A stretch of DNA of 64,000 bases from Solirubrobacterales bacterium (lineage in GTDB: Bacteria; Actinomycetota; Thermoleophilia; Solirubrobacterales; JACPNS01), in assembly GCA_016185345.1 (NCBI GenBank), contig JACPNS010000022.1, forward strand, positions 1-64,000, written 5' to 3'. Within the stretch, counting starts at the first letter, position 1. The number at the start of each line of letters is the position of its first letter. A model generated the notes under the pieces. That model was not told the origin of the DNA. It saw nothing but the letters and a program-made list of their open reading frames with translations, and did no database searches. Position numbers and translations under genes: made by a program. This document shows positions 1 through 64,000 of this stretch, piece after piece.

Positions 1-2
1 TC

Positions 3-146
3 TATGGCTCATCAGCTGAGCGAGCCGCCGCACTGCCCGGTTGGCTGCTTCACTACAACACCAGACGAAAGCACGGCGGCCTCAGCCATAAGACTCCGGA
101 AGCTCGGCTCGCTGAGCTGAACAACCTTGTTGGTAACTACAACTAG
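3..146 (+). CDS. IS481-type transposase, C-terminal end (partial)
   Basis: The window opens inside a plus-strand reading frame that ends at a TAG at 144-146. The 47 visible residues include HYNTRRKHGGLSHKTP followed by ARLAELNNLVGNYN, which matches the C-terminal end of IS481-family integrase-core transposases (compare the family pattern NxxRPHxxLGxxTPxxRL). The catalytic DDE core would lie before base 1. The stop overlaps the stop of the convergent imuB-like gene by the bases CTA, so no intact terminal inverted repeat can be placed between them. It may be a complete element cut by the window edge or a remnant. Confidence 0.7.
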   Translation, partial: YGSSAERAAALPGWLLHYNTRRKHGGLSHKTPEARLAELNNLVGNYN

Positions 147-1621
147 GCAGCTTGCAAATACCAGCGTCGACTGCCCATGTCCTGAAAGACCACGGCATTG
201 GCGCCATCCTCAAGGACCAGCTCGAAGTAGCGGCGACGCACCGGCCGCGGCGTCCACCAGCCGTCTTCAACAACCCAGCGCTCGCGCTGCTGCTCGACGC
301 TCTTGCCGCGCAGGCGTAGTGGATTTCCCTGACCATCGCTGCTGACCTCTGCAGGCTGCGGCTGCATCAAAGGCACCGGCCCCGGAGAAAGCGCCGCGCG
401 CCGTTCGGGCACGCGTGAGTCCTCATCCAAACGCATCACCCGAGCCACCTTCTCAGACGATCCCGCCGCCTGCCGCGCCTGCTCCGACGCAGTCTTCAGC
501 CGCGCCGCGCGCTCTTCCGGCGAGTCGTCGCCGAACAGCGTTGCGGTCTCGTGGTCGAGCGGGCCGAATCCATCGACCGTGAGCTCCAACGCCGCAGCGG
601 GCTCTGGCAGATCTTTCAGCTTCTGCATCGCGACCAGACGGACCCGCGCCGCGTCCGCGGTTGGCACACGCATGATCCCGCGCGCGCTCCACGATCCACC
701 CTCGACGAACCGCGCGCCGAGCAAGAAGCCACGGATTGTGCGGCCGGCGCGCTCGGGGCGGGCGAGCAATCGCTCGATCAGCAGGTCCACTGCTCGTTCG
801 AGGTCACCGGTCAGTGCGCCGCGCTCTGCTCCTTGCGGGGCGGCGTCGTCTACGAGCTCGATCTGCTCCTTCAAGCGCTCGGCAGGCCTGCGCGGCCTGA
901 GCGGCGGCTCCTGCCCATAGATGAGGTCACGCGCGGTCAGCCCGATCCGCCCGAACCGCTCGGCCACCTGCGCGCGGCGCAGTACGGCGAACTCGCCGAG
1001 CGTGGCAATGCCGAGCTTCTCGAGCGTGGCCCCCAGCTGCGCGCAGCCGGGCGAGTGTGCGGCGAGCCAACCGACCGGCGCGCCCGCGAGAAAGTCGCGG
1101 CGCTCGAGGTCATTGTGGATGACTTTTGGCTTGCGCGGCCTGGCCATGCGGGCGGCCGACTGGGCGATGAAACGCGTTGGGCCGGCGCCGATTCGTACCG
1201 GCCGGCGGATTGCGTCGCGGACTGCGGCGATCACTCCGTCGAATCCGCGGTGAAGGGGCTCCAGTCCCGTTGACTCGAAGAACAGCGTGCCCGGCGTATC
1301 GGGATCGCTCTCGACTTCTGCGCCGAGGCCCTCGAGCGCCTGGAGCACCCACTCCCATGCGCTGCCGGCGCGGGCGGGATCGGGCGGCACGAGCTTGAGC
1401 TGTGGGCAGCGGGCGAAGGCCTCACCCACGGGCAGGCCGGGCGTAACCGCAAAGGCTTCGGCTGCCGCGCTCACCTGCCCAATCACCGGCCGCCCGCCCG
1501 GAGCGGGCGCCAGCGCGATCGGCTCCCGCATCATCGCCTGGCGCACATCGGCCCCCGCAGCAGCAGGCGCCGCAGCAACAAGCAGCTCAAACCGGGGCAA
1601 CATGACACAGACCACAGACAC
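143..1621 (-). CDS. imuB: ImuB-like Y-family DNA polymerase homologue
   Basis: A 492-residue Y-family (DinB/UmuC fold) protein starting at GTG 1621 with the N-terminal strand VVCVMLPRFELLVA. The palm carries FFESTGLEPL where active polymerases have the SxDE motif, so catalytic acidic residues appear to be missing, as in ImuB. ImuB is a non-catalytic bridge that recruits DnaE2 (and ImuA') to the beta clamp in damage-induced mutagenesis. The C-terminal third contains little-finger and ImuB-type extension sequence ending RYFELVLEDG and MGSRRWYLQAA. A perfect SOS box covers the start. No imuA or dnaE2 is adjacent, so partners would be encoded elsewhere. An ATG start at 1603 is possible but would remove the first beta strand. 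Confidence 0.8.
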   Translation of the reverse strand: MSVVCVMLPRFELLVAAAPAAAGADVRQAMMREPIALAPAPGGRPVIGQVSAAAEAFAVTPGLPVGEAFARCPQLKLVPPDPARAGSAWEWVLQALEGLGAEVESDPDTPGTLFFESTGLEPLHRGFDGVIAAVRDAIRRPVRIGAGPTRFIAQSAARMARPRKPKVIHNDLERRDFLAGAPVGWLAAHSPGCAQLGATLEKLGIATLGEFAVLRRAQVAERFGRIGLTARDLIYGQEPPLRPRRPAERLKEQIELVDDAAPQGAERGALTGDLERAVDLLIERLLARPERAGRTIRGFLLGARFVEGGSWSARGIMRVPTADAARVRLVAMQKLKDLPEPAAALELTVDGFGPLDHETATLFGDDSPEERAARLKTASEQARQAAGSSEKVARVMRLDEDSRVPERRAALSPGPVPLMQPQPAEVSSDGQGNPLRLRGKSVEQQRERWVVEDGWWTPRPVRRRYFELVLEDGANAVVFQDMGSRRWYLQAA

Positions 1622-1634
1622 GAACGTATGTTCG
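1621..1634. promoter_or_regulatory. LexA operator (SOS box) of imuB
   Basis: CGAACGTATGTTCG is a perfect match to the Gram-positive/actinobacterial LexA consensus CGAACRNRYGTTCG. It abuts and overlaps the GTG start of the imuB-like gene. On the minus strand a -35-like TTGACT (1651-1656) lies 18 bases upstream of AACATA, which is inside the operator. LexA would therefore cover the -10 region and transcription would start at or very near the start codon. The box is seen directly; repression is inferred. Confidence 0.85.
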
Positions 1635-1687
1635 CATACTCAGCCCCGCAAGTCAAGCCCAAAAGTCCGCAAATTCCACCCAACCTT

Positions 1688-1759
1688 TGGCACCCGGTGC
1701 CAGAGGTCGCACGCAAAATGCGCAAATTCCGGCCGACCTGTCAGACCCGGCCTGACAGG
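1688..1759. repeat. Clustered small inverted and direct repeats
   Basis: Two compact hairpins lie between imuB and the desaturase: TGGCAC-ccg-GTGCCA (1688-1702) and CCTGTCAG-7 nt-CTGACAGG (1737-1759). They are interleaved with three copies of CGCAAATT (near 1668, 1720 and 1765). The pattern resembles REP/BIME-like intergenic repeats, but no neighbouring RAYT transposase is present. A simple leader structure cannot be excluded. Confidence 0.4.
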
Positions 1760-1818
1760 TGCCACGCAAATTGCGCCAATTCCGCCGCCAAAGCAATCCC
1801 GCACGCCGAGTCAGCGAG

Positions 1819-1880
1819 CGGCCGGGGGGACGTCGCCCCCGCAGACGTATCCAGTCGAGGAGGTGACGTCCCCCCGGCCG
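1819..1880. terminator. Long GC hairpin after the desaturase gene
   Basis: A 16-bp perfect stem (1819-1834 paired with 1865-1880, core GGCCGGGGGGACGTC) encloses a 30-nt loop and starts 11 bases past the desaturase stop on the minus strand. There is no T-run, so it may act as a Rho-assisted or structural terminator, or protect the mRNA 3' end. Confidence 0.5.
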
Positions 1881-1890
1881 ATCGCGTAAT

Positions 1891-2901
1891 TCAGGCCGAT
1901 TCGCGCAGCTTTGCAGCCATCTGCGCATCAGACACGCGCTTGACGTTCCACGCCAAGCCCGTCTTCTCCAAGCCCCAAACAACCCAACCAGAAGGATCCA
2001 AAGCCTTCTGCCAGCGCTTCAAGCCATGAAACGCACTCGTGGGAAACGTGTGGTGGTTGTGATGCCAAGCCTCGCCAAGCGTCGGCAGTGCAAGCACCCA
2101 GTTGTTCGTGCTCCGGTCTTTCGACTGGAATGGTCTGCGACCAAACATGTGGCAGATCGAGTTGACCGACCAGGTGATGTGATGAGTCACGAAGATCCGC
2201 ACAGCGCCGCCCCAGAACGCGCCGGTCAAAGCACCCCACCAGGATCCACCGGTCAGTGCAAAACCCAGCACCCCCGGAATCACCAGAGCCAAAAGAATGA
2301 ACCAAGGAAACTTGCGATCAACCGCCATCACAACGCGGTCCTTCAAAAGATCAGGAGCAAAGCGCGTCACCGACGACTGGCCTTCCTTGAGTAGCCAGCC
2401 GATGTGCGCATGCCAAGCGCCCTTCATCGCATTCCAAAAGCCGCCGCCTTCGTGACCAACGTGCGGCGAGTGCGGGTCGCCCTCTTCATCTGAATAGGCG
2501 TGGTGGCGGCGATGATCTGCGACCCAGTCGGTCGGGCGACCCTCGATCGCCAAAGACCCGAACGCCGCAAACATTCCGCGCACCCATGGCTTTGCCTCGA
2601 AGCTGCGGTGCGTGAAGAGGCGATGAAAGCCGACTGTGATACCCAGACCAGCAATCACGTGCATGAAGAGCAGAAGACTCAGGTCGATCGGACCTACTGC
2701 CTTGCTCTCCCAGAGCAGAACGATCGCGGTCGCGAAAGCGGTGAAAGGCAACGCGATCACGGCGAGCGTGCCGACCTTGTGCATCCCGCTCGTCGGCTCG
2801 ATCTCGGGATTGATTCCATCGCGGCGCGGTAACTCACGCGCCTCGGTGGCGTCGCCGATCAGCGAGTGGTCCTCGCGAACGAGAGTCGTAGGTGGCTCCA
2901 T
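1891..2901 (-). CDS. Membrane acyl-CoA/acyl-lipid desaturase
   Basis: A 336-residue integral membrane di-iron desaturase (delta-9/stearoyl-CoA desaturase superfamily). The three histidine boxes are visible: HRLFTH, HRRHH and HHNHH. Hydrophobic segments flank the first box. The enzyme would insert a cis double bond in fatty acyl chains at the cytoplasmic membrane using O2 and two electrons. A rubredoxin gene ends 79 bases upstream on the same strand and is a plausible electron donor. The first 40 residues are hydrophilic and not part of the conserved core. Substrate and regiochemistry cannot be read from the sequence. Confidence 0.9.
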   Translation of the reverse strand: MEPPTTLVREDHSLIGDATEARELPRRDGINPEIEPTSGMHKVGTLAVIALPFTAFATAIVLLWESKAVGPIDLSLLLFMHVIAGLGITVGFHRLFTHRSFEAKPWVRGMFAAFGSLAIEGRPTDWVADHRRHHAYSDEEGDPHSPHVGHEGGGFWNAMKGAWHAHIGWLLKEGQSSVTRFAPDLLKDRVVMAVDRKFPWFILLALVIPGVLGFALTGGSWWGALTGAFWGGAVRIFVTHHITWSVNSICHMFGRRPFQSKDRSTNNWVLALPTLGEAWHHNHHTFPTSAFHGLKRWQKALDPSGWVVWGLEKTGLAWNVKRVSDAQMAAKLRESA

Positions 2902-2980
2902 CAGTCACTGCCCTTCAGGCTTGGTCAAATCGATCACAGATTAGGGATACCGAAATCGATATACCCGATTCTACCCTTCC

Positions 2981-3160
2981 CTACTCCGCGTAAGGCTCAA
3001 AATCCTTTGGCCTCGCGCCGCACACCGGACAGAACCAGTCGGCAGGGATAGCGGAGAATGGGGTTCCGGGAGGAATGCCACCGTCGGGGTCTCCGACTTC
3101 GGGGTCGTAGATCCATCCGCAAGTCACGCACATGTACTTCTGGGAGGCGTCTTCGATCAT
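2981..3160 (-). CDS. Rubredoxin
   Basis: A 59-residue protein with two rubredoxin knuckles, [10 protein letters not shown] and WFCPVCGA, that bind one Fe(SCys)4 centre, plus the conserved [13 protein letters not shown] stretch. Length is normal for the family. Rubredoxins are small cytoplasmic one-electron carriers. Here the gene lies between an acyltransferase (24 bases upstream) and a membrane desaturase (79 bases downstream), all on the minus strand. A role feeding electrons to the desaturase is an inference from the context. Confidence 0.92.
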
Positions 3161-3184
3161 GGGCGCAAGAGTACATCGAGCACG

Positions 3185-4267
3185 TCAGCCACTTCCCTTG
3201 GAGCGCGTCAGCAGCGGCAGTTCAACGAATCGCCACATCGCAGCGCCGGCCAAAGACGACACCACCAAGAGCAGCAACCATGTCAGGACGCCCGAGCTCG
3301 GCATCAAGCCATACCCCTTCATGAACAGCAGCAACGGCAGGTGCAACAGGAATACTCCATACGACCACCGGCCAAACGACTCTGCCGGTTTCAATCGGTC
3401 GGAGGCGCCGATCACCGGCTGTGCGCACGCCGCGATGATCAATCCGTAACCAATCGCCCCGGGCAGATCGCGGAACACTCCGAGCGCCCAAGGGCCAACG
3501 TTGAGCGCATGCCAGACCGAGTCGCCCAGCGCAAGAACCGCACCCACGACAATCATCCACACGGCAGTCGACCGCGTCTTCGCCGGCGGTAGATGCGCAA
3601 TCACCATTCCGAGCGCCAGATACGGGAGCATCGCCGGCAACGACAGACGCGCGATCGGCCCCCAACCGCTGATGTAGGCAGCCCAGTTGAAAACAACACC
3701 GAGCAGCACTAGGAGCACCGGAAAGATCCACGCCTCCCGCCCCATCCGCGAGCCAAAAAATACGAACACCGGAAACACCAGATAGAACGCTGCCTGCACG
3801 GCGAGAGTCCAAGTCGGTGCATCGAGCGTCAGCAGCGTCTCGCGCGAGTAGTTCTGCAGGAAGAACGCGAAGCGCCACAGCTCGTCGGACGGCGGCAGTC
3901 GCACGCCGGCGGTGTCGCCAATTCCCCAGAGCAGGCCGATCGTAAGGACGATCGCCAAGTAGTAGGCGGGTACGATTCGCACGATGCGACGCCAGTAGTA
4001 CCGGCCGATCTCGATCATCCGTGGGGGGCTGTCGTGGCCCGCCTTCAGCAGCGGGCGATACAGCAGGTAACCCGACATGACGAAGAACACGACGAGGCCG
4101 ATGCGCCACTCGAACAAGACGTAGTCGAGGAATCCCTCGCGGGTTGGCTTGTTCGGATTGGGCAGTCGATAAAGCCACACGTGGTAAGTCAGAACTGCCA
4201 TCGCGGCGAAGGCGCGGATCACGTCGAGCGCTTGCGCGCGATGCATTTTCACCCCCGCGTTGTTCAC
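3185..4267 (-). CDS. Acyltransferase family 3 (OafA/YrhL-like)
   Basis: About 360 residues with roughly ten hydrophobic segments and the typical N-terminus RAQALDVIRAFAAMAVLTYH. The conserved histidine lies in the first membrane helix and the R-x10-H type start is recognisable. Members O-acylate surface sugars, peptidoglycan, lipids or antibiotics at the membrane. The GTG start overlaps the upstream SRPBCC stop as GTGA, so translation is probably coupled. An ATG seven codons later (MHRAQ) is an alternative start. The substrate is unknown. Confidence 0.82.
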   Translation of the reverse strand: MNNAGVKMHRAQALDVIRAFAAMAVLTYHVWLYRLPNPNKPTREGFLDYVLFEWRIGLVVFFVMSGYLLYRPLLKAGHDSPPRMIEIGRYYWRRIVRIVPAYYLAIVLTIGLLWGIGDTAGVRLPPSDELWRFAFFLQNYSRETLLTLDAPTWTLAVQAAFYLVFPVFVFFGSRMGREAWIFPVLLVLLGVVFNWAAYISGWGPIARLSLPAMLPYLALGMVIAHLPPAKTRSTAVWMIVVGAVLALGDSVWHALNVGPWALGVFRDLPGAIGYGLIIAACAQPVIGASDRLKPAESFGRWSYGVFLLHLPLLLFMKGYGLMPSSGVLTWLLLLVVSSLAGAAMWRFVELPLLTRSKGSG

Positions 4268-4752
4268 GCCGCCGCTGCCTTCGCGAGTTCACGCTCGAGC
4301 CGAGCAAGCACCTGCCCGCAGCGAAGATGGAGCCACGGGCGCGCCGCAGTCACGAGCAGCCTGTCGCGCAACCCACCGGGATCGATCCGGACGTCAAATG
4401 AAACCTCGGTCGCACGCTCGCCACATGGAGCAAGCCTCCAGTCGATTTCCGCGCGCGTCGAGCCCGCCATCGCCTCGCCCCCGAACGCGGAGTCGGCCAC
4501 GGCGTAGGTGATGCGCGTGACCACGCGACGCTCGAGACCCGGGAACGGTCCGCGCAGAAGCAGGTCGGCCGAGCCTTCGTCGCTGCCATCGACGATCCCG
4601 GCGTCCACAAGGTCCGCGCCGAGCAGCGGCCAGTGCAGACGCAGGTCGCTGAGCAACGCGTAGACATCGGCCTGGGGAAAGCGAATCGTTCGCCGCGCGC
4701 CGACCACGATCGAGAATCCGTTCGCCTGCGCGGCGGATTCAGACGCTTCCAT
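4264..4752 (-). CDS. SRPBCC-fold (polyketide cyclase/START-like) protein
   Basis: A 162-residue protein that looks like the SRPBCC helix-grip fold: an N-terminal beta strand (VGARRTIRFPQADVYALLSDL) then beta strands ending in a long C-terminal helix (RCGQVLARLERELAKAAA). The ATG at 4752 is preferred over a TTG 24 bases upstream because GGAG lies six bases before it. It overlaps the metallophosphoesterase stop by 14 bases and the acyltransferase start by 4, so it is within a tight operon. Such proteins bind hydrophobic ligands; no specific ligand is evident. Confidence 0.65.
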   Translation of the reverse strand: MEASESAAQANGFSIVVGARRTIRFPQADVYALLSDLRLHWPLLGADLVDAGIVDGSDEGSADLLLRGPFPGLERRVVTRITYAVADSAFGGEAMAGSTRAEIDWRLAPCGERATEVSFDVRIDPGGLRDRLLVTAARPWLHLRCGQVLARLERELAKAAAA

Positions 4753-6322
4753 CAGTTGCTCCGGTCTCGATCTCAATCCTGTCGATCACAGCTGGCTCGG
4801 CAACGTCGCGCTCCAGGCCCGTCACGCCATACGAAGTGAGCGTCACGCGATCGCCGGTCACATCAACGCGCACGAAGTTCTTGAAGAAGGGCGGATCGTC
4901 CCAGTCGAGCGCCTCGGAGATCTTCTCGGCCGTGAACCAGCCGCGTGGCGGGTAGATCAAAGTCGCGAGCATGCGTGAGCGACGCGAGACCGTGATCGCT
5001 GACGGATCGCCGGCGCCCTCGCCGCGTGCGAGTTCAGCGGCGAGGTCAAGCCCGTGGCGCTCAGAAACGATCACCGCCGCCTCATCGGCCGGGATTCCGT
5101 GCACCGGCCGACTGCCACGCCAAGGAGCAAGCCGGCGCAGCTTTCGCAACAGGATGATCGAGTAAGCGCGTAGCGAGTCGGCACGCGTCGGGTAGACCAT
5201 CCAGGCGCTTTCATCCACGTCTGGTCGATCGACTTTGGCGAGCTGATGCGTGGATGTCATGAATGCACCGCCGCCGCCCGAAATCATGCAGTGAATTTCG
5301 CGCCCGTCGCCCACCCGAACACTGTGACGTTCGTAGTGATGGACGTCGCCCGCGATCATCGCGATGAAGTTGTTGGCGGGATCGCGCACGAGCGACCACA
5401 GCAACCCGCCGCCCGCATCCGACCCGTCCGGTCCGAGAATCCGGCGCGGGCTCATGTACGCGCCGGCGTACACCGGCTTGCCGCTTATCAGCAGCTTTGG
5501 CTTTGACCCAGCCGAGACGCGTTTTAGCCACGCGCCCTGAGCATGATCGAGTCGCCCGAGGATCCCGACATCGATCGCGATCATGCGCAGCCCCGGCGTG
5601 TCGATGCAGAAGTACATGTTCGGCTGCGCCGGTCCGCTGGCCTGGGCTTCGCCACGCAGCTCTTTGGCGATCGCGAGCGTCCGCGTGTCGAGCGAGCGCG
5701 GTCGGCGCCAGAAGACCGCGTGAAGAACCAGCGCAAGTCGCGACCACTTCGCGCGACGCGGCGGGCGAAACTTGTGAGCCGGAGGCGCCGCATCGCAGAA
5801 GTGACGCATGAATCCCACGAGCCCGTCGAGCCAGTCGTGGTTTCCCGGGATCGCGTAGATCGGTCGCGGGTAGTCGGCAAACGGGATGAAGAACTTGCCG
5901 ACGTACTCGTTCACGTCGCCATCCGGGTAGACGACGTCGCTGGCGATCACGGAGAACTCACTGTCCTTGGCTGCGTTCAGAAACGCGGGCACCACCGAGT
6001 ACTGCGATCGATCGCCCTCACCGGTGTCGCCGACCACCATGAATGAAAAGTCGCCGAGGTCATTGCGCTGAATCGTGAAGTCGCTGCCGTGAGTCTTTTC
6101 CTGAGCGTGCACCCACGCCGCCCGAGCGTTCTCGGTCGGATCGCCCGTCAGCGACGCGAGAACGTTGTTGCGTGAACGCCAGAGCGTGCGCGGGTTCAGC
6201 CAGGAAAAGCGTTTGAGCGGCGTGCCGACGCCTGAGACGTCCGACGGCTGCGCGCGCCAGTCGGCATCGTCGGCCAGTCGCGCGGCGGCCGGGATCGCGG
6301 TCGCCCTGGTGCTCTCGCGCAT
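4739..6322 (-). CDS. Calcineurin-like metallophosphoesterase
   Basis: About 527 residues. Metal-binding motifs are visible in order: VVGDTGEGD, the VIASDVVYPDGD region (replacing GDxxY), IPGNHDW and GDVHHYERH. This is the binuclear metallophosphoesterase core, with insertions before and after it. The C-terminal part (YPPRGWFTAEKISEALDWDD) is extra. There is no obvious signal peptide. The ATG at 6322 has GGAC upstream; a TTG directly at 6331 follows the previous stop. The substrate is not identifiable. The gene sits inside a minus-strand operon with lipid-modifying enzymes, which hints at an envelope role but does not prove it. Confidence 0.8.
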   Translation of the reverse strand: MRESTRATAIPAAARLADDADWRAQPSDVSGVGTPLKRFSWLNPRTLWRSRNNVLASLTGDPTENARAAWVHAQEKTHGSDFTIQRNDLGDFSFMVVGDTGEGDRSQYSVVPAFLNAAKDSEFSVIASDVVYPDGDVNEYVGKFFIPFADYPRPIYAIPGNHDWLDGLVGFMRHFCDAAPPAHKFRPPRRAKWSRLALVLHAVFWRRPRSLDTRTLAIAKELRGEAQASGPAQPNMYFCIDTPGLRMIAIDVGILGRLDHAQGAWLKRVSAGSKPKLLISGKPVYAGAYMSPRRILGPDGSDAGGGLLWSLVRDPANNFIAMIAGDVHHYERHSVRVGDGREIHCMISGGGGAFMTSTHQLAKVDRPDVDESAWMVYPTRADSLRAYSIILLRKLRRLAPWRGSRPVHGIPADEAAVIVSERHGLDLAAELARGEGAGDPSAITVSRRSRMLATLIYPPRGWFTAEKISEALDWDDPPFFKNFVRVDVTGDRVTLTSYGVTGLERDVAEPAVIDRIEIETGATDGSV

Positions 6323-6331
6323 CGCGTCCAA

Positions 6332-7096
6332 TCAGTCCACCCGGTAGCGCAGAAAGAGGTGCTCGTCCCCGGAGAAGGCGCTTATCAGATGGAGCTTCTG
6401 ATTGCGCGGAAGCCGGCCGGCGATAATCGGGAATGGATCGCCGTTTCCGATCAACACTGGTGCGACGGTCAGAAAAAGTTCATCCACGAGTTCCTCTGCA
6501 AAGAACGGCGTGTTCAGATGCGGCCCGCCCTCCAGGAGGAGCGAGCGAACGTCGTAGTCGTGGCGCAGCGTGCGGAGGATCTCGGGCGGCGACGTGGTGG
6601 CTATCCGATCGACCTGCGCGGCGACGCCTACGAAATCCAGGTCCACCTCACTGAACAGCGCAATCCGCAGCTCGGCGTCGGCAAACATGGGAGCGGCGAT
6701 CGGCAGTTCACCTGAACGCGTGACCGTGGAAACCAATGGGCGCGCCGACAGTCCGGCCGCGGCCCGACGCTCCTGCACCTCTGGCTTGGTCGCCGGCGCG
6801 TTGTAACTCTCGGCAGCGATCGTGCCTATGCCCGCCATCACGCAGTCGACGCGCTCGCGCAACGTCGAAAACAAGTCCGCATCCGCGGCCCCGCCGAGTT
6901 CGGCCGTGTTCTTACCTATCCGGCCCTGGCCATCCGCGGTGGCGACCATGTTCACGACCACGTATGGCCGATCCTCGGGGGCACCGGCTCCGAACTCGAG
7001 CCCGGAATACGCCTCGCGAGACCCAACGCGCGCGGCGTCCGGCCCGGCCGGAAACAACTTCGTTAGCTCGCTCATGCTGATCGGCGCCGACGTCAC
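6332..7096 (-). CDS. RibD C-terminal-type (DHFR-like) reductase
   Basis: About 254 residues with the RibD_C/dihydrofolate-reductase-like fold: PYVVVNMVATADGQG near the N-terminus, then a Rossmann-like region ending in LLLEGGPHLNTPFF and VDELFLTVAPVLIGNG. These motifs mark reductases of the 5-amino-6-(5-phosphoribosylamino)uracil type. It lacks the RibD deaminase half, so it is probably a stand-alone NADPH reductase, not necessarily in riboflavin synthesis. The GTG at 7096 is preceded by CATACT seven bases upstream, so it may be leaderless; ATG 7075 is the alternative. Confidence 0.75.
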   Translation of the reverse strand: MTSAPISMSELTKLFPAGPDAARVGSREAYSGLEFGAGAPEDRPYVVVNMVATADGQGRIGKNTAELGGAADADLFSTLRERVDCVMAGIGTIAAESYNAPATKPEVQERRAAAGLSARPLVSTVTRSGELPIAAPMFADAELRIALFSEVDLDFVGVAAQVDRIATTSPPEILRTLRHDYDVRSLLLEGGPHLNTPFFAEELVDELFLTVAPVLIGNGDPFPIIAGRLPRNQKLHLISAFSGDEHLFLRYRVD

Positions 7097-7112
7097 AGCC
7101 AGCAGTATGCCG

Positions 7113-7652
7113 TCAACTCTTGCCGTACACGTCAGGCGCGAGGTGCTGCATCGATGCGATCTGATCTCCCTTGCCGTCGGCGTGCATCGCCGTGACGACC
7201 GCTCCGATCAACGAACCGCACGCCAACTTGACGAGACGATCGCGCTGGATCGGTCGCCCGTCGACCCACTCGAGCAGCATCGCGTCGAGCATTGCGATCC
7301 AACCCTCGACGGCCATTCGCAGAGTTTCGGTGGCTGGCTCGTCGGGCGAGAGCACCGCGCAGATTCGCTCGACCTGGGCATCGCGGTTCTCGCGAACTGC
7401 CGCGCGCACATCCTCGTCAACACTGTGGCGGCCGGCGAATACGGCGCGGAATGCGTTGGCGTTCGTCTCGACGAAGGCAACCAGCCGCTCTACCCCGTCG
7501 CTCAGCCAACGATCCGGCGGCAACGTCTGGTCCGGCGCAGTCATCTCAAACGCGTGGCGCATTCCGTGCCGCACGATCGCCGAGAAGAAGTCGCTCTTGT
7601 TCGGGAAGTAGTGGTAAACCAGCCCGCGGGAAACGCCGGCCTCCTGGGCCAC
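7113..7652 (-). CDS. TetR-family regulator, N-terminus extends beyond the usable start
   Basis: The frame codes for a TetR repressor, with recognition helix region VAQEAGVSRGLVYHYFPNKSDFF. From the first canonical start (GTG 7652) the protein would be 179 residues and would lack helix 1. The same frame is open upstream to 7784 and encodes a typical first helix (REQLVEIGARLFAERPF) with no ATG, GTG or TTG. Translation from CTG 7784 or ATA 7772 would give a full-length protein of about 220 residues. It precedes the RibD-like gene by 16 bases on the same strand and may regulate that operon. A palindrome at 7835-7848 is a candidate operator. Confidence 0.8.
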   Translation of the reverse strand: MAQEAGVSRGLVYHYFPNKSDFFSAIVRHGMRHAFEMTAPDQTLPPDRWLSDGVERLVAFVETNANAFRAVFAGRHSVDEDVRAAVRENRDAQVERICAVLSPDEPATETLRMAVEGWIAMLDAMLLEWVDGRPIQRDRLVKLACGSLIGAVVTAMHADGKGDQIASMQHLAPDVYGKS

Positions 7653-7834
7653 CTGTTCGATCCAGACGTCGTTGAATGGGCGCTCGGCAAAGAGCCGCGC
7701 ACCGATCTCGACTAGTTGCTCTCGCCGGGCTTCGGGTGAAAGTCGGGTCCGTTTCTGTGTTTTCGTAGTTATCCCGGGCTCCAGTCCATGCCGTCAAAAG
7801 GCTGCAAAATGCGGGTTTTTGAGGTATCCATAAC

Positions 7835-7848
7835 TAACCTTTAGGTTA
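7835..7848. promoter_or_regulatory. Palindrome TAACCT-TT-AGGTTA, candidate TetR operator
   Basis: Six-base perfect arms separated by two bases sit about 50 bases upstream of the earliest possible start of the TetR gene, in an AT-richer patch. The size and position suit a TetR-family autoregulatory operator. Binding is inferred only. Confidence 0.45.
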
Positions 7849-8221
7849 CCTCCCAAATCGTCCTCAAGATGCTTTATTGTGCAACTTGCCAGTAACAATT
7901 CCATTTGAATGTTGCTTGGCCCATAGTTGGAAGAGTAAAAACTTGTAGAGACCGCCGTGTGACCTCCCCCCCCGGTTCACGCGCCAGATCACCATCTGGC
8001 CAAGCGGTTTCAGCAAGACCCGGTTGCGCCGGTCCGATCGTTCGTTTTTCTGCGACGTCAGGGATCCGATGACGTGAGAACGATTCGGATCGGCGCCATA
8101 ACCGGAGTGTTTGCTCCGCTTGGTGCTAAAGTGGAGTGGTCGATCCGCTTAGCGTCCTCCCCCAAGGTTCGCTTCTCTCCTAAAAGCTTCCCGTTCACGG
8201 ATTCGACGGAAAGGACCCCCA
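7849..8221. other. Divergent intergenic region with inverted repeats
   Basis: About 370 bases with no gene between the TetR gene and the MFS exporter. It holds the hairpin GCCAGAT-cacc-ATCTGGC (7983-8000), and a spaced inverted repeat GATCCGA/TCGGATC (8063-8069 and 8085-8091). Either could be the operator for the second TetR regulator encoded downstream of the exporter. GGAAAGGA just before 8222 is the exporter ribosome-binding site. Confidence 0.4.
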
Positions 8222-9697
8222 ATGAATTCCTCCATGGAATCTTCCGTGCCCGACGGGCACATGGGCGACAAGATCGATGGCCACAGCGTCAACAAGTGGC
8301 TCGTTCTCGTCGTCGTCTGCTTCGCGCAGTTCATGGTCGTGCTCGACGCGACCATCGTCAACGTCGCTCTCCCCTCAATCCAGACCGACCTTGACCTCTC
8401 GCCGACAAACCTTCAATGGATCGTCAATGCCTACACCTTGGTCTTCGGCGGCTTCTTGCTGCTCGGCGGCCGCGCAGCCGACCTGCTTGGCCGGAAGAAG
8501 CTGTTCATCGCAGGAACTGTGATCTTCTCGGTCGCCTCGCTCGTCAACGCGCTGGCCACGTCCGGCGAAATGCTGATCATCGCCCGCGGGTTCCAAGGAC
8601 TCGGTGGCGCGCTCACCTCGCCCGCGGCACTCTCGATCATCACGACAACGTTTGACGAGGGCCCCGACCGCACGAAGGCACTTTCGATCTGGGGCGGCAT
8701 CGCTGCAGGTGGCGCCGCGTTCGGTCTTCTGCTCGGCGGCGTCCTCACCGACACGCTCGACTGGCGCTGGAACTTCATCATCAACGTGCCGATCGGCCTC
8801 GGCGTGATCGCCGCAGCCCTCCGGCTTGTCCCCGAGTCTCGCCACGCGACCGACGAACGTCACTTTGATGTCGGCGGCGCAGTCACTGTCACCGCGGGGT
8901 TGATGGTGCTCGTCTACGCGATCGTGAAGGCGCCGGAGTGGGGCTGGGCATCGGCCGAGACGATCGGCTGGTTCGTCGGAGCGATCGCATTGCTTGCGAG
9001 TTTCGTGATGATCGAGCTGCGCTCGCCGCAACCGCTCGTGCGCCTGTCGTTCTTCAAGAAGCGGTGGATCACGATCGCCGACCTGTCGATGTTCGTCGTC
9101 GCCGGAGGCCTGTTCGGCATGTTCTATTTCGCTTCGCTTTACGTCCAGCAGGTGCTCGGGTATAACCCACTGCAGGCTGGCGCGGCGTTCCTGCCGGTCT
9201 CACTCGGCATCGGAATCGGCGCTGGGATCTCGCAGCAGCTGATCGGTCGCTTCGGCGTCAAGCCTGTGGTGATGCCCGGCATGGCGCTGGCCTCAATCGG
9301 GCTCGTCATCCTCGCCTCCACCACCAAGGTTGACGGCACCTACCTCGCGCTTCTTGCGGGCCTGGCTCCGATGGCCGTCGGCATGGGCATGACATTCGTG
9401 CCGCTGACGCTCGTTGCGACTGCCGGTGTCGATCCGATGGAAGGCGGCCTGGCTTCGGGCCTGTTCAACACGTCGCAACAGGTCGGCGGAGCACTCGGGT
9501 TGGCGATCCTCGCGACGGTCGCAGCCAATACGACCGGCGCAGCGGAAACGCCGGCCGCGATGGTCGACGGCTTCCAAGCCGCATTCATCGTCGCAGCGGG
9601 ACTAATGATCGCCGGACTCCTGCTCGTGAGCTTCGGTCTTCGCAAGCGCGAGATCGACCAGATCCACGTTGGAGAGGCAGTGCCGGTCCCCGTATGA
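8222..9697 (+). CDS. MFS multidrug exporter, DHA2 (14-TMS) family
   Basis: A 491-residue polytopic membrane protein of the EmrB/QacA (DHA2) type. Motif D1-like VVLDATIVNVALPSI lies in helix 1, motif A-like GGRAADLLGRKKLF follows helix 2, and motif C-like GGAAFGLLLGGVLTD is in helix 5; hydrophobicity is compatible with 14 helices. Such proteins use the proton gradient to expel drugs, dyes or metabolites. GGAAAGGA stands at a suitable distance before ATG 8222. Its stop overlaps the start of a TetR gene (ATGA), a common exporter-repressor pair. The substrate is unknown. Confidence 0.9.
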   Translation: MNSSMESSVPDGHMGDKIDGHSVNKWLVLVVVCFAQFMVVLDATIVNVALPSIQTDLDLSPTNLQWIVNAYTLVFGGFLLLGGRAADLLGRKKLFIAGTVIFSVASLVNALATSGEMLIIARGFQGLGGALTSPAALSIITTTFDEGPDRTKALSIWGGIAAGGAAFGLLLGGVLTDTLDWRWNFIINVPIGLGVIAAALRLVPESRHATDERHFDVGGAVTVTAGLMVLVYAIVKAPEWGWASAETIGWFVGAIALLASFVMIELRSPQPLVRLSFFKKRWITIADLSMFVVAGGLFGMFYFASLYVQQVLGYNPLQAGAAFLPVSLGIGIGAGISQQLIGRFGVKPVVMPGMALASIGLVILASTTKVDGTYLALLAGLAPMAVGMGMTFVPLTLVATAGVDPMEGGLASGLFNTSQQVGGALGLAILATVAANTTGAAETPAAMVDGFQAAFIVAAGLMIAGLLLVSFGLRKREIDQIHVGEAVPVPV

Positions 9698-10284
9698 CCG
9701 ACGCCGCCGCAGCCAGGCGCCCCCGCGCCGACGCAGCCCGCAACCGCGAGCGCATCCTCGAAGTCGCCAACGAAGCATTTCGTGAAGGCGGCCTCGAGGT
9801 CAGCGTCGCGGAGATCGCGCGGCGCGCGGGCGTTGGCAGCGGCACGCTCTTCCGGAACTTTCCGACCAAGGCGGATCTGATTCACGCAATCGTCGAGATG
9901 CATATGAACCAGTGGCTCGACGAGATCGAACGGTCGCTTGCGGCAGAAGATGTCGGCCCGGCTTTTGACGCGTTTTTCGAGCGCGCCGTTCTGTTCAACT
10001 ACCTGGACCGCGGCATGCTCGAGGCCGTCAAGGGCGGCATGCTCAACGACGAACCGGAGCTGACCGCCTGCAAATCGGCGGCACTGGAATCGACCAACCG
10101 GCTGATTGCGCACGCCCAGGCGGCCGGTGTCCTGCGCCAAGACCTCAATGCCGACGACATCTACGCGCTCTCAGCTGGAGTCGCCGAGTCAGCGCACGCC
10201 GCCGTCAGAGAAGGCCGCGCCGATCCCAAGGATGCCTACAGGCGCTACATGGTGATCGTCCTCGCCGGCCTGCGGCCAGAGTAA
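9694..10284 (+). CDS. TetR-family transcriptional regulator
   Basis: 196 residues. The N-terminal helix-turn-helix reads AARNRERILEVANEAFREGG followed by IARRAGVGSGTLFRNFPTKADL. The C-terminal ligand-binding helices are typical. Its ATG overlaps the exporter stop by four bases, so the two are co-translated and this protein probably represses the exporter operon. The stop codon TAA lies in the outer arm of the long palindromic element at 10283-10353. Confidence 0.9.
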   Translation: MTDAAAARRPRADAARNRERILEVANEAFREGGLEVSVAEIARRAGVGSGTLFRNFPTKADLIHAIVEMHMNQWLDEIERSLAAEDVGPAFDAFFERAVLFNYLDRGMLEAVKGGMLNDEPELTACKSAALESTNRLIAHAQAAGVLRQDLNADDIYALSAGVAESAHAAVREGRADPKDAYRRYMVIVLAGLRPE

Positions 10285-10353
10285 GCCGATTTAAGCCTCA
10301 ACATACGTCCTGCCGAGGGTCGGCAGGACGTATGTTGAGGCAGTTTTTGGCTT
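10283..10353. terminator. Long perfect palindrome, terminator-like, copy 1 of a dispersed repeat
   Basis: A 22-bp perfect stem (10295-10316 with 10320-10341, core CAACATACGTCCTGCCGA) closes on a 3-nt loop and is followed by AGTTTTTGG, so it is a strong intrinsic terminator for the MFS-TetR operon. Outer arms AAGCC (10283-10287) and GGCTT (10349-10353) extend the symmetry. A second copy at 33581-33653 shares the same core, loop length and outer arms, so this is also a repeat family. Confidence 0.85.
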
Positions 10354-10397
10354 GAGATCGTTCGAAGACCGGGCTTACGCTGACCGACGACGGACAT

Positions 10398-10531
10398 ATG
10401 GTCGGCGGAGCGATGCAAGACGCCATCACGCAGGTCCTCTCATACGCGTTCTTTGTCGCGATCAGCCCGATCCCGCTGATCGCGTGATCGCGGCGAAGCT
10501 GTTCGCCGATGGGATCTCGGCGCTGACTTGA
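10398..10531 (+). pseudogene. Remnant of a GAP/Sap-type membrane protein gene
   Basis: A start MVGGAMQDAITQVLSYAFFV followed by AISPIPLIA then TGA resembles the N-terminal helix of the GAP (LysE-like, Sap/sulfolipid-addressing) family. Immediately after, in another frame, IAAKLFADGISALT and TGA resembles the C-terminal end of the same family. An internal deletion joining the two ends would explain the 134-base remnant. The identification rests on two short stretches. Confidence 0.4.
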
Positions 10532-10567
10532 CGGTTTGCGTTTGGTCTGCGATAATCCCGCCGCATT

Positions 10568-10641
10568 CGGGGCGTGGCGCAGCCTGGTAGCGCGCACCGT
10601 TCGGGTCGGTGAGGTCCCCAGTTCAAATCTGGGCGCCCCGA
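10568..10641 (+). tRNA. tRNA-Pro (anticodon CGG)
   Basis: A full cloverleaf can be drawn: acceptor CGGGGCG pairs with CGCCCCG, D arm GCGC-AGCCTGGTA-GCGC, anticodon stem CACCG/CGGTG around loop TTCGGGT with anticodon CGG, and T arm CCCAG-TTCAAAT-CTGGG. CCA is not encoded. CGG reads the proline codon CCG, common in high-GC genomes. Confidence 0.95.
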
Positions 10642-10690
10642 TTGTGTTCTCTTCGAAATTGCTCGCAGGCGCGCAAGCGCGCTGTGCCAA

Positions 10691-10733
10691 TTCGGGTCGG
10701 TGAGGTCCCCAGTTCAAATCTGGTCGCCCCGAT
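10691..10733 (+). repeat. Partial copy of the tRNA-Pro 3' half
   Basis: 43 bases repeat positions 10600-10642 (anticodon loop to the acceptor 3' end and two bases beyond) with one mismatch, starting TTCGGGTCGGTGAGG. The 5' half of a tRNA is absent, so it is not a second tRNA. A duplicated tRNA 3' half is the usual trace of tyrosine-recombinase integration (att site). The two copies are only about 50 bases apart, as if an element had been lost. Confidence 0.8.
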
Positions 10734-11093
10734 CGTTTCTCTGTGGTTCCGCGTCCGCGTCCCGACCCACGCGGCTTATTACTCGTCACTTACTCGACCG
10801 AATACTTACCGCTCGGCAAGTGTTCTAGCCCACGCATCCGTAAGTACGACGAATGGGGTAACCTCGCGTTGCAATCCCCCCGTTGTATGCGGAAAATAAG
10901 GATAAGCGCACGCTGAGAATCTGCAGTCCTGATCCTCGCGAATCCGGCAGACCCGCACAAAACCACCCTGTACAACGCCATCGCAGGCGACCTCCGTCGC
11001 GCGCTGGCCTCAACAATTTCGGCACCCGCAGGTTCGTCCCTCCGAACCCCATTTACTAACTAATTCGCGGTATGAGCCGATATTTAGACATCA
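10734..11093. other. Intergenic region without recognisable gene
   Basis: About 360 bases between the tRNA repeat and the first diguanylate cyclase. I see no convincing coding frame, integrase remnant or riboswitch. One short plus-strand stretch (ILANPADPHKTTLYNAIAG near 10928) looks like a decayed P-loop but is too short to name. The promoter for the cyclase pair should lie at the right end (AT-rich ATATTTAGACATC before ATG 11094). Confidence 0.4.
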
Positions 11094-12248
11094 ATGGCGA
11101 ACACCGCTTTTATGAACAACGAGCACGGCGACGGCCTCCCCCGAGCAGACGGAGCAGCCGCTTACGGCCTGTTTGAAGGGGCCGGAGATTTCGACGAAGC
11201 CTTGGGCGCGGGGATCGCCTGGCGCACAGCCGCCGTGCTCTTCTGGATTGCTGGTTTCGGCGCGCTCGTGCAGCTCGTCACGGGCCTGATCAGCGCGCCG
11301 CTCTCGTACCCCGAGCTGACCGTCGCGGTCTCGCTTTTCGCGATCGCGATGGGCTGCGTCTGGTGGGTCGTCGGCAAACTCAACATCGATCAGCGATGGC
11401 TTCACCTTGGCGTGGTGATGTCGTACGGAATCCTCGTGCTGATGTTCGCAAACGCTCCGAGCGTTGCGTCCGAGCTCGGGATCGTGTACCTCGTTCCGCT
11501 GATCTACGTGGCGCTCTTTCTGCCCTCGCGAGCACTCTTCTTCTACATCGGCCTCTCGATCGCATTGATCCTGTTGACCTCGATGCGCCACGCCGAGAGT
11601 CAGTTCGGGCTCTTGCCGGGACTGATGACAATCGTTGCGCTGGCGTCAACGGCCGGACTGACTCTGTACGTGCGTCTGGAACTGAATCGCATCGCCAAGC
11701 AAGCGATCGCGCTGTCCGGGCGCGACGCGCTCACCGGTCTTTCAAACCTTCGCCCGCTCTACGAGCGCGTCGAACGCGGTCTCGCCGAGGCCGAACGCGG
11801 GCATGGCGGAATCACCGTTGTGATGCTCGACCTTGAGTGCTTCAAGCGCGTCAACGACGAGTACTCGCACTCGGTCGGCGACGAGACGCTACGCGTGGTC
11901 GCCCAGGCGATCTCTGACACCGTGCGCAAGGACGAGTTGGTTGCGCGCCGCGGCGGCGACGAGTTCGCGATCGTCACGAGCGCGACCGACCAGGAAGACA
12001 TTCAGAGCTTGGTCCGCCGCGTCAGCCACAACGTTTCGGACGCCCGCGTCGACATGCTTCCCGGCGTGCGCTCGGGCGTGACGGTCGGCTACGCCACCAA
12101 CGTCGAAGACGACACAGTCGGCAAGCTGCTCGCCCGCGCCGACCGCGAGCTCAACGACGCGAAGGCGAGCGCGAGGATCGAACGCTGGTCCTGGCGGCAA
12201 CGCAAGCTCAACGACGTCGTCGACGAAATCGAAGGCGACATCCAGTGA
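11094..12248 (+). CDS. Membrane diguanylate cyclase (GGDEF)
   Basis: 384 residues. About six hydrophobic segments fill residues 40-200, then a GGDEF domain begins at GRDALTGLSNLRPLYERV and carries RRGGDEFAIV near residue 286. The metal-binding strand reads MLDLECFKRVNDEY, with the first Asp kept. The product would be cyclic di-GMP made at the membrane in response to a signal sensed by the helical region. The inhibitory I-site position reads RKDE instead of RxxD, so feedback inhibition may be weak. The stop overlaps the GTG of the next gene, a paralogue of identical length. Confidence 0.9.
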   Translation: MANTAFMNNEHGDGLPRADGAAAYGLFEGAGDFDEALGAGIAWRTAAVLFWIAGFGALVQLVTGLISAPLSYPELTVAVSLFAIAMGCVWWVVGKLNIDQRWLHLGVVMSYGILVLMFANAPSVASELGIVYLVPLIYVALFLPSRALFFYIGLSIALILLTSMRHAESQFGLLPGLMTIVALASTAGLTLYVRLELNRIAKQAIALSGRDALTGLSNLRPLYERVERGLAEAERGHGGITVVMLDLECFKRVNDEYSHSVGDETLRVVAQAISDTVRKDELVARRGGDEFAIVTSATDQEDIQSLVRRVSHNVSDARVDMLPGVRSGVTVGYATNVEDDTVGKLLARADRELNDAKASARIERWSWRQRKLNDVVDEIEGDIQ

Positions 12249-13399
12249 GCTGGAGATCGGGCCACGGCCTGCGCAAGACCTTGGGCGATTTCGGCTTGCG
12301 TCACAGCGCGAAGAACGCTTACCGACCGATGCGTCGTCCGGGCGAGCCGCCAATTCTTCTGACCGACGAACGCCTGCGCGTGCACCGCAACGTCTTCTGG
12401 TTCGGCGCGGCCTTCATCTACGGAATCACCGGAGTGGTCACGCTGACCGCGCTGGTGGTGGACGCACTCGCGCCGGGCCTGAACGTCCCGGAGGAAGCTT
12501 TCTCCACAACAACGATTGCGGTGTCGCTCGTGGCGATGGCGATGGCCGCCTTCTGGCTGACGATGGCCGCGCGCAACGAACCGGCGCTGCCCTGGATGAA
12601 CGCGATCATCGGAATCGGCACGCTGCTGATCTCGGTCGTCGCCCTCACCTCCGGCGAATTCGGTCCGATCATCCTGCCGTACCTGCTCGCGCCCGCGATG
12701 GCCGCCGCGTTCTACATGCCGTTCAAGCAGGCGATCGGGCACCTCTTGTTGATCACCGCCGTCATGTTCGTCGTCGCGTTTTCAACCTCGGAGACAGAGA
12801 ACGGCAAGATCGTCGCTCTGAACGTCTGGTTCTTCACGATGATGGGCGCCGCGATGCTTATGGTTGCGCGCAAGCGCATTCAGGACGGCATCATCCACAA
12901 CGTGTCGCTCGCGGGCCGCGACCCACTGACCGGCGTCGCCAACCTGCGCAAGTTTCAGGAGCGTCTGCGCTCGGAGATCGATCGCTCGGAACGAAGCGGA
13001 GACCCGCTCACGCTGTTGATGATCGACCTCGACGACTTCAAGCGCGTGAACGATGAGTACAGCTACACGCTCGGCGACGCCGTGCTCGCGGCGAGCGCAA
13101 AGACGATGGACAGCGTCGTCCGCGCAAACGAGTTGCTCGCGCGGCGCGGCGGGGACGAGTTCGCCGTGATCGCAGTGGGTGCCGACGAAGAGCGCGGCGA
13201 GATGCTCGCGCTACGAATCCGCGAGGTGGTTCGCCGCGAACGCGCGCGCCTCTGCCCCGACGTCTCGCCAGAAGCAAGCGTTGGCGTTGTTCAGTGGGCC
13301 TCCGGAGAAACGCCGGAGAATCTGATCGGTCGAGCCGATGCCGCCCTGAAGACTGCCAAGCGCAAGGCGTACAGTGGCGACGCCGAGGACGTCGCCTAA
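12245..13399 (+). CDS. Membrane diguanylate cyclase (GGDEF), paralogue
   Basis: 384 residues, start GTG 12245 overlapping the previous stop (GTGA). Hydrophobic segments occupy roughly residues 50-215, followed by GRDPLTGVANLRKF, MIDLDDFKRVNDEY and RRGGDEFAVI near residue 301. It is a second c-di-GMP synthase with the same architecture as its upstream neighbour, so the pair looks like a tandem duplication, now diverged. The I-site position reads RANE, again not RxxD. It converges on a TetR gene with a four-base stop overlap. Confidence 0.9.
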   Translation: MSWRSGHGLRKTLGDFGLRHSAKNAYRPMRRPGEPPILLTDERLRVHRNVFWFGAAFIYGITGVVTLTALVVDALAPGLNVPEEAFSTTTIAVSLVAMAMAAFWLTMAARNEPALPWMNAIIGIGTLLISVVALTSGEFGPIILPYLLAPAMAAAFYMPFKQAIGHLLLITAVMFVVAFSTSETENGKIVALNVWFFTMMGAAMLMVARKRIQDGIIHNVSLAGRDPLTGVANLRKFQERLRSEIDRSERSGDPLTLLMIDLDDFKRVNDEYSYTLGDAVLAASAKTMDSVVRANELLARRGGDEFAVIAVGADEERGEMLALRIREVVRRERARLCPDVSPEASVGVVQWASGETPENLIGRADAALKTAKRKAYSGDAEDVA

Positions 13400-14100
13400 A
13401 CGAGGCCCTTGAGCATCTGTTCGGTCGGGTACCACGGCTGGCCTTCGTCGATCATGTGGCCGAATCCGTTCCAGAGCACGGCCATCGCCGTACCGGCGAG
13501 ACGGAAGTTCGTTTCCTCGGGATGATCGAGCCAGTAGTCGGCGAGCGAGTGGCAAGCACCAACCACTGCGTGACCCGCCGCCAGCGAGTACTGCGTGAGC
13601 AGCTCGTGCGACTCGCGCTCCTCGAGCACCTTGATGAATGAGTCCGCGACGGCCTCTGCCAGCTCAGTGTTCATCGAGTGGATGCCTTTGATCATGGCGT
13701 CGTCGATTTCGACCGCGTCGCGATAGAGCACACCCCAGGCCTGACGGTTCTTGTCAACGAAGTCGAAGAACGCGACGAAGCCGCGCCAGAAGCGCTCCTG
13801 CGGCGGAAGGTCTGCGGCCCAGGCCGGCAGTACGGATTCCGTGATCTGGCGTTGGAACGAGAGCAGCACCTCCAGATAGAGCTCGTCCTTGCTCTCGAAG
13901 TGTTGGTAGACCAGCGCCTTGGAAACCCCAGCAGCGTCAGCGATGTCGTCCATTGCGACGTTGTGGTACCCACGGGTGCCGAAAACGTCGATCGCATGCT
14001 CAAGGATCAGGTCGTAGCGTTCGCCGCGCGAGAGGCGTTTGCGAACGACGGGCTCGTCGTCGATCTCGCCGTCAGGCGCGTGCTCGTCTGTCTCATTCAT
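13396..14100 (-). CDS. TetR-family transcriptional regulator
   Basis: 234 residues. An acidic N-terminal arm of about 25 residues is followed by the helix-turn-helix: YDLILEHAIDVFGTRGYHNV, then IADAAGVSKALVYQHFESKDELY. The C-terminal half suits a ligand-binding dimer domain. Its start overlaps the stop of the upstream alcohol dehydrogenase (ATGA), so the two are co-transcribed. It may control that dehydrogenase operon, though no operator was identified. Confidence 0.88.
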   Translation of the reverse strand: MNETDEHAPDGEIDDEPVVRKRLSRGERYDLILEHAIDVFGTRGYHNVAMDDIADAAGVSKALVYQHFESKDELYLEVLLSFQRQITESVLPAWAADLPPQERFWRGFVAFFDFVDKNRQAWGVLYRDAVEIDDAMIKGIHSMNTELAEAVADSFIKVLEERESHELLTQYSLAAGHAVVGACHSLADYWLDHPEETNFRLAGTAMAVLWNGFGHMIDEGQPWYPTEQMLKGLV

Positions 14101-15143
14101 GATCCAACCTCGAAGATCGCTTTCTGCAGTTCTTTCCGGTCAAATGCAGCGTACGCCTCGGCCGCGCCGGAAAGCGGAATACGGTCGGTGATGATCTGCG
14201 CTGCGTCGATCTTTCCTGCGGCGATCAGCTTCAAGAGCTCGTCGCGGTGGCTGTAGGGCGCACCGAGTACTGGGATCACGCGGGTGTTGCGCAGCCAGAG
14301 ATCTCCCGCCGTAAGAGGAAAGTGTTCGTTGACGAGCATGCCGACGAGCACGACCGAGCCGTTTGCTCGCGGCAGTGAAAATGCCGTCTTCATCGCGGGC
14401 TCGTTGCCCGCGGCCTCAAAGACCGCGTCACACATCAGTCCGCCCGTCTGCTCCTTGATCAACTTTCGCGGGTCCTGCTCGCGCGGATCGATCGTCGTTG
14501 CTCCAAACTTCTTCACGCTTTCGAGGCGCTCCGGAATGATGTCGATGACATACACCTGGCCGGCGCCGAAGATCGGCGCACACATCGCCAACAACTCGCC
14601 CACCGGCCCGGCGCCGACGATCGCAATCGTGTCGCCTTCGACGATGCCGGACTGCCTGAGCGCGGTGAACGCCGTGGCAAGGATGTCGCCCGTGAAGATT
14701 GTCGACTCGTCGGAAAGCTCACCGGGAATCGAGCGCAGCGTCATGTCGGCGAGCGGCACGCGTACATACTCGGCCTGTCCACCGGGCAAATTTCCGAAAG
14801 CTGCGCCCATGCCAAACATCTGGAAGTCCTTGCAGCGGCGATGATCGCCGGAGACGCAGGCCGGGCAGCGACCGCACGCGACATACATCGAGCTGACAAC
14901 CCGGTCGCCCGGTTTGAAGCCCGTGACGGCGTCGCCGATGTCCTCGACCACTCCGCAGAACTCGTGCCCGACGATCCAGCCGGCCGGGACGTTGGGAATC
15001 TTGTGGTGGTAGACATGCATGTCCGTGCCGCAGAGCGCCGAGGTGGTGATGCGCACGATCGCGTCGGTGTTGACTTCGAGATCGGGCTTGGGCACGTCCT
15101 CGACGCTGATCAACTCCGGGCCCTGAGAAGTAACTGCGAGCAT
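14097..15143 (-). CDS. Zinc-dependent alcohol dehydrogenase (MDR family)
   Basis: 348 residues from ATG 15143. The start is fixed by the TGATG junction with the upstream gene and by MLAVTSQGPELISVEDVP, normal for the family; a longer frame exists but is not needed. Catalytic zinc ligands are C38 (ALCGTD) and H60-E61 (VGHEFCG). The structural zinc is bound by C90, C93, C96 and C104 (CGRCPACVSGDHRRC). The nucleotide fold carries VGAGPVGELLAMCA. The closest subgroup seems to be formaldehyde/threonine dehydrogenase-like NAD enzymes; the exact alcohol is unknown. Confidence 0.88.
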   Translation of the reverse strand: MLAVTSQGPELISVEDVPKPDLEVNTDAIVRITTSALCGTDMHVYHHKIPNVPAGWIVGHEFCGVVEDIGDAVTGFKPGDRVVSSMYVACGRCPACVSGDHRRCKDFQMFGMGAAFGNLPGGQAEYVRVPLADMTLRSIPGELSDESTIFTGDILATAFTALRQSGIVEGDTIAIVGAGPVGELLAMCAPIFGAGQVYVIDIIPERLESVKKFGATTIDPREQDPRKLIKEQTGGLMCDAVFEAAGNEPAMKTAFSLPRANGSVVLVGMLVNEHFPLTAGDLWLRNTRVIPVLGAPYSHRDELLKLIAAGKIDAAQIITDRIPLSGAAEAYAAFDRKELQKAIFEVGS

Positions 15144-15421
15144 CAGCCCACGATCGCCTTGTAGTAGCGGACTGCGAGTCCTGTGAGCAGTGTCTGAAGG
15201 CACTCATCAAACTCGAGGCCGTTGGCTGCGGCGTATGCCTGCAGCCCGATGCTCTCGATCGAATCTGATTCCTTCAGGACATCGTCGACCAGCTCCGGGT
15301 GCTGATCGCAGAAGTAAGCACCGACGCCGTAAAGCGACGTGTCCATCATCGATTCCGCGAAGCTCGCGTAATCGACACCGTAATTCTGGTTCCCCGCTGC
15401 GGGCTTCTTGCGCGCTGCCAT
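15143..15421 (-). CDS. Small hypothetical protein
   Basis: 92 residues from ATG 15421 (99 if ATG 15442 is used). No motif was recognised; the start is basic (MAARKKPAAG) and the rest is amphipathic with VGAYFCDQHPELVDDVLKE. Its stop overlaps the dehydrogenase start by one base (TGATG), so it heads the operon with the dehydrogenase and TetR gene. ATG 15421 has TAACCT eight bases upstream, which suggests a leaderless message. Confidence 0.6.
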   Translation of the reverse strand: MAARKKPAAGNQNYGVDYASFAESMMDTSLYGVGAYFCDQHPELVDDVLKESDSIESIGLQAYAAANGLEFDECLQTLLTGLAVRYYKAIVG

Positions 15422-15459
15422 CGTTCGCGAGGTTACCGACATGCCAATAGGATCGATGC
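15422..15459. promoter_or_regulatory. Compact divergent promoter, probably leaderless both ways
   Basis: Only 38 bases separate two divergent starts. On the plus strand TAGGAT (15448-15453) ends six bases before ATG 15460. On the minus strand TAACCT (15430-15435 read in reverse) ends eight bases before ATG 15421. Both fit -10 boxes of leaderless mRNAs, which are common in actinobacteria. No Shine-Dalgarno is visible on either side. Confidence 0.4.
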
Positions 15460-16212
15460 ATGGCTTCGCGCGAGGAGATAGTTGAGTTCCTGGACAAGCT
15501 GCTTGATTCGCCCGGGTTTCCTGATTATGGGCCCAACGGGTTGCAGGTTCCTGGGGCCGCTGATGTGAGTTCGATCATCACCGGCGTGAGCGCCACGAGA
15601 GAACTTTTCGAAGTCGCGCTTCAAAAAGAATCGTCGATGGTGCTGGTACATCATGGGATCTTTTGGGGGGATGCCGGAGCTTTGAGCGAGATGCAGGCTG
15701 GGCGATTGCGGGTTCTGTTGGCGAACGACCTGAACCTTGTCGCTTACCACTTGCCGCTTGATGCTCACCCGTCCGTTGGGAACAACGCGCTGCTTATTGA
15801 AGAGTTGGGATTGGCGTTGGAGGAGTCGTTCGGTGACTACAAGGGTCGATCGGTCGGGTTTATTGCCACATCCCCTGGAATTGGCGGCGAGGAATTGGCA
15901 TCGACGATTTCCAGGCGGTTGGGCCGGGAGCCGCTGCACCTCGCGTACGGTCCCGAGCGGATTGAGCGCGTTGCAGTGATCGCTGGCTCAGCTCCGGATT
16001 ACATCGAGGCTGCGGCCGCCGCAGGCTGCGACGCCTTCATCACCGGCGAGGCCGCAGAGCGAGTCAACTCCGCGGCGAAGGAGCTGGGGATCCACTTCTA
16101 CGCGGCAGGACACCACGCCACCGAGAAACTCGGCGTCCAGCGATTGGGCGAAGCCTTGGTCGAGCACTTCGGCATCACGCACGAATTCATCGACATCCCT
16201 AACCCGATCTAA
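15460..16212 (+). CDS. Nif3-like dinuclear metal centre protein
   Basis: 250 residues of the Nif3/YbgI (DUF34) family. Metal-ligand motifs are in place: LVHHGIFWG (H64, H65), a central Asp in AYHLPLDAH, and AAGHHATEKLG near the C-terminus with the terminal His/Glu pair. The family forms toroidal hexamers with two metals per subunit; the cellular role is not settled (GTP cyclohydrolase-like chemistry has been proposed). Length is that of the short form without the PII-like insert. Confidence 0.88.
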   Translation: MASREEIVEFLDKLLDSPGFPDYGPNGLQVPGAADVSSIITGVSATRELFEVALQKESSMVLVHHGIFWGDAGALSEMQAGRLRVLLANDLNLVAYHLPLDAHPSVGNNALLIEELGLALEESFGDYKGRSVGFIATSPGIGGEELASTISRRLGREPLHLAYGPERIERVAVIAGSAPDYIEAAAAAGCDAFITGEAAERVNSAAKELGIHFYAAGHHATEKLGVQRLGEALVEHFGITHEFIDIPNPI

Positions 16213-16221
16213 GCGAGAAAC

Positions 16222-16258
16222 CTTCCACGGTCTGCGCTGGCGGCGCAGACCGTGGAAG
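16222..16258 (+). terminator. Hairpin terminator after the Nif3 gene
   Basis: A 16-bp perfect stem (16222-16237 with 16243-16258, core CTTCCACGGTCTGCGC) with a 5-nt loop follows the Nif3 stop by ten bases. The T-run is poor (AAATT after the stem), so efficiency on the plus strand is uncertain. Confidence 0.6.
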
Positions 16259-16355
16259 AAATTCCGCATGGTTGCGTGCGTGCCCAGTTCCACACGAATC
16301 ATTGGCACTACGAAGTAACCTGTAGCCCTCGCACGTCCCCTTCCAGGAGATCGAT

Positions 16356-18335
16356 TTGAGCTACTTCGTCACCGGCGGCACCGGATTTGTTGGCCGATAC
16401 GTCCTTGAGCGTCTGCTCGAGCGAAAAGGACGGATCTACGTGCTCGTTCGTCCGCAGTCCCAGGAGCGGATGGCCGCGATCATCGAACGCCTCGGCGCGC
16501 CCAAGGGGCGCATCGTTCAGGTCACCGGAGACATCACCGAGCCGCACCTCGGCCTTTCGCTGGCCGACCGCGACCGGATCAAGAACGTTGATCACTTCCT
16601 TCACCTCGGTGCCGTATACGACATCGCCGCCGGCGAGCAGATCAACCGCGAGACGAACGTCGGCGGCACGATCAACGCGGTGCGCCTGGCCAACTCGCTC
16701 GACCACGCAACCTTTCACCACATCAGCACGATCGCCGTCGCCGGTCGATACAACGGCGTCTTCCGCGAGGACATGTTCGACGCCGGCCAGCGGCTCGAGT
16801 TTCCTTACGACCGGACGAAGTTCGAGGCCGAGCAGATCGTGCGCGAAGAACTCACCGCCCCGAAGCGCATCTATCGCCTCGCGATTGTTGTCGGTGACTC
16901 CAAGACAGGTGCGATTGACAAGATCGACGGCCCATACCTGATCTTCAAATGGCTCAAGCGCGCATCCGACCGCCTACCCGCATGGCTACCCACGATGGGC
17001 ATCACCGGCGGACAGGTAAACCTCATCCCCGTCGACTTCGCGGCTGGAGCGATCGACTATCTGATGCACAAAGACGGTCTGGACGGCCGCACCTTCCACC
17101 TCGCAGATCCGTACCCGCCGACGGTCGGCGAGGCGATCACGATCTTCGCCAACGCCGGCGGCGCGCCCGGATTCAACATCCGCACGAACAACGCGATCGC
17201 ACAGTCCGCGCCGCGTATCCTGCTCGATCTCGCGCAGCACTCGCCGCCCACGAAAATGATCGGTGACGGGATTGTCAAGCACCTCGAACTGCCGCGCCAG
17301 TTCTGGGGCAACCTCGACAACCCGACTCGTTTTGACTGCTCAGAAACGCTCAAGGAACTCGACGGCTCCGGCCTCTTCGTGCCGCCGCTCGAGCGCTACG
17401 CCAAGACCCTCTGGGACTACTGGGAGCGCAACTTCAGCGACGCCGCCACCGAGAACCGCAAGCTCAAACGTTCGGTCAACGGCAAGGTCGTCGTGATCAC
17501 CGGCGCATCCTCGGGAATCGGCGAAGTCGTCGCGCACCGGGTCGGTCGCGCCGGCGCCACGGTCATCCTGATCGCCCGCACGAAATCAAAGCTCGACGTG
17601 GTCCGAGACGAGATCATCGATGCTGGCGGCGACGCAGCATCCTTCACGGCAGACCTCTCAGACCTCGACGACTGCCAGCGCGTGATGGAGGACATCCTTG
17701 AGGAGTACGGCCGGATCGACGTGCTTGTCAACAACGCCGGCCGCTCGATCCGCCGTTCGCTCAGCACCAGCGGCGACCGCTTCCACGACTTCGAGCGCAC
17801 AATGCAGCTCAACTACTTCGGCGCGCTCAAGATGATCATGACCGTCCTGCCAGGCATGCGCCAGCGCAAGTACGGCCGCATCATCAACATCAGCTCGATC
17901 GGTGCTCAGGCATATCCGCCGCGATTCAGCGCATACGTGGCCAGCAAGACCGCACTCGACGCATTCAGCCGCTGCGCCCAACCCGAAGTGCTGAGCGACG
18001 GCGTGATCTTCACCACCGTCTACATGCCGCTGGTCAAGACTCCGATGACCGCGCCGACCACGATTTACAAAGCCTTCCCGATGATCACCCCGCACGAGGC
18101 GAGCGACCTCGTGATCAAGGGCATGACCGGTACGCCGCGAAAGGTCACGACCAACCTTGGCCGTACCGGCGAAGTTCTCCACGCACTCTCGCCCGAGCTC
18201 GCCGACCGGATCCTCGCGATGGCGTACAACCTCTTCCCAGAGAGTGCCGCCGCAAAGGGCACCGCCGGCAGTCGCGATCAGATCACGCCCGAGGCGATCG
18301 CCTTCGCGCACGTAATGCGCGGCGTCTACTGGTAG
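16356..18335 (+). CDS. Bifunctional fatty acyl-CoA/aldehyde reductase (AcrA1-like)
   Basis: 659 residues with two fused Rossmann domains. Residues 1-370 are an extended SDR of the fatty acyl-CoA reductase type (FVTGGTGFVG at the start, active-site Tyr-Lys in PYDRTKFEAE). Residues about 375-659 are a classical SDR (VVITGASSGIGE near 380, NNAGRSIRRS, YVASK near 526). The order and length match mycobacterial AcrA1 (Rv3391) and marine FALDR enzymes, which reduce fatty acyl-CoA via aldehyde to alcohol with NADPH. The start is TTG 16356 with AGGAG eight bases upstream. It is followed on the same strand by an acyl-CoA ligase, consistent with fatty alcohol or wax ester formation. Confidence 0.82.
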   Translation: MSYFVTGGTGFVGRYVLERLLERKGRIYVLVRPQSQERMAAIIERLGAPKGRIVQVTGDITEPHLGLSLADRDRIKNVDHFLHLGAVYDIAAGEQINRETNVGGTINAVRLANSLDHATFHHISTIAVAGRYNGVFREDMFDAGQRLEFPYDRTKFEAEQIVREELTAPKRIYRLAIVVGDSKTGAIDKIDGPYLIFKWLKRASDRLPAWLPTMGITGGQVNLIPVDFAAGAIDYLMHKDGLDGRTFHLADPYPPTVGEAITIFANAGGAPGFNIRTNNAIAQSAPRILLDLAQHSPPTKMIGDGIVKHLELPRQFWGNLDNPTRFDCSETLKELDGSGLFVPPLERYAKTLWDYWERNFSDAATENRKLKRSVNGKVVVITGASSGIGEVVAHRVGRAGATVILIARTKSKLDVVRDEIIDAGGDAASFTADLSDLDDCQRVMEDILEEYGRIDVLVNNAGRSIRRSLSTSGDRFHDFERTMQLNYFGALKMIMTVLPGMRQRKYGRIINISSIGAQAYPPRFSAYVASKTALDAFSRCAQPEVLSDGVIFTTVYMPLVKTPMTAPTTIYKAFPMITPHEASDLVIKGMTGTPRKVTTNLGRTGEVLHALSPELADRILAMAYNLFPESAAAKGTAGSRDQITPEAIAFAHVMRGVYW

Positions 18336-18520
18336 TCAATCCTTGGTAACCGTGGGGTCACTTTAGGTGCGCCTTATGGGCGCCACGCAGCTACCCGCCT
18401 TGGGTTAGACTTGGCCGACGATCCAGTCTGGATCTGGGGATAGGCCGCCTCGGGGGTGGCGAAAACTTATGTCCGCTCCATGCGCGCACACCGGCCTGGG
18501 CAATCGAAACGAGCAGAGAA

Positions 18521-20380
18521 ATGGATGTTCTGACCGAACTTTTTGACATGGCGATAGAACAGAGCGAATCTCAACAGATCCCGGCCTTGGAGTACTCAAC
18601 ACGGTCCTCCACAATGGCTGACCTCCTCACCCTTGCCGCCGAGCAGCACGCGACCAACATCGCGCTCAAGCACAAGGTCGGTGAGCAATGGCGCGAGGTT
18701 ACCTACGCCGAGCTGCTGCCGATCGTGCGTGGAATCTCCAAAGGATTGATCGCCAACGGCATCACTCTCGGCGACAAGGTCGCGATCCTTTCCAACACGC
18801 GTCCCGAGTGGACCTACGCCGACTTCGGCGCGCTGTGCGCAGGCGCAACGGTGGCTCCGGTGTACCAGACCAACTCGCCCGAAGAGGTCGAGTACGTGCT
18901 CAATCACTCCGAGGCAAAGCTCGTCGTCGTCGAGGATGAAGAGCAGCTCAACAAAATCAAGCGCGTCCGCGATCAGCTGACATTCCTCGAGAAGGTCGTG
19001 ATCATCGACCCCGATGCCGCCGACCTCGGCGAAGCGATCACGCTCGAAGAGCTCAAGTCGCAGGGTGGGCACATAAGCGACGACGAGTTCGACCAGCGCG
19101 TCGAAGCGGTCAAGCCGGACGACCTCTGCACGATCGTCTACACATCGGGCACCACTGGTCCGCCCAAGGGCTGCATGATCACCCACGGCAACTACCGCGC
19201 CACCACCACGATGGGCGAGAGCACGTTGATCGGTAACCCGCAGGAGCAGATCTACCTCTTCCTCCCGCTGGCCCATGTGTTTGCGCGACTCGTGCAGTTC
19301 GTGTCAGTCGACGTTGGCGCGACGCTGGCCTACTGGCAGAAGGACCCGACGCAAATCATCCCAGACGTGATCGGGCTGCAGCCGGACTCACTTCCTAGCG
19401 TCCCGCGCATCTTCGAGAAGCTCTACACGCTTGCCAACAACGTCGCCGACGCCAAGTCGCCAGAGGAAAAGGCGATGTTCAAGAAGGCGATCGAGGTTGG
19501 CGCGCAGGTGCGCGAACTGCAGTCGCAGGGCAAGCCGATCCCAGAGGATCTCCAGAAAATCTTTGATGCAGCGGACGAGCCGGTCTACCAGATGGTCCGC
19601 AACCTGTTCGGCGGCAAGATGAAGCGTGCCGTCACCGGGGCGGCGCCGATCGCAGCCGAGATCCTCGAGTTCTTCTTTGCTTGTGGCGTCCCGGTGTTCG
19701 AGGGTTACGGCATGACCGAGACCTCCACCCTGGCCACATCGAACAACGCGATCACCGGATACCGCATCGGTTCGGTCGGTAAGCCCGTCCCGGGCTGCAA
19801 GGTCAAGATCGCCGACGACGGCGAAATCCTGATCAGCGGCCCGAACATTTTCCAGGGCTACTACAAGGACGACGCGGCAACGGCCGAGACGATCGACCGC
19901 GAAGGCTGGCTCCACACCGGCGACCTCGGAATGATCGACGAGGACGGATTTGTCTTCATCACCGGTCGCAAGAAAGACATCATCATCACCGCGGGCGGCA
20001 AGAACCTCACGCCGGCCAACTTCGAGAACGCAATGAAGCAGAACCGCTGGGTCTCGCAGGCAGTGATGTTCGGGGACCGTCGCCCGTACCCGGTGGCGCT
20101 GCTCACGCTCGACCCCGAGGAATTGCCGGCCCTGGCCGCGCAACTCGAGATCGAGAACGACGACAACATCTACAACAACCCCAAGGTCACCGACCTGATC
20201 CAGTCAGTTGTCGATGAGGTGAACACAAAGTTCGCAAACGTCGAGCAGGTCAAGAAAATCCGCATCCTCAACCACGACCTGACGATCGAATCCGGCGAGC
20301 TGACCCCGTCGATGAAGGTCAAGCGCAACGTCGTGCACGAGAAGTACGCGGACATCTACGCGGCGATGTACGACAACTAG
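18521..20380 (+). CDS. Long-chain fatty acid-CoA ligase (FadD15-like)
   Basis: 619 residues of the AMP-forming acyl-CoA synthetase family. The P-loop reads YTSGTTGPPKG near residue 206, the adenylate motif GYGMTETS follows, and the hinge region is GDLGMIDEDGFVFITGRKKD with the C-terminal lysine in GGKNLTP. It activates fatty acids to CoA thioesters at the inner membrane face. It lies 185 bases downstream of the acyl-CoA reductase, so the pair may convert free fatty acids to alcohols. ATG 18521 is used; an ATG at 18614 (MADLLTLAAE) is a possible shorter start. Confidence 0.92.
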   Translation: MDVLTELFDMAIEQSESQQIPALEYSTRSSTMADLLTLAAEQHATNIALKHKVGEQWREVTYAELLPIVRGISKGLIANGITLGDKVAILSNTRPEWTYADFGALCAGATVAPVYQTNSPEEVEYVLNHSEAKLVVVEDEEQLNKIKRVRDQLTFLEKVVIIDPDAADLGEAITLEELKSQGGHISDDEFDQRVEAVKPDDLCTIVYTSGTTGPPKGCMITHGNYRATTTMGESTLIGNPQEQIYLFLPLAHVFARLVQFVSVDVGATLAYWQKDPTQIIPDVIGLQPDSLPSVPRIFEKLYTLANNVADAKSPEEKAMFKKAIEVGAQVRELQSQGKPIPEDLQKIFDAADEPVYQMVRNLFGGKMKRAVTGAAPIAAEILEFFFACGVPVFEGYGMTETSTLATSNNAITGYRIGSVGKPVPGCKVKIADDGEILISGPNIFQGYYKDDAATAETIDREGWLHTGDLGMIDEDGFVFITGRKKDIIITAGGKNLTPANFENAMKQNRWVSQAVMFGDRRPYPVALLTLDPEELPALAAQLEIENDDNIYNNPKVTDLIQSVVDEVNTKFANVEQVKKIRILNHDLTIESGELTPSMKVKRNVVHEKYADIYAAMYDN

Positions 20381-20393
20381 GAACTCCTAGAGC

Positions 20394-20434
20394 CCGACTG
20401 CCCTGTGATCACCCGACAGGGCAGTCGGACTTTT
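20394..20434 (+). terminator. Intrinsic terminator after the acyl-CoA ligase
   Basis: A 13-bp stem CCGACTGCCCTGT (20394-20406) pairs with 20416-20428, with a 9-nt loop and TTTTCT downstream. It starts 14 bases after the stop codon and is a clear Rho-independent terminator. Confidence 0.9.
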
Positions 20435-20512
20435 CTGTCTCATGCGGGAACCGCACCTGTCCTGGCGAAAGGGTGTTGAAGTACCTGTCAGATGCTCCCG
20501 ACAAGCTCAGAA

Positions 20513-21790
20513 ATGATCTCGCGCCGCATGGCGCTTTTTATTGCCGCAGCCGCGTGCCTGCTTGCGTTGGCGCTCGCACCCGCGCGCGCCGACGCCTCGA
20601 CACGCACCGACGTCAAGCGCGCCATGAACGCCCTCACAGGCGGAGCCGGCGCCTACGCCTGGAACATCACCGACGGCCGCGCGATTGCAGCCCGCAACGG
20701 TTCGACCGGCCGCATCATCGCCTCCAACGCCAAGCTCTTCACTGCGGCGGCGATTCTTTCGCGCTACGGGACCGGCGGCCGCTTCAGCACCAACGTATAT
20801 GCAGACGGCTCGCTTGCTGGCGGCACGCTGACGGGCGACCTCTACCTCCGCGGCGGCGGCGACCCTCTGTTCGGCAACGCGAGCTTCGTGACAACTGTCT
20901 TCGGATCCCGCGCGACACTCGAGCAGCTCGCCCAGAACTTGAAAGCCGCAGGAGTGACGAAGGTCACGGGAACGATCTTCGGCGACGAGAGCGTCTTTGA
21001 CGCGCGCCGCGGAACGATCTACTCGGCCTTCGCGCGCAATGGAGACATCGGCGGCGCGCTCGGTGGGTTGATGGTGAACAAGGGTTTCATCGGCAATCGC
21101 TGGCAGGCGAACCCGCCGGCATTTGCTGCCCAGAGCATGAGCGCCGCACTCAAAGGTGTCGGAATCGCCGTGACCGCGAAGACGGGCATCGCCAAGACGC
21201 CCTCCAATGCAAAGCGACTCGCCTACGTCCGCTCACTCCCGACCAGCGCCCTCGTGCGCCAGATGAACAAACCGTCCAACAACTACCTCGCTGAGATGCT
21301 CACGAAAGCCTTGGCAATGCCGCCGAGCGCAGCCGACGATGACGAGGACGGCGGGCTGGTGCCGCTGGGCAACACGTCGGCCACCACTGCATCGGGCAGC
21401 AGCGTCACGCGCAGGCACGCCGCATCGTTTGGATCACGGGTTCAGCTCGCTGACGGCTCAGGCCTCTCGCGCTCAGACAACGCAGCGCCACGCGAAGTCG
21501 TCGATCTGCTCCGCGGTCTGCAGAAGACGGTCGCCTTCACAGATTTCAAGGCCTCACTTCCGATCGCTGGCGTGGACGGCACCCTTGCTCGGCGCATGCG
21601 CCGCGGCGCCGCCTACCGCAATTGCTTCGCCAAGACCGGCACGCTGAACAACGTCTCGTCGCTCTCGGGCTACTGCACCACCGTCGGCGGCGACACGGTC
21701 GCCTTTTCAATCCTGCAGAACCGCGTTTCGCCGGCTGCGGCGCGCGCGCAGCAGGACCGCGTTGCGGCTCAGCTTGCTGCGCTGAATTAG
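20513..21790 (+). CDS. D-Ala-D-Ala carboxypeptidase/endopeptidase, PBP4 type (peptidase S13)
   Basis: About 425 residues with a signal peptide (MISRRMALFIAAAACLLALA, cleavage near ARADA). The penicillin-binding motifs appear in order: SxxK as IIASNAKLFTAA, SxN as KPSNNYLAEM, and KTG as FAKTGTLNNVSS. This is the S13/PBP4 (DacB) family, which trims cross-links or stem peptides of peptidoglycan outside the membrane. An ATG at 20492 would add seven residues before the signal peptide; 20513 gives a more normal n-region. Its stop overlaps the stop of a decayed gene on the other strand. Confidence 0.88.
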   Translation: MISRRMALFIAAAACLLALALAPARADASTRTDVKRAMNALTGGAGAYAWNITDGRAIAARNGSTGRIIASNAKLFTAAAILSRYGTGGRFSTNVYADGSLAGGTLTGDLYLRGGGDPLFGNASFVTTVFGSRATLEQLAQNLKAAGVTKVTGTIFGDESVFDARRGTIYSAFARNGDIGGALGGLMVNKGFIGNRWQANPPAFAAQSMSAALKGVGIAVTAKTGIAKTPSNAKRLAYVRSLPTSALVRQMNKPSNNYLAEMLTKALAMPPSAADDDEDGGLVPLGNTSATTASGSSVTRRHAASFGSRVQLADGSGLSRSDNAAPREVVDLLRGLQKTVAFTDFKASLPIAGVDGTLARRMRRGAAYRNCFAKTGTLNNVSSLSGYCTTVGGDTVAFSILQNRVSPAAARAQQDRVAAQLAALN

Positions 21791-21915
21791 CCCTCGCCCA
21801 AGGCTAACTGGGATATCGAGGCAGCGAGTTCCTTCGGCTTGTCCTCAGCGAGGAACGTCCATCCTCTGCGGATCGGATCGATCCGCGAGTTCGGGAACGC
21901 GGCCGCCAGTCCTGA

Positions 21916-21930
<15 letters not shown>
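21787..21930 (-). pseudogene. Alpha/beta-hydrolase C-terminal fragment
   Basis: A 47-codon frame ending at TAA (21787-21789) reads LAAAFPNSRIDPIRRGWTFL then AEDKPKELAASISQ. This is the usual end of alpha/beta-hydrolases of the dehalogenase/esterase type (catalytic His region through the last helix); the catalytic His itself is replaced (RRGWTF). A stop at its upstream limit and the direct junction with a TetR fragment indicate a truncated remnant. Confidence 0.5.
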
Positions 21931-24264
<2,334 letters not shown>

Positions 24265-24283
24265 TCACGACTGGCAGGCCGAG

Positions 24284-24478
24284 TTATGCGGCCGCTTCGC
24301 ACTGGCGCTCGTCGTAAAAGATGAAAAACGCAGAGCGTGCCCGGATTGCCGCGGCAACGAGCCGCGCATCAAGCGTGCCTAGATCGCGCAATGGAAACCT
24401 GGAAGCTGCGTCGAAGACCTCGCGCGGCATCTCTAAGACCGCGAAGTCCGCCAGCGGCGAGCAGATGGCGCGCGCAAG
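24284..24478 (-). pseudogene. PIN-domain (VapC-like) C-terminal fragment
   Basis: A frame ending at TAA 24284-24286 reads FDAASRFPLRDLGTLDARLV then AAAIRARSAFFIFYDERQ. This is the C-terminal half of VapC-type PIN ribonucleases (pattern LRxLDALHLAxAL followed by xTYDxRxxxAA). No N-terminal half with the first catalytic Asp precedes it in frame; a TGA closes the frame upstream. It appears to be a decayed toxin gene. Confidence 0.5.
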
Positions 24479-24498
24479 GGTTTGGTCCCGGCCTCATC

Positions 24499-24558
24499 GA
24501 GCACGCTTACTTCGATACCTCCGTCATGCTCAAGTTGGTGGCACAAGCCGGAAGTTGA
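24499..24558 (+). pseudogene. PIN-domain N-terminal fragment
   Basis: EHAYFDTSVMLKLVAQAGS followed by TGA is the first beta strand and helix of a PIN toxin (pattern YxDTSVLVKLxxxEPGS), on the strand opposite to the nearby PIN C-terminal fragment. No cognate antitoxin is recognisable. The stretch 24223-24678 holds nothing else I can name. Confidence 0.45.
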
Positions 24559-24678
24559 GTGGCGGCAATTCATCTTCAATCGGCACGCTACAGCAACATG
24601 CCCAGCAGCCTCCCGCAACTTGTCCGCTTCCAATCGGTTCTATCCTCAAGCATTCGGTCCCAGGACGGGACCTCCCCC

Positions 24679-26004
24679 ATGCCCCGAATCCGCTCGGCAA
24701 CAATCACCCTCCTCTTCGCAATTCTTGCGTTTCCGGCCGCCTCCAGCGCCGCGGGCCATAACGTCACGCAGGTCGCCGCGGAGCAGAATTTCCAGCAGTT
24801 CACCGCGGGCGGCGGTTGGTCCTACTTCGGGGATCCACGCGCGGTCGAGACCGGCGGCAAGCGCTTCATCGGCTGGACCACAATGATCGGTCAGGTCCAG
24901 GTCTCAGAGCAGGATCAAAAAACTGGCAGGATCAACACCGTCACGCTTGGTCCACGCATGGAAGAGGGCGATGACCATGAGAACCCATCGCTGCTGGTGC
25001 GCCCCGACGGCCGGATAACCGCGTTCTACTCGCCGCACTCAGGCCGCCTGCGCCCGAAGAAGCGCAAGTCGCGGCTCTACTACCGGACCACCATCAAGCC
25101 CGGCGACATCTCCGAATGGTCTGCCGTGAAGACGATCCCGACAAATACCCGTAATCACCTCGGCTACACGTACCCGAACCCAGTCCCGCTCTCCCGCAAC
25201 CGCATTTTCCTGACCTGGCGCGGCGGCGACTGGCTGCCCGGAATGGCTGTCCTGACCAACAACAAATGGTCAAAGGCGCGTGGAATGATTTACAGCCCCC
25301 ACCCCCGCCGCCCATACGTAAAGACCGCCGCGGGAAACAAGGGCACCGTCCTGATCGGCTACAACCAGGACAATCCGCGCCAGACGCCCACCAACACGTA
25401 CTTCGCCCGTTACATCCCCGGCAAGGGGTATTTCAAGGCCAATGGCCAGAGGATCACCGGACCGTCCGCACGGATCCCGTCACAGAAGGGCGACCTGGTC
25501 GCCACCAACAAGCCCGCTGGTCGCAATTGGGTGATGGACGTCGCGGAGACCAATAGCGGCGCACCTGTCGTGCTCTATGCCGCGGGAGACCGCTTCAAGG
25601 AGATGTTCTTCTACATCGCACGCTATGAGGCCGGTCGCTGGGTGCGTACGCAGATCGTCGGCAGCGGGTTCGACGGCAAGACGCTGATCCCGCCGAACTT
25701 CAATTACTACCCCTCTGCCGGAGCAAGTCTTGACCACAACAAGCCGAGCGTCGTCTACCTATCTCGGGCCGTCGGCGCGACGCTGAACATGCGCGTCGAA
25801 ACCTGGGCGCTGCAAGAACCGGGCAATCTCGCTTCTGGCTGGGACGTCACGCGCAACAGCCCGCCCGACATGGACTGCTACCGGCCCGTGGGCATTCGCG
25901 GCGGTCGCACGGGTGACGTCGCGATGATGTGCGGCTACTACTTCAGCTGGCTGAATTTCCAGACCGGGATCTACTTGGCCACGCCAAAGTCGACCGACGA
26001 CTGA
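24679..26004 (+). CDS. Exported BNR_4-repeat beta-propeller protein
   Basis: 441 residues from ATG 24679, with a signal peptide (RSATITLLFAILAFPAASSA). The mature protein begins with GGGWSYFGDPRAVETGGKRF, typical of BNR_4 repeat proteins, and continues through repeated WT/WS strands, HENPSLLVRPDGRITAFYS and YTYPNPVPLSRNRIFLTWRG. The family resembles sialidase-like propellers that act on or bind polysaccharides outside the cell; no catalytic set was identified. A longer frame from 24559 lacks a signal peptide at its start. It overlaps surE convergently by 34 bases. Confidence 0.75.
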   Translation: MPRIRSATITLLFAILAFPAASSAAGHNVTQVAAEQNFQQFTAGGGWSYFGDPRAVETGGKRFIGWTTMIGQVQVSEQDQKTGRINTVTLGPRMEEGDDHENPSLLVRPDGRITAFYSPHSGRLRPKKRKSRLYYRTTIKPGDISEWSAVKTIPTNTRNHLGYTYPNPVPLSRNRIFLTWRGGDWLPGMAVLTNNKWSKARGMIYSPHPRRPYVKTAAGNKGTVLIGYNQDNPRQTPTNTYFARYIPGKGYFKANGQRITGPSARIPSQKGDLVATNKPAGRNWVMDVAETNSGAPVVLYAAGDRFKEMFFYIARYEAGRWVRTQIVGSGFDGKTLIPPNFNYYPSAGASLDHNKPSVVYLSRAVGATLNMRVETWALQEPGNLASGWDVTRNSPPDMDCYRPVGIRGGRTGDVAMMCGYYFSWLNFQTGIYLATPKSTDD

Positions 26005-26777
26005 AGGTCCGCCGTTGCCAATGCTTCGAGCTGGCGATGACTGGTCAGCTCAAAATGAACTGGCGTAACCGCTATGTCGCCCTCGGCGATCGCCTCGAAG
26101 TCTGTGCCGTCGGCGTCAACGTAGGACGGATCGTCGCCGTAGATGCGGTAGCGAATGCGCGCGCCTTCCTCTGACTTCTTCTCAAGACGGTCGCGGTAGA
26201 TCCGTTTGCCGAGGGTGCAGACGCGAACGCCGCCGATCTCGCCGGCAGGCACGTTCACGTTCAGCAACGTGCCCTTGTCAACGGGAAGATCGTCCCAGCG
26301 CTCCACGAGGCCAGCGGCAAAGCGCGCCCCAGCATCGAAATCGAGTTCGCCACCAAAGCTCCAACCCATCTCCCCGCGAACTGCCTGCTGCGAAACCGCG
26401 ACTGCCGGGATGTCGAGGATCACGCCTTCGAAGGCCGCGGCGACGGTGCCGCTGTAGGTGATGTCGTCGCCCAGGTTGGCGCCGTGGTTGATTCCAGAGA
26501 CGATCAGCTCGGGCGTGAAATCCAAAAGGCCGAGCGTTGCGAAGCGAACGCAGTCAACCGGCGTGCCGTCAGTCTGGTAACCGAAGGTGCCATCGCCGAA
26601 CTCGACCTTTTCGACGTAGAGCGGGTCACGCGTGGTGATTCCGCGGCCGATCGCGCTGCGGTTGGAATCTGGTGCGATTACGGCAAGTTCAATGCCGGGC
26701 ACCTTGAGCAGCGCGTGGCGGAATGCGTGCAGGCCAGCTGCCTGGATTCCGTCGTCGTTTGTGAGCAAAACCTTCAT
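25971..26777 (-). CDS. surE: 5'/3'-nucleotidase SurE
   Basis: 268 residues. MKVLLTNDDGIQAAGL supplies the metal-binding NDDG, and SGINHGANLGDDITYSGTVAAA the conserved Asn and GTVGAA-like segment. It dephosphorylates nucleoside 5'/3'-monophosphates with a divalent metal in the cytoplasm. It lies 12 bases downstream of truA on the same strand and is probably co-transcribed with it. Confidence 0.95.
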   Translation of the reverse strand: MKVLLTNDDGIQAAGLHAFRHALLKVPGIELAVIAPDSNRSAIGRGITTRDPLYVEKVEFGDGTFGYQTDGTPVDCVRFATLGLLDFTPELIVSGINHGANLGDDITYSGTVAAAFEGVILDIPAVAVSQQAVRGEMGWSFGGELDFDAGARFAAGLVERWDDLPVDKGTLLNVNVPAGEIGGVRVCTLGKRIYRDRLEKKSEEGARIRYRIYGDDPSYVDADGTDFEAIAEGDIAVTPVHFELTSHRQLEALATADLQSSVDFGVAK

Positions 26778-26789
26778 CAGGCAATAATC

Positions 26790-27518
26790 CTACGTGGCGT
26801 CGCCAAAACCCACCGAAGCGAGGTACAGGCCGTGCGCAGGCGCAGTCCCGCCGCCCTCTGCACGAGGCGCTCCGTCAAGTAACCGAGCAAAATCTTCGAT
26901 CGGTCGCGCGCGCCGCGCAACGTCAATCTGGATGGAGACCAGGCTGCGCACCATCCTGCGCGTGAACTTGTCGCCCTCGATCCAGAACTCGAGCAACCGC
27001 TCGCCCTGGACCCACTCGGCGCGGCGCACGGTGCGCCTGTAGTGCTCATAGGGCTGCTGTGCGAGCGTGAACGCCTCGAAGTCGTGCTGACCGAGCAGAA
27101 GCTCTGCGCAGGCGTTCAGGAGGGCCTGGTCGAGCCGATACGCACACCAGAGCACCCGACCACGCATCAGAGCGGGTCTTTCGCGGTGATTCCAGAGGCG
27201 ATAGCAATAGGTGCGCGAAGTCGCGTCCGAGCGAGCGTCGAACGACTCATCCGCTTCTTCACTGGAGAGAACGGCGATGTCATCGGGCAGCAGAGCGTTG
27301 ATCGATCGCACGTTTGCGGGGTCGCCCGGGTGCGAGGCAACCTGAGCCCATGCGTGTACACCAGCGTCGGTACGCCCGGCGACCGTGAGCCTGGTCTCTT
27401 CCCGCCGCACGATCTGGAGAGCCGTCTCCAGCTCTTGCTGAATAGTGCGTACTCCGGGCTGCTTGGCCCACCCGCGGAAATCGGTTCCGTCGTATTCGAT
27501 GGTCAGTCTTGTTGTCAC
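26790..27518 (-). CDS. truA: tRNA pseudouridine(38-40) synthase TruA
   Basis: 242 residues. The catalytic aspartate is D51 in the motif GRTDAGVHA, and the N-terminus ends FRGWAKQPGVRTIQQELE. It isomerises uridines 38-40 in the anticodon arm of tRNAs. In many actinobacteria truA follows rplQ; here an exported propeller gene is inserted on the opposite strand between them. Confidence 0.95.
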   Translation of the reverse strand: MTTRLTIEYDGTDFRGWAKQPGVRTIQQELETALQIVRREETRLTVAGRTDAGVHAWAQVASHPGDPANVRSINALLPDDIAVLSSEEADESFDARSDATSRTYCYRLWNHRERPALMRGRVLWCAYRLDQALLNACAELLLGQHDFEAFTLAQQPYEHYRRTVRRAEWVQGERLLEFWIEGDKFTRRMVRSLVSIQIDVARRARPIEDFARLLDGAPRAEGGGTAPAHGLYLASVGFGDAT

Positions 27519-27575
27519 TGGACCGAAGATTCTTGCGGATTGATGTGTTTATCTGTCAAGGATCGATACCCCCCA

Positions 27576-28781
27576 GTGTCGAACAACGAGTGGACCAAGG
27601 GATCCAGCCCCGGAACCCAAGGTGTCGCGACAACGCCCACATTGCAGTCTGCCCCGCACATTCCCCGGACCCCGGCGCGCCTCTGCGCAGCCGCAGCGCT
27701 CGCGTTGACCGCCCTCTGTGCTTTTGCTTCAACCTCTGAGGCCGGGATCTACGGTTCGACGCCCGTGAGCATCTCTTCCGGCGTCGGGCGAGCTGCGCCA
27801 AATGGCAGCTCGGGTGAGCCAGCGGTATCGGGCGACAACCGCGCCGTGCGCTTCGTCGCATACTCGTCCTACGCCTCAAACCTCGTGAGCGGCGACAGCA
27901 ACGGTCTGCGCGATGTCTTCGTTTGGTTTCGTCCAACCAACCGTGTGCCGCGATCGCTGCGCTCAGGGCGCCTTCAGCTCGTGAGCGTGGGCAAGTCGGG
28001 TCAAGCCAACGGCGACTCAAGCAATCCATCTGTTGACGGCTCGATGATCAACCGCCCCCGATGCGTGGCATTTCAATCCAGGGCGACCAACCTTTCCGGC
28101 AAAGACGCAGTCCCAGACAGCGACGTGTACGTGCGCGACCTGCGCCGCAAGCGCACAGTCCTCGTCTCGAACGGCATCACCGGTGATGCTGTCAACCCGT
28201 CGATCGCGGGAAACTGCAAGAAGGTCCTGTTCGAGTCCGGCGGCAGGATCTACTGGTCCCGGGTCGGTGCCGGAGCCCCGCGCTCGCTCGGCAGAGGCAA
28301 CTCCCCGCGCTATTCGCGAGACGGCAAATCGATCGCCTATGTGAACGCCGGCAATGTCGTCTACCGCCGCGGCGGATTCAGCAAAACGCTTGGCCCCGGC
28401 AGCGATCCGCGGGTGTCCGACTACGCCAGCTCATACGGCTGGGCTGTTGCGTACAACTCCGACGGCAACGTCAAGGTAGGAATCATCAATCGCGGCCGCA
28501 AGTCGATTCAGACCGCCGCCCGCAACGCAGTCGTCGGCGGCGTCACCTCGAGAGCCGCGCATCGCGGTATCGTCGTATGGGCCCGCAGCAAGGCGCTCTA
28601 CTACTTGAATCGCAACACAGGTAATTCCGACGATCTCGCCTACGGGCATTCTCAGATCATCGAGATCGACTCCAGCGCCCGAGCGAACCTGATCGCGTTT
28701 GCCGCCGCGGGCGGCCAGTCCTTCATCGACGCCCGCGGCAACGGCACCAAGAGCGTCTACGTGAAGTGGCTGCCGAAATAG
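27576..28781 (+). CDS. Exported TolB-like/WD40-type beta-propeller protein
   Basis: About 401 residues from GTG 27576 (ATG 27543 would add 11). A signal-like hydrophobic segment AAAALALTALCAFASTSEAG follows a long polar start. The mature part has repeated propeller blades of the PD40 type, for example SNPSVDGS, VNPSIAGN and NSPRYSRDGKSIAYVNAGN, each ending in hydrophobic strands. It resembles TolB C-terminal propellers without the TolB N-domain. The function is unknown. It diverges from truA with a gap of only 57 bases. Confidence 0.7.
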   Translation: MSNNEWTKGSSPGTQGVATTPTLQSAPHIPRTPARLCAAAALALTALCAFASTSEAGIYGSTPVSISSGVGRAAPNGSSGEPAVSGDNRAVRFVAYSSYASNLVSGDSNGLRDVFVWFRPTNRVPRSLRSGRLQLVSVGKSGQANGDSSNPSVDGSMINRPRCVAFQSRATNLSGKDAVPDSDVYVRDLRRKRTVLVSNGITGDAVNPSIAGNCKKVLFESGGRIYWSRVGAGAPRSLGRGNSPRYSRDGKSIAYVNAGNVVYRRGGFSKTLGPGSDPRVSDYASSYGWAVAYNSDGNVKVGIINRGRKSIQTAARNAVVGGVTSRAAHRGIVVWARSKALYYLNRNTGNSDDLAYGHSQIIEIDSSARANLIAFAAAGGQSFIDARGNGTKSVYVKWLPK

Positions 28782-28816
28782 CCAACGCCCCGTCGCACGC
28801 CTGAGCCGTTAACGAT

Positions 28817-28846
28817 CGAAGGCCCCACCTTGCGGTGAGACCTTCG
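28817..28846. terminator. Hairpin between rplQ and the propeller gene
   Basis: CGAAGG (28817-28822) pairs with CCTTCG (28841-28846), with an inner CCACC/GGTG stem. It lies between two convergent 3' ends and may terminate both. There is no T-run on either strand. Confidence 0.5.
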
Positions 28847-28891
28847 AAAAGTCTGACTATCTGAAGCTCTGAGCGCTAGACGATTTCCAGC

Positions 28892-29245
28892 TTAAACAAG
28901 CTCCAAGTAAACCATCTCGGTCGAGTCCGAGCGACGCGGTCCAAGCTTCAGGATGCGCGTGTAGCCACCCGGACGGTCTGCGTAACGCGGAGCAACCTCT
29001 TCGAACAACTTGTGCACGATGAACTTGTCGTTGCCGAGCGCAGCCAGAGCCTGACGACGCGCGTGCAGGTCGCCCTGCTTGGCGAGGGTGATGATCTTCT
29101 CCAGTTCGGGCTTGACTGCCTTGGCCTTGGCCTCGGTCGTCTTGATCCGCTCGTGGTCGATCGTCTCCTTGATCAGGTTCGCGAACAGCGCCTTGCGGTG
29201 TGCTGCGTCGCGGGAGAGCTTGTTGCGTTTCTTGTTGTGGCGCAT
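28892..29245 (-). CDS. rplQ: Ribosomal protein bL17
   Basis: 117 residues, MRHNKKRNKLSRDAAHRKAL at the start and YTRILKLGPRRSD near the end, typical of bL17. Last gene of the alpha operon, 25 bases after rpoA. Confidence 0.97.
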   Translation of the reverse strand: MRHNKKRNKLSRDAAHRKALFANLIKETIDHERIKTTEAKAKAVKPELEKIITLAKQGDLHARRQALAALGNDKFIVHKLFEEVAPRYADRPGGYTRILKLGPRRSDSTEMVYLELV

Positions 29246-29270
29246 AATTCAGGTCCAGAGAGTAGAAGGA

Positions 29271-30221
29271 CTAACCCTTGAGGGCCAGTCCACGGTCGGC
29301 GAGAACGTCAACGACTTCCTGGATGCTCTTGCGCCCGAAGTTCGGGATCGCTGCAAGCTCGGCTTCGCTGCGCTCGAGCAGCTGGCCGACAGTCTGGATG
29401 CCGCCACGCTTAAGGCAGTTGTAAGAACGGACGCCCAGGTCGAGCTCCTCGATCAGGATGTCGTCGGGGCCGCCAGCTTCCGGCAGGCCTCCGCCGATTT
29501 CCTCGGCCTCTTCGAGCTCGCCGCGAAGCGCTGCGACGGTCATCTCATCAGTGAAGATTGCGAGGGTCTTGATCAGGATCTCTGAAGCCTCGCGAAGTGC
29601 GGCGTCGGGCTCGACTGAGCCGTCGGTCTCGACCTCGATGGTGAGCTTGTCGTAGTCAGTGCGCTGACCAACACGAGCGCCTTCGACGCTGTAGCTGACG
29701 CGCTTGACGGGCGAGAAGATCGAGTCGATCGGAATAACACCGATCGGCTGGTCTGAGGTCTTGTTCTCTTCGGCCGGTGCGTAACCGCGACCGCGACCGA
29801 TCGTGAGGTACATCTCGAGCTTGGACTTCTTCTCGAGGGTCGCGAGGTGCGCGTTGGGGTTGAGGATCTCTATACCTGCGGGCAGGTCGATGTCCTTGGC
29901 CTTGACCTCACCGGGACCGGTGAAGACGAGGGGTGCCTCGACTTCGGTGGCGTCCGAGTGGACCTTTGCGACGAGCGACTTCAGGTTGAGGACGATGTCG
30001 GTGACATCTTCCTTCACACCCTGGATCGTCGAGAACTCGTGGGCAACGCCCTCGATTCGCAGACTCGTCACGGCAGCGCCGGCGAGCGATGAGAGCATGA
30101 CGCGACGTAGCGCGCTGCCAAATGTGTAGCCAAATCCACGGTCCAGCGGTTCGATCGTAAAGACACCACGGTTGCCTTCGATCTGCTGGGCGGAAATGCG
30201 AGGAGTCTGGAATTCAAGCAT
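29271..30221 (-). CDS. rpoA: RNA polymerase alpha subunit
   Basis: 316 residues from ATG 30221 (MLEFQTPRIS). The amino-terminal domain has GFGYTFGSALRRVMLSSL for dimerisation and beta contact; the acidic linker precedes a C-terminal domain DLGVRSYNCLKRGGIQTVGQ with two HhH units that contact UP elements and activators. A longer frame to 30263 has only basic non-conserved residues. Confidence 0.97.
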   Translation of the reverse strand: MLEFQTPRISAQQIEGNRGVFTIEPLDRGFGYTFGSALRRVMLSSLAGAAVTSLRIEGVAHEFSTIQGVKEDVTDIVLNLKSLVAKVHSDATEVEAPLVFTGPGEVKAKDIDLPAGIEILNPNAHLATLEKKSKLEMYLTIGRGRGYAPAEENKTSDQPIGVIPIDSIFSPVKRVSYSVEGARVGQRTDYDKLTIEVETDGSVEPDAALREASEILIKTLAIFTDEMTVAALRGELEEAEEIGGGLPEAGGPDDILIEELDLGVRSYNCLKRGGIQTVGQLLERSEAELAAIPNFGRKSIQEVVDVLADRGLALKG

Positions 30222-30294
30222 CGGAACCCTTTTTCTTCTTGGTCTTGGTCGACAGCCGTCCAAGCTTTCGCTTGGCGGCGCGTTCGGGGGATTG

Positions 30295-30915
30295 TTACTT
30301 CGAGTAAAGCTCGACGATCAACTGCTCCTGGACCGGCGTGGTGATCTCACCACGGTCGGGCAGGCGCAGGATGCGTGCGGTCAACGCGTCGTGGTCGGCC
30401 TGAAGCCAGGCCGGCACACTTGTGATCATCGCGGTTGCTTCCGTGATGACTTCCTTCGCAGTTGACTTGTCCGAAAGGGAAATTACGTCCCCTTCACGGA
30501 CTTGGAAGCTTGGGATGTCCACGCGCTGACCGTTGATCAGCCAGTGACCGTGATTGATCATCTGACGAGCCTGGCGACGCGAAGCGGCGAAGCCGAGGCG
30601 GACGAGCACGTTGTCGAAGCGGCACTCGAGGATGCGCAGGAGGTTCTCTCCGGTGACACCCTTCTGGCGGCTTGCGCGGACGTAGTAGGCGCGGAACTGC
30701 TTCTCCAGGATCTGGTAGAAACGGCGCGCCTTCTGCTTCTCGCGCAGCTGCAGGCGGTACTCGCTCTGACGCTGACGCGTGAGGCCGTGCTGCCCTGGCG
30801 GGTAGTTGCGGCGGTCAACGCCGCACTTGTCCGTATAACAACGCGAACCCTTGAGGTAGAGCTTCTCGCCTTCGCGGCGGCAAAGCTTGCACTGTGAACC
30901 TGTATCGCGAGCCAT
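30295..30915 (-). CDS. rpsD: Ribosomal protein uS4
   Basis: 206 residues from ATG 30915 ([20 protein letters not shown]). The N-terminal cysteines (CKLC, C.. CGV) form the zinc site of the C+ type uS4. The S4 RNA-binding domain reads [20 protein letters not shown]. uS4 is a primary 16S binder and often represses the alpha operon. Starts proposed further upstream run into rpsK and are not needed. Confidence 0.97.
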
Positions 30916-30931
30916 TAGAGACGCACCATCC

Positions 30932-31327
30932 TTAAAGGCGCCGACGCTTGCGCGGACGGCATCCGTTGTGGGCCTGGGGGGTGACGTCCTTGACGCCAAC
31001 GACCTCGAGGCCGGCGCTCTGCAGCGAGCGGATCGCGGTCTCGCGGCCGGAGCCGGGACCCTTGACGAAAACTTCGACCTTTGCGAGGCCGTGTTCCATA
31101 CCCTTGCGGGCGGCCGACTCAGCGGTGACCTGCGCGGCGAACGGCGTGGACTTACGCGAACCCTTGAAGCCGACGGTGCCGGCTGACTCCCAAGCAATGA
31201 CATTGCCCGAGCGGTCGGTGAGGGAAACGATCGTGTTGTTGAAGCTGGCCTTGATGTGGGCCTGGCCGAACGGAACGTTCTTCTTTACTTTGCGACGGCC
31301 TGTACGGCCCTTCTTAGCGTCAGCCAT
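30932..31327 (-). CDS. rpsK: Ribosomal protein uS11
   Basis: 131 residues with a basic start ([20 protein letters not shown]) and the conserved end [10 protein letters not shown]. Normal length. Alpha operon, 16 bases upstream of rpsD. Confidence 0.97.
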
Positions 31328-31347
31328 GGGCTACTTGGAAGCCATTC

Positions 31348-31728
31348 TTATTTAGAAACTTTCTTCTTGTTGGCGATCTGGGCCTTACGCGGGCCCTTGC
31401 GAGTGCGAGCGTTGGTCTTGGTGCGCTGCCCGCGGACCGTGAGGCCTCGACGATGACGGAGGCCACGGTAGGCGCCGATCTCCATCAGGCGCTTGATGTC
31501 CTGTGAGCGCTCGCGGCGAAGGTCACCTTCAACAGTGAGCTCTTCGTCGATCGCGTCACGAAGCTTGATGACCTCGTCTTCGGTGAGGTCGCGGACGAAA
31601 GTGTCACGGCTGATCGAGGCGTTGTCGAGCAACTTCTGCGAGGTCGACTGGCCGATCCCATAAATATAGGTCAGTCCGATTTCTACGCGCTTGTTCAGCG
31701 GGATGTTTACGCCTGAAATACGAGCCAT
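31348..31728 (-). CDS. rpsM: Ribosomal protein uS13
   Basis: 126 residues: [32 protein letters not shown] and the C-terminal [16 protein letters not shown] tail that reaches tRNA in the decoding centre. Alpha operon, 13 bases downstream of rpmJ. Confidence 0.97.
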
Positions 31729-31741
31729 TAGTTCCTACTAC

Positions 31742-31855
31742 CTAGCCTTGACGCTGCTTGTGGCGCTTGTTTGTGCAGATCACGTGAACGGTCCCGCGAC
31801 GTCGAATGACGCGGCACTTTTCGCAGATCGGTTTTACTGAAGCTCGAACCTTCAC
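31742..31855 (-). CDS. rpmJ: Ribosomal protein bL36
   Basis: 37 residues from GTG 31855. The start [14 protein letters not shown] is followed by a second half [13 protein letters not shown], with the C-C-C-H zinc ribbon of the C+ type. Too short for usual gene calls but unmistakable. It stands first in the alpha block here because infA is missing upstream. Confidence 0.95.
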
Positions 31856-32035
31856 GGCACAGGCCCTCTCACAAGGCGGACACTCGCTTTGAGTGAAAAT
31901 CGTGTTTTTGAACAGCAAAGAATTGCGTCAGAACCCAAGCATCGGAAGCCGGAAGTCATGCGAAGCATGGGCTGTCCGTTAGGGCTCAGAAGCGCGACGC
32001 CGAATGTTAGCACGGGCACGGGAACGCGCGCAGCG
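31856..32035. other. map-rpmJ spacer lacking infA
   Basis: 180 bases between the map stop and the rpmJ start. No frame can encode IF-1 (about 72 residues, 216 bases), the usual occupant in actinobacteria. The only structure seen is a small hairpin CATGC-gaa-GCATG (31958-31970). A promoter for rpmJ-rplQ could lie here. Confidence 0.7.
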
Positions 32036-32824
32036 CTACCGCCAGACGTCAATCAGGTCGTGCCACGGAGTCAAAATCCGCGGACCGTCTTCTGTGATCG
32101 CGACCGTGAACTCGAAGTGCGCGGTGAGCGATCCATCTGCAGAATACACCGACCAGTTGTCGTCGCCGACAAATATTTCCGGCTTTCCAGCGTTGACCAT
32201 CGGCTCTATTGCGATCACCATTCCGGCCTGCAGCTCAGGGCCAGAGCCGGGGACGCCGTAATTGGGCACCTGAGGCTCTTCGTGCATCTGACGCCCCACC
32301 CCGTGGCCGATCAGTTCGCGGATGACCGAGAAGCCGGCGTCTTCGACGCGCTTTTCGACCGCGTGGCCGACGTCGCCGAGGTGATTCCCGACCCGGCACT
32401 GCTCAACGGAGTCAAAAAGGGACTGCTTGGTGGTCTCCATCAGGCTGTCGGCAATCGCGTTCGACTCACCGCCCACCGGCATCGTGACCGCGCCGTCGGA
32501 AACCCATCCGCCGAGCGTCACGCCGATGTCGATGCAGAGCGTGTCGCCGGCCTCGAGCACTTCTGGGCCGGGGATGCCGTGGACGACCATGTCGTTGTTG
32601 GAGATGCAGATCGATCCCGGGAAGCCGCGGAAGCCCTTGAAGGTCGGGATCCCGCCGTTCTCGCGGATGAACTTCTCGACTGCGGTGTCGACTTCTTTAG
32701 TCGTGGCGCCGGGTTTGGCAGTCTCGACGGCGACCTGCATGGCACCAACGTGAACCTTGCCGGAGGCGGCCATCTGATCGAGCTGCTCGGGAGTCTTGAG
32801 ATTGATCACTTCGTTCGAGTACAT
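32036..32824 (-). CDS. map: Methionine aminopeptidase type I
   Basis: 262 residues from ATG 32824 (MYSNEVINLKTPEQLDQMAA). Metal ligands are visible: H in DMVVHGIPG, D in CIDIGVTLGGWVSDGA, H in IGHGVGRQMHEEPQ, E in AIEPMV and E in FEFTVAITEDG. It removes initiator methionine during translation. It starts seven bases after adk, so the two are co-translated. Confidence 0.96.
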   Translation of the reverse strand: MYSNEVINLKTPEQLDQMAASGKVHVGAMQVAVETAKPGATTKEVDTAVEKFIRENGGIPTFKGFRGFPGSICISNNDMVVHGIPGPEVLEAGDTLCIDIGVTLGGWVSDGAVTMPVGGESNAIADSLMETTKQSLFDSVEQCRVGNHLGDVGHAVEKRVEDAGFSVIRELIGHGVGRQMHEEPQVPNYGVPGSGPELQAGMVIAIEPMVNAGKPEIFVGDDNWSVYSADGSLTAHFEFTVAITEDGPRILTPWHDLIDVWR

Positions 32825-32831
32825 CGCTTGA

Positions 32832-33524
32832 TCAGAGCGCGTCTTCGAGCCGAACGGTCGCGACGAGTGCACGAATATGGCGATACACCTCGTCGGGCTC
32901 GCGGGTGCCGTCGATGCGTCTGACCAGGGCCTTGTTCTCGGAGTTCTGGCTCTCGTAGAAGCCGATCACCGGTGAGGTCTGGTCGTGGTAGACCTTCAGG
33001 CGGTTGGCGATCGTCTCGGGCTTGTCGTCATCGCGCTGAATCAGCTTGGTTCCATCGATGTCGTCGACTCCCTCGTGCTTGGGCGGGTCGTACTTGATGT
33101 GGTAGGTGCGGCCGGTCGTCGGGTTGACGCGGCGACCTGAAAGTCGGTCGATCAGTTCTTCATCGGGCACTTCGATGACCATCACGGCGGTCAGCTTGCG
33201 ACCGGACTCCGTCAGGCCCACATCAAGCGCCTCGGCCTGCGGGACGGTGCGCGGGAAGCCGTCAAGTATGAAGCCGTGCTCTGCGTCGGGCAGCTTGAGC
33301 CGCGCGGTGATCAGGTCAACGACGAGTTCGTCCGGGAGCAACTCGCCCTTGTCCATGTACTCCTTGGCCTTGACGCCAAGCTCGGTGCCCTCTTTGACGT
33401 TCTCGCGCAGGATGTCGCCGACCGAGATGAACGGCAGCGAGAAGTCCTTGACGAGGCGAGACGCCTGAGTTCCTTTGCCAGCGCCGGGCGGTCCAACTAG
33501 TACGAGGTTGAGTTCGGCGGGCAT
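32832..33524 (-). CDS. adk: Adenylate kinase
   Basis: 230 residues. The P-loop is LVGPPGAGKGTQ, with the NMP-binding GDILREN and a long-form LID (GRRVNPTTGRTYHIKYDPPK) without the four zinc cysteines. It interconverts AMP, ADP and ATP. A 260-base gap with a long palindrome separates it from secY, so it may be transcribed from its own promoter as well. Confidence 0.96.
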   Translation of the reverse strand: MPAELNLVLVGPPGAGKGTQASRLVKDFSLPFISVGDILRENVKEGTELGVKAKEYMDKGELLPDELVVDLITARLKLPDAEHGFILDGFPRTVPQAEALDVGLTESGRKLTAVMVIEVPDEELIDRLSGRRVNPTTGRTYHIKYDPPKHEGVDDIDGTKLIQRDDDKPETIANRLKVYHDQTSPVIGFYESQNSENKALVRRIDGTREPDEVYRHIRALVATVRLEDAL

Positions 33525-33580
33525 TGGGCGAGGACATTAACAGGCACCCCTCACCGGTTTTACGCATGCGCGAACGCAAG

Positions 33581-33653
33581 TAAGCGCTTTTCTGCCCCAA
33601 CATACGTCCTGCCGACTCTCGGCAAGACGTATGTTGGGGCAAGATCTGGCTTA
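33581..33653. repeat. Long palindrome, copy 2 of the dispersed repeat
   Basis: Stem 33594-33615 pairs with 33619-33640 (one mismatch) around loop CTC. The core CAACATACGTCCTGCCGA is identical to copy 1 at 10283-10353, and TAAGC (33581-33585) and GGCTTA (33648-33653) repeat the outer arms. It lies in the 260-base secY-adk gap, where a full terminator would be unexpected. The rest of the gap (33654-33784) shows no gene. Confidence 0.85.
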
Positions 33654-33784
33654 GGTATGCGAAGCCGCCTCAGAGCAACCAGCCCCAAGCGCTAGCGCCC
33701 CAGCGCGAAGAGCACCGAACCACAAACCCGGACATCACCCCATCGCCGCCATCAACATGGCAAGCCAAGGGCAACAGCCAAGAG

Positions 33785-35044
33785 CTAGTTCAAGAACCCT
33801 TCGTAGTTACGCATCTGCAACTGAGCCTCGAGCTGCTTCATCGTGTCCAGCGCAACGCCGACGGTGATCAGGATCGACGTACCGCCGAAGAAGAAGCCGG
33901 CTCCAGTCTGGTTGATCAGGATCAGCGGGAACGCGGCAACCGCAGCCAGGTACAGAGCACCCGGGAAGGTCAGTCGAGCGAGTATTCGGTCCAGGTACTC
34001 GGCGGTGGGTAACCCCGGCCTCACTCCCGGAATGAACCCGCCGTACTTTTTCAGGTTGTCTGCCTGCTCCCGCGGGTTGAAGGTGACCGCTGTATAGAAA
34101 TAGGTGAACATGACGATGAAGAAGGACTCACCGACGATATAGGCGGTGCCGTTCGGACTGAAGAAGTTGGCAACGTCTTGGGCCCACGGCTGCTGGATCA
34201 GCGTTGCGATGGTCGGCGGAAAGGCCATGATCGAGGCGGCGAAGATGATCGGAATTACGCCCGCCATATTGACGCGGAGCGGCAGGTATGTCGATCCACC
34301 CTGCGTCATTTTTCGGCCGATCTGGCGCTTGGCGTATTGCACTGGGATGCGGCGCTGGCCTTCCTGAATGAAGACCACAGCGACGATCACGCCCAGAGCG
34401 ATGAAGGGCATCATCAACTTGAATATTTGATCGGTGCTGTTCCACCAGGTCGAGACGCCGCCGGGAAGCCCGGAAACGATCGAGGCAAAAATCAAAAGAG
34501 AAATGCCGTTGCCGATACCACGTTGCGTGATCAGCTCACCGATCCACATCAGGAGGACCGTTCCGGCGGTCAGACACAGAGTGATTAGCAATAGGTTGCC
34601 AAAGCGGCCGTTGGTTATGACGGACGGGTTCTGACCCTTGAAGAGCGCGACGTAACCGACTGCCTGAGCTGCCGCCAGTGCAACTGTCAGATAGCGCGTG
34701 TACTGCGTGATCTTCTGTTGGCCGACTTCGCCTTCGCGAGCGAGCTGCTCGAGCGTCGGTGAGACCACGGTCATCAGCTGAAGGATGATCGAGGCGGTGA
34801 TGTACGGCATGATGCCCAGCGCGAAGAGCGATAGGCGAGAAAGGCTGCCGCCTGAGAAGAGGTTCAGGAAGCCGAGGATGCTGCTCGTGTCGAACTGATT
34901 CTGGAATTCTTTGAGCGCCGTGACGTCTACGCCCGGTGAGGGGACGTATGAACCGACACGGTAAATCAGAAGCATTGCGGCGACAAAGCCGATCTTCTTC
35001 CGGATCTCCGGTGTGCGAAATGCGTTAGCGAGAGTCTGAACCAT
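33785..35044 (-). CDS. secY: Protein translocase subunit SecY
   Basis: 419 residues with ten transmembrane helices. Family motifs include SGGSLSRLSLFALGIMPYIT (helix 2, plug region) and RGIGNGISLLIFASI, plus the cytoplasmic loop PVQYAKRQIGRKM. It forms the SecYEG channel. It is the last gene of the spc operon here, 36 bases after rplO. Confidence 0.96.
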   Translation of the reverse strand: MVQTLANAFRTPEIRKKIGFVAAMLLIYRVGSYVPSPGVDVTALKEFQNQFDTSSILGFLNLFSGGSLSRLSLFALGIMPYITASIILQLMTVVSPTLEQLAREGEVGQQKITQYTRYLTVALAAAQAVGYVALFKGQNPSVITNGRFGNLLLITLCLTAGTVLLMWIGELITQRGIGNGISLLIFASIVSGLPGGVSTWWNSTDQIFKLMMPFIALGVIVAVVFIQEGQRRIPVQYAKRQIGRKMTQGGSTYLPLRVNMAGVIPIIFAASIMAFPPTIATLIQQPWAQDVANFFSPNGTAYIVGESFFIVMFTYFYTAVTFNPREQADNLKKYGGFIPGVRPGLPTAEYLDRILARLTFPGALYLAAVAAFPLILINQTGAGFFFGGTSILITVGVALDTMKQLEAQLQMRNYEGFLN

Positions 35045-35080
35045 TATCGAAGTGCCCTCCCCCAGGCACCACGGCAGAAG

Positions 35081-35596
35081 CTAGTCAATTGTCTTGCAGG
35101 TGCCGCCAGCGGCTTCGATCTTGCGCTGCGCTTCGGCCGAGAACTTCGCGGCCGTCACGTCGAGCTTGACGTCGATCTCACCGCGACCGAGAACCTTGAT
35201 CGCGATGTTCTTGCGAGTTGCCAGACCCTTGGCTGCCAGCGTTTCGGCGTTCACCTCGTCGCCGGCCTTGAACAAGCGGGCGAGGTCGTCGACGTTGACG
35301 GGCTGGGTCGCCGTACGGAACGGCTCGACCGGCATTGAAGTCTTCTTGGTCGCACCACGCAGCTTGCGCATGCGTACGGCGATAGGGGTCTGACCACCTT
35401 CATAGTGCGGACCGGGCTTGCCACCCGAACGCGAACCCTGACCTTTGTGACCACGGCCGGAGGTCTTGCCCATGCCCGAACCGTGACCACGGCCGACGCG
35501 CTTACGCGGACGGTCCTGCTGGGCGGACGGACTCAAATTGTGTGTGCCGACAACGAGGTCGTCAGCCTTTTTGTCGGTCTTCTCGGCGTCAGCCAT
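35081..35596 (-). CDS. rplO: Ribosomal protein uL15
   Basis: 171 residues. An N-terminal extension (about 20 residues, MADAEKTDKKADDLVVGTH) precedes the conserved LSPSAQQDRPRKRVGRGHGS and GRGHKGQGSRSG. Four-base gap after rpmD. Confidence 0.95.
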   Translation of the reverse strand: MADAEKTDKKADDLVVGTHNLSPSAQQDRPRKRVGRGHGSGMGKTSGRGHKGQGSRSGGKPGPHYEGGQTPIAVRMRKLRGATKKTSMPVEPFRTATQPVNVDDLARLFKAGDEVNAETLAAKGLATRKNIAIKVLGRGEIDVKLDVTAAKFSAEAQRKIEAAGGTCKTID

Positions 35597-35600
35597 CTTC

Positions 35601-35780
35601 CTACTCCTCCACCGTGATGAGGTGGCGCACGCGATGAAGCATGCCGCGAATTTCCGGCGAGTCCTTCACTTCATTGGTGCTGTCGATCTTTCCAAGTTTA
35701 AGTGAACGCAATGTCTCGCGCTGGGCGTGATTCGCGCCGTTCTTGCTTTTGACCTGCTTGATCTTGATTGTGTCGGCCAT
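35601..35780 (-). CDS. rpmD: Ribosomal protein uL30
   Basis: 59 residues (MADTIKIKQVKSKNGANHAQ, then ETLRSLKLGKIDS). Length and LRSLKLGK motif are normal for bacterial uL30. It lies between rpsE (2-base gap) and rplO (4-base gap). Confidence 0.95.
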   Translation of the reverse strand: MADTIKIKQVKSKNGANHAQRETLRSLKLGKIDSTNEVKDSPEIRGMLHRVRHLITVEE

Positions 35781-35782
35781 CT

Positions 35783-36628
35783 TTATGAGCTCTCCTCGGG
35801 AGCTGTCTCAGAGGCTGCTTCAACGCCTGCCGGGTCGACGACGGCTTCTTCGCCGGGCGCCTCCACGGACTCTTCGGTTGCGGGGGAGCCTGCCGTGGCG
35901 TCGGCAATTTCGGCCTCGGCGGCTGCGCCGGACTCGGCCTTCACGCCTTCGGAGCCGACCTCTGCGCCAGCCGAGGCAGCTGCGGCGGCAACTTCTTCCT
36001 GCGCAGCTTGCTGCTCGGCGGCGTTCTCGATCGCAGCTTCGGCCGGAGACGCTGCTGCTTCAGGCGCCGCTTCGACTTCGTCCTCGATGTTCTTGGCCTG
36101 CGGCTTCTCGATGCCGAGCACGTCGTGAACCGTGAGTCCACGCGCCTTTGCGACATCTTCCGGACGGCGCAGTGACTGCAGCGCGTCAACGGTTGCCTTA
36201 ACAAGGTTGATCGGGTTCTGCGAACCCAGCGACTTGGCGAGAATGTCGTGCACGCCGGCGAGCTCGAGGACGGCGCGGACACCCCCACCGGCGATAACAC
36301 CGGTACCGGTTGATGCCGGCCTGAGCATGACCTGACCCGCACCGAAGCGGCCGAGCGCCTTGTGCGTGATCGTCGACTTGTACTTCGGCACTTCGAAGAG
36401 GTTCTTCTTTGCCTGCTCGACGCCCTTCTGGATCGCGATCGGCACTTCGTTCGCCTTGCCGTATCCGATGCCGACGATCGACTTCTCGTCGCCCACGACA
36501 ACGAGAGCCGTGAAGGAGAAGCGTCGACCACCCTTGACCACTTTGGCCACGCGGTTGATGTCGACGACACGCTCCTGGAGGTCGAGTCCGTCGGATGAAA
36601 CATTGGTGATGCGGTGATTTACAGCCAT
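35783..36628 (-). CDS. rpsE: Ribosomal protein uS5 with long acidic C-terminal tail
   Basis: 281 residues. The first ~170 are uS5: [35 protein letters not shown] and [20 protein letters not shown]. From about residue 172 a low-complexity tail of about 110 residues rich in Ala, Glu and Pro follows ([20 protein letters not shown]). Common bacterial uS5 is 160-200 residues. No frameshift is needed to explain the tail. Confidence 0.95.
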
Positions 36629-36669
36629 GAAGTCTTTCTCGAAGTCCTTAAATTCTTAGAAACCCACTG

Positions 36670-37032
36670 TTAGACGGTCAGCCCGCCCTCGCGGATGCCT
36701 TCTGCGAATGCCTTGACACGTCCGTGGTACAAAAAGCCGTTGCGGTCGAATACCGCGCTGTCAATGCCGGCGGCCTTGACACGCTCGGCCAGCACTTCGC
36801 CAGCCTTTGTTGCCTGCTCGGTGCCCGACAGCTTGCGAAGGTCTGCTTCGGTCCAGTTGACTGAAGCGAGAGTCTTGCCAGCGACGTCGTCGATCACCTG
36901 GGCAGAGACGCCGCGGTTCGAACGGACCACGGAAATACGCGGACGCTCGGCGGTGCCTGAAATCTTTGCGCGCACGCGGCGCTTGCGACGCGTGCGACGT
37001 GTGTTCTTGAGGCGCGTAGCTGTCTGACTCAT
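36670..37032 (-). CDS. rplR: Ribosomal protein uL18
   Basis: 120 residues: basic start (TRLKNTRRTRRKRRVRAKIS), RPRISVVRSNRGVSAQVIDD and end RVKAFAEGIREGGL. It binds 5S rRNA. Its ATG overlaps the rplF stop (ATGA). Confidence 0.96.
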   Translation of the reverse strand: MSQTATRLKNTRRTRRKRRVRAKISGTAERPRISVVRSNRGVSAQVIDDVAGKTLASVNWTEADLRKLSGTEQATKAGEVLAERVKAAGIDSAVFDRNGFLYHGRVKAFAEGIREGGLTV

Positions 37033-37562
37033 GCGCGCTTACCAACCTTCCTCTGGACGTGCTCGCCCTTGTAACGAATGCCCTTGCCCTTGTACGGCTC
37101 CGGCGGACGCGTCTTGCGGATGCGGGCGGCGATTTCGCCGACGGCCTGCTTGTCCGCGCCAGACACGATCACCTGGGTGGGCTGCGGGGTCTCGATCGTG
37201 ACGCCCTCGGGCGGCTCGATCAGGACCGGGTGTGAAAAACCGACCAGGAGCTCGATGTTCTTGCCCTTCATCGAGGCGCGGTAACCGACGCCCTGAATCT
37301 CGAGTTCCTTGGAGTATCCGTTGGCGCAGTTGTTGACCATGTTGGCCACCAGTGCGCGAACGAGACCGTGCGCCGACTTGTGCTCCTTGGAGTCAGACGG
37401 ACGCGTGACGATCAAAGTGTTGTCGTTGAGCTCGACGAGAATCGCCGGGTCGAAGGACTGCGATAGCTCGCCCTTAGGTCCCTTGACGGAAACGTTGCCC
37501 TTTTCGAGTTCGATTGCGATGCCCTCGGGGATCGGAATCGGCTGTACGCCAATACGACTCAC
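37029..37562 (-). CDS. rplF: Ribosomal protein uL6
   Basis: 177 residues: MSRIGVQPIPIPEGIAIELE, VEIQGVGYR-like EIQGVGYRASMKGK, and C-terminal PPEPYKGKGIRYKGEHVQRK. Normal length; two bases after rpsH. Confidence 0.97.
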   Translation of the reverse strand: MSRIGVQPIPIPEGIAIELEKGNVSVKGPKGELSQSFDPAILVELNDNTLIVTRPSDSKEHKSAHGLVRALVANMVNNCANGYSKELEIQGVGYRASMKGKNIELLVGFSHPVLIEPPEGVTIETPQPTQVIVSGADKQAVGEIAARIRKTRPPEPYKGKGIRYKGEHVQRKVGKRA

Positions 37563-37564
37563 GG

Positions 37565-37966
37565 CTACCAGACCTCCGCCCAGATCTCGCCACCGAGGCC
37601 CTTCTTCGTTGCCTCGTGGCCAGTCATGATTCCGCCGCTGGTGGACATGATGGTCGTGCCCATGCCTCCGAGAACGCGCGGGATGTCCTTCTTGGCCACG
37701 AACACGCGGCGACCAGGCTTACTGATGCGCTTGAGGCCGGAAAGGACGGGGCGACGGTCGTCGTCGTAACGCAGACGCACGGTCAGGTCGTCGCCAGGGA
37801 CTTCCTTGGACGGCGCGGTTGCGAACTCTGCGATGTATCCCTGTTCTTTCAGCACACGGGCGATCTCAACCTTCGTCTTTGAAGCCGGAAGGGTGATCTG
37901 GTCGTGGCCCACCATCAGCGCGTTGCGGATGCGGGTGAGGAAATCTGCGATTGGGTCGTTGTTCAT
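37565..37966 (-). CDS. rpsH: Ribosomal protein uS8
   Basis: 133 residues: NNDPIADFLTRIRNALMVGH at the start and STSGGIMTGHEATKKGLGGE at the end. It is a primary 16S binder; in other bacteria it regulates the spc operon. Confidence 0.97.
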   Translation of the reverse strand: MNNDPIADFLTRIRNALMVGHDQITLPASKTKVEIARVLKEQGYIAEFATAPSKEVPGDDLTVRLRYDDDRRPVLSGLKRISKPGRRVFVAKKDIPRVLGGMGTTIMSTSGGIMTGHEATKKGLGGEIWAEVW

Positions 37967-37973
37967 AATTTTG

Positions 37974-38159
37974 TTACCAGCTCGACTTGGTCATGCCGGG
38001 GATGTAGCCTTGGTGAGCGAGTTCGCGCAGGCAGATACGGCAGACGCCGAACTTGCGGTAGACCGAACGCGGTCGGCCGCACTTGGTGCAGCGCGTGTAC
38101 TCGCGGGAGGAGTACTTCTGCGGACGGGACTGCTTGACCTTGAGTGATGTCTTTGCCAT
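37974..38159 (-). CDS. rpsZ: Ribosomal protein uS14, zinc (type Z) form
   Basis: 61 residues with the zinc pair [20 protein letters not shown] and end [13 protein letters not shown]. This is the short C+ (type Z) uS14 found in the spc operon of Gram-positive bacteria; a C- paralogue may exist elsewhere. Confidence 0.96.
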
Positions 38160-38181
38160 ATAAAAACGTGCTTTCTAATTG

Positions 38182-38805
38182 TTACGCCGCGACAGCCTCA
38201 GGCTGCGACTGCTCGATCTTCTTGAACGGGAAGCCGAACGCGTCGAGCAGTGCCTTGGCCTGCTTGTCGTTGGCCGCGGAAGTGGTGATGATGACGTCGA
38301 GACCACGTGTCTGGTCGATCTCGTCGTAGTCGATCTCCGGGAAAATGATCTGTTCCTTGATGCCCATCGCGTAGTTGCCGCGCCCGTCGAATGACTTCGG
38401 GTTGAGCCCGCGGAAGTCGCGGACACGCGGAATCGCGATTGAGATCAGGCGGTCAAGAAACTCGTACATGCGGGCGTCGCGCAGGGTGACTGCAACACCG
38501 ACGGGCATGCCGTCGCGCAGCTTGTAGGTTGCGATCGACTTGCGGGCGCGGCGCACATTGGGGTGCTGGCCAGCAATGTCGGCAAGCTGGCCCTGCGCGG
38601 CTGCGAGGAGCTTCTTGTCCTGCTTGGCGTCTCCGACACCCATGTTCAGCGTGATCTTCTCGATACGCGGAACCATCATGATGTTCGGAAGTCCGAGCTG
38701 CTCCTTGAGCGCAGGACGCATCTCCTCGAAGTACTTGACTTTGAGTCGCGCCGGCGGTGCGGGCTTGGCTGTTGTGTTGTTTTCTGCGTCTGCGTGCATG
38801 TTCAA
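38182..38805 (-). CDS. rplE: Ribosomal protein uL5
   Basis: 207 residues. About 20 extra N-terminal residues ([20 protein letters not shown]) precede the conserved [38 protein letters not shown] is the P-loop-like signature. It binds 5S rRNA and contacts P-site tRNA. Confidence 0.97.
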
Positions 38806-38831
38806 TCGTTACGTAAGTGGATTTATGGGCT

Positions 38832-39203
38832 CTAGTCGAGCTTCTGACCGGAGCGTGCTGCGCGGCGGGAACGAATGCCGTCTTCTCGGACAATGCGGAC
38901 ACGCGTGGCCTTGTTGTCCTTCGGGTCGACGAGGGCGACGTTCGAAACGTGGATCGGACCCTCGCGCTCGATGATACCGCCTGTCTGATTGCCGCCCTGG
39001 TTTGCGTTGCGCATCTGGGCGACACGGTTGCTGACCTTCTGGACCATCGCGCCTTCGACGTAGACCTTGTTCTTTTCGTGGTCCACGCGAATGATCTCGC
39101 CAACGTGGCCCTTGCTCTTGCCGGAAAGCACGATTACTCGGTCTCCGCGGCGGATCTTCTTGGATCCGTCGTTGCGCTGGTAGCTCTTGAATTTCTTGGC
39201 CAT
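38832..39203 (-). CDS. rplX: Ribosomal protein uL24
   Basis: 123 residues. The KOW motif is IRRGDRVIVLSGKSKGHVGE; a short N-terminal MAKKFKSYQRNDGSKK precedes it. Two bases after rplN. Confidence 0.96.
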   Translation of the reverse strand: MAKKFKSYQRNDGSKKIRRGDRVIVLSGKSKGHVGEIIRVDHEKNKVYVEGAMVQKVSNRVAQMRNANQGGNQTGGIIEREGPIHVSNVALVDPKDNKATRVRIVREDGIRSRRAARSGQKLD

Positions 39204-39205
39204 GT

Positions 39206-39574
39206 TTAGAGCACCTCCGGTGCGAGCGAGATGATCTTCATGAAGTTGCGGTCACGCAGCTCACGGGCAACCGGTCCGAAGATACGGGTACCACGCGGGT
39301 TGTTCTGCGCGTCGATGATGACGGCGGCGTTCTCGTCGAAAGAAATGTACGTGCCATCGTCGCGGCCGAATTCCTTCTTCGTGCGAACGACTACGGCCGT
39401 GACGACCTCGCCCTTCTTGACCGTGCCGTTCGGCGCAGCCTGCTTGACCGTCGCGGTGATCGTGTCGCCCACGCCTGCGTAACGACGGCGGCTGCCGCCC
39501 TTGACGCGAATGCAGAGGATTTCACGAGCGCCGGTGTTGTCAGCGATCTTCAAGCGGGATTCGTTCTGGATCAC
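39206..39574 (-). CDS. rplN: Ribosomal protein uL14
   Basis: 122 residues from GTG 39574 ([20 protein letters not shown]), the exact usual length. A longer frame to 39610 would overlap rpsQ and adds residues not found in uL14. Conserved end: [14 protein letters not shown]. Confidence 0.96.
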
Positions 39575-39590
39575 AGTGTTTTCTCCATAA

Positions 39591-40214
39591 CTACCTTGCA
39601 CGCTCCACAACTTCGACCAGGCGCCAGCGCTTGGTCTTGGAGAGCGGGCGCGACTCGATCACGCGGACGACATCGCCCTCGTTTGCATCGTTGGTTGCGT
39701 CGTGCGCGGTCAGCTTCTTGGTGTGGCGGACGACCTTCTTGTACATACGGTGCGATTCCTGGACGTCAATTGCAACCGTGATCGTCTTGTCGGTCTTGCT
39801 TGACACGACAGTGCCCTGCTGAATCTTCTTCGTGCCCGGCTCGGTGACCGTCGCCGGCGTGCCCTCGCGGGGACCAGCAGCCTTGTGTGCTTCGCGCAAC
39901 TTGGCGCGGTGGGCACGACGCTGCACGGCCTTCTTCTTGCGGTGGACGTCACGCTGCGCGCGGCGCTCCTCAAGTGTGCCCGTGTACTTGGGACGACGGT
40001 TCTTGTGCGACTTGGCGCGCTTACGACGCTCCTTCGGGGGCAGGACCTCTTCGGGCTCCGCCGCTTCTTCAGGCGAAGCACCATCGGCGTCAACAGAAGC
40101 GGCAGAGGACTCTTCGCCCGCAGGCGTGTCAGCCGAGGACGAAGAGTCCTCTGCCGCGTTCTCCACAGCCTCGTCGACTGTTTCTTCTACGTTGTTGTCT
40201 TTTTCATCAGCCAC
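39591..40214 (-). CDS. rpsQ: Ribosomal protein uS17 with long charged N-terminal extension
   Basis: About 207 residues; uS17 itself occupies only the last ~80 ([40 protein letters not shown]). The first ~125 are an acidic stretch (Glu, Ala, Ser and Asp rich), then a basic one ([40 protein letters not shown]). GTG 40214 overlaps the rpmC stop by eight bases; GTG 40226 would add four residues. Confidence 0.93.
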
Positions 40215-40431
40215 GCTGAATCTCACTGTTCACGTCGAGATTGCGCTGGTTTGCGATCGTCAGACCGCGGGCCAGCGCCCTCTTTGCTTCTTTGATCGAG
40301 GAGGTGTTCTCGAGCTCGCCCGTCGCGTGACGGAAGCGCAGGTTGAACAATTCCTCGCGGGCATCCTTGATGTAGTGGACGAGCTGGTCGTCCTTCATCT
40401 CGGCAATGTCTTTTGTTGCTACTTGGGCCAT
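40207..40431 (-). CDS. rpmC: Ribosomal protein uL29
   Basis: 74 residues: DIAEMKDDQLVHYIKDAREE and LFNLRFRHATGELENTSSIK, typical of the two-helix uL29. Starts with a TAATG junction to rplP. Confidence 0.96.
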   Translation of the reverse strand: MAQVATKDIAEMKDDQLVHYIKDAREELFNLRFRHATGELENTSSIKEAKRALARGLTIANQRNLDVNSEIQRG

Positions 40432-40853
40432 TAGTTCTGCTCCTGGCCTTCGCGGACTACAAACTTGGTCTTGACCGGAAGCTTCGCTGCTGCCAGCTGC
40501 ATCGCCTCACGGGCGAGTTCTTCGCTGACTCCGGACATCTCGAACATCACGCGTCCGGGCTTGACGACTGCGACCCAACCGTCGGGCGAACCCTTACCGG
40601 AACCCATGCGGGTCTCGGCCGGCTTCTTGGTGGTGGGCTTGTCCGGGAAGATCGTGATCCAGACCTTTCCACCACGCTTGATGTGACGGGTCATCGCAAT
40701 ACGAGCCGCTTCGATCTGCCGGTTGGTGATCCAGCCGCGGTCGATCGTCTTCAGGCCGTACTCGCCGAAGTTCACGGTCGTGCCACCACGCGAGTTTCCG
40801 GCCATGCGGCCACGGTGGTGCTTGCGGTACTTGGTGCGCTTTGGGCTAAGCAT
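40431..40853 (-). CDS. rplP: Ribosomal protein uL16
   Basis: 140 residues: [20 protein letters not shown] at the start and [20 protein letters not shown] in the middle. The 81st-residue Arg region near the peptidyl transferase centre is present. Eight-base overlap with rpsC. Confidence 0.97.
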
Positions 40854-41805
40854 CTGTCTTCACCTCTGCGGGTGCTGCTGCGGGAGCGTCTGCTGCAGGA
40901 GCTGCCGGTGCTGCGGGAGTTGACTGGGGGCGTCCGCCACCCGACTGTCCACCAGCACTGCCGCCTTGTCCGCCGGGTCCACGTCCGCCTTGGCCACCGC
41001 GTCCTCCGCCGCCTTGGCCACCACGGCCGCCACCTGGGCCGCCACGTCCGCCTCCCGGTCCGCCGCGGCCTCCGCCGCCACGTCCGCCGCCACGACCGTC
41101 GCGTCCACCGCGTCCGCGGTTGTCGCGGTCGCCAGCAGGTGCCGGTGCGTCGATCTCGGTGAGGTCGGATTCAAATCCCTTGGGCATGATTTCGCCCTTG
41201 TTGACCCAGCACTTCACGCCGATCGGTCCGAACGTGGTGCGGGCTTCCCAGAAGCCATAGTCGATGTCCGCGCGGATCGTGTGCAGCGGCACGCGACCGT
41301 CGTGGTACATCTCGGTGCGGGCCATTTCTGAACCGCCGAGACGACCGGAAACCTGGATCTTGACGCCCTTGGCGCCAGAGCGCATTGCGCTGGTGAGCGC
41401 GCGCTTCATTGCGCGGCGGAAGGCAACGCGGTTCTCAAGCTGCTCGGCGACTGACTGCGCGACGAGCATGGCGTCCAGTTCAGGGCGCTTGACCTCGAGG
41501 ATGTTGACCTTGACCGACTTGTCGGTGAGCTTGTGCAGGTCGCGGCGAAGTGCATCGACTTCTGAACCGCTCTTGCCGATCACGATGCCCGGGCGCGCCG
41601 TGTGAATGTTCACGGTGACCTCTGTGGCGTTCTTCTTGATCGTGATCTTGGACAGACCGGCGTGAGCCAGACGGCCGAAGATGTGTTCGCGGATGTGGAC
41701 GTCTTCGATCAGGTACTCAGCGAAGTTCTTCTCGTTGAACCAGTTGGACTTCCAGTCGTGGATGTATCCCACGCGCATTGCTTCTGGGTGGACTTTCTGA
41801 CCCAT
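40846..41805 (-). CDS. rpsC: Ribosomal protein uS3 with Gly/Arg-rich C-terminal tail
   Basis: 319 residues. Residues 1-215 are uS3: [22 protein letters not shown] domain [20 protein letters not shown], and [18 protein letters not shown]. The last ~95 residues are an RGG-type run ([20 protein letters not shown]) and then an Ala/Pro-rich end. Usual bacterial uS3 is 210-280 residues; the RGG tail suggests extra RNA binding at the mRNA entry side. Confidence 0.95.
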
Positions 41806-41807
41806 GG

Positions 41808-42515
41808 TTAGGCCACCACCTTTCTGGTCTTCTTGAGTTCCGACATCTTTTTGAGTTCCTTAGCGGGGACATCGCTGACGACCACGGTGATGTGGCTCGT
41901 GCGCTTGAGGATCTGCGTTGCGCGACCCTTTGCGCGCGGGCGCCAACGCTTGAGCGTCGGTCCCTCGTCTACGAATGCCTTGACGATGTGCAAGTTGTCC
42001 ACGTCGAGCTCGTGGTTGTGCTCGGCGTTGGCGACAGCCGACTCGAGCACCTTCGCGACGTCACGGCCAACGTGACGGGCGGTGAACTGGAGGAAGATAC
42101 GCGCGTCCTCGACCGATGAGTCGCGGATGTGGTCAACGACCAGGCGCGACTTGCGCGGTGACGAGCGGACGTAGCGCGCCGTTGCGCGGACAAACGTGGG
42201 CTCGACGTTGACCGGCTCCTTGGGAGCGGCCTTCTTGGCGGCAGGCTTCTTCGCCGGTGCCTTCTTGGCGGGAGCCTTCTTCTCGGCAGCTTCGTCTGCC
42301 TTCGCTTCAGTCTTCTCGGCGTCGTCCTTCTTAGCTGCAGGCTTCTTGGCCGTGGCCTTCTTCGCAGGGGCCTTCTTCTCGGCTGCGTCGTCCTTCTTCG
42401 CAGCAGGCTTCTTGGCGGTCGGCTTCTTGGCAGGGGCCTTCTTCGCCGGAGTTTCCTCGGCGGCGGCCTTTGCCTCAGGCTCAGTTGCCTTTACATCTTT
42501 TTCGTCAGCAAACAT
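41808..42515 (-). CDS. rplV: Ribosomal protein uL22 with Lys/Ala/Pro-rich N-terminal extension
   Basis: 235 residues, about twice the usual 110-120. The uL22 domain starts near residue 105 ([20 protein letters not shown]) and includes [20 protein letters not shown]. Before it stand repeated [16 protein letters not shown] units, like the C-tail of histone H1 or mycobacterial HupB. The repeat is in frame and the ATG 42515 is two bases after rpsS. Confidence 0.95.
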
Positions 42516-42517
42516 TT

Positions 42518-42793
42518 CTACTTCACAACACCCTTACCGCCCGTGTGGCCACGGAACGTGCGCGTCGGGGCGAACTCGCCCAGCTTGTGCCCAACCATTG
42601 ACTCGGAAACGAACACCGGCACGTGCTTGCGGCCATCGTGCACGGCGATCGTGTGACCGACAAAATCCGGGAAGATCGTTGAGGCTCGCGACCAGGTCTT
42701 GACGACCTGCTTGCTTCCGCTCTCATTCATCGCCTCAATCTTGTTGAAGAGGCGATCCTCTACCCACGGTCCTTTTTTTGATGAACGACTCAT
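42518..42793 (-). CDS. rpsS: Ribosomal protein uS19
   Basis: 91 residues: [20 protein letters not shown] and [20 protein letters not shown] with FRGHTGGKG near the end. Normal. Confidence 0.97.
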
Positions 42794-42816
42794 CTACCTA
42801 AACCTTTCAGCCCCGC

Positions 42817-43662
42817 CTAGCGGCGACGGCCCTTTCCGCGCTTGCGACCACGGACAATCATGTCGTCGGACTTCTTGTTCTTCTTACGCGTGCGGTAACC
42901 CAGTGCCGGCTTGCCCCAAGGAGTAGTCGGGTGTCCACCCGGCGTCTTGTGGGCCTCGCCACCACCGTGCGGGTGGTCTACCGGGTTCATCGCAACGCCT
43001 CGGGTCTGCGGACGCTTGCCCATGTGGCGGGCGCGGCCTGCTTTACCGATCGTGATGTTCTGGTGATCGGCGTTACCAACGGTGCCGATCGTTGCGCGAC
43101 AGGTCGCGAGGACCATGCGCATCTCGCCGGAGGGCAGACGCAGAGTTGCGTTGCCGCCATCCTTTGCGGCGAGCTGAATCGATGTGCCGGCGCTGCGGCC
43201 AAGCTGGGCGCCCTTACCGGGCTGGAGCTCGACTGCGTGGATCACCGTACCGGTGGGGATCGCGCTGAGGGCAAGAGTGTTTCCGACTGCGATCTCTGCG
43301 CCGTCGCCGGACTGCAGGGTCATTCCGACCTTGAGGCCCTGCGGCGCGAGAATGTAACGCTTTTCGCCGTCGTGGTAGTGCAGCAGCGCGATGTTGGCGG
43401 TGCGGTTGGGGTCGTACTCAATCGCGGCGACCTTTGCGGGCACGCCATCCTTGTTGCGCTTGAAGTCGATCTGACGGAAGGCACGCTTTGCTCCACCACC
43501 ACGGTGGCGGGCAGTCTTGCGACCCTTGTTGTTGCGGCCGCCCGATTTACGCAGACCGGTCGTGAGCGACTTCTCCGGCGTGGTCTTGGTGACCTCGTCG
43601 TTGACGATCCAAGTCGCAAAACGACGACCCGGGCTTGTCGGCCTATGACGCTTGATAGCCAT
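42817..43662 (-). CDS. rplB: Ribosomal protein uL2
   Basis: 281 residues: [40 protein letters not shown], and the peptidyl-transferase-proximal [20 protein letters not shown]. One-base overlap with rplW. Confidence 0.98.
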
Positions 43663-43955
43663 TATTCAGTCGCCGCCCCTTCAAAGAGTTCGATTCGGCT
43701 GCCGGGCTTGAGCTCGACGATCGCCTTCTTCCAGTCGCGCGTGCGACCCTGGAATCCGCCACGGCGCTTCGGCTTGGACTTCACGCTCGAGGTGCGCACC
43801 TTGGCGACCTTGACGTTGAAGATCTCCTCGACTGCCTGGGCAATCTGAAGCTTGTGCGCGTCGTTGTGTACGCGGAAGGTGTACTTGTTGGCGCTCATCA
43901 GTGCGTAGGACTTCTCCGACACGACGGGCTCGATGATGACGGTACGGGCGTCCAT
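43662..43955 (-). CDS. rplW: Ribosomal protein uL23
   Basis: 97 residues: [40 protein letters not shown]. Located at the tunnel exit, where it docks trigger factor and SRP. Start overlaps the rplD stop. Confidence 0.96.
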
Positions 43956-44710
43956 TACTCAGTCGCCTCCTCGGCAGGAGTTTCAGCGGTCCGGGCTGAC
44001 TTCTTCTGACCCTTGACCAACGTTTTGTTCTGCTTGCCGGCGCGAACTGCGACGACCGGCTTCTTGGAGTCGCGCTTGACGTCTGCACTCGCGAGAGCAG
44101 TGAGTGCCTCGAGGGCGTCTTCGCTGATCACGACGTTCTGCGCAGCGGTCAGCTCGTAGACGCCGATGCCGCTGGGCGGCAGGACGGCGCGGACGCGCCC
44201 GATGTTGCGGAAGCTCTTCGCGGTGTTCACGTCTTCGGCGCCTGAGGTGATCACGACGACTGAGCCCTTTTCGGTCCAGTCGGTGAGCTTGTCGGCGGCG
44301 TCGCCGGTTGACGGCTCGGTGAATGCGCCGGCCGGCACGATCGCTAGTGTGCCGCGACCTGCGTGGAGGCTCAGTGCCGCACGGAATGCCTTGCGGCGGA
44401 CCTTGCGGTTGACCTTGAAGGTGTATGAACGCGGGGTCGGACCGAAGGTGACTCCACCGCCGCGACGCTGACCAGCGGAAAGCGCGCCGACGCGGGCGCG
44501 GCCCGTGCCCTTCTGACGCCAGGCCTTTGCACCGGTCATCGCGATTTCTCCGCGAGTCTTGGTCGAGGCGTTACCGCTGCGCAGCGCATTGCGCTCTGCA
44601 CGGACGACCTCATGGACCAGGGATCCATCGAACGGCTCACCGAAGACGGCTGCATCGAGCGCGACGGTGCCGGTCCTGCCGAGGTAAGGAGCTTTGACGG
44701 ATTCAGCCAT
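43955..44710 (-). CDS. rplD: Ribosomal protein uL4
   Basis: 251 residues: KTRGEIAMTGAKAWRQKGTG and GGGVTFGPTPRSYTFKVNRK are the tunnel-loop signatures. About 25 C-terminal residues after VVAVRAGKQNKTLVKGQKKS are extra. In E. coli this protein regulates the S10 operon. Eight-base overlap with rplC. Confidence 0.97.
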   Translation of the reverse strand: MAESVKAPYLGRTGTVALDAAVFGEPFDGSLVHEVVRAERNALRSGNASTKTRGEIAMTGAKAWRQKGTGRARVGALSAGQRRGGGVTFGPTPRSYTFKVNRKVRRKAFRAALSLHAGRGTLAIVPAGAFTEPSTGDAADKLTDWTEKGSVVVITSGAEDVNTAKSFRNIGRVRAVLPPSGIGVYELTAAQNVVISEDALEALTALASADVKRDSKKPVVAVRAGKQNKTLVKGQKKSARTAETPAEEATE

Positions 44711-45338
44711 TACGGACCTCTACATATCCGCCCTTGGGGCCCGGAACCGGTCCGCGCACAAGGATCACGTTCTCGTCAGCGAGAACATCAACTATTTCAA
44801 GACCGCGCTGGGTGATGCGTTCATTACCCATCTGGCCGGGACCACGGATGCCCTTGAAGACACGTGCCGGGTCTGCGCTCTGTCCGATCGAACCCGGGGC
44901 ACGCGTGTTGTGCGAACCGTGGGTCACTGGACCACGCGAGAAGTTGTGGCGCTTGACCGTTCCGGCGAAGCCCTTGCCCTTCGAGACGCCGGCGACCTTG
45001 ACGATCTGGCCCTTCTCGAACTGCTCGACGGTGAGCGTGTCACCAATCTTGAGTTCGGCGTCTTCGCCCACGAAGTCTGTGGGGACACCGCGGAACTCGA
45101 CGAGCTTGCGTGAAGCCGGAGTGGAAGTCTTCTTGAACAGGCCGTTGGCCGGTTTGGTCAGCTTCTTTTCTGCGACCTCGTCAAAGGACAGCTGGACGGC
45201 GTCGTAGCCGTCGCGCTCCGCATTGCGGAGGCCCGTAACGAAACAGGGGCCAGCGAGGATCGCGGTAACGCGCTCGACTTTGCCGTCCTCCTGGAAGATC
45301 TGGGTCATCCCGATCTTCTTTCCAATCAAACCTGCCAT
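44703..45338 (-). CDS. rplC: Ribosomal protein uL3
   Basis: 211 residues from ATG 45338 (MAGLIGKKIGMTQIFQEDGK), four bases after the rpsJ stop. FAGTVKRHNFSRGPVTHGSH is the conserved signature. A frame extending to 45404 runs into rpsJ and is not used. Confidence 0.97.
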   Translation of the reverse strand: MAGLIGKKIGMTQIFQEDGKVERVTAILAGPCFVTGLRNAERDGYDAVQLSFDEVAEKKLTKPANGLFKKTSTPASRKLVEFRGVPTDFVGEDAELKIGDTLTVEQFEKGQIVKVAGVSKGKGFAGTVKRHNFSRGPVTHGSHNTRAPGSIGQSADPARVFKGIRGPGQMGNERITQRGLEIVDVLADENVILVRGPVPGPKGGYVEVRNG

Positions 45339-45342
45339 TGCT

Positions 45343-45663
45343 CTAAATCCGAATCTCGATGTCGACGCCGCCGGGGAGATGGTCGAGACGCTGGAGCGAG
45401 TCAACTGTTTTGGGGGTCGGGTGGTGGATGTCGATCAGACGCTTGTGCGTGCGGATCTCAAAGTGCTCACGTGAGTCCTTGTCCTTGAAGGGACCGCGGA
45501 TCACGCAGTAGACGTTCTTCTCGGTGGGCAGCGGCACGGGACCAGAAATGGTCGCGCCAGTGCGCTCAGCGGTCTGAACGATCTCTTTCGCAGCCGCCTC
45601 GATTGCCTCGTGGTCGTAGGCCTTCAAGCGGATGCGGATCTTGTTTTGTGTAATTGCTGCCAT
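45343..45663 (-). CDS. rpsJ: Ribosomal protein uS10
   Basis: 106 residues: [20 protein letters not shown] and [20 protein letters not shown] with [18 protein letters not shown]. First gene of the S10 group. Confidence 0.97.
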
Positions 45664-45687
45664 TGAAACTTTCTTAGAGATGGAGTC

Positions 45688-45710
45688 CCCCGGGGCGGGA
45701 TGCCCCGGGG
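45688..45710. terminator. Strong GC hairpin between tuf and rpsJ
   Basis: Nine-base stem CCCCGGGGC (45688-45696) pairs with GCCCCGGGG (45702-45710) around a 5-nt loop, in the 60-base gap between the tuf stop and the rpsJ start. There is no T-run, so it is more likely an attenuating or mRNA-stabilising element separating tuf from S10 expression than a full terminator. Confidence 0.55.
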
Positions 45711-45723
45711 TAATCCAAACGCT

Positions 45724-46911
<1,188 letters not shown>

Positions 46912-46967
46912 TTTTGTTCCTCTCCTACTGGTTTGTTCTCTGTGTGTTTAAGTACTGAAACTAGTGT

Positions 46968-49058
<2,091 letters not shown>

Positions 49059-49177
49059 GACAGCGTGAAGGGATCCTGGAGGTCTGGGGGTGGGTGCGAC
49101 TCTGTGATTTGCGCTCGTGCCTGGTTACGAGCTTGGAACGTGGGCGTTGCCCGGCGCCTGAAAAAGCAGATTCGGGC

Positions 49178-49200
49178 AAAAAAAAGGCCCTCGCAGGGCT
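49178..49200 (-). terminator. Intrinsic terminator at the end of the polysaccharide cluster
   Basis: On the minus strand GCCCT-gcg-AGGGC is followed by eight T residues (A-run at 49178-49185 on the plus strand). It would stop transcripts coming from the glycosyltransferase genes before fusA. Confidence 0.8.
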
Positions 49201-49428
49201 CGCGTCGATCCCAGAGGGATCGGCCCTACGTGTAAGTCCCGTTATGTGGTCGAATTGATCGTCATACGTACGACTCGAACCACCCGAACAAGCAGCTTTA
49301 TGCTGCCTTTTCGGCGGCAGACTCCGTTACGCGCGCAGAAATTCCCGCACGACGCGAAGTCGGGAGCGATGTTAGCACGGCATTTGGTGCTGTGCAAGCA
49401 CGCGCTTTCGCCGCTTGCACGCAAGGAT
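49201..49428. other. Intergenic sequence after the glycosyltransferase
   Basis: No gene seen. It contains AGCAGC-ttta-tGCTGCCTTTT (49291-49310) and an overlapping CTGCC/GGCAG hairpin, which could be alternative folds or a further terminator. I found no tmRNA or other RNA gene signature. Including 49059-49177, the whole 370-base gap before fusA is non-coding. Confidence 0.4.
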
Positions 49429-50565
49429 TCAGCCGTCGCTTGAACGCATCCTACGGAGCGGCGCGGTCAGACGCCAGCTCTTCGAACCGCGGAGCGTCTC
49501 GAGCTCGCTCTCAAGCGCATCAATTCGCTGCGCCTGCTGCTTCAGATGCTCGCTGTGCACGTGGGCCTGACCCTCATGCCGCCAGCTCTGTCGCGCCAGC
49601 CGCGCGAGTTCTTCCGCGTCCCCGCGCACTCCTCCTGTCCGCGCGCCATCGCCAGCTGCCTCGGCGCCGAGTTCAATCAAGCGACTTACGTGCTCGTCGA
49701 GGCGATGGTTCTTGACCGTGATCGTCGATCCCCACTTGCCAATCGTCGGCGAGTAGTTGCCGAGGTCCGCCGCGAGTTCCTCGATCGTCGGATCGAATGG
49801 CGTGATGTGGCCGCCGAAGCCGACGAACGAGTACTCGTCGTAATTCTCCGGCGTCAACCAGCCATCGGATCCCCACATGTCGTAGAGGTAAACCGCGCGA
49901 CCACATGCCATCGCCTCGACCGCGACGCGCCCTTTGCCAAGAACGATGTCAGCGCGATTAATCGCGTCTTCTGCGCGCGTTGACTGGCCTTTGCCGGTCG
50001 CTCCAACGTGCTCCCACTCCAACCCAGCGAGGTCCAGGGCGCGCTCGAGGCGATCGCGACGCTCGCCGTCAAGGTAGTTGCTGAGGATCAGTGCTCGACG
50101 GGCCCGATCTGCGATCGGGGCGCGATCGCGAAACCGCGTTCGGTCGACGGGCTGACTGAGCGTGACGACCGGAATGTTGGTTGCAAGCGCCTCCATGCGT
50201 TTGGCCGCCTGGCTCCAGAGCGTCACCACACACGAGACGGCGCCGTCAATCTGAGGCGGCGTGTACGAGTCGAAGTAGGTGCCGTGGGCGATGAACAGTT
50301 GGGGCGTGCTGGGCCGCGCGGCGGCCAGGTCGTGGCTCGCGACGGCGCTATGCGGGACGACGAAGTCGAGCTCGTTCGGCAGCCGATCGGCGTCGCCTAC
50401 GACCCGCAGGCCAAGCGACTCGGCATATTCCGCGGCGACGCCGAGATCTTTGGAATAGAGCCACACTTCGTGTCCCGTACGTTGCATCTCGTCGGCGACG
50501 GTGACGAGATAGGTCTGCACACCCGTGCTGCCGTCGAGCGAGTGTGTTGCATGGGCGATTCGCAT
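49429..50565 (-). CDS. Glycosyltransferase (GT4-like) with C-terminal coiled coil
   Basis: 378 residues. Start MRIAHATHSLDGSTGVQTYL is the GT-B N-domain glycine loop; the C-domain has EWEHVGATGKGQSTRAEDAI and VLGKGRVAVEAMACGRAVYL, the nucleotide-sugar binding E-x7-E-type helix. The end is a heptad helix (KQQAQRIDALESELETLRGS) then KSWRLTAPLRRM, a motif common on cell-surface glycan transferases. Probably adds a sugar to the polysaccharide exported by the neighbouring ABC transporter. Last gene of the cluster. Confidence 0.78.
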   Translation of the reverse strand: MRIAHATHSLDGSTGVQTYLVTVADEMQRTGHEVWLYSKDLGVAAEYAESLGLRVVGDADRLPNELDFVVPHSAVASHDLAAARPSTPQLFIAHGTYFDSYTPPQIDGAVSCVVTLWSQAAKRMEALATNIPVVTLSQPVDRTRFRDRAPIADRARRALILSNYLDGERRDRLERALDLAGLEWEHVGATGKGQSTRAEDAINRADIVLGKGRVAVEAMACGRAVYLYDMWGSDGWLTPENYDEYSFVGFGGHITPFDPTIEELAADLGNYSPTIGKWGSTITVKNHRLDEHVSRLIELGAEAAGDGARTGGVRGDAEELARLARQSWRHEGQAHVHSEHLKQQAQRIDALESELETLRGSKSWRLTAPLRRMRSSDG

Positions 50566-50587
50566 GGGCGCAGTCTATTTTTATGGG

Positions 50588-51469
50588 TCAGATCAGCAGC
50601 CAGCGGGCGGGATAGCTGTTGCGCTCGTTGAGGCGCTGCTCCCTGTAAGGCGCTACCGGTGCGACGATCAAAGAGTCGGGCTTCTCGCCCAGCCACGCAC
50701 CCCACCACGAGAATGTGCTGTTGGCGATGATTGCGTCGTTGCAGGCCGAGATCAATGCGAGATCTTCGAACGGTTGGTTGGCGCCGGAAACGATCTGGGA
50801 CGGCCCCGGCAGGTCGAGTTCGGCTCGGCACCATTCGGGATCGTCGGAAAAGACGAAGAACTTGGCGTCGGGGCGACGCTCAATCAAAAGGTCTGCCGCT
50901 CGCCGGTAGTAGTCCCCGTCGAGAGTGCCGAAACGGCCCGCGGAGCCTGGATCGCTTGCGAGGTCACCACGCCGGACATGCACGGCGACACTCTGATCGA
51001 CGGCGGTGATCTGCTCGCGTCCCGAGCGGATCGCATCGGTCATGCGCGGGCGCAGCTCTCGCTTGATCTCGCTTGAGTACTGCTCGAAATATTTGCCTGT
51101 CTGCCAGTAGCCAGCGAGGAAGGCGTTGGCTGGCGCTGCGAGCAACTTGTCGACTTCGTTGGTGGGATCCTCCTCGCGGACCACGGTCGCGCCGAATCGC
51201 TCGAGGGCGTACGCGTTTTCGGCCTCGTGATCCTGGATGAACGCGAGATCCCTGGGCTCACCGTCGACCACTTCGGCGCGAATGTGGAAAACGCCGAGCG
51301 CGTACGGCCGATCCGCTTCGTGCCCGATGTAGGAGATGTCAAAGCGTAGGCGCGTGTTGGTGCGTTCGGCCACCGCCCGTCCCGTGGCGTACTGGAAGAG
51401 TTGGTTACCCAGACCGCTGATCACTCGAACGGTGGTCCAGCCGCTGCGGCGGCGCAGGCGTACAGGCAT
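50588..51469 (-). CDS. Alpha-1,2-fucosyltransferase-like glycosyltransferase (GT11)
   Basis: 293 residues from ATG 51469, joined to the permease stop as TGATG. VRVISGLGNQLFQYATGRAV is the GT11 N-terminal motif, VAVHVRRGD the GDP-fucose binding HxRRGD motif, and ANSTFSWWGAWLG the C-terminal signature. It would transfer fucose (or a related GDP-sugar) onto a surface glycan. A longer frame from GTG 51568 overlaps the permease and is not needed. Confidence 0.85.
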   Translation of the reverse strand: MPVRLRRRSGWTTVRVISGLGNQLFQYATGRAVAERTNTRLRFDISYIGHEADRPYALGVFHIRAEVVDGEPRDLAFIQDHEAENAYALERFGATVVREEDPTNEVDKLLAAPANAFLAGYWQTGKYFEQYSSEIKRELRPRMTDAIRSGREQITAVDQSVAVHVRRGDLASDPGSAGRFGTLDGDYYRRAADLLIERRPDAKFFVFSDDPEWCRAELDLPGPSQIVSGANQPFEDLALISACNDAIIANSTFSWWGAWLGEKPDSLIVAPVAPYREQRLNERNSYPARWLLI

Positions 51470-52383
51470 CACATCTCTTCGGCGACGGTCGGCGCGAGGC
51501 GCTTGATCGAGAAGTAGCCAAACACCATCAAAAGCACGACGATCCCCATCGGCACGGCGAGCAGCCACCAGCTGCCAAGAACGTCAACGGCGCTTGGCGC
51601 CGACGGGTCGATCGCAGCGTGCCGCATCTGCTGGATAATCGTCGCCACCGGGTTGCACATCATGATCGTGGCCAGCGTTTCGCTGCGCTCCTGGACGAAG
51701 CTGATCGGATAAATCACCGGGCTGGAATAGAAAAGCACCTGGGCGATCACTTCCCAGATCGGCTTGACATCGCGGAAGCGCACGTAGTAGGCGGAAAGGG
51801 CCACCGACACCGAGGCCGTCACGAGGTAGAGCAGAAAAAGCAGGGGGATGATCTGAAGCCAGCCGACGCTCGGCCGCACTCCAGCTATAAGCGCGAAGAC
51901 CATCACCACCCCGTAATTGAGGAACAGCGTCAGGAAGATCGAGGTGACCGACGCCAGCGGGATCGCCATGATCGGAAAACTGATCTTGCGGATCAGGCCT
52001 TCGGCGTTCAGCACAGATGTGATCGCGCCGACCGAGGCCTCCGAGAAGAACGAAAAAAGCACGATGCCAGAGAGCAGGACCGCGCCGTAATAAGCCACGC
52101 CTTCGCCCAACGGCACGACTTCGGTGAACACGAAGTAGAGCACTCCGAACATTGCGAGCGGCTTGACCAACTGCCACGCGTAGCCGAGCACCGAACCGAA
52201 GAACTTGAGCTTGAAGTCGAGGTAGGCAAGCATCCACGTGAGGGCGAAGAAGCGTCGAGCAGTCCCGCCAAGCGCCTGCGGCCCGGCAACGCGGTTGGGC
52301 ATGCGCTCTGTGAGCGCGCTGAGCTGGCCTGCCGAGTAGTCGTGCACCTCTGGCGACGAGCGTGATGCCGTCTCGGCGCTCAT
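51469..52383 (-). CDS. wzm: Polysaccharide ABC exporter permease (Wzm type)
   Basis: 304 residues of the ABC-2 permease family with six membrane segments: LTWMLAYLDFKLKFFGSVLG before the first helix, LFLLYLVTASVSVALSAYYV in the middle, and RFRDVKPIWEVIAQVLFYSS with PVIYPISFV near the end, as in Wzm/TagG/RfbA. It forms the channel for lipid-linked polysaccharide. Its start overlaps the ATPase stop (ATGA). Confidence 0.88.
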   Translation of the reverse strand: MSAETASRSSPEVHDYSAGQLSALTERMPNRVAGPQALGGTARRFFALTWMLAYLDFKLKFFGSVLGYAWQLVKPLAMFGVLYFVFTEVVPLGEGVAYYGAVLLSGIVLFSFFSEASVGAITSVLNAEGLIRKISFPIMAIPLASVTSIFLTLFLNYGVVMVFALIAGVRPSVGWLQIIPLLFLLYLVTASVSVALSAYYVRFRDVKPIWEVIAQVLFYSSPVIYPISFVQERSETLATIMMCNPVATIIQQMRHAAIDPSAPSAVDVLGSWWLLAVPMGIVVLLMVFGYFSIKRLAPTVAEEM

Positions 52384-53183
52384 GCGGCTTCTTCGCTGAC
52401 CTCGTTGAGCTTCGTGTACTTCTCACTGATCTCTTCTGCGCTTCCGATCGCCACGAGGTCACCGCGGTTGATCAGTACCGCGCGATCACAAAAGGTCTTC
52501 ACAGCGTCCATTCCGTGGGTCACGAAGACGATCGTCTTGCCCTCGTCGCGCATACGGCCGAACTGGTCGAAGCATTTTCTCTGGAAGGCCGCGTCGCCGA
52601 CGGCGAGCACTTCGTCGATCAGCATGATGTCTGCGTCGATCTGGAGCATCACGCTGAAGGCCAGGCGGACGTACATGCCCGACGAGTAGTTCTTGAGCTT
52701 TAGATTCTCGAACTCCCAGAGTTCGGCGAAGTCCATAACGTCGTCGAAGCTGTCGCGCGCCTGCTCGACGTTCAGGCCGAGCAACGTGGCGTTGAGCACC
52801 ACGTTGTCAAAGGCTGGAAGCTCGGGGTTGAAGCCGACGCCGAGCTCGATGAACGAACTGATAGACCCGTCGTGGTAAATCGCACCGTCGTTGGGCGAGT
52901 AAATCCCGGCGATGCATTTGAGCAGAGTGCTCTTGCCCGACCCGTTGCGTCCGACCAGTCCGAAGAACTCACCCTTTTCGACATGGAAGCTGACGTTCTT
53001 CAGCGCATCAAACTCGTTGCGCTCCCTGCTGCGGATCGGGTGCAGTGCGCGCTCCTTGAGCGTCTGGACCTTGTCGGCCGGCAACGAGAAACGCTTGGAG
53101 ACGTCGTCGACCAGGAGCGCCGGGAGTGGCGGTGCGGAAATTGACGGTTTGGCTTCGGGCACGGCGGAGAGCTTATGCGTCAT
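52380..53183 (-). CDS. wzt: Polysaccharide ABC exporter ATPase (Wzt type)
   Basis: 267 residues. Walker A GRNGSGKST at 78-86, signature YSSGMYVRLAF, Walker B IMLIDEVLAVGD and the switch His in VFVTHGMD. The FDALKNVSFHVEKGEFFGLV strand is typical of TagH/Wzt. It lacks the C-terminal carbohydrate-binding domain of long Wzt proteins, so export probably does not need recognition of a capped chain end. First intact gene of the cluster. Confidence 0.9.
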   Translation of the reverse strand: MTHKLSAVPEAKPSISAPPLPALLVDDVSKRFSLPADKVQTLKERALHPIRSRERNEFDALKNVSFHVEKGEFFGLVGRNGSGKSTLLKCIAGIYSPNDGAIYHDGSISSFIELGVGFNPELPAFDNVVLNATLLGLNVEQARDSFDDVMDFAELWEFENLKLKNYSSGMYVRLAFSVMLQIDADIMLIDEVLAVGDAAFQRKCFDQFGRMRDEGKTIVFVTHGMDAVKTFCDRAVLINRGDLVAIGSAEEISEKYTKLNEVSEEAA

Positions 53184-53190
53184 GCAGGAA

Positions 53191-53509
53191 CTAACAATTC
53201 CTGTAGTCGATCATCGCCGCGTGGTGACAGCGCTCGATCAGTGCGAGATCTTCTTCGGCGGTGAGACCATAAGACACGACTTGGCTGGGGCCTGGCGTAC
53301 TTTGCCGGCGGGGGCTTCGACGCCCACTCGACAGGGACATAGTCGCCTCTGCGCACCTCGCGCGCGGGGATGTCGTACTCGGAGACTTCTTCGGTCACCC
53401 CGATGCGAGCAAGTGCGAAGTCGCAACCGGCGGCGTACTGGAAAAGCTGATTGCCGATCCCCCCGCGCAGTTGAACGACGGTATGGGGCTCAATGATCGG
53501 CTGCGCCAC
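53191..53509 (-). pseudogene. Decayed GT11 fucosyltransferase
   Basis: The first ~60 codons from 53509 read as a GT11 N-terminus (VVQLRGGIGNQLFQYAAGCD). After about 75 codons the family match continues only in another frame as GPSQVVSYGLTAEEDLALIE and RCHHAAMIDYRNC, ending at TAG 53191-53193, equivalent to the region SQIVSG..FEDLALISACNDAIIANS of the intact GT11 gene at 50588-51469. So the middle (with HxRRGD) and the extreme C-terminus are lost, and a frameshift joins the rest. A 109-residue out-of-frame product could still be translated. Confidence 0.75.
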
Positions 53510-53527
53510 GAACCCGCAGCTCGAGAT

Positions 53528-53998
53528 CTACCAGCGGTAGTGGCTGAATGCGCGGTTTGCCTGCGCCATGCGGAAGATGTCTTCCTTCTTCTTGAACGCT
53601 GCGCCCTGGTCTGACTGTGCGTCAAGGAGTTCATAGGCGAGGCGGTCCTGCATGGTCTTCTCGCGACGGTCGCGCGAGGCCTCTACGAGCCAACGGATGG
53701 CGAGTGTGCGTGCGCGGCGTCCGGGAACCTCGATCGGCACCTGGTAGCTGGCGCCACCGACGCGGCGGCTCTTGACCTCGACGTTCGGCGTGATCGCCTT
53801 GATCGATGCCTCGAGTGCCTCAACCGGCTCTTTGCCGCTCTTCTGAGCGAGTGTGTCGAGCGCGCCGTACACGATGCGCTCGGCGGTGCTCTTCTTGCCG
53901 TCGAGCATGACCTTGTTGATCAGTTGCTGGACGAGGCGGTTGTTGTAAACACCGTCAGGCTGGACCTCACGGAGTTTTGCGGCGTTGCGGCGTGGCAT
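53528..53998 (-). CDS. rpsG: Ribosomal protein uS7
   Basis: 156 residues: MPRRNAAKLREVQPDGVYNN, INKVMLDGKKSTAERIVYGA and the end KKEDIFRMAQANRAFSHYRW. It nucleates the 30S head and in E. coli controls the str operon. The next gene should be fusA but is a pseudogene and an ABC exporter cluster. Confidence 0.98.
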   Translation of the reverse strand: MPRRNAAKLREVQPDGVYNNRLVQQLINKVMLDGKKSTAERIVYGALDTLAQKSGKEPVEALEASIKAITPNVEVKSRRVGGASYQVPIEVPGRRARTLAIRWLVEASRDRREKTMQDRLAYELLDAQSDQGAAFKKKEDIFRMAQANRAFSHYRW

Positions 53999-54032
53999 CG
54001 AGCAGAAAGGCTTTCTCTAAGGGTGGGTGGGT

Positions 54033-54428
54033 CTAGCTGACCTTCACGCCGTAGCGTGAACGGGCCTGCTTGCGGTCTGTGACACCGGAGGTGTCCAGGG
54101 TCCCACGAATGATCTTGTAGCGGACACCCGGCAAGTCCTTGACTCGGCCACCACGCACGAGCACTACCGAGTGCTCCTGGAGGTTGTGGCCTTCGCCGGG
54201 GATGTAGGCCGTGACTTCCATCTGGTTCGTCAGGCGCACGCGAGCGACCTTGCGAAGCGCAGAGTTCGGCTTCTTCGGGGTGGTCGTGTACACACGCGTG
54301 CAGACTCCGCGGCGCTGAGGCGCGCTCTGCTTGGTCTGACCGCCCTTGATCTGCTTGAGACCAGGAGTGGAAACCTTCTTCTTGGGCTTCTTGCGGCCCT
54401 TGCGAACTAGCTGATTGATGCTTGGCAT
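54033..54428 (-). CDS. rpsL: Ribosomal protein uS12
   Basis: 131 residues from ATG 54428 ([20 protein letters not shown]). The decoding loop [19 protein letters not shown] keeps the lysines that are mutated in streptomycin resistance (K52 here, E. coli K43), and [20 protein letters not shown] is intact. Read as a streptomycin-sensitive allele. Frames extending to 54719 or further upstream are spurious. Confidence 0.98.
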
Positions 54429-54497
54429 ACGATGGCGGATGGTAGCAATGCGGGGTAGAGAGCCGCTGGGCGGGTGCGCTGCCAGGCGCGAAATCTT

Positions 54498-54529
54498 CCA
54501 GACCCTGGCTCGGGTGGGCCGGGGTCTGG
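54498..54529. promoter_or_regulatory. rpsL upstream region with inverted repeat
   Basis: CCAGACCC (54498-54505) and GGGTCTGG (54522-54529) form an 8-bp stem in the 208-base gap between rpsL and the divergent SDR gene. It may be an mRNA leader structure of rpsL-rpsG. Promoters for both genes must be within this gap because rpoC is 8 kb away. Confidence 0.35.
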
Positions 54530-54636
54530 AACAAATGTCGCGCAGCCAAGGGGACCTCCTCCCGCGACCGAACGGGCAGGGCTGGGGGATTAATCCACTG
54601 CCCGGGGCGAATCCGTACTCCGCTAGAACCTCTCCC

Positions 54637-55401
54637 ATGGAGCTCACCGGTAAAACAGCAATCGTCACTGGCGCCAACGGCGGCCTCGGCGAAGCGTTCG
54701 TCAAAGCACTCGCGAACAAGGGCGCGACCGTTTACGCAGGCGTCCGCAAGCCGGACACGTACAGGGCCCCGAACAAGAAGATCACCCCCATCGCCATCGA
54801 CCTCGACTCCAGGGAGTCGATCGATTCTTCCATCGCCGCCAATCCCGAAGCCTTCGCCAAAGCAGACGTCCTGGTGAATAATGCCGGCGCCCTCGCCGTC
54901 GGCCTCCTGGAAGAGCTCAAAGAAGACGAGATCTACAACGCCCTTCAAGTTAACCTCGCCGGCCTCATCCACCTCACCAAGGCAGTCCTCCCCGGGATGG
55001 TCGAACGCGACACCGGCTACATCGTCAACAACGCCAGCTTCAGCGGATACGTCTACATGCCAATGGCAAGCGTCTACGCGGCGAGCAAGGCCGGAGTCGT
55101 CGCGTTCAGCGAATCACTGCGCCGCGAGCTCGATCCGACCGGCGTCAACGTGATGCACCTGATCACCCCAGGCGTGGACACAGGGATGCTCGACGCGACC
55201 GAAGACAAGTACGGAGATCATTTCGACACTTCGGGCTGGGACAAGATCAAGCCCGACGAGTGGGCAGAGAAGATGATTGACGCGATCAAGAAGGACGCAT
55301 CGGTCGTTCAGCCCAGCGGTAAGACCCGACTCGCGATCCTCGCCTCACGCGGCCCGGGCGGGCTGCTCGATTCGGCTGCTTCGCGGATGTTCCGCCGCTA
55401 G
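54637..55401 (+). CDS. Short-chain dehydrogenase/reductase
   Basis: 254 residues from ATG 54637. [20 protein letters not shown] is the cofactor loop (TGxxxGxG), VLVNNAGAL the NNAG motif, [20 protein letters not shown] with K the Ser-Tyr-Lys active site. It reduces or oxidises a small alcohol/ketone using NAD(P)(H); substrate unknown. A frame from 54415 would run through the rpsL promoter and is not used. The 3' end overlaps the convergent methyltransferase gene by 57 bases. Confidence 0.88.
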
Positions 55402-56604
55402 GGCGTCACCGCGCCAGCCGGGCTTTGCGTACAGGCCCTGCCCCACGAGGATCCTGCGCTCGATGAACCCGGCCTCGCAGTACGCGAGGTACAGATTCCA
55501 GAGCCGCGAGAAGCGCTCGTCGTATCCGTGCCCGCGCAGCTCCTCGAAGTGCGCGTTGAAGCTCTCGCGCCAGCGGCGCAGAGTCTCTGGGTAGTGCTGC
55601 GTGATGTCCTTGAAGCCGACCAGTTGCATGTTCGTGTGACGCTCGATCGCGCGGGCGATGTAGGCGTTGCTCGGCAGGCTGCCGCCGTCAAAGACCAAGG
55701 TGTTGATGAAGCTGCGCGACATTTTCTCGGCCTCGTATGCGCGGTCGTCGATCGTGATGATCTGGTGGCACATCAGCCCATCGGGCTTGAGAAGTCGATC
55801 GCAGACCTCGAAGAACTCGTCAAAGCGCTTCCAGCCGATCGTCTCGATCATCTCGATCGAAGCGAGCTTGTCGTAGCGGCCGGTGAGATCAGCGAAGTCG
55901 CTCTCGATGATCGTGATCCGGTCCTCCATGCCCGCTGCCGCGACGCGGTCGCGTGCCATCTTGGCCTGCTCGCCGGCGATCGTGGTCGTGGTGACGTGCA
56001 CGTCGTAGTTGCCGGCGGCGTGCAGGGCGAATCCGCCCCAGCCGGTGCCGATCTCGAGCAGTTCATCTCCGGGAGACAGCTGTAGCTGGCGACACATGCG
56101 GTCGAACTTCTCGAACTGAGCGTCCTCGAGCGAATCGCTCGCGGACTCGAAGATGCCGGATGAGTACGCCATCGACTCGTCGAGCATCCGCGCGAAGAGG
56201 TCGTTGCCGAGGTTGTAGTGGCGAGCGGTCTTGTTGCGATGGCGGCGTTCGTCGTAGAGCCAGGCGTGCGCGCGGCGGGCCGGGCCCTCGGCGACGCGAT
56301 AGAAGGCGCGGGCCCGGTCGAAGGCCGGCATGTTCACGGCGCCGACGCGGACGAATTCGGTCAGGTCATCACTGTCCCATTCGCCATCGATGTAGCTCTC
56401 GGCCAGTCCAAGGCTGCCGCGAAAGAACGCCGCGTAGAAGTGCGGGTCGTGCACGTACACGCGAGAGGTGACGGGGTGCTCGAATCGCGTGCGGCCGAAG
56501 ACGTAGGTGCGGCCGGGTTCGACCAGCTCGACGCGACCGTGCTGGAGTCGACCCAGCATTTTGAACATTGCGCGGCGCGCCGCGCTGTCAATTGACCGGG
56601 ACAC
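55345..56604 (-). CDS. Cyclopropane-fatty-acyl-phospholipid synthase family methyltransferase (UfaA1-like)
   Basis: 419 residues. SAM motif I is LLEIGTGWGGFA near 183-193, preceded by HYNLGNDLFARMLDESMAYS, and followed by IEMIETIGWKRFDEFFEVCD (CFA signature). An N-terminal ~110-residue domain is typical. It transfers a methylene or methyl group from SAM to the double bond of membrane phospholipid acyl chains. The upstream order FAD oxidoreductase, DUF1365, methyltransferase equals the mycobacterial Rv0449c-Rv0448c-ufaA1 set, where UfaA1 has been linked to tuberculostearic acid. Its start overlaps the DUF1365 stop by 17 bases. Confidence 0.88.
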   Translation of the reverse strand: MSRSIDSAARRAMFKMLGRLQHGRVELVEPGRTYVFGRTRFEHPVTSRVYVHDPHFYAAFFRGSLGLAESYIDGEWDSDDLTEFVRVGAVNMPAFDRARAFYRVAEGPARRAHAWLYDERRHRNKTARHYNLGNDLFARMLDESMAYSSGIFESASDSLEDAQFEKFDRMCRQLQLSPGDELLEIGTGWGGFALHAAGNYDVHVTTTTIAGEQAKMARDRVAAAGMEDRITIIESDFADLTGRYDKLASIEMIETIGWKRFDEFFEVCDRLLKPDGLMCHQIITIDDRAYEAEKMSRSFINTLVFDGGSLPSNAYIARAIERHTNMQLVGFKDITQHYPETLRRWRESFNAHFEELRGHGYDERFSRLWNLYLAYCEAGFIERRILVGQGLYAKPGWRGDALAAEHPRSSRIEQPARAA

Positions 56605-57412
56605 GTGGCTCTTCTTTCTTGGGGGTTCGAAGGATTTCGGGCTCTGGCGGCTTGCGCGTTTCGACGCGGGGGTACCAACGGAAACCAGTGGCGCGCATCT
56701 TCAGCGCCTGCCAGAAGATTCGTGCGGTGATCTGCACGGCCATCGCCGGGAAGCGCAGCAGTGTGCGACGAAGATCTGAGCCTTCAGCCCCGCGCCTGGT
56801 CAGGCGCAGTCCGGCTGCAAACTCGATCGCGCCGTCGCGTGAGTTGGAGACGCTCAGCGTCAACGCGTCGCCGGGCGCCGATGTGCGCAGGCGGTACTCG
56901 TAATCCATCTCAAGAAACGGCGAGACGTGCATCAGCTTCTCGGCCGTGCCGTCCACGTTGCCGTCTACATCCGCGGTGAATACATAGGCGCAGCTCTCGC
57001 GCCAGGGCATGTTGGTGACGTCGGCCACGACATGCGTGAGCAGCTCATTTTCGTCAAAGAGGTAATAGACAGCGATCGGATTGAACTGGTAGCCGTAGGT
57101 CTTTGGATTGGCGAGCAGGCGGATCGGGCCGAACGGGCGTTCGCTGGTCTCGTTCTCGACGAGATCGCGAACGCACTCGCTCAGCGGGCGCGCTGGATCG
57201 CCCAGGAAGTCGGCGCGGGAGAAGCTTGCGGGTGCGGCGCGTTCGATGCCAAACCAACGGGTGCCACCAAAGATGCGAACGGCGCGGCGCGGGTTCTCGA
57301 GCTCCTCGAGATCGAGGTAGAGCATGTACACCGGGTACTTGAACGCACGCTTTCGCGGCGCAAGCCTGGTGTGGGCAACGCTGCCCACGAACACTGAGGA
57401 GCGTGAGCTCAT
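56588..57412 (-). CDS. DUF1365 protein
   Basis: 274 residues. SVFVGSVAHTRLAPRKRAFK and FKYPVYMLYLDLEEL at the start, RPFGPIRLLANPKTYGYQFN and PIAVYYLFDE in the middle are DUF1365 signatures. Function is not established; the family almost always sits with a CFA-type methyltransferase and an FAD oxidoreductase, so a step in modified fatty acid synthesis is likely. Overlaps both neighbours (4 and 17 bases). Confidence 0.85.
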   Translation of the reverse strand: MSSRSSVFVGSVAHTRLAPRKRAFKYPVYMLYLDLEELENPRRAVRIFGGTRWFGIERAAPASFSRADFLGDPARPLSECVRDLVENETSERPFGPIRLLANPKTYGYQFNPIAVYYLFDENELLTHVVADVTNMPWRESCAYVFTADVDGNVDGTAEKLMHVSPFLEMDYEYRLRTSAPGDALTLSVSNSRDGAIEFAAGLRLTRRGAEGSDLRRTLLRFPAMAVQITARIFWQALKMRATGFRWYPRVETRKPPEPEILRTPKKEEPRVPVN

Positions 57413-58722
57413 GCGGTGACCGCGATGTGCTTGTCGTGGTGGGCCTCGGCGAGCCTGCGTGCGGCGCGGAGCCCGCTCCAGGCGCCGTCCTCATGGAATC
57501 CCCAGCGCCAGTAGGCGCCGCAGTAGTGCGTGCGGTTGGCGCCACTGATTTCGTGGTGGCGCCGTTGGGCCGCGAGGCCTTCGCGCGTGAAGACCGGGTG
57601 GGAGAAGTTCTGGTGCTTGATGATTGATCCGCGGTCGATCATGTCGGTCAAGTTGAGCGTGACCATGTAGTTCTGGTCTCCCGCGATCGGCTGGAGGTTG
57701 TTCATCCAGTAGGTCACGGTGGTTCGATCGCGCGGCTCGTCGAGCAGGTGGTAGTTCCAGCTCGCGCGGGCTGCCGGGCGGCGCGGTAGCAGCGACTCGT
57801 CCGTGTGCAGAACGACGTCATTCTGCTGGTAGGGAATCGCGCCAAGAATCTCGCGTTCAGCTTCGGTCGGATCGGCCAGGAGGTCGAGGGCCCGGTCGCT
57901 GTGAGTCGCGAAGATGACTTCGTCGAAGACCACCTCTGCCCCGTCGCTGAGCTTGATCGCCACGCCGTTCTCGCCGCGGCGGACGGCCTCGACTGCCGTG
58001 CCGGTGTGGAACTCGGCGTTGGTTGCCTTGCGGAGCTTGTCGACGTAGGCAGCCGATCCGCCCTTGATCGTCTGCCACTTGGGACGACCGCGGACTTCGA
58101 GGATCCCGTGGTTGTTGAAGAACTCGAAGACGATCCGCGCCGGAAAGCTGTAGAGCTGCGCCGGATCAGCCGACCAGACGGCGCTCACCTGCGGGACGAT
58201 CAGCTTCTCGATGAACTCGTTGGAGTAGCCGCCGTTGTCGAGGAAGTCGCGAAGCGAGATCTCGTCATCGACCTGACCGCTTTTGATCAAGCGCTGCGCG
58301 TCGCCGTTGAAGCGCACGAGGTCGCGAACCATCCGATGGAAGGCCGGCCGCACGATGTTGCGGCGCGTGGCGTAGAGGGCGTTGGGCGAACTGCCGGCGT
58401 ACTCGTAGTTGCCCTCGAGGTCGCTGACACTGAAGCTCATGTTCGACGGAACGTGATCCGCGCCGATCTGATCGAGCAGCTTGTGGAAGTTGGGATAGTT
58501 GCGATCGTTGAAGACGATGAAGCCGGTGTCGATCGGCTGCTCGCCGACCGGAGTGTCAACGATGACCGTGCTGCTGTGCCCGCCAAGGCGCGTCTCGGCC
58601 TCGAAGACCGTGACCGGAAAATCGTCGCCCAGGCGATGAGCGGCTGTCAGGCCAGAAATGCCGCCGCCGATCACCGCCACACGCGGGCGACCCTGGGGGT
58701 AAGGAGATTCGAAATGAGCCAT
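57409..58722 (-). CDS. FAD-dependent oxidoreductase (amine-oxidase fold)
   Basis: 437 residues. RVAVIGGGISGLTAAHRLG is the FAD dinucleotide motif and VFEAETRLGGHSSTV the following ribose-binding glutamate. The C-terminal YCGAYWRWGFHEDGAWSGLR closes the FAD site. Equivalent to mycobacterial Rv0449c. Probably handles reduction or oxidation of the methylated acyl chain made by the neighbouring methyltransferase; this is inferred from context. First gene of the three-gene operon. Confidence 0.87.
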   Translation of the reverse strand: MAHFESPYPQGRPRVAVIGGGISGLTAAHRLGDDFPVTVFEAETRLGGHSSTVIVDTPVGEQPIDTGFIVFNDRNYPNFHKLLDQIGADHVPSNMSFSVSDLEGNYEYAGSSPNALYATRRNIVRPAFHRMVRDLVRFNGDAQRLIKSGQVDDEISLRDFLDNGGYSNEFIEKLIVPQVSAVWSADPAQLYSFPARIVFEFFNNHGILEVRGRPKWQTIKGGSAAYVDKLRKATNAEFHTGTAVEAVRRGENGVAIKLSDGAEVVFDEVIFATHSDRALDLLADPTEAEREILGAIPYQQNDVVLHTDESLLPRRPAARASWNYHLLDEPRDRTTVTYWMNNLQPIAGDQNYMVTLNLTDMIDRGSIIKHQNFSHPVFTREGLAAQRRHHEISGANRTHYCGAYWRWGFHEDGAWSGLRAARRLAEAHHDKHIAVTA

Positions 58723-58774
58723 TGCCTACTCATACGAGCAGGTACGCCGAACGGATGACTCAGGCGAAGAGTTT

Positions 58775-59659
58775 TTAAGCAGTCTGCGGCTGAATGCGCG
58801 TCGGTGCGGGGACCAGCGCGGCGGCGGCGCAGATCAGTGCAAAACCGAAGCCCTGCGCCACAATCGCAAGCGTGCCGTTCGGCAGCGGGTCATTGAATAC
58901 GACGATCCCGCCGACGATCTGCAGCAGCGTTGCGGCGACGCCAATCATCGTGATCACCGGAACCGCTTCGCCAATCTGGAAGGCGCGGGCAACCGAGAGA
59001 AAGGAAATGATTCCCATCGTCACAGCAAGCGCAAGCCACGGTGAGAGCAGGGCTTCGGTGACACCGGAGGTACTCGCGATGTTGGTCATCGCCTTGATTG
59101 CGATATCGCTGACACCGATCAGCATTCCCGAGGCAATGGCGAGCAGCATGCCGTGATGTTGAGCAGCAGCGCCGAGGCGCGGTCCGACGAGCAAAAGCAA
59201 GCCGATCGTGAGCGCGCTGGCCTCGAAGGCGATCAGCGCGGTCATCGAGAAGCCTTGGTGCCCGGCCGCCTGCCGGACGGTCAGGGCGAGAAGCATGAGG
59301 CCAAAGGCCGTGAGCAGAACGCCGGCCCACTGGCGACGACCCAGCGACATGCCGAATATGCGCTCTGCGATCACCGCAAGAAATACGAGTCCGCCGGAGA
59401 TGACCGACTGGACGATCGAGATCGGGGCGAACCAAAGAGCTGCAACGTGGAGCGTGAGTCCGACCGCCGCGATGCCATAACCGAGCAGAAAAGAGGGTGC
59501 GCGGAAGAGCGAGAGTGCGCTGCGGCCCGGGTGACGGAAGTCAACATCGGGCGCCTGCGAAGCGCCGCGATGCTTGAGCATGAAGCCGAGGTTGGTCGCA
59601 AACGCGCAAAGCAGTGCAAGGCCTATACCCAGCTGTAGTTCCATGCCGTTTGTGTTCAT
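58775..59659 (-). CDS. DMT-superfamily (EamA/NIPA-like) membrane protein
   Basis: 294 residues from ATG 59659 with about nine or ten hydrophobic helices in two similar halves (LGIGLALLCAFATNLGFMLK and GVAATLLQIVGGIVVFNDPL). Looks like an inner-membrane transporter of the drug/metabolite superfamily; cargo unknown. It lies 52 bases upstream of the FAD oxidoreductase on the same strand and could be part of that operon. ATG 59644 is an alternative start. Confidence 0.7.
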   Translation of the reverse strand: MNTNGMELQLGIGLALLCAFATNLGFMLKHRGASQAPDVDFRHPGRSALSLFRAPSFLLGYGIAAVGLTLHVAALWFAPISIVQSVISGGLVFLAVIAERIFGMSLGRRQWAGVLLTAFGLMLLALTVRQAAGHQGFSMTALIAFEASALTIGLLLLVGPRLGAAAQHHGMLLAIASGMLIGVSDIAIKAMTNIASTSGVTEALLSPWLALAVTMGIISFLSVARAFQIGEAVPVITMIGVAATLLQIVGGIVVFNDPLPNGTLAIVAQGFGFALICAAAALVPAPTRIQPQTA

Positions 59660-59870
59660 TCCGTTGAAAGGTGCTCCGTGCCGTGATTGCTTTGCGGTTG
59701 GAAATTCGTTCTCTCGCCGCGGAAGCCGCATCAAGAGGGGAGTGCTTCCTTGCGTCTCCTCGATGCGTGACGGGGATATCGAACGATCCCGCGCTCAGCT
59801 TGAGGGCCAGCGGTGTTTTACTTCAAATTCAGGGTCCTATCTTGGACAAATGTCGAACTAGGCTCGCCGC

Positions 59871-60362
59871 ATGGAAGAACAGCCACTCCTTTTCATTGAT
59901 GTAGACGGGGTGCTCAGCACATATGGATTCGCTGGCGAGGACGCCGATCCTCGAAATCTGCACATGGTTGACGGCATCCTGCATCACATCCGACGAGAGA
60001 TGGGGGCGCGGATACTCGCTCTGCTTCCGCACTTCGAGTCGCTCTGGGCGACTGGTTGGGGCGAACGCGCAAACGAACATCTGGTGTTGATGTTCGGCAT
60101 GCCCGGTGAACTTGAGGTTGTCGAGTTCGAAGTTGCCCCTAGTACCGACGGTAGCGGCCATTGGAAGCTCGATGCCCTCACCGAAGCCGCAGGGACGCGG
60201 CCGGCCGCCTGGATTGACGACGGGCACAACGAGGCGTGCGAGCGCTGGGCTGCCGACCGCAGCGAGGAGACGCTGCTCGTCTCGACAGACCCGTTTGTCG
60301 GGATGACGGACGAGCACGTCGAAGAGTTGATCGCCTGGGCGACTTCGATCAACGCTCTCTGA
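59871..60362 (+). CDS. HAD-domain protein
   Basis: 163 residues. LLFIDVDGVLSTYGF carries HAD motif I (DxDG) and PAAWIDDGHNEACERW motif IV; a lysine in HWKLDAL may serve as motif III. The small cap suggests a phosphatase of the PF18143-like group; substrate unknown. It overlaps the convergent repeat protein by 14 bases. The 210 bases before it hold no other gene. Confidence 0.7.
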   Translation: MEEQPLLFIDVDGVLSTYGFAGEDADPRNLHMVDGILHHIRREMGARILALLPHFESLWATGWGERANEHLVLMFGMPGELEVVEFEVAPSTDGSGHWKLDALTEAAGTRPAAWIDDGHNEACERWAADRSEETLLVSTDPFVGMTDEHVEELIAWATSINAL

Positions 60363-61011
60363 GCGCGTAGAAGCAGCGGTACGGCTGGCTGCCGGTATCC
60401 ACCGTGGCGCTGCCGCCGATCGCCGTGCCGGAGACCAGAGTTGCCGTTGTGCCGCTCCAACTACTGCTCCACTCACCGCTCGAGACCGTAATCCGGGCGG
60501 CCCTGTCTGCGCCGACGAGTTCGGCCGCGCTCGGGAGATAGCCACCGGCCGAAGTGCAGGCCTGAGTTGCGGCGTAGCCGGAGACCGCCGCGCGCGCGCC
60601 CGTTTCCGAGCAGGCACTGCCAAGGTCCACGGTGCCCGACGGGCAGCGAGCTGTCAGCTGAGGGGCGTCCTTGCTATCCACCTTGCCTGCATTGGTCGCC
60701 GTGTCTGCGGTGGAGGCCTTTGAGATCTTGCCGAGCTTGGCCATGTTGATTTCGCGGTCGGTGAGCGTGTTCGACGCGAGGCGACTGCCCTGGACTGAAG
60801 CTGCCTGAATCTTTGAGTTGGTGACCGAGTTCGAGCGCAGCTTGCTGTTTGACACCGAGCCGACCTTGAGCTTCTTGCCCGAGACGGACTTGTCCTTCAA
60901 GCGCGAACCGCTGATCTTCGCTGCGGCGTATGCCGAACCGCCGAGCAACATGAAGATGGCGAGCGATGACATGATATTGGCGTATGTGAGGTGCTTACGG
61001 AGGATGCGCAT
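60349..61011 (-). CDS. Exported/anchored protein with hexad-like repeats
   Basis: 220 residues. The start RKHLTYANIMSSLAIFMLLG and GSAYAAAKI is a membrane signal, followed by tandem units such as GSRLKDKSVSGKKLKVGSVS and NSKLRSNSVTNSKIQAASVQ, each ending in K/R-L or K-I, which suggest a beta-helix-like stalk. A Cys-containing globular end (ARCPSGTVDLGSACSETGAR, RCFYALRER) follows. Proteins with this start and repeat occur widely in Solirubrobacterales (my recollection). Function unknown. Confidence 0.65.
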   Translation of the reverse strand: MRILRKHLTYANIMSSLAIFMLLGGSAYAAAKISGSRLKDKSVSGKKLKVGSVSNSKLRSNSVTNSKIQAASVQGSRLASNTLTDREINMAKLGKISKASTADTATNAGKVDSKDAPQLTARCPSGTVDLGSACSETGARAAVSGYAATQACTSAGGYLPSAAELVGADRAARITVSSGEWSSSWSGTTATLVSGTAIGGSATVDTGSQPYRCFYALRER

Positions 61012-61065
61012 GTAAATGCGAACACGCCCCGGAGCGTCCGGGTTGCGGCGTTGCCGCCGGACAGT

Positions 61066-61344
61066 TCAGCCGTCGTGCTTCTCGAGGTACTCGATGAAGA
61101 ACGGGCGGAGAGCTTCGATGTGGTCGTCGCCCTCTTCTGCCTCCATGAAGTCGCGCAGAAGAGAGCCGATCTTGAAGATGTCTGCGCTGGCCTGATCCTG
61201 GTTGCCGACGGCGGATTCTGCCGCAGGGAGGATCTTCAGGAGGTCCCAGTAGAACTGCAGGTCGAGGTGCTTCTTGGCGCGGTCGGTTGCGCGGTCGTGC
61301 AGCTCTTTGGAGCTGAGGGCGTTTAGTTCTTCGAAGGTCGTCAT
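61066..61344 (-). CDS. Small hypothetical protein
   Basis: 92 residues, acidic and helical (FEELNALSSKELHDRATDRA, FFIEYLEKHDG). No motif recognised. It stands alone, 19 bases downstream of the nucleotidyltransferase gene on the same strand, and could be a third gene of that operon. Confidence 0.55.
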   Translation of the reverse strand: MTTFEELNALSSKELHDRATDRAKKHLDLQFYWDLLKILPAAESAVGNQDQASADIFKIGSLLRDFMEAEEGDDHIEALRPFFIEYLEKHDG

Positions 61345-61363
61345 GCGGCGAAGACGATAGCGA

Positions 61364-61918
61364 TCAGCCTGCGAGTTCGCCCGCGAGCTTGCGGAAACGC
61401 GCGAGTGAGAGGTGGTCTTCCCCGAGGATCTCGATCAGCCACTCGTCCACCAGATCGATGTTGAGATCGGCCGTCACGACCATCATCTGCTCAATGTCGA
61501 TCCAGTCCTTGGTTCGATCGAAAAACGCTTTGCAAATCATCAGATGCTCTGGAGAGAGGACCGGGATCGTGACCTCCGCGAAAGGAACACGCCTCAAATC
61601 ACGCCTCATCTCGTCGTGAAGTCGGTCGTACGCGAAAAAGAGGTCGATTGGTGTGCGTCCCCAGAGCAGTCGGCACTGACCGCTCCGCGTCAGCCTCTCG
61701 AGGTTGGTGACTGAATCGACGCCGATCGCCGACAAGGCCTTTGCGACCGTCGGATAGTCCTCGACCGAGCAAAAGACGTTCACATCGACGTCAGCCGTTG
61801 ACCTCGGCTCGGCGTAGTACGCCAGTGCCAGCGCTCCGCCGAAGGCGTGCGGGATGTTCGCGGCGTCAAGCGCCTCGTCTACTGCGATCAGCTTGGCTGG
61901 GAGGGAGGGTTCTGACAT
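61364..61918 (-). CDS. Nucleotidyltransferase, AbiEii/MNT toxin-like
   Basis: 184 residues. HAFGGALALAYYAEPRSTAD and VDVNVF contain the GG...RxTxDxD core of minimal nucleotidyltransferases of the AbiEii/DUF6036 type; IDLFFAY supplies a third acidic residue and the C-terminal half is helical. Such enzymes serve as toxins in abortive-infection or toxin-antitoxin pairs by adding nucleotides to tRNA or protein. It follows a small partner gene by three bases, under a palindromic operator. Confidence 0.72.
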   Translation of the reverse strand: MSEPSLPAKLIAVDEALDAANIPHAFGGALALAYYAEPRSTADVDVNVFCSVEDYPTVAKALSAIGVDSVTNLERLTRSGQCRLLWGRTPIDLFFAYDRLHDEMRRDLRRVPFAEVTIPVLSPEHLMICKAFFDRTKDWIDIEQMMVVTADLNIDLVDEWLIEILGEDHLSLARFRKLAGELAG

Positions 61919-61921
61919 CGG

Positions 61922-62398
61922 TCAGGCCGCGCGCATCCGAGGGAACTTCAGCGGTGTGCCCGCGCGTTCCTGCGGAAGCGCATCTGCGAGTTCGAGCAAG
62001 TCGTGGAGGGTCCGACCTCGCTGTTCCAAGGACTCACCGGCCCACTCGGCAGCCTGCAGCGCTTCGTGACTGAGCTTCGGTGGGTCAAGCCGCTCGAGCT
62101 GGGCGAGCAGGGCGCCCGCCAGCCCGCGCGAAAGCCGCTCGCCGTGGTTCAGGCGAGTGAGTAATTCTCTGGCCGCTTCGTCGACAGGGGAAGCGGCGAC
62201 GGTGGCGCCTGCGCGCTGCGCCTTCCGAATCACGCTCGCTCGGTCGAACGGCGCTTCTGCCCTTGATGCCGCGAGCGCGAGTGCGGTCTCGTCGAGCTCG
62301 CGGAAAGTGGCAAGGGTTCGGCTGCGCGGACCCTTCGAAGTTGTGTAGGACTCGCGGATCTCCCACCCACCACGCCTGTTGCTGACAACCGATGCCAT
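61922..62398 (-). CDS. Probable antitoxin/partner of the nucleotidyltransferase
   Basis: 158 residues from ATG 62398. The start MASVVSNRRGGWEIRESYTT and SKGPRSRTLATFRELDE forms a small beta hairpin like those seen upstream of nucleotidyltransferase genes in actinobacteria. The rest is helical with a basic patch. A palindrome covers the start codon, so it probably represses its own promoter. The -10 TATACT ends seven bases before ATG, giving a leaderless mRNA. The role as antitoxin is inferred from gene order only. Confidence 0.55.
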   Translation of the reverse strand: MASVVSNRRGGWEIRESYTTSKGPRSRTLATFRELDETALALAASRAEAPFDRASVIRKAQRAGATVAASPVDEAARELLTRLNHGERLSRGLAGALLAQLERLDPPKLSHEALQAAEWAGESLEQRGRTLHDLLELADALPQERAGTPLKFPRMRAA

Positions 62399-62419
62399 AG
62401 TGGGCAGTATACCCACTAT
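62397..62419. promoter_or_regulatory. Palindromic operator/promoter of the toxin-antitoxin-like pair
   Basis: ATAGTGGG (62397-62404) and CCCACTAT (62412-62419) are perfect 8-base arms with a 7-base spacer holding the -10 box (TATACT on the minus strand). The start codon 62396-62398 is at the edge of the operator, so a bound repressor would block transcription completely. Confidence 0.75.
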
Positions 62420-62439
62420 AAGCCGAACGCGTGGAACTT

Positions 62440-62473
62440 AAACGAAAAGCGCCGGGGCTCTCACCCCGGCGCT
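62440..62473 (-). terminator. Intrinsic terminator after rpoC
   Basis: AGCGCCGGGG (62448-62457) pairs with 62464-62473 around a 6-nt loop; on the minus strand it is followed by TTTTCGTTT. It ends the rpoB-rpoC transcript and so separates rpoC from rpsL. Confidence 0.9.
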
Positions 62474-62505
62474 CTCGAAACAGCGCGATCAGATGACTCA
62501 GCGAA

Positions 62506-64000
<1,495 letters not shown>

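What the first reader, a model, noticed from the sequence alone, without database searches (positions are those of the whole stretch)
49178..53509. Polysaccharide export cluster inside the str operon
rpsL-rpsG and fusA-tuf are contiguous in most bacteria. Here five genes (GT11 remnant, wzt, wzm, GT11, GT4), all in the same orientation, lie between rpsG and fusA and end in an intrinsic terminator with eight T residues. There is no obvious promoter between rpsG and the cluster (19-base gap to the pseudogene), so surface glycan export may be driven by the ribosomal promoter. fusA-tuf must then have a separate promoter.
Basis: partly seen in the sequence, partly recalled or inferred. Interest (0 to 1): 0.75.

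Follow-up and report, generated by a model that had tools for sequence, protein, structure and literature searches.

The report
Glycan island beside conserved fusA attenuator
Sugar-export genes really do sit between two core translation genes here, but the 'terminator' thought to end them belongs to a conserved control leader of the elongation-factor gene fusA, with its own promoter and a six- to seven-codon micro-gene, found across the bacterial order and so far undescribed as far as I could find.

Summary
The five co-oriented ORFs between rpsG and fusA are real. All five sampled genomes of the genus carry a glycan-gene island there: 4.5, 8.6 and 16.1 kb on single contigs, plus two split over contigs. 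Content and orientation vary. The window's GT11 remnant is a deleted copy of a GT11 gene intact in relative G001.

It lies about 180 nt downstream of fusA's own -10 site. Across Solirubrobacterales, including relatives with a 260-500 bp rpsG-fusA gap and no insert, fusA is preceded by the same series: extended -10 TGCTAnnnT, a micro-ORF (METSST*-like; MTINSTT* here), then a terminator. The micro-ORF occurs in 45 of 48 leaders (1.2 expected) and the -10 in 48 of 49 (1.3 expected). A sequence model finds it exactly once in 57 of 101 order genomes, next to fusA in 29 of the 30 I could check. No Rfam family matches. Other Thermoleophilia keep rpsG-fusA 33-152 bp apart without it.

So the str operon is already split in this order, and the island sits in that open junction. 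The leader looks like a translation-coupled attenuator of fusA-tuf; the regulation is inferred. Read-through from rpsL into the glycan genes is plausible but untested.

The parts
54439..54447 (-). extended -10 (TGCTACCAT) 19 nt before the rpsL start: rpsL-rpsG promoter, near-leaderless
   Evidence: TGCTAnnnT-type motif upstream of rpsL in 64 of 93 loci, nearly always 17-21 nt before the start codon
53528..53998 (-). rpsG
   Evidence: PF00177 1.1e-57
53180..53509 (-). GT11 deletion remnant; its frame runs open into an ATGA overlap with the wzt start
   Evidence: tblastn of intact G001 GT11; sequence
52380..53183 (-). wzt-like ATPase of a polysaccharide ABC exporter, no C-terminal glycan-binding domain
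   Evidence: PF00005; PDB 6amx 5.2e-59 over the ATPase part, query ends after it
51469..52383 (-). wzm-like permease
   Evidence: PF01061 3.3e-11; PDB 9cfp 1e-15, 9qfx 1.8e-12
50588..51469 (-). GT11 glycosyltransferase
   Evidence: PF01531 4.6e-32; start by comparison with G001
49429..50565 (-). GT4-like glycosyltransferase (weak assignment)
   Evidence: no Pfam or PDB hit; homologue in G004 weakly PF13439
49369..49377 (-). fusA promoter, extended -10 TGCTAACAT
   Evidence: motif 55-150 nt before the micro-ORF in 48 of 49 leaders, 1.3 expected
49242..49265 (-). leader micro-ORF MTINSTT*
   Evidence: ATG micro-ORF of 5-7 codons at this place in 45 of 48 leaders, 1.2 expected
49193..49229 (-). 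candidate antiterminator hairpin, 3' arm = terminator 5' arm
   Evidence: minimum-energy fold; competition supported in this genus only
49178..49199 (-). intrinsic terminator of the fusA leader
   Evidence: conserved in leaders across the order
46968..49058 (-). fusA (EF-G)
   Evidence: PF00009, PF03764 and others

Best explanation
Two things overlap here. (1) In Solirubrobacterales the str operon is split: rpsL-rpsG has an almost leaderless promoter, and fusA-tuf has its own promoter followed by a leader of roughly 170-310 nt with a micro-ORF of usually 6-7 codons, a short structured stretch and an intrinsic terminator 30-180 nt before the fusA start. The leader most likely works as a translation-coupled attenuator: whether and where a ribosome sits on the micro-ORF decides whether the terminator or a competing upstream hairpin forms, so fusA-tuf transcription follows the translation state of the cell. 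(2) Because the rpsG-fusA junction no longer has to be one transcript, it takes insertions; in this genus it holds a fast-changing glycan synthesis and ABC-export island. In the window the island has lost part of itself (GT11 remnant) and runs co-oriented from rpsG, so it may be transcribed by read-through from the rpsL promoter and stop at the fusA leader terminator. Shown: gene content, conservation and position of the elements, split junction, island turnover. Inferred: attenuation, its direction, and read-through.
For: Island: Pfam and PDB matches; glycan genes at this junction in all five genus members with gaps of 4.5, 8.6 and 16.1 kb on single contigs, about 4.7 kb inferred for G002 from a ~216-base contig overlap, and two contigs for G001. 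Flanks are 83-100% identical (rpsG, fusA), while wzm is 82, 69, 40 and 35% identical to the best relatives, the 40% copy in G002 not shown to be in the junction. Leader: -10 in 48/49 vs 1.3 expected; micro-ORF in 45/48 vs 1.2 expected, codon 3 mostly Thr using all four Thr codons; model R1 once per genome in 57/101 order genomes, 29 of the 30 checkable lying 30-147 nt before fusA. Other Thermoleophilia have gaps of 33-152 bp and no leader. No Rfam match. The stretch between micro-ORF and terminator is more structured than shuffles (mean z -0.84, Wilcoxon p 6e-5, relatedness not corrected).
Against: No RNA data. Across the whole order the extra pairing of the terminator's 5' arm is not significant (p 0.33), RNAalifold found no consensus structure, and duplex energies barely exceed shuffles, so an antiterminator is supported in this genus and some groups only. 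The micro-ORF sequence is not tied to one amino acid. A few members (G016, G040, L023) lack the micro-ORF or terminator. A terminator that only blocks read-through from upstream would also explain part of the conservation, though not the micro-ORF.
Confidence: 0.7

Rival explanations
1. One reading: the glycan cluster is the 3' part of a str transcript driven by the rpsL promoter and ended by its own terminator at 49178; fusA-tuf has a separate promoter downstream of it.
For: Co-orientation, 18-bp gap, no terminator found after rpsG, ATGA overlaps remnant-wzt-wzm, no canonical promoter motif of the rpsL/fusA type inside.
Against: The terminator lies downstream of the fusA -10 and is conserved where no cluster exists. 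G003 has the island facing rpsG. Island codon usage is less like ribosomal genes for GT11 and GT4 (0.48-0.49 vs 0.61-0.73).
Confidence: 0.15
2. The leader terminator is only an insulator: it stops transcripts coming from rpsG and the island so that fusA-tuf is run from its own promoter; the micro-ORF has some other or no role.
For: A terminator downstream of variable inserts is useful; antiterminator pairing is weak order-wide.
Against: The terminator is downstream of the fusA promoter, so it would also cut fusA's own transcripts, and the micro-ORF keeps a nearly fixed spacing (mostly 29-43 nt) to it.
Confidence: 0.15
3. The leader is a protein-binding attenuator (for example S7 or EF-G/EF-Tu binding), as proposed for rpsL-leaders, with the micro-ORF part of the RNA motif rather than translated.
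For: rpsL-leaders and a streptococcal fusA attenuator were proposed as r-protein leaders (PMC2965389).
Against: In-frame start and stop with 6-7 codons kept while codons change, and all four Thr codons used at position 3; no conserved fold found.
Confidence: 0.12

Closest known systems
rpsL-leader / streptococcal fusA attenuator (Naville and Gautheret 2010, PMC2965389)
   Same: predicted premature terminator with alternative hairpin between rpsG and fusA
   Different: different phylum; the section read mentions no micro-ORF for it and says these leaders share no conserved sequence; the element here has a conserved promoter, micro-ORF and spacing across an order
rpsL motif of Pelagibacter (Meyer et al. 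2009, PMC2704228)
   Same: RNA motif before rpsL, sometimes before rpsG or fusA
   Different: three-stem junction fold, found only in Pelagibacter and marine metagenomes
Leader-peptide attenuators (his/trp type; ilvBNC of Corynebacterium, PMC11857589, title and abstract only)
   Same: short ORF, alternative hairpins, terminator before the structural gene
   Different: no run of one amino-acid codon; gene controlled is a translation factor
Wzm-Wzt / TarGH polysaccharide ABC exporters
   Same: ATPase and permease pair with glycosyltransferases alongside
   Different: window ATPase has no C-terminal glycan-binding domain; locus sits between rpsG and fusA

Membership tests
Leader-peptide transcription attenuator | promoter upstream of leader and terminator | tested here: met
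   conserved extended -10 in 48/49 leaders; consensus only, no mapped start
Leader-peptide transcription attenuator | short ORF with conserved start, stop and position | tested here: met
   45/48 vs 1.2 expected
Leader-peptide transcription attenuator | intrinsic terminator before the structural gene | tested here: met
Leader-peptide transcription attenuator | mutually exclusive antiterminator | tested here: inconclusive
   clear fold in this genus, not significant across the order
Leader-peptide transcription attenuator | codons matching the regulated pathway (amino-acid-specific subtype) | tested here: not met
   peptides METLQN, MERFTT, MTINSTT etc.; so not an amino-acid-specific attenuator
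Leader-peptide transcription attenuator | read-through depends on translation of the leader | not testable with these tools
   needs reporter or RNA data
rpsL-leader (Naville and Gautheret) / any Rfam leader | match to a described RNA family | tested here: not met
   no Rfam hit in the window stretch or four relatives
Wzm-Wzt polysaccharide ABC exporter | ATPase plus ABC-2 permease of the O-antigen/teichoic acid class | tested here: met
Wzm-Wzt polysaccharide ABC exporter | C-terminal glycan-binding domain of Wzt (present in some members only) | tested here: not met
   267 aa, PDB alignment ends at residue 260; G003 and G004 copies are 417 and 424 aa
str operon (rpsL-rpsG-fusA-tuf as one unit) | rpsG and fusA adjacent without own fusA promoter | tested here: not met
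   gap and conserved fusA promoter across the order

The most novel reading that the evidence does not exclude
An order-wide, previously undescribed RNA switch in which a 6-7-codon micro-ORF lets EF-G and EF-Tu genes sense translation activity itself (possibly EF-G supply, since translocation and ribosome recycling both need EF-G) and adjust fusA-tuf transcription.
Probability: 0.35. Interest if true: 0.75.

Novelty: new variant of a known kind. Interest (0 to 1): 0.58.

Why it matters
How bacteria set the supply of EF-G and EF-Tu apart from ribosomal proteins is a basic question. Here a whole order has uncoupled them, and the uncoupling has a visible device (own promoter, micro-ORF, terminator) that can be tested with one reporter. 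It also explains why foreign or fast-changing genes, here a surface-glycan island, can settle at what is normally one of the most conserved gene junctions in bacteria.

Tried and rejected
RNAalifold on 46 aligned leaders gave no consensus pair, and the covariance model therefore became sequence-only. Duplex test of antiterminator arms against shuffles: only 5 of 47 at p<=0.05. Arm-pairing excess: not significant. The idea of a misassembly was rejected (three single-contig genomes). The sigma-70 scan was uninformative: it found one site on the wrong strand and as many as expected by chance. A weak TGTTAGTT-like site 13 bp before wzt (53196) does not fit the canonical motif and was not counted. 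Weak model hits outside the order (E 3e-4 to 0.009, mostly partial) were read as chance. Literature searches found no description of a fusA leader with a micro-ORF in these bacteria; open-access papers only.

Full report
Check of the observation. The minus strand of the window reads rpsL, rpsG (53998-53528), an 18-base gap, a 109-aa remnant ORF, wzt, wzm, GT11, a GT4-like gene, a 370-bp stretch, fusA, tuf. Remnant, wzt and wzm overlap by ATGA, and the GT11 start overlaps the wzm stop. Wzt is closest among solved structures to the O-antigen ABC transporter ATPase 6amx and to TarH; Wzm to permeases of the same transporter class. The last enzyme has no database match of its own. The remnant matches an intact GT11 of relative G001 at its N-terminus, with a gap, and at its C-terminus in another frame; in G001 this gene is intact and sits behind a fused GT4/GT2 gene next to rpsG. 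So the window's version is a deletion scar.

Is the arrangement real and how widespread? The window is contig 22 of a 2.43-Mb, 97%-complete genome. Three of the five sampled genus members have rpsG, glycan genes and fusA on one contig: window 4.5 kb, G004 8.6 kb, G003 16.1 kb. G002's two contigs overlap by about 216 bases, giving about 4.7 kb, and carry a methyltransferase-like gene, a glycosyltransferase-like gene and a GT4/GT2 fusion resembling those of G004 and G001 (these two ends were not run through Pfam). G001's two contigs both end in wzt. Island genes are far less conserved than the flanks, and in G003 wzt-wzm lie on the other strand, facing rpsG. This is an island with turnover, not a fixed operon.

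What is the junction in relatives? In other families of the order the rpsG-fusA gap ranges from 231 bp to about 15 kb and holds unrelated genes: alcohol dehydrogenase, PEP mutase, MFS transporter, ferritin-like, peptidyl-prolyl isomerase, membrane proteins, often on the opposite strand. In other Thermoleophilia the gap is 33-51 bp, twice 147-152 bp. The junction therefore opened in this order, before or independently of the glycan island.

Why could it open? Upstream of fusA in nearly all these genomes lies the same series: TGCTAnnnT, a leader, a micro-ORF of mostly six codons starting ATG GAG ACN (seven codons, MTINSTT or MTRISTT, in this genus), 29-57 nt, then GGGCCC-loop-GGGCCC-TTTTT, then 30-180 nt to fusA. 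The micro-ORF occurs in 45 of 48 leaders with 1.2 expected from dinucleotide shuffles; the extended -10 in 48 of 49 with 1.3 expected. At codon 3, Thr is kept by ACC, ACG, ACT and ACA, which argues for translation. A sequence model from 40 leaders finds exactly one site in each of 57 of 101 order genomes (strict filters); of 30 genomes with fusA positions at hand, 29 have it 30-147 nt upstream of fusA, and the thirtieth could not be checked. In a sample of the phylum only weak hits appear outside the order. No Rfam family matches. The same -10 type lies 17-21 nt before the rpsL start in 64 of 93 loci, nearly always exactly 19, implying an almost leaderless rpsL mRNA. In the window the canonical motif occurs on this strand only before rpsL and before fusA.

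Consequence for the finding. The terminator with eight T at 49185-49178 belongs to the fusA leader: it is about 180 nt downstream of the fusA -10 and is present in relatives without any insert. Read-through from rpsL into wzt remains plausible and untested.

Mechanism. In this genus the leader alone folds so that the terminator's 5' arm is taken by an upstream arm just after the micro-ORF (arm pairing 0.78-0.93 vs 0.56-0.71 in shuffles for all five members). Across the order the stretch is more structured than shuffles, but competition with the terminator is not significant. My proposal: a ribosome on the micro-ORF controls this stretch, so that translation state sets fusA-tuf read-through. 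The direction is open: slow elongation leaving the arm free would raise EF-G; a ribosome held at the stop codon would lower it.

Comparison. Attenuators before fusA or rpsL are known or predicted in streptococci, proteobacteria and Pelagibacter. The present element shares the idea but not sequence, fold or phylum, and adds a conserved micro-ORF. I file it as a new variant of a known kind; the regulation itself is unproven. The island is an ordinary polysaccharide export locus in an unusual place.

Noticed in passing
L036:9001-12565: Paraconexibacter antarcticus has rpsG, an opposite-strand gene, then tuf: fusA is missing from the str region and must lie elsewhere.
   Followed up: no
L109:2720-2850, L119 (G040, G016): In these genomes the fusA -10 is followed within about 45 nt by a terminator with no micro-ORF: a shortened or degenerate leader.
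   Followed up: partly
window 54428-54447 and relatives: rpsL appears to be transcribed almost leaderless from an extended -10 fixed at 19 nt before the start codon across the order.
   Followed up: partly
L101:7166-8440, L102:3174-4427: Wzt of G004 and G003 is 424 and 417 aa against 267 aa in the window, so the exporter type differs within the genus, with and without a C-terminal extension.
   Followed up: no
L107:3284-4651, L108:15083-16810: PMT_2-type glycosyltransferase/membrane genes sit on the opposite strand in the rpsG-fusA gap of two genomes from two other families.
   Followed up: no
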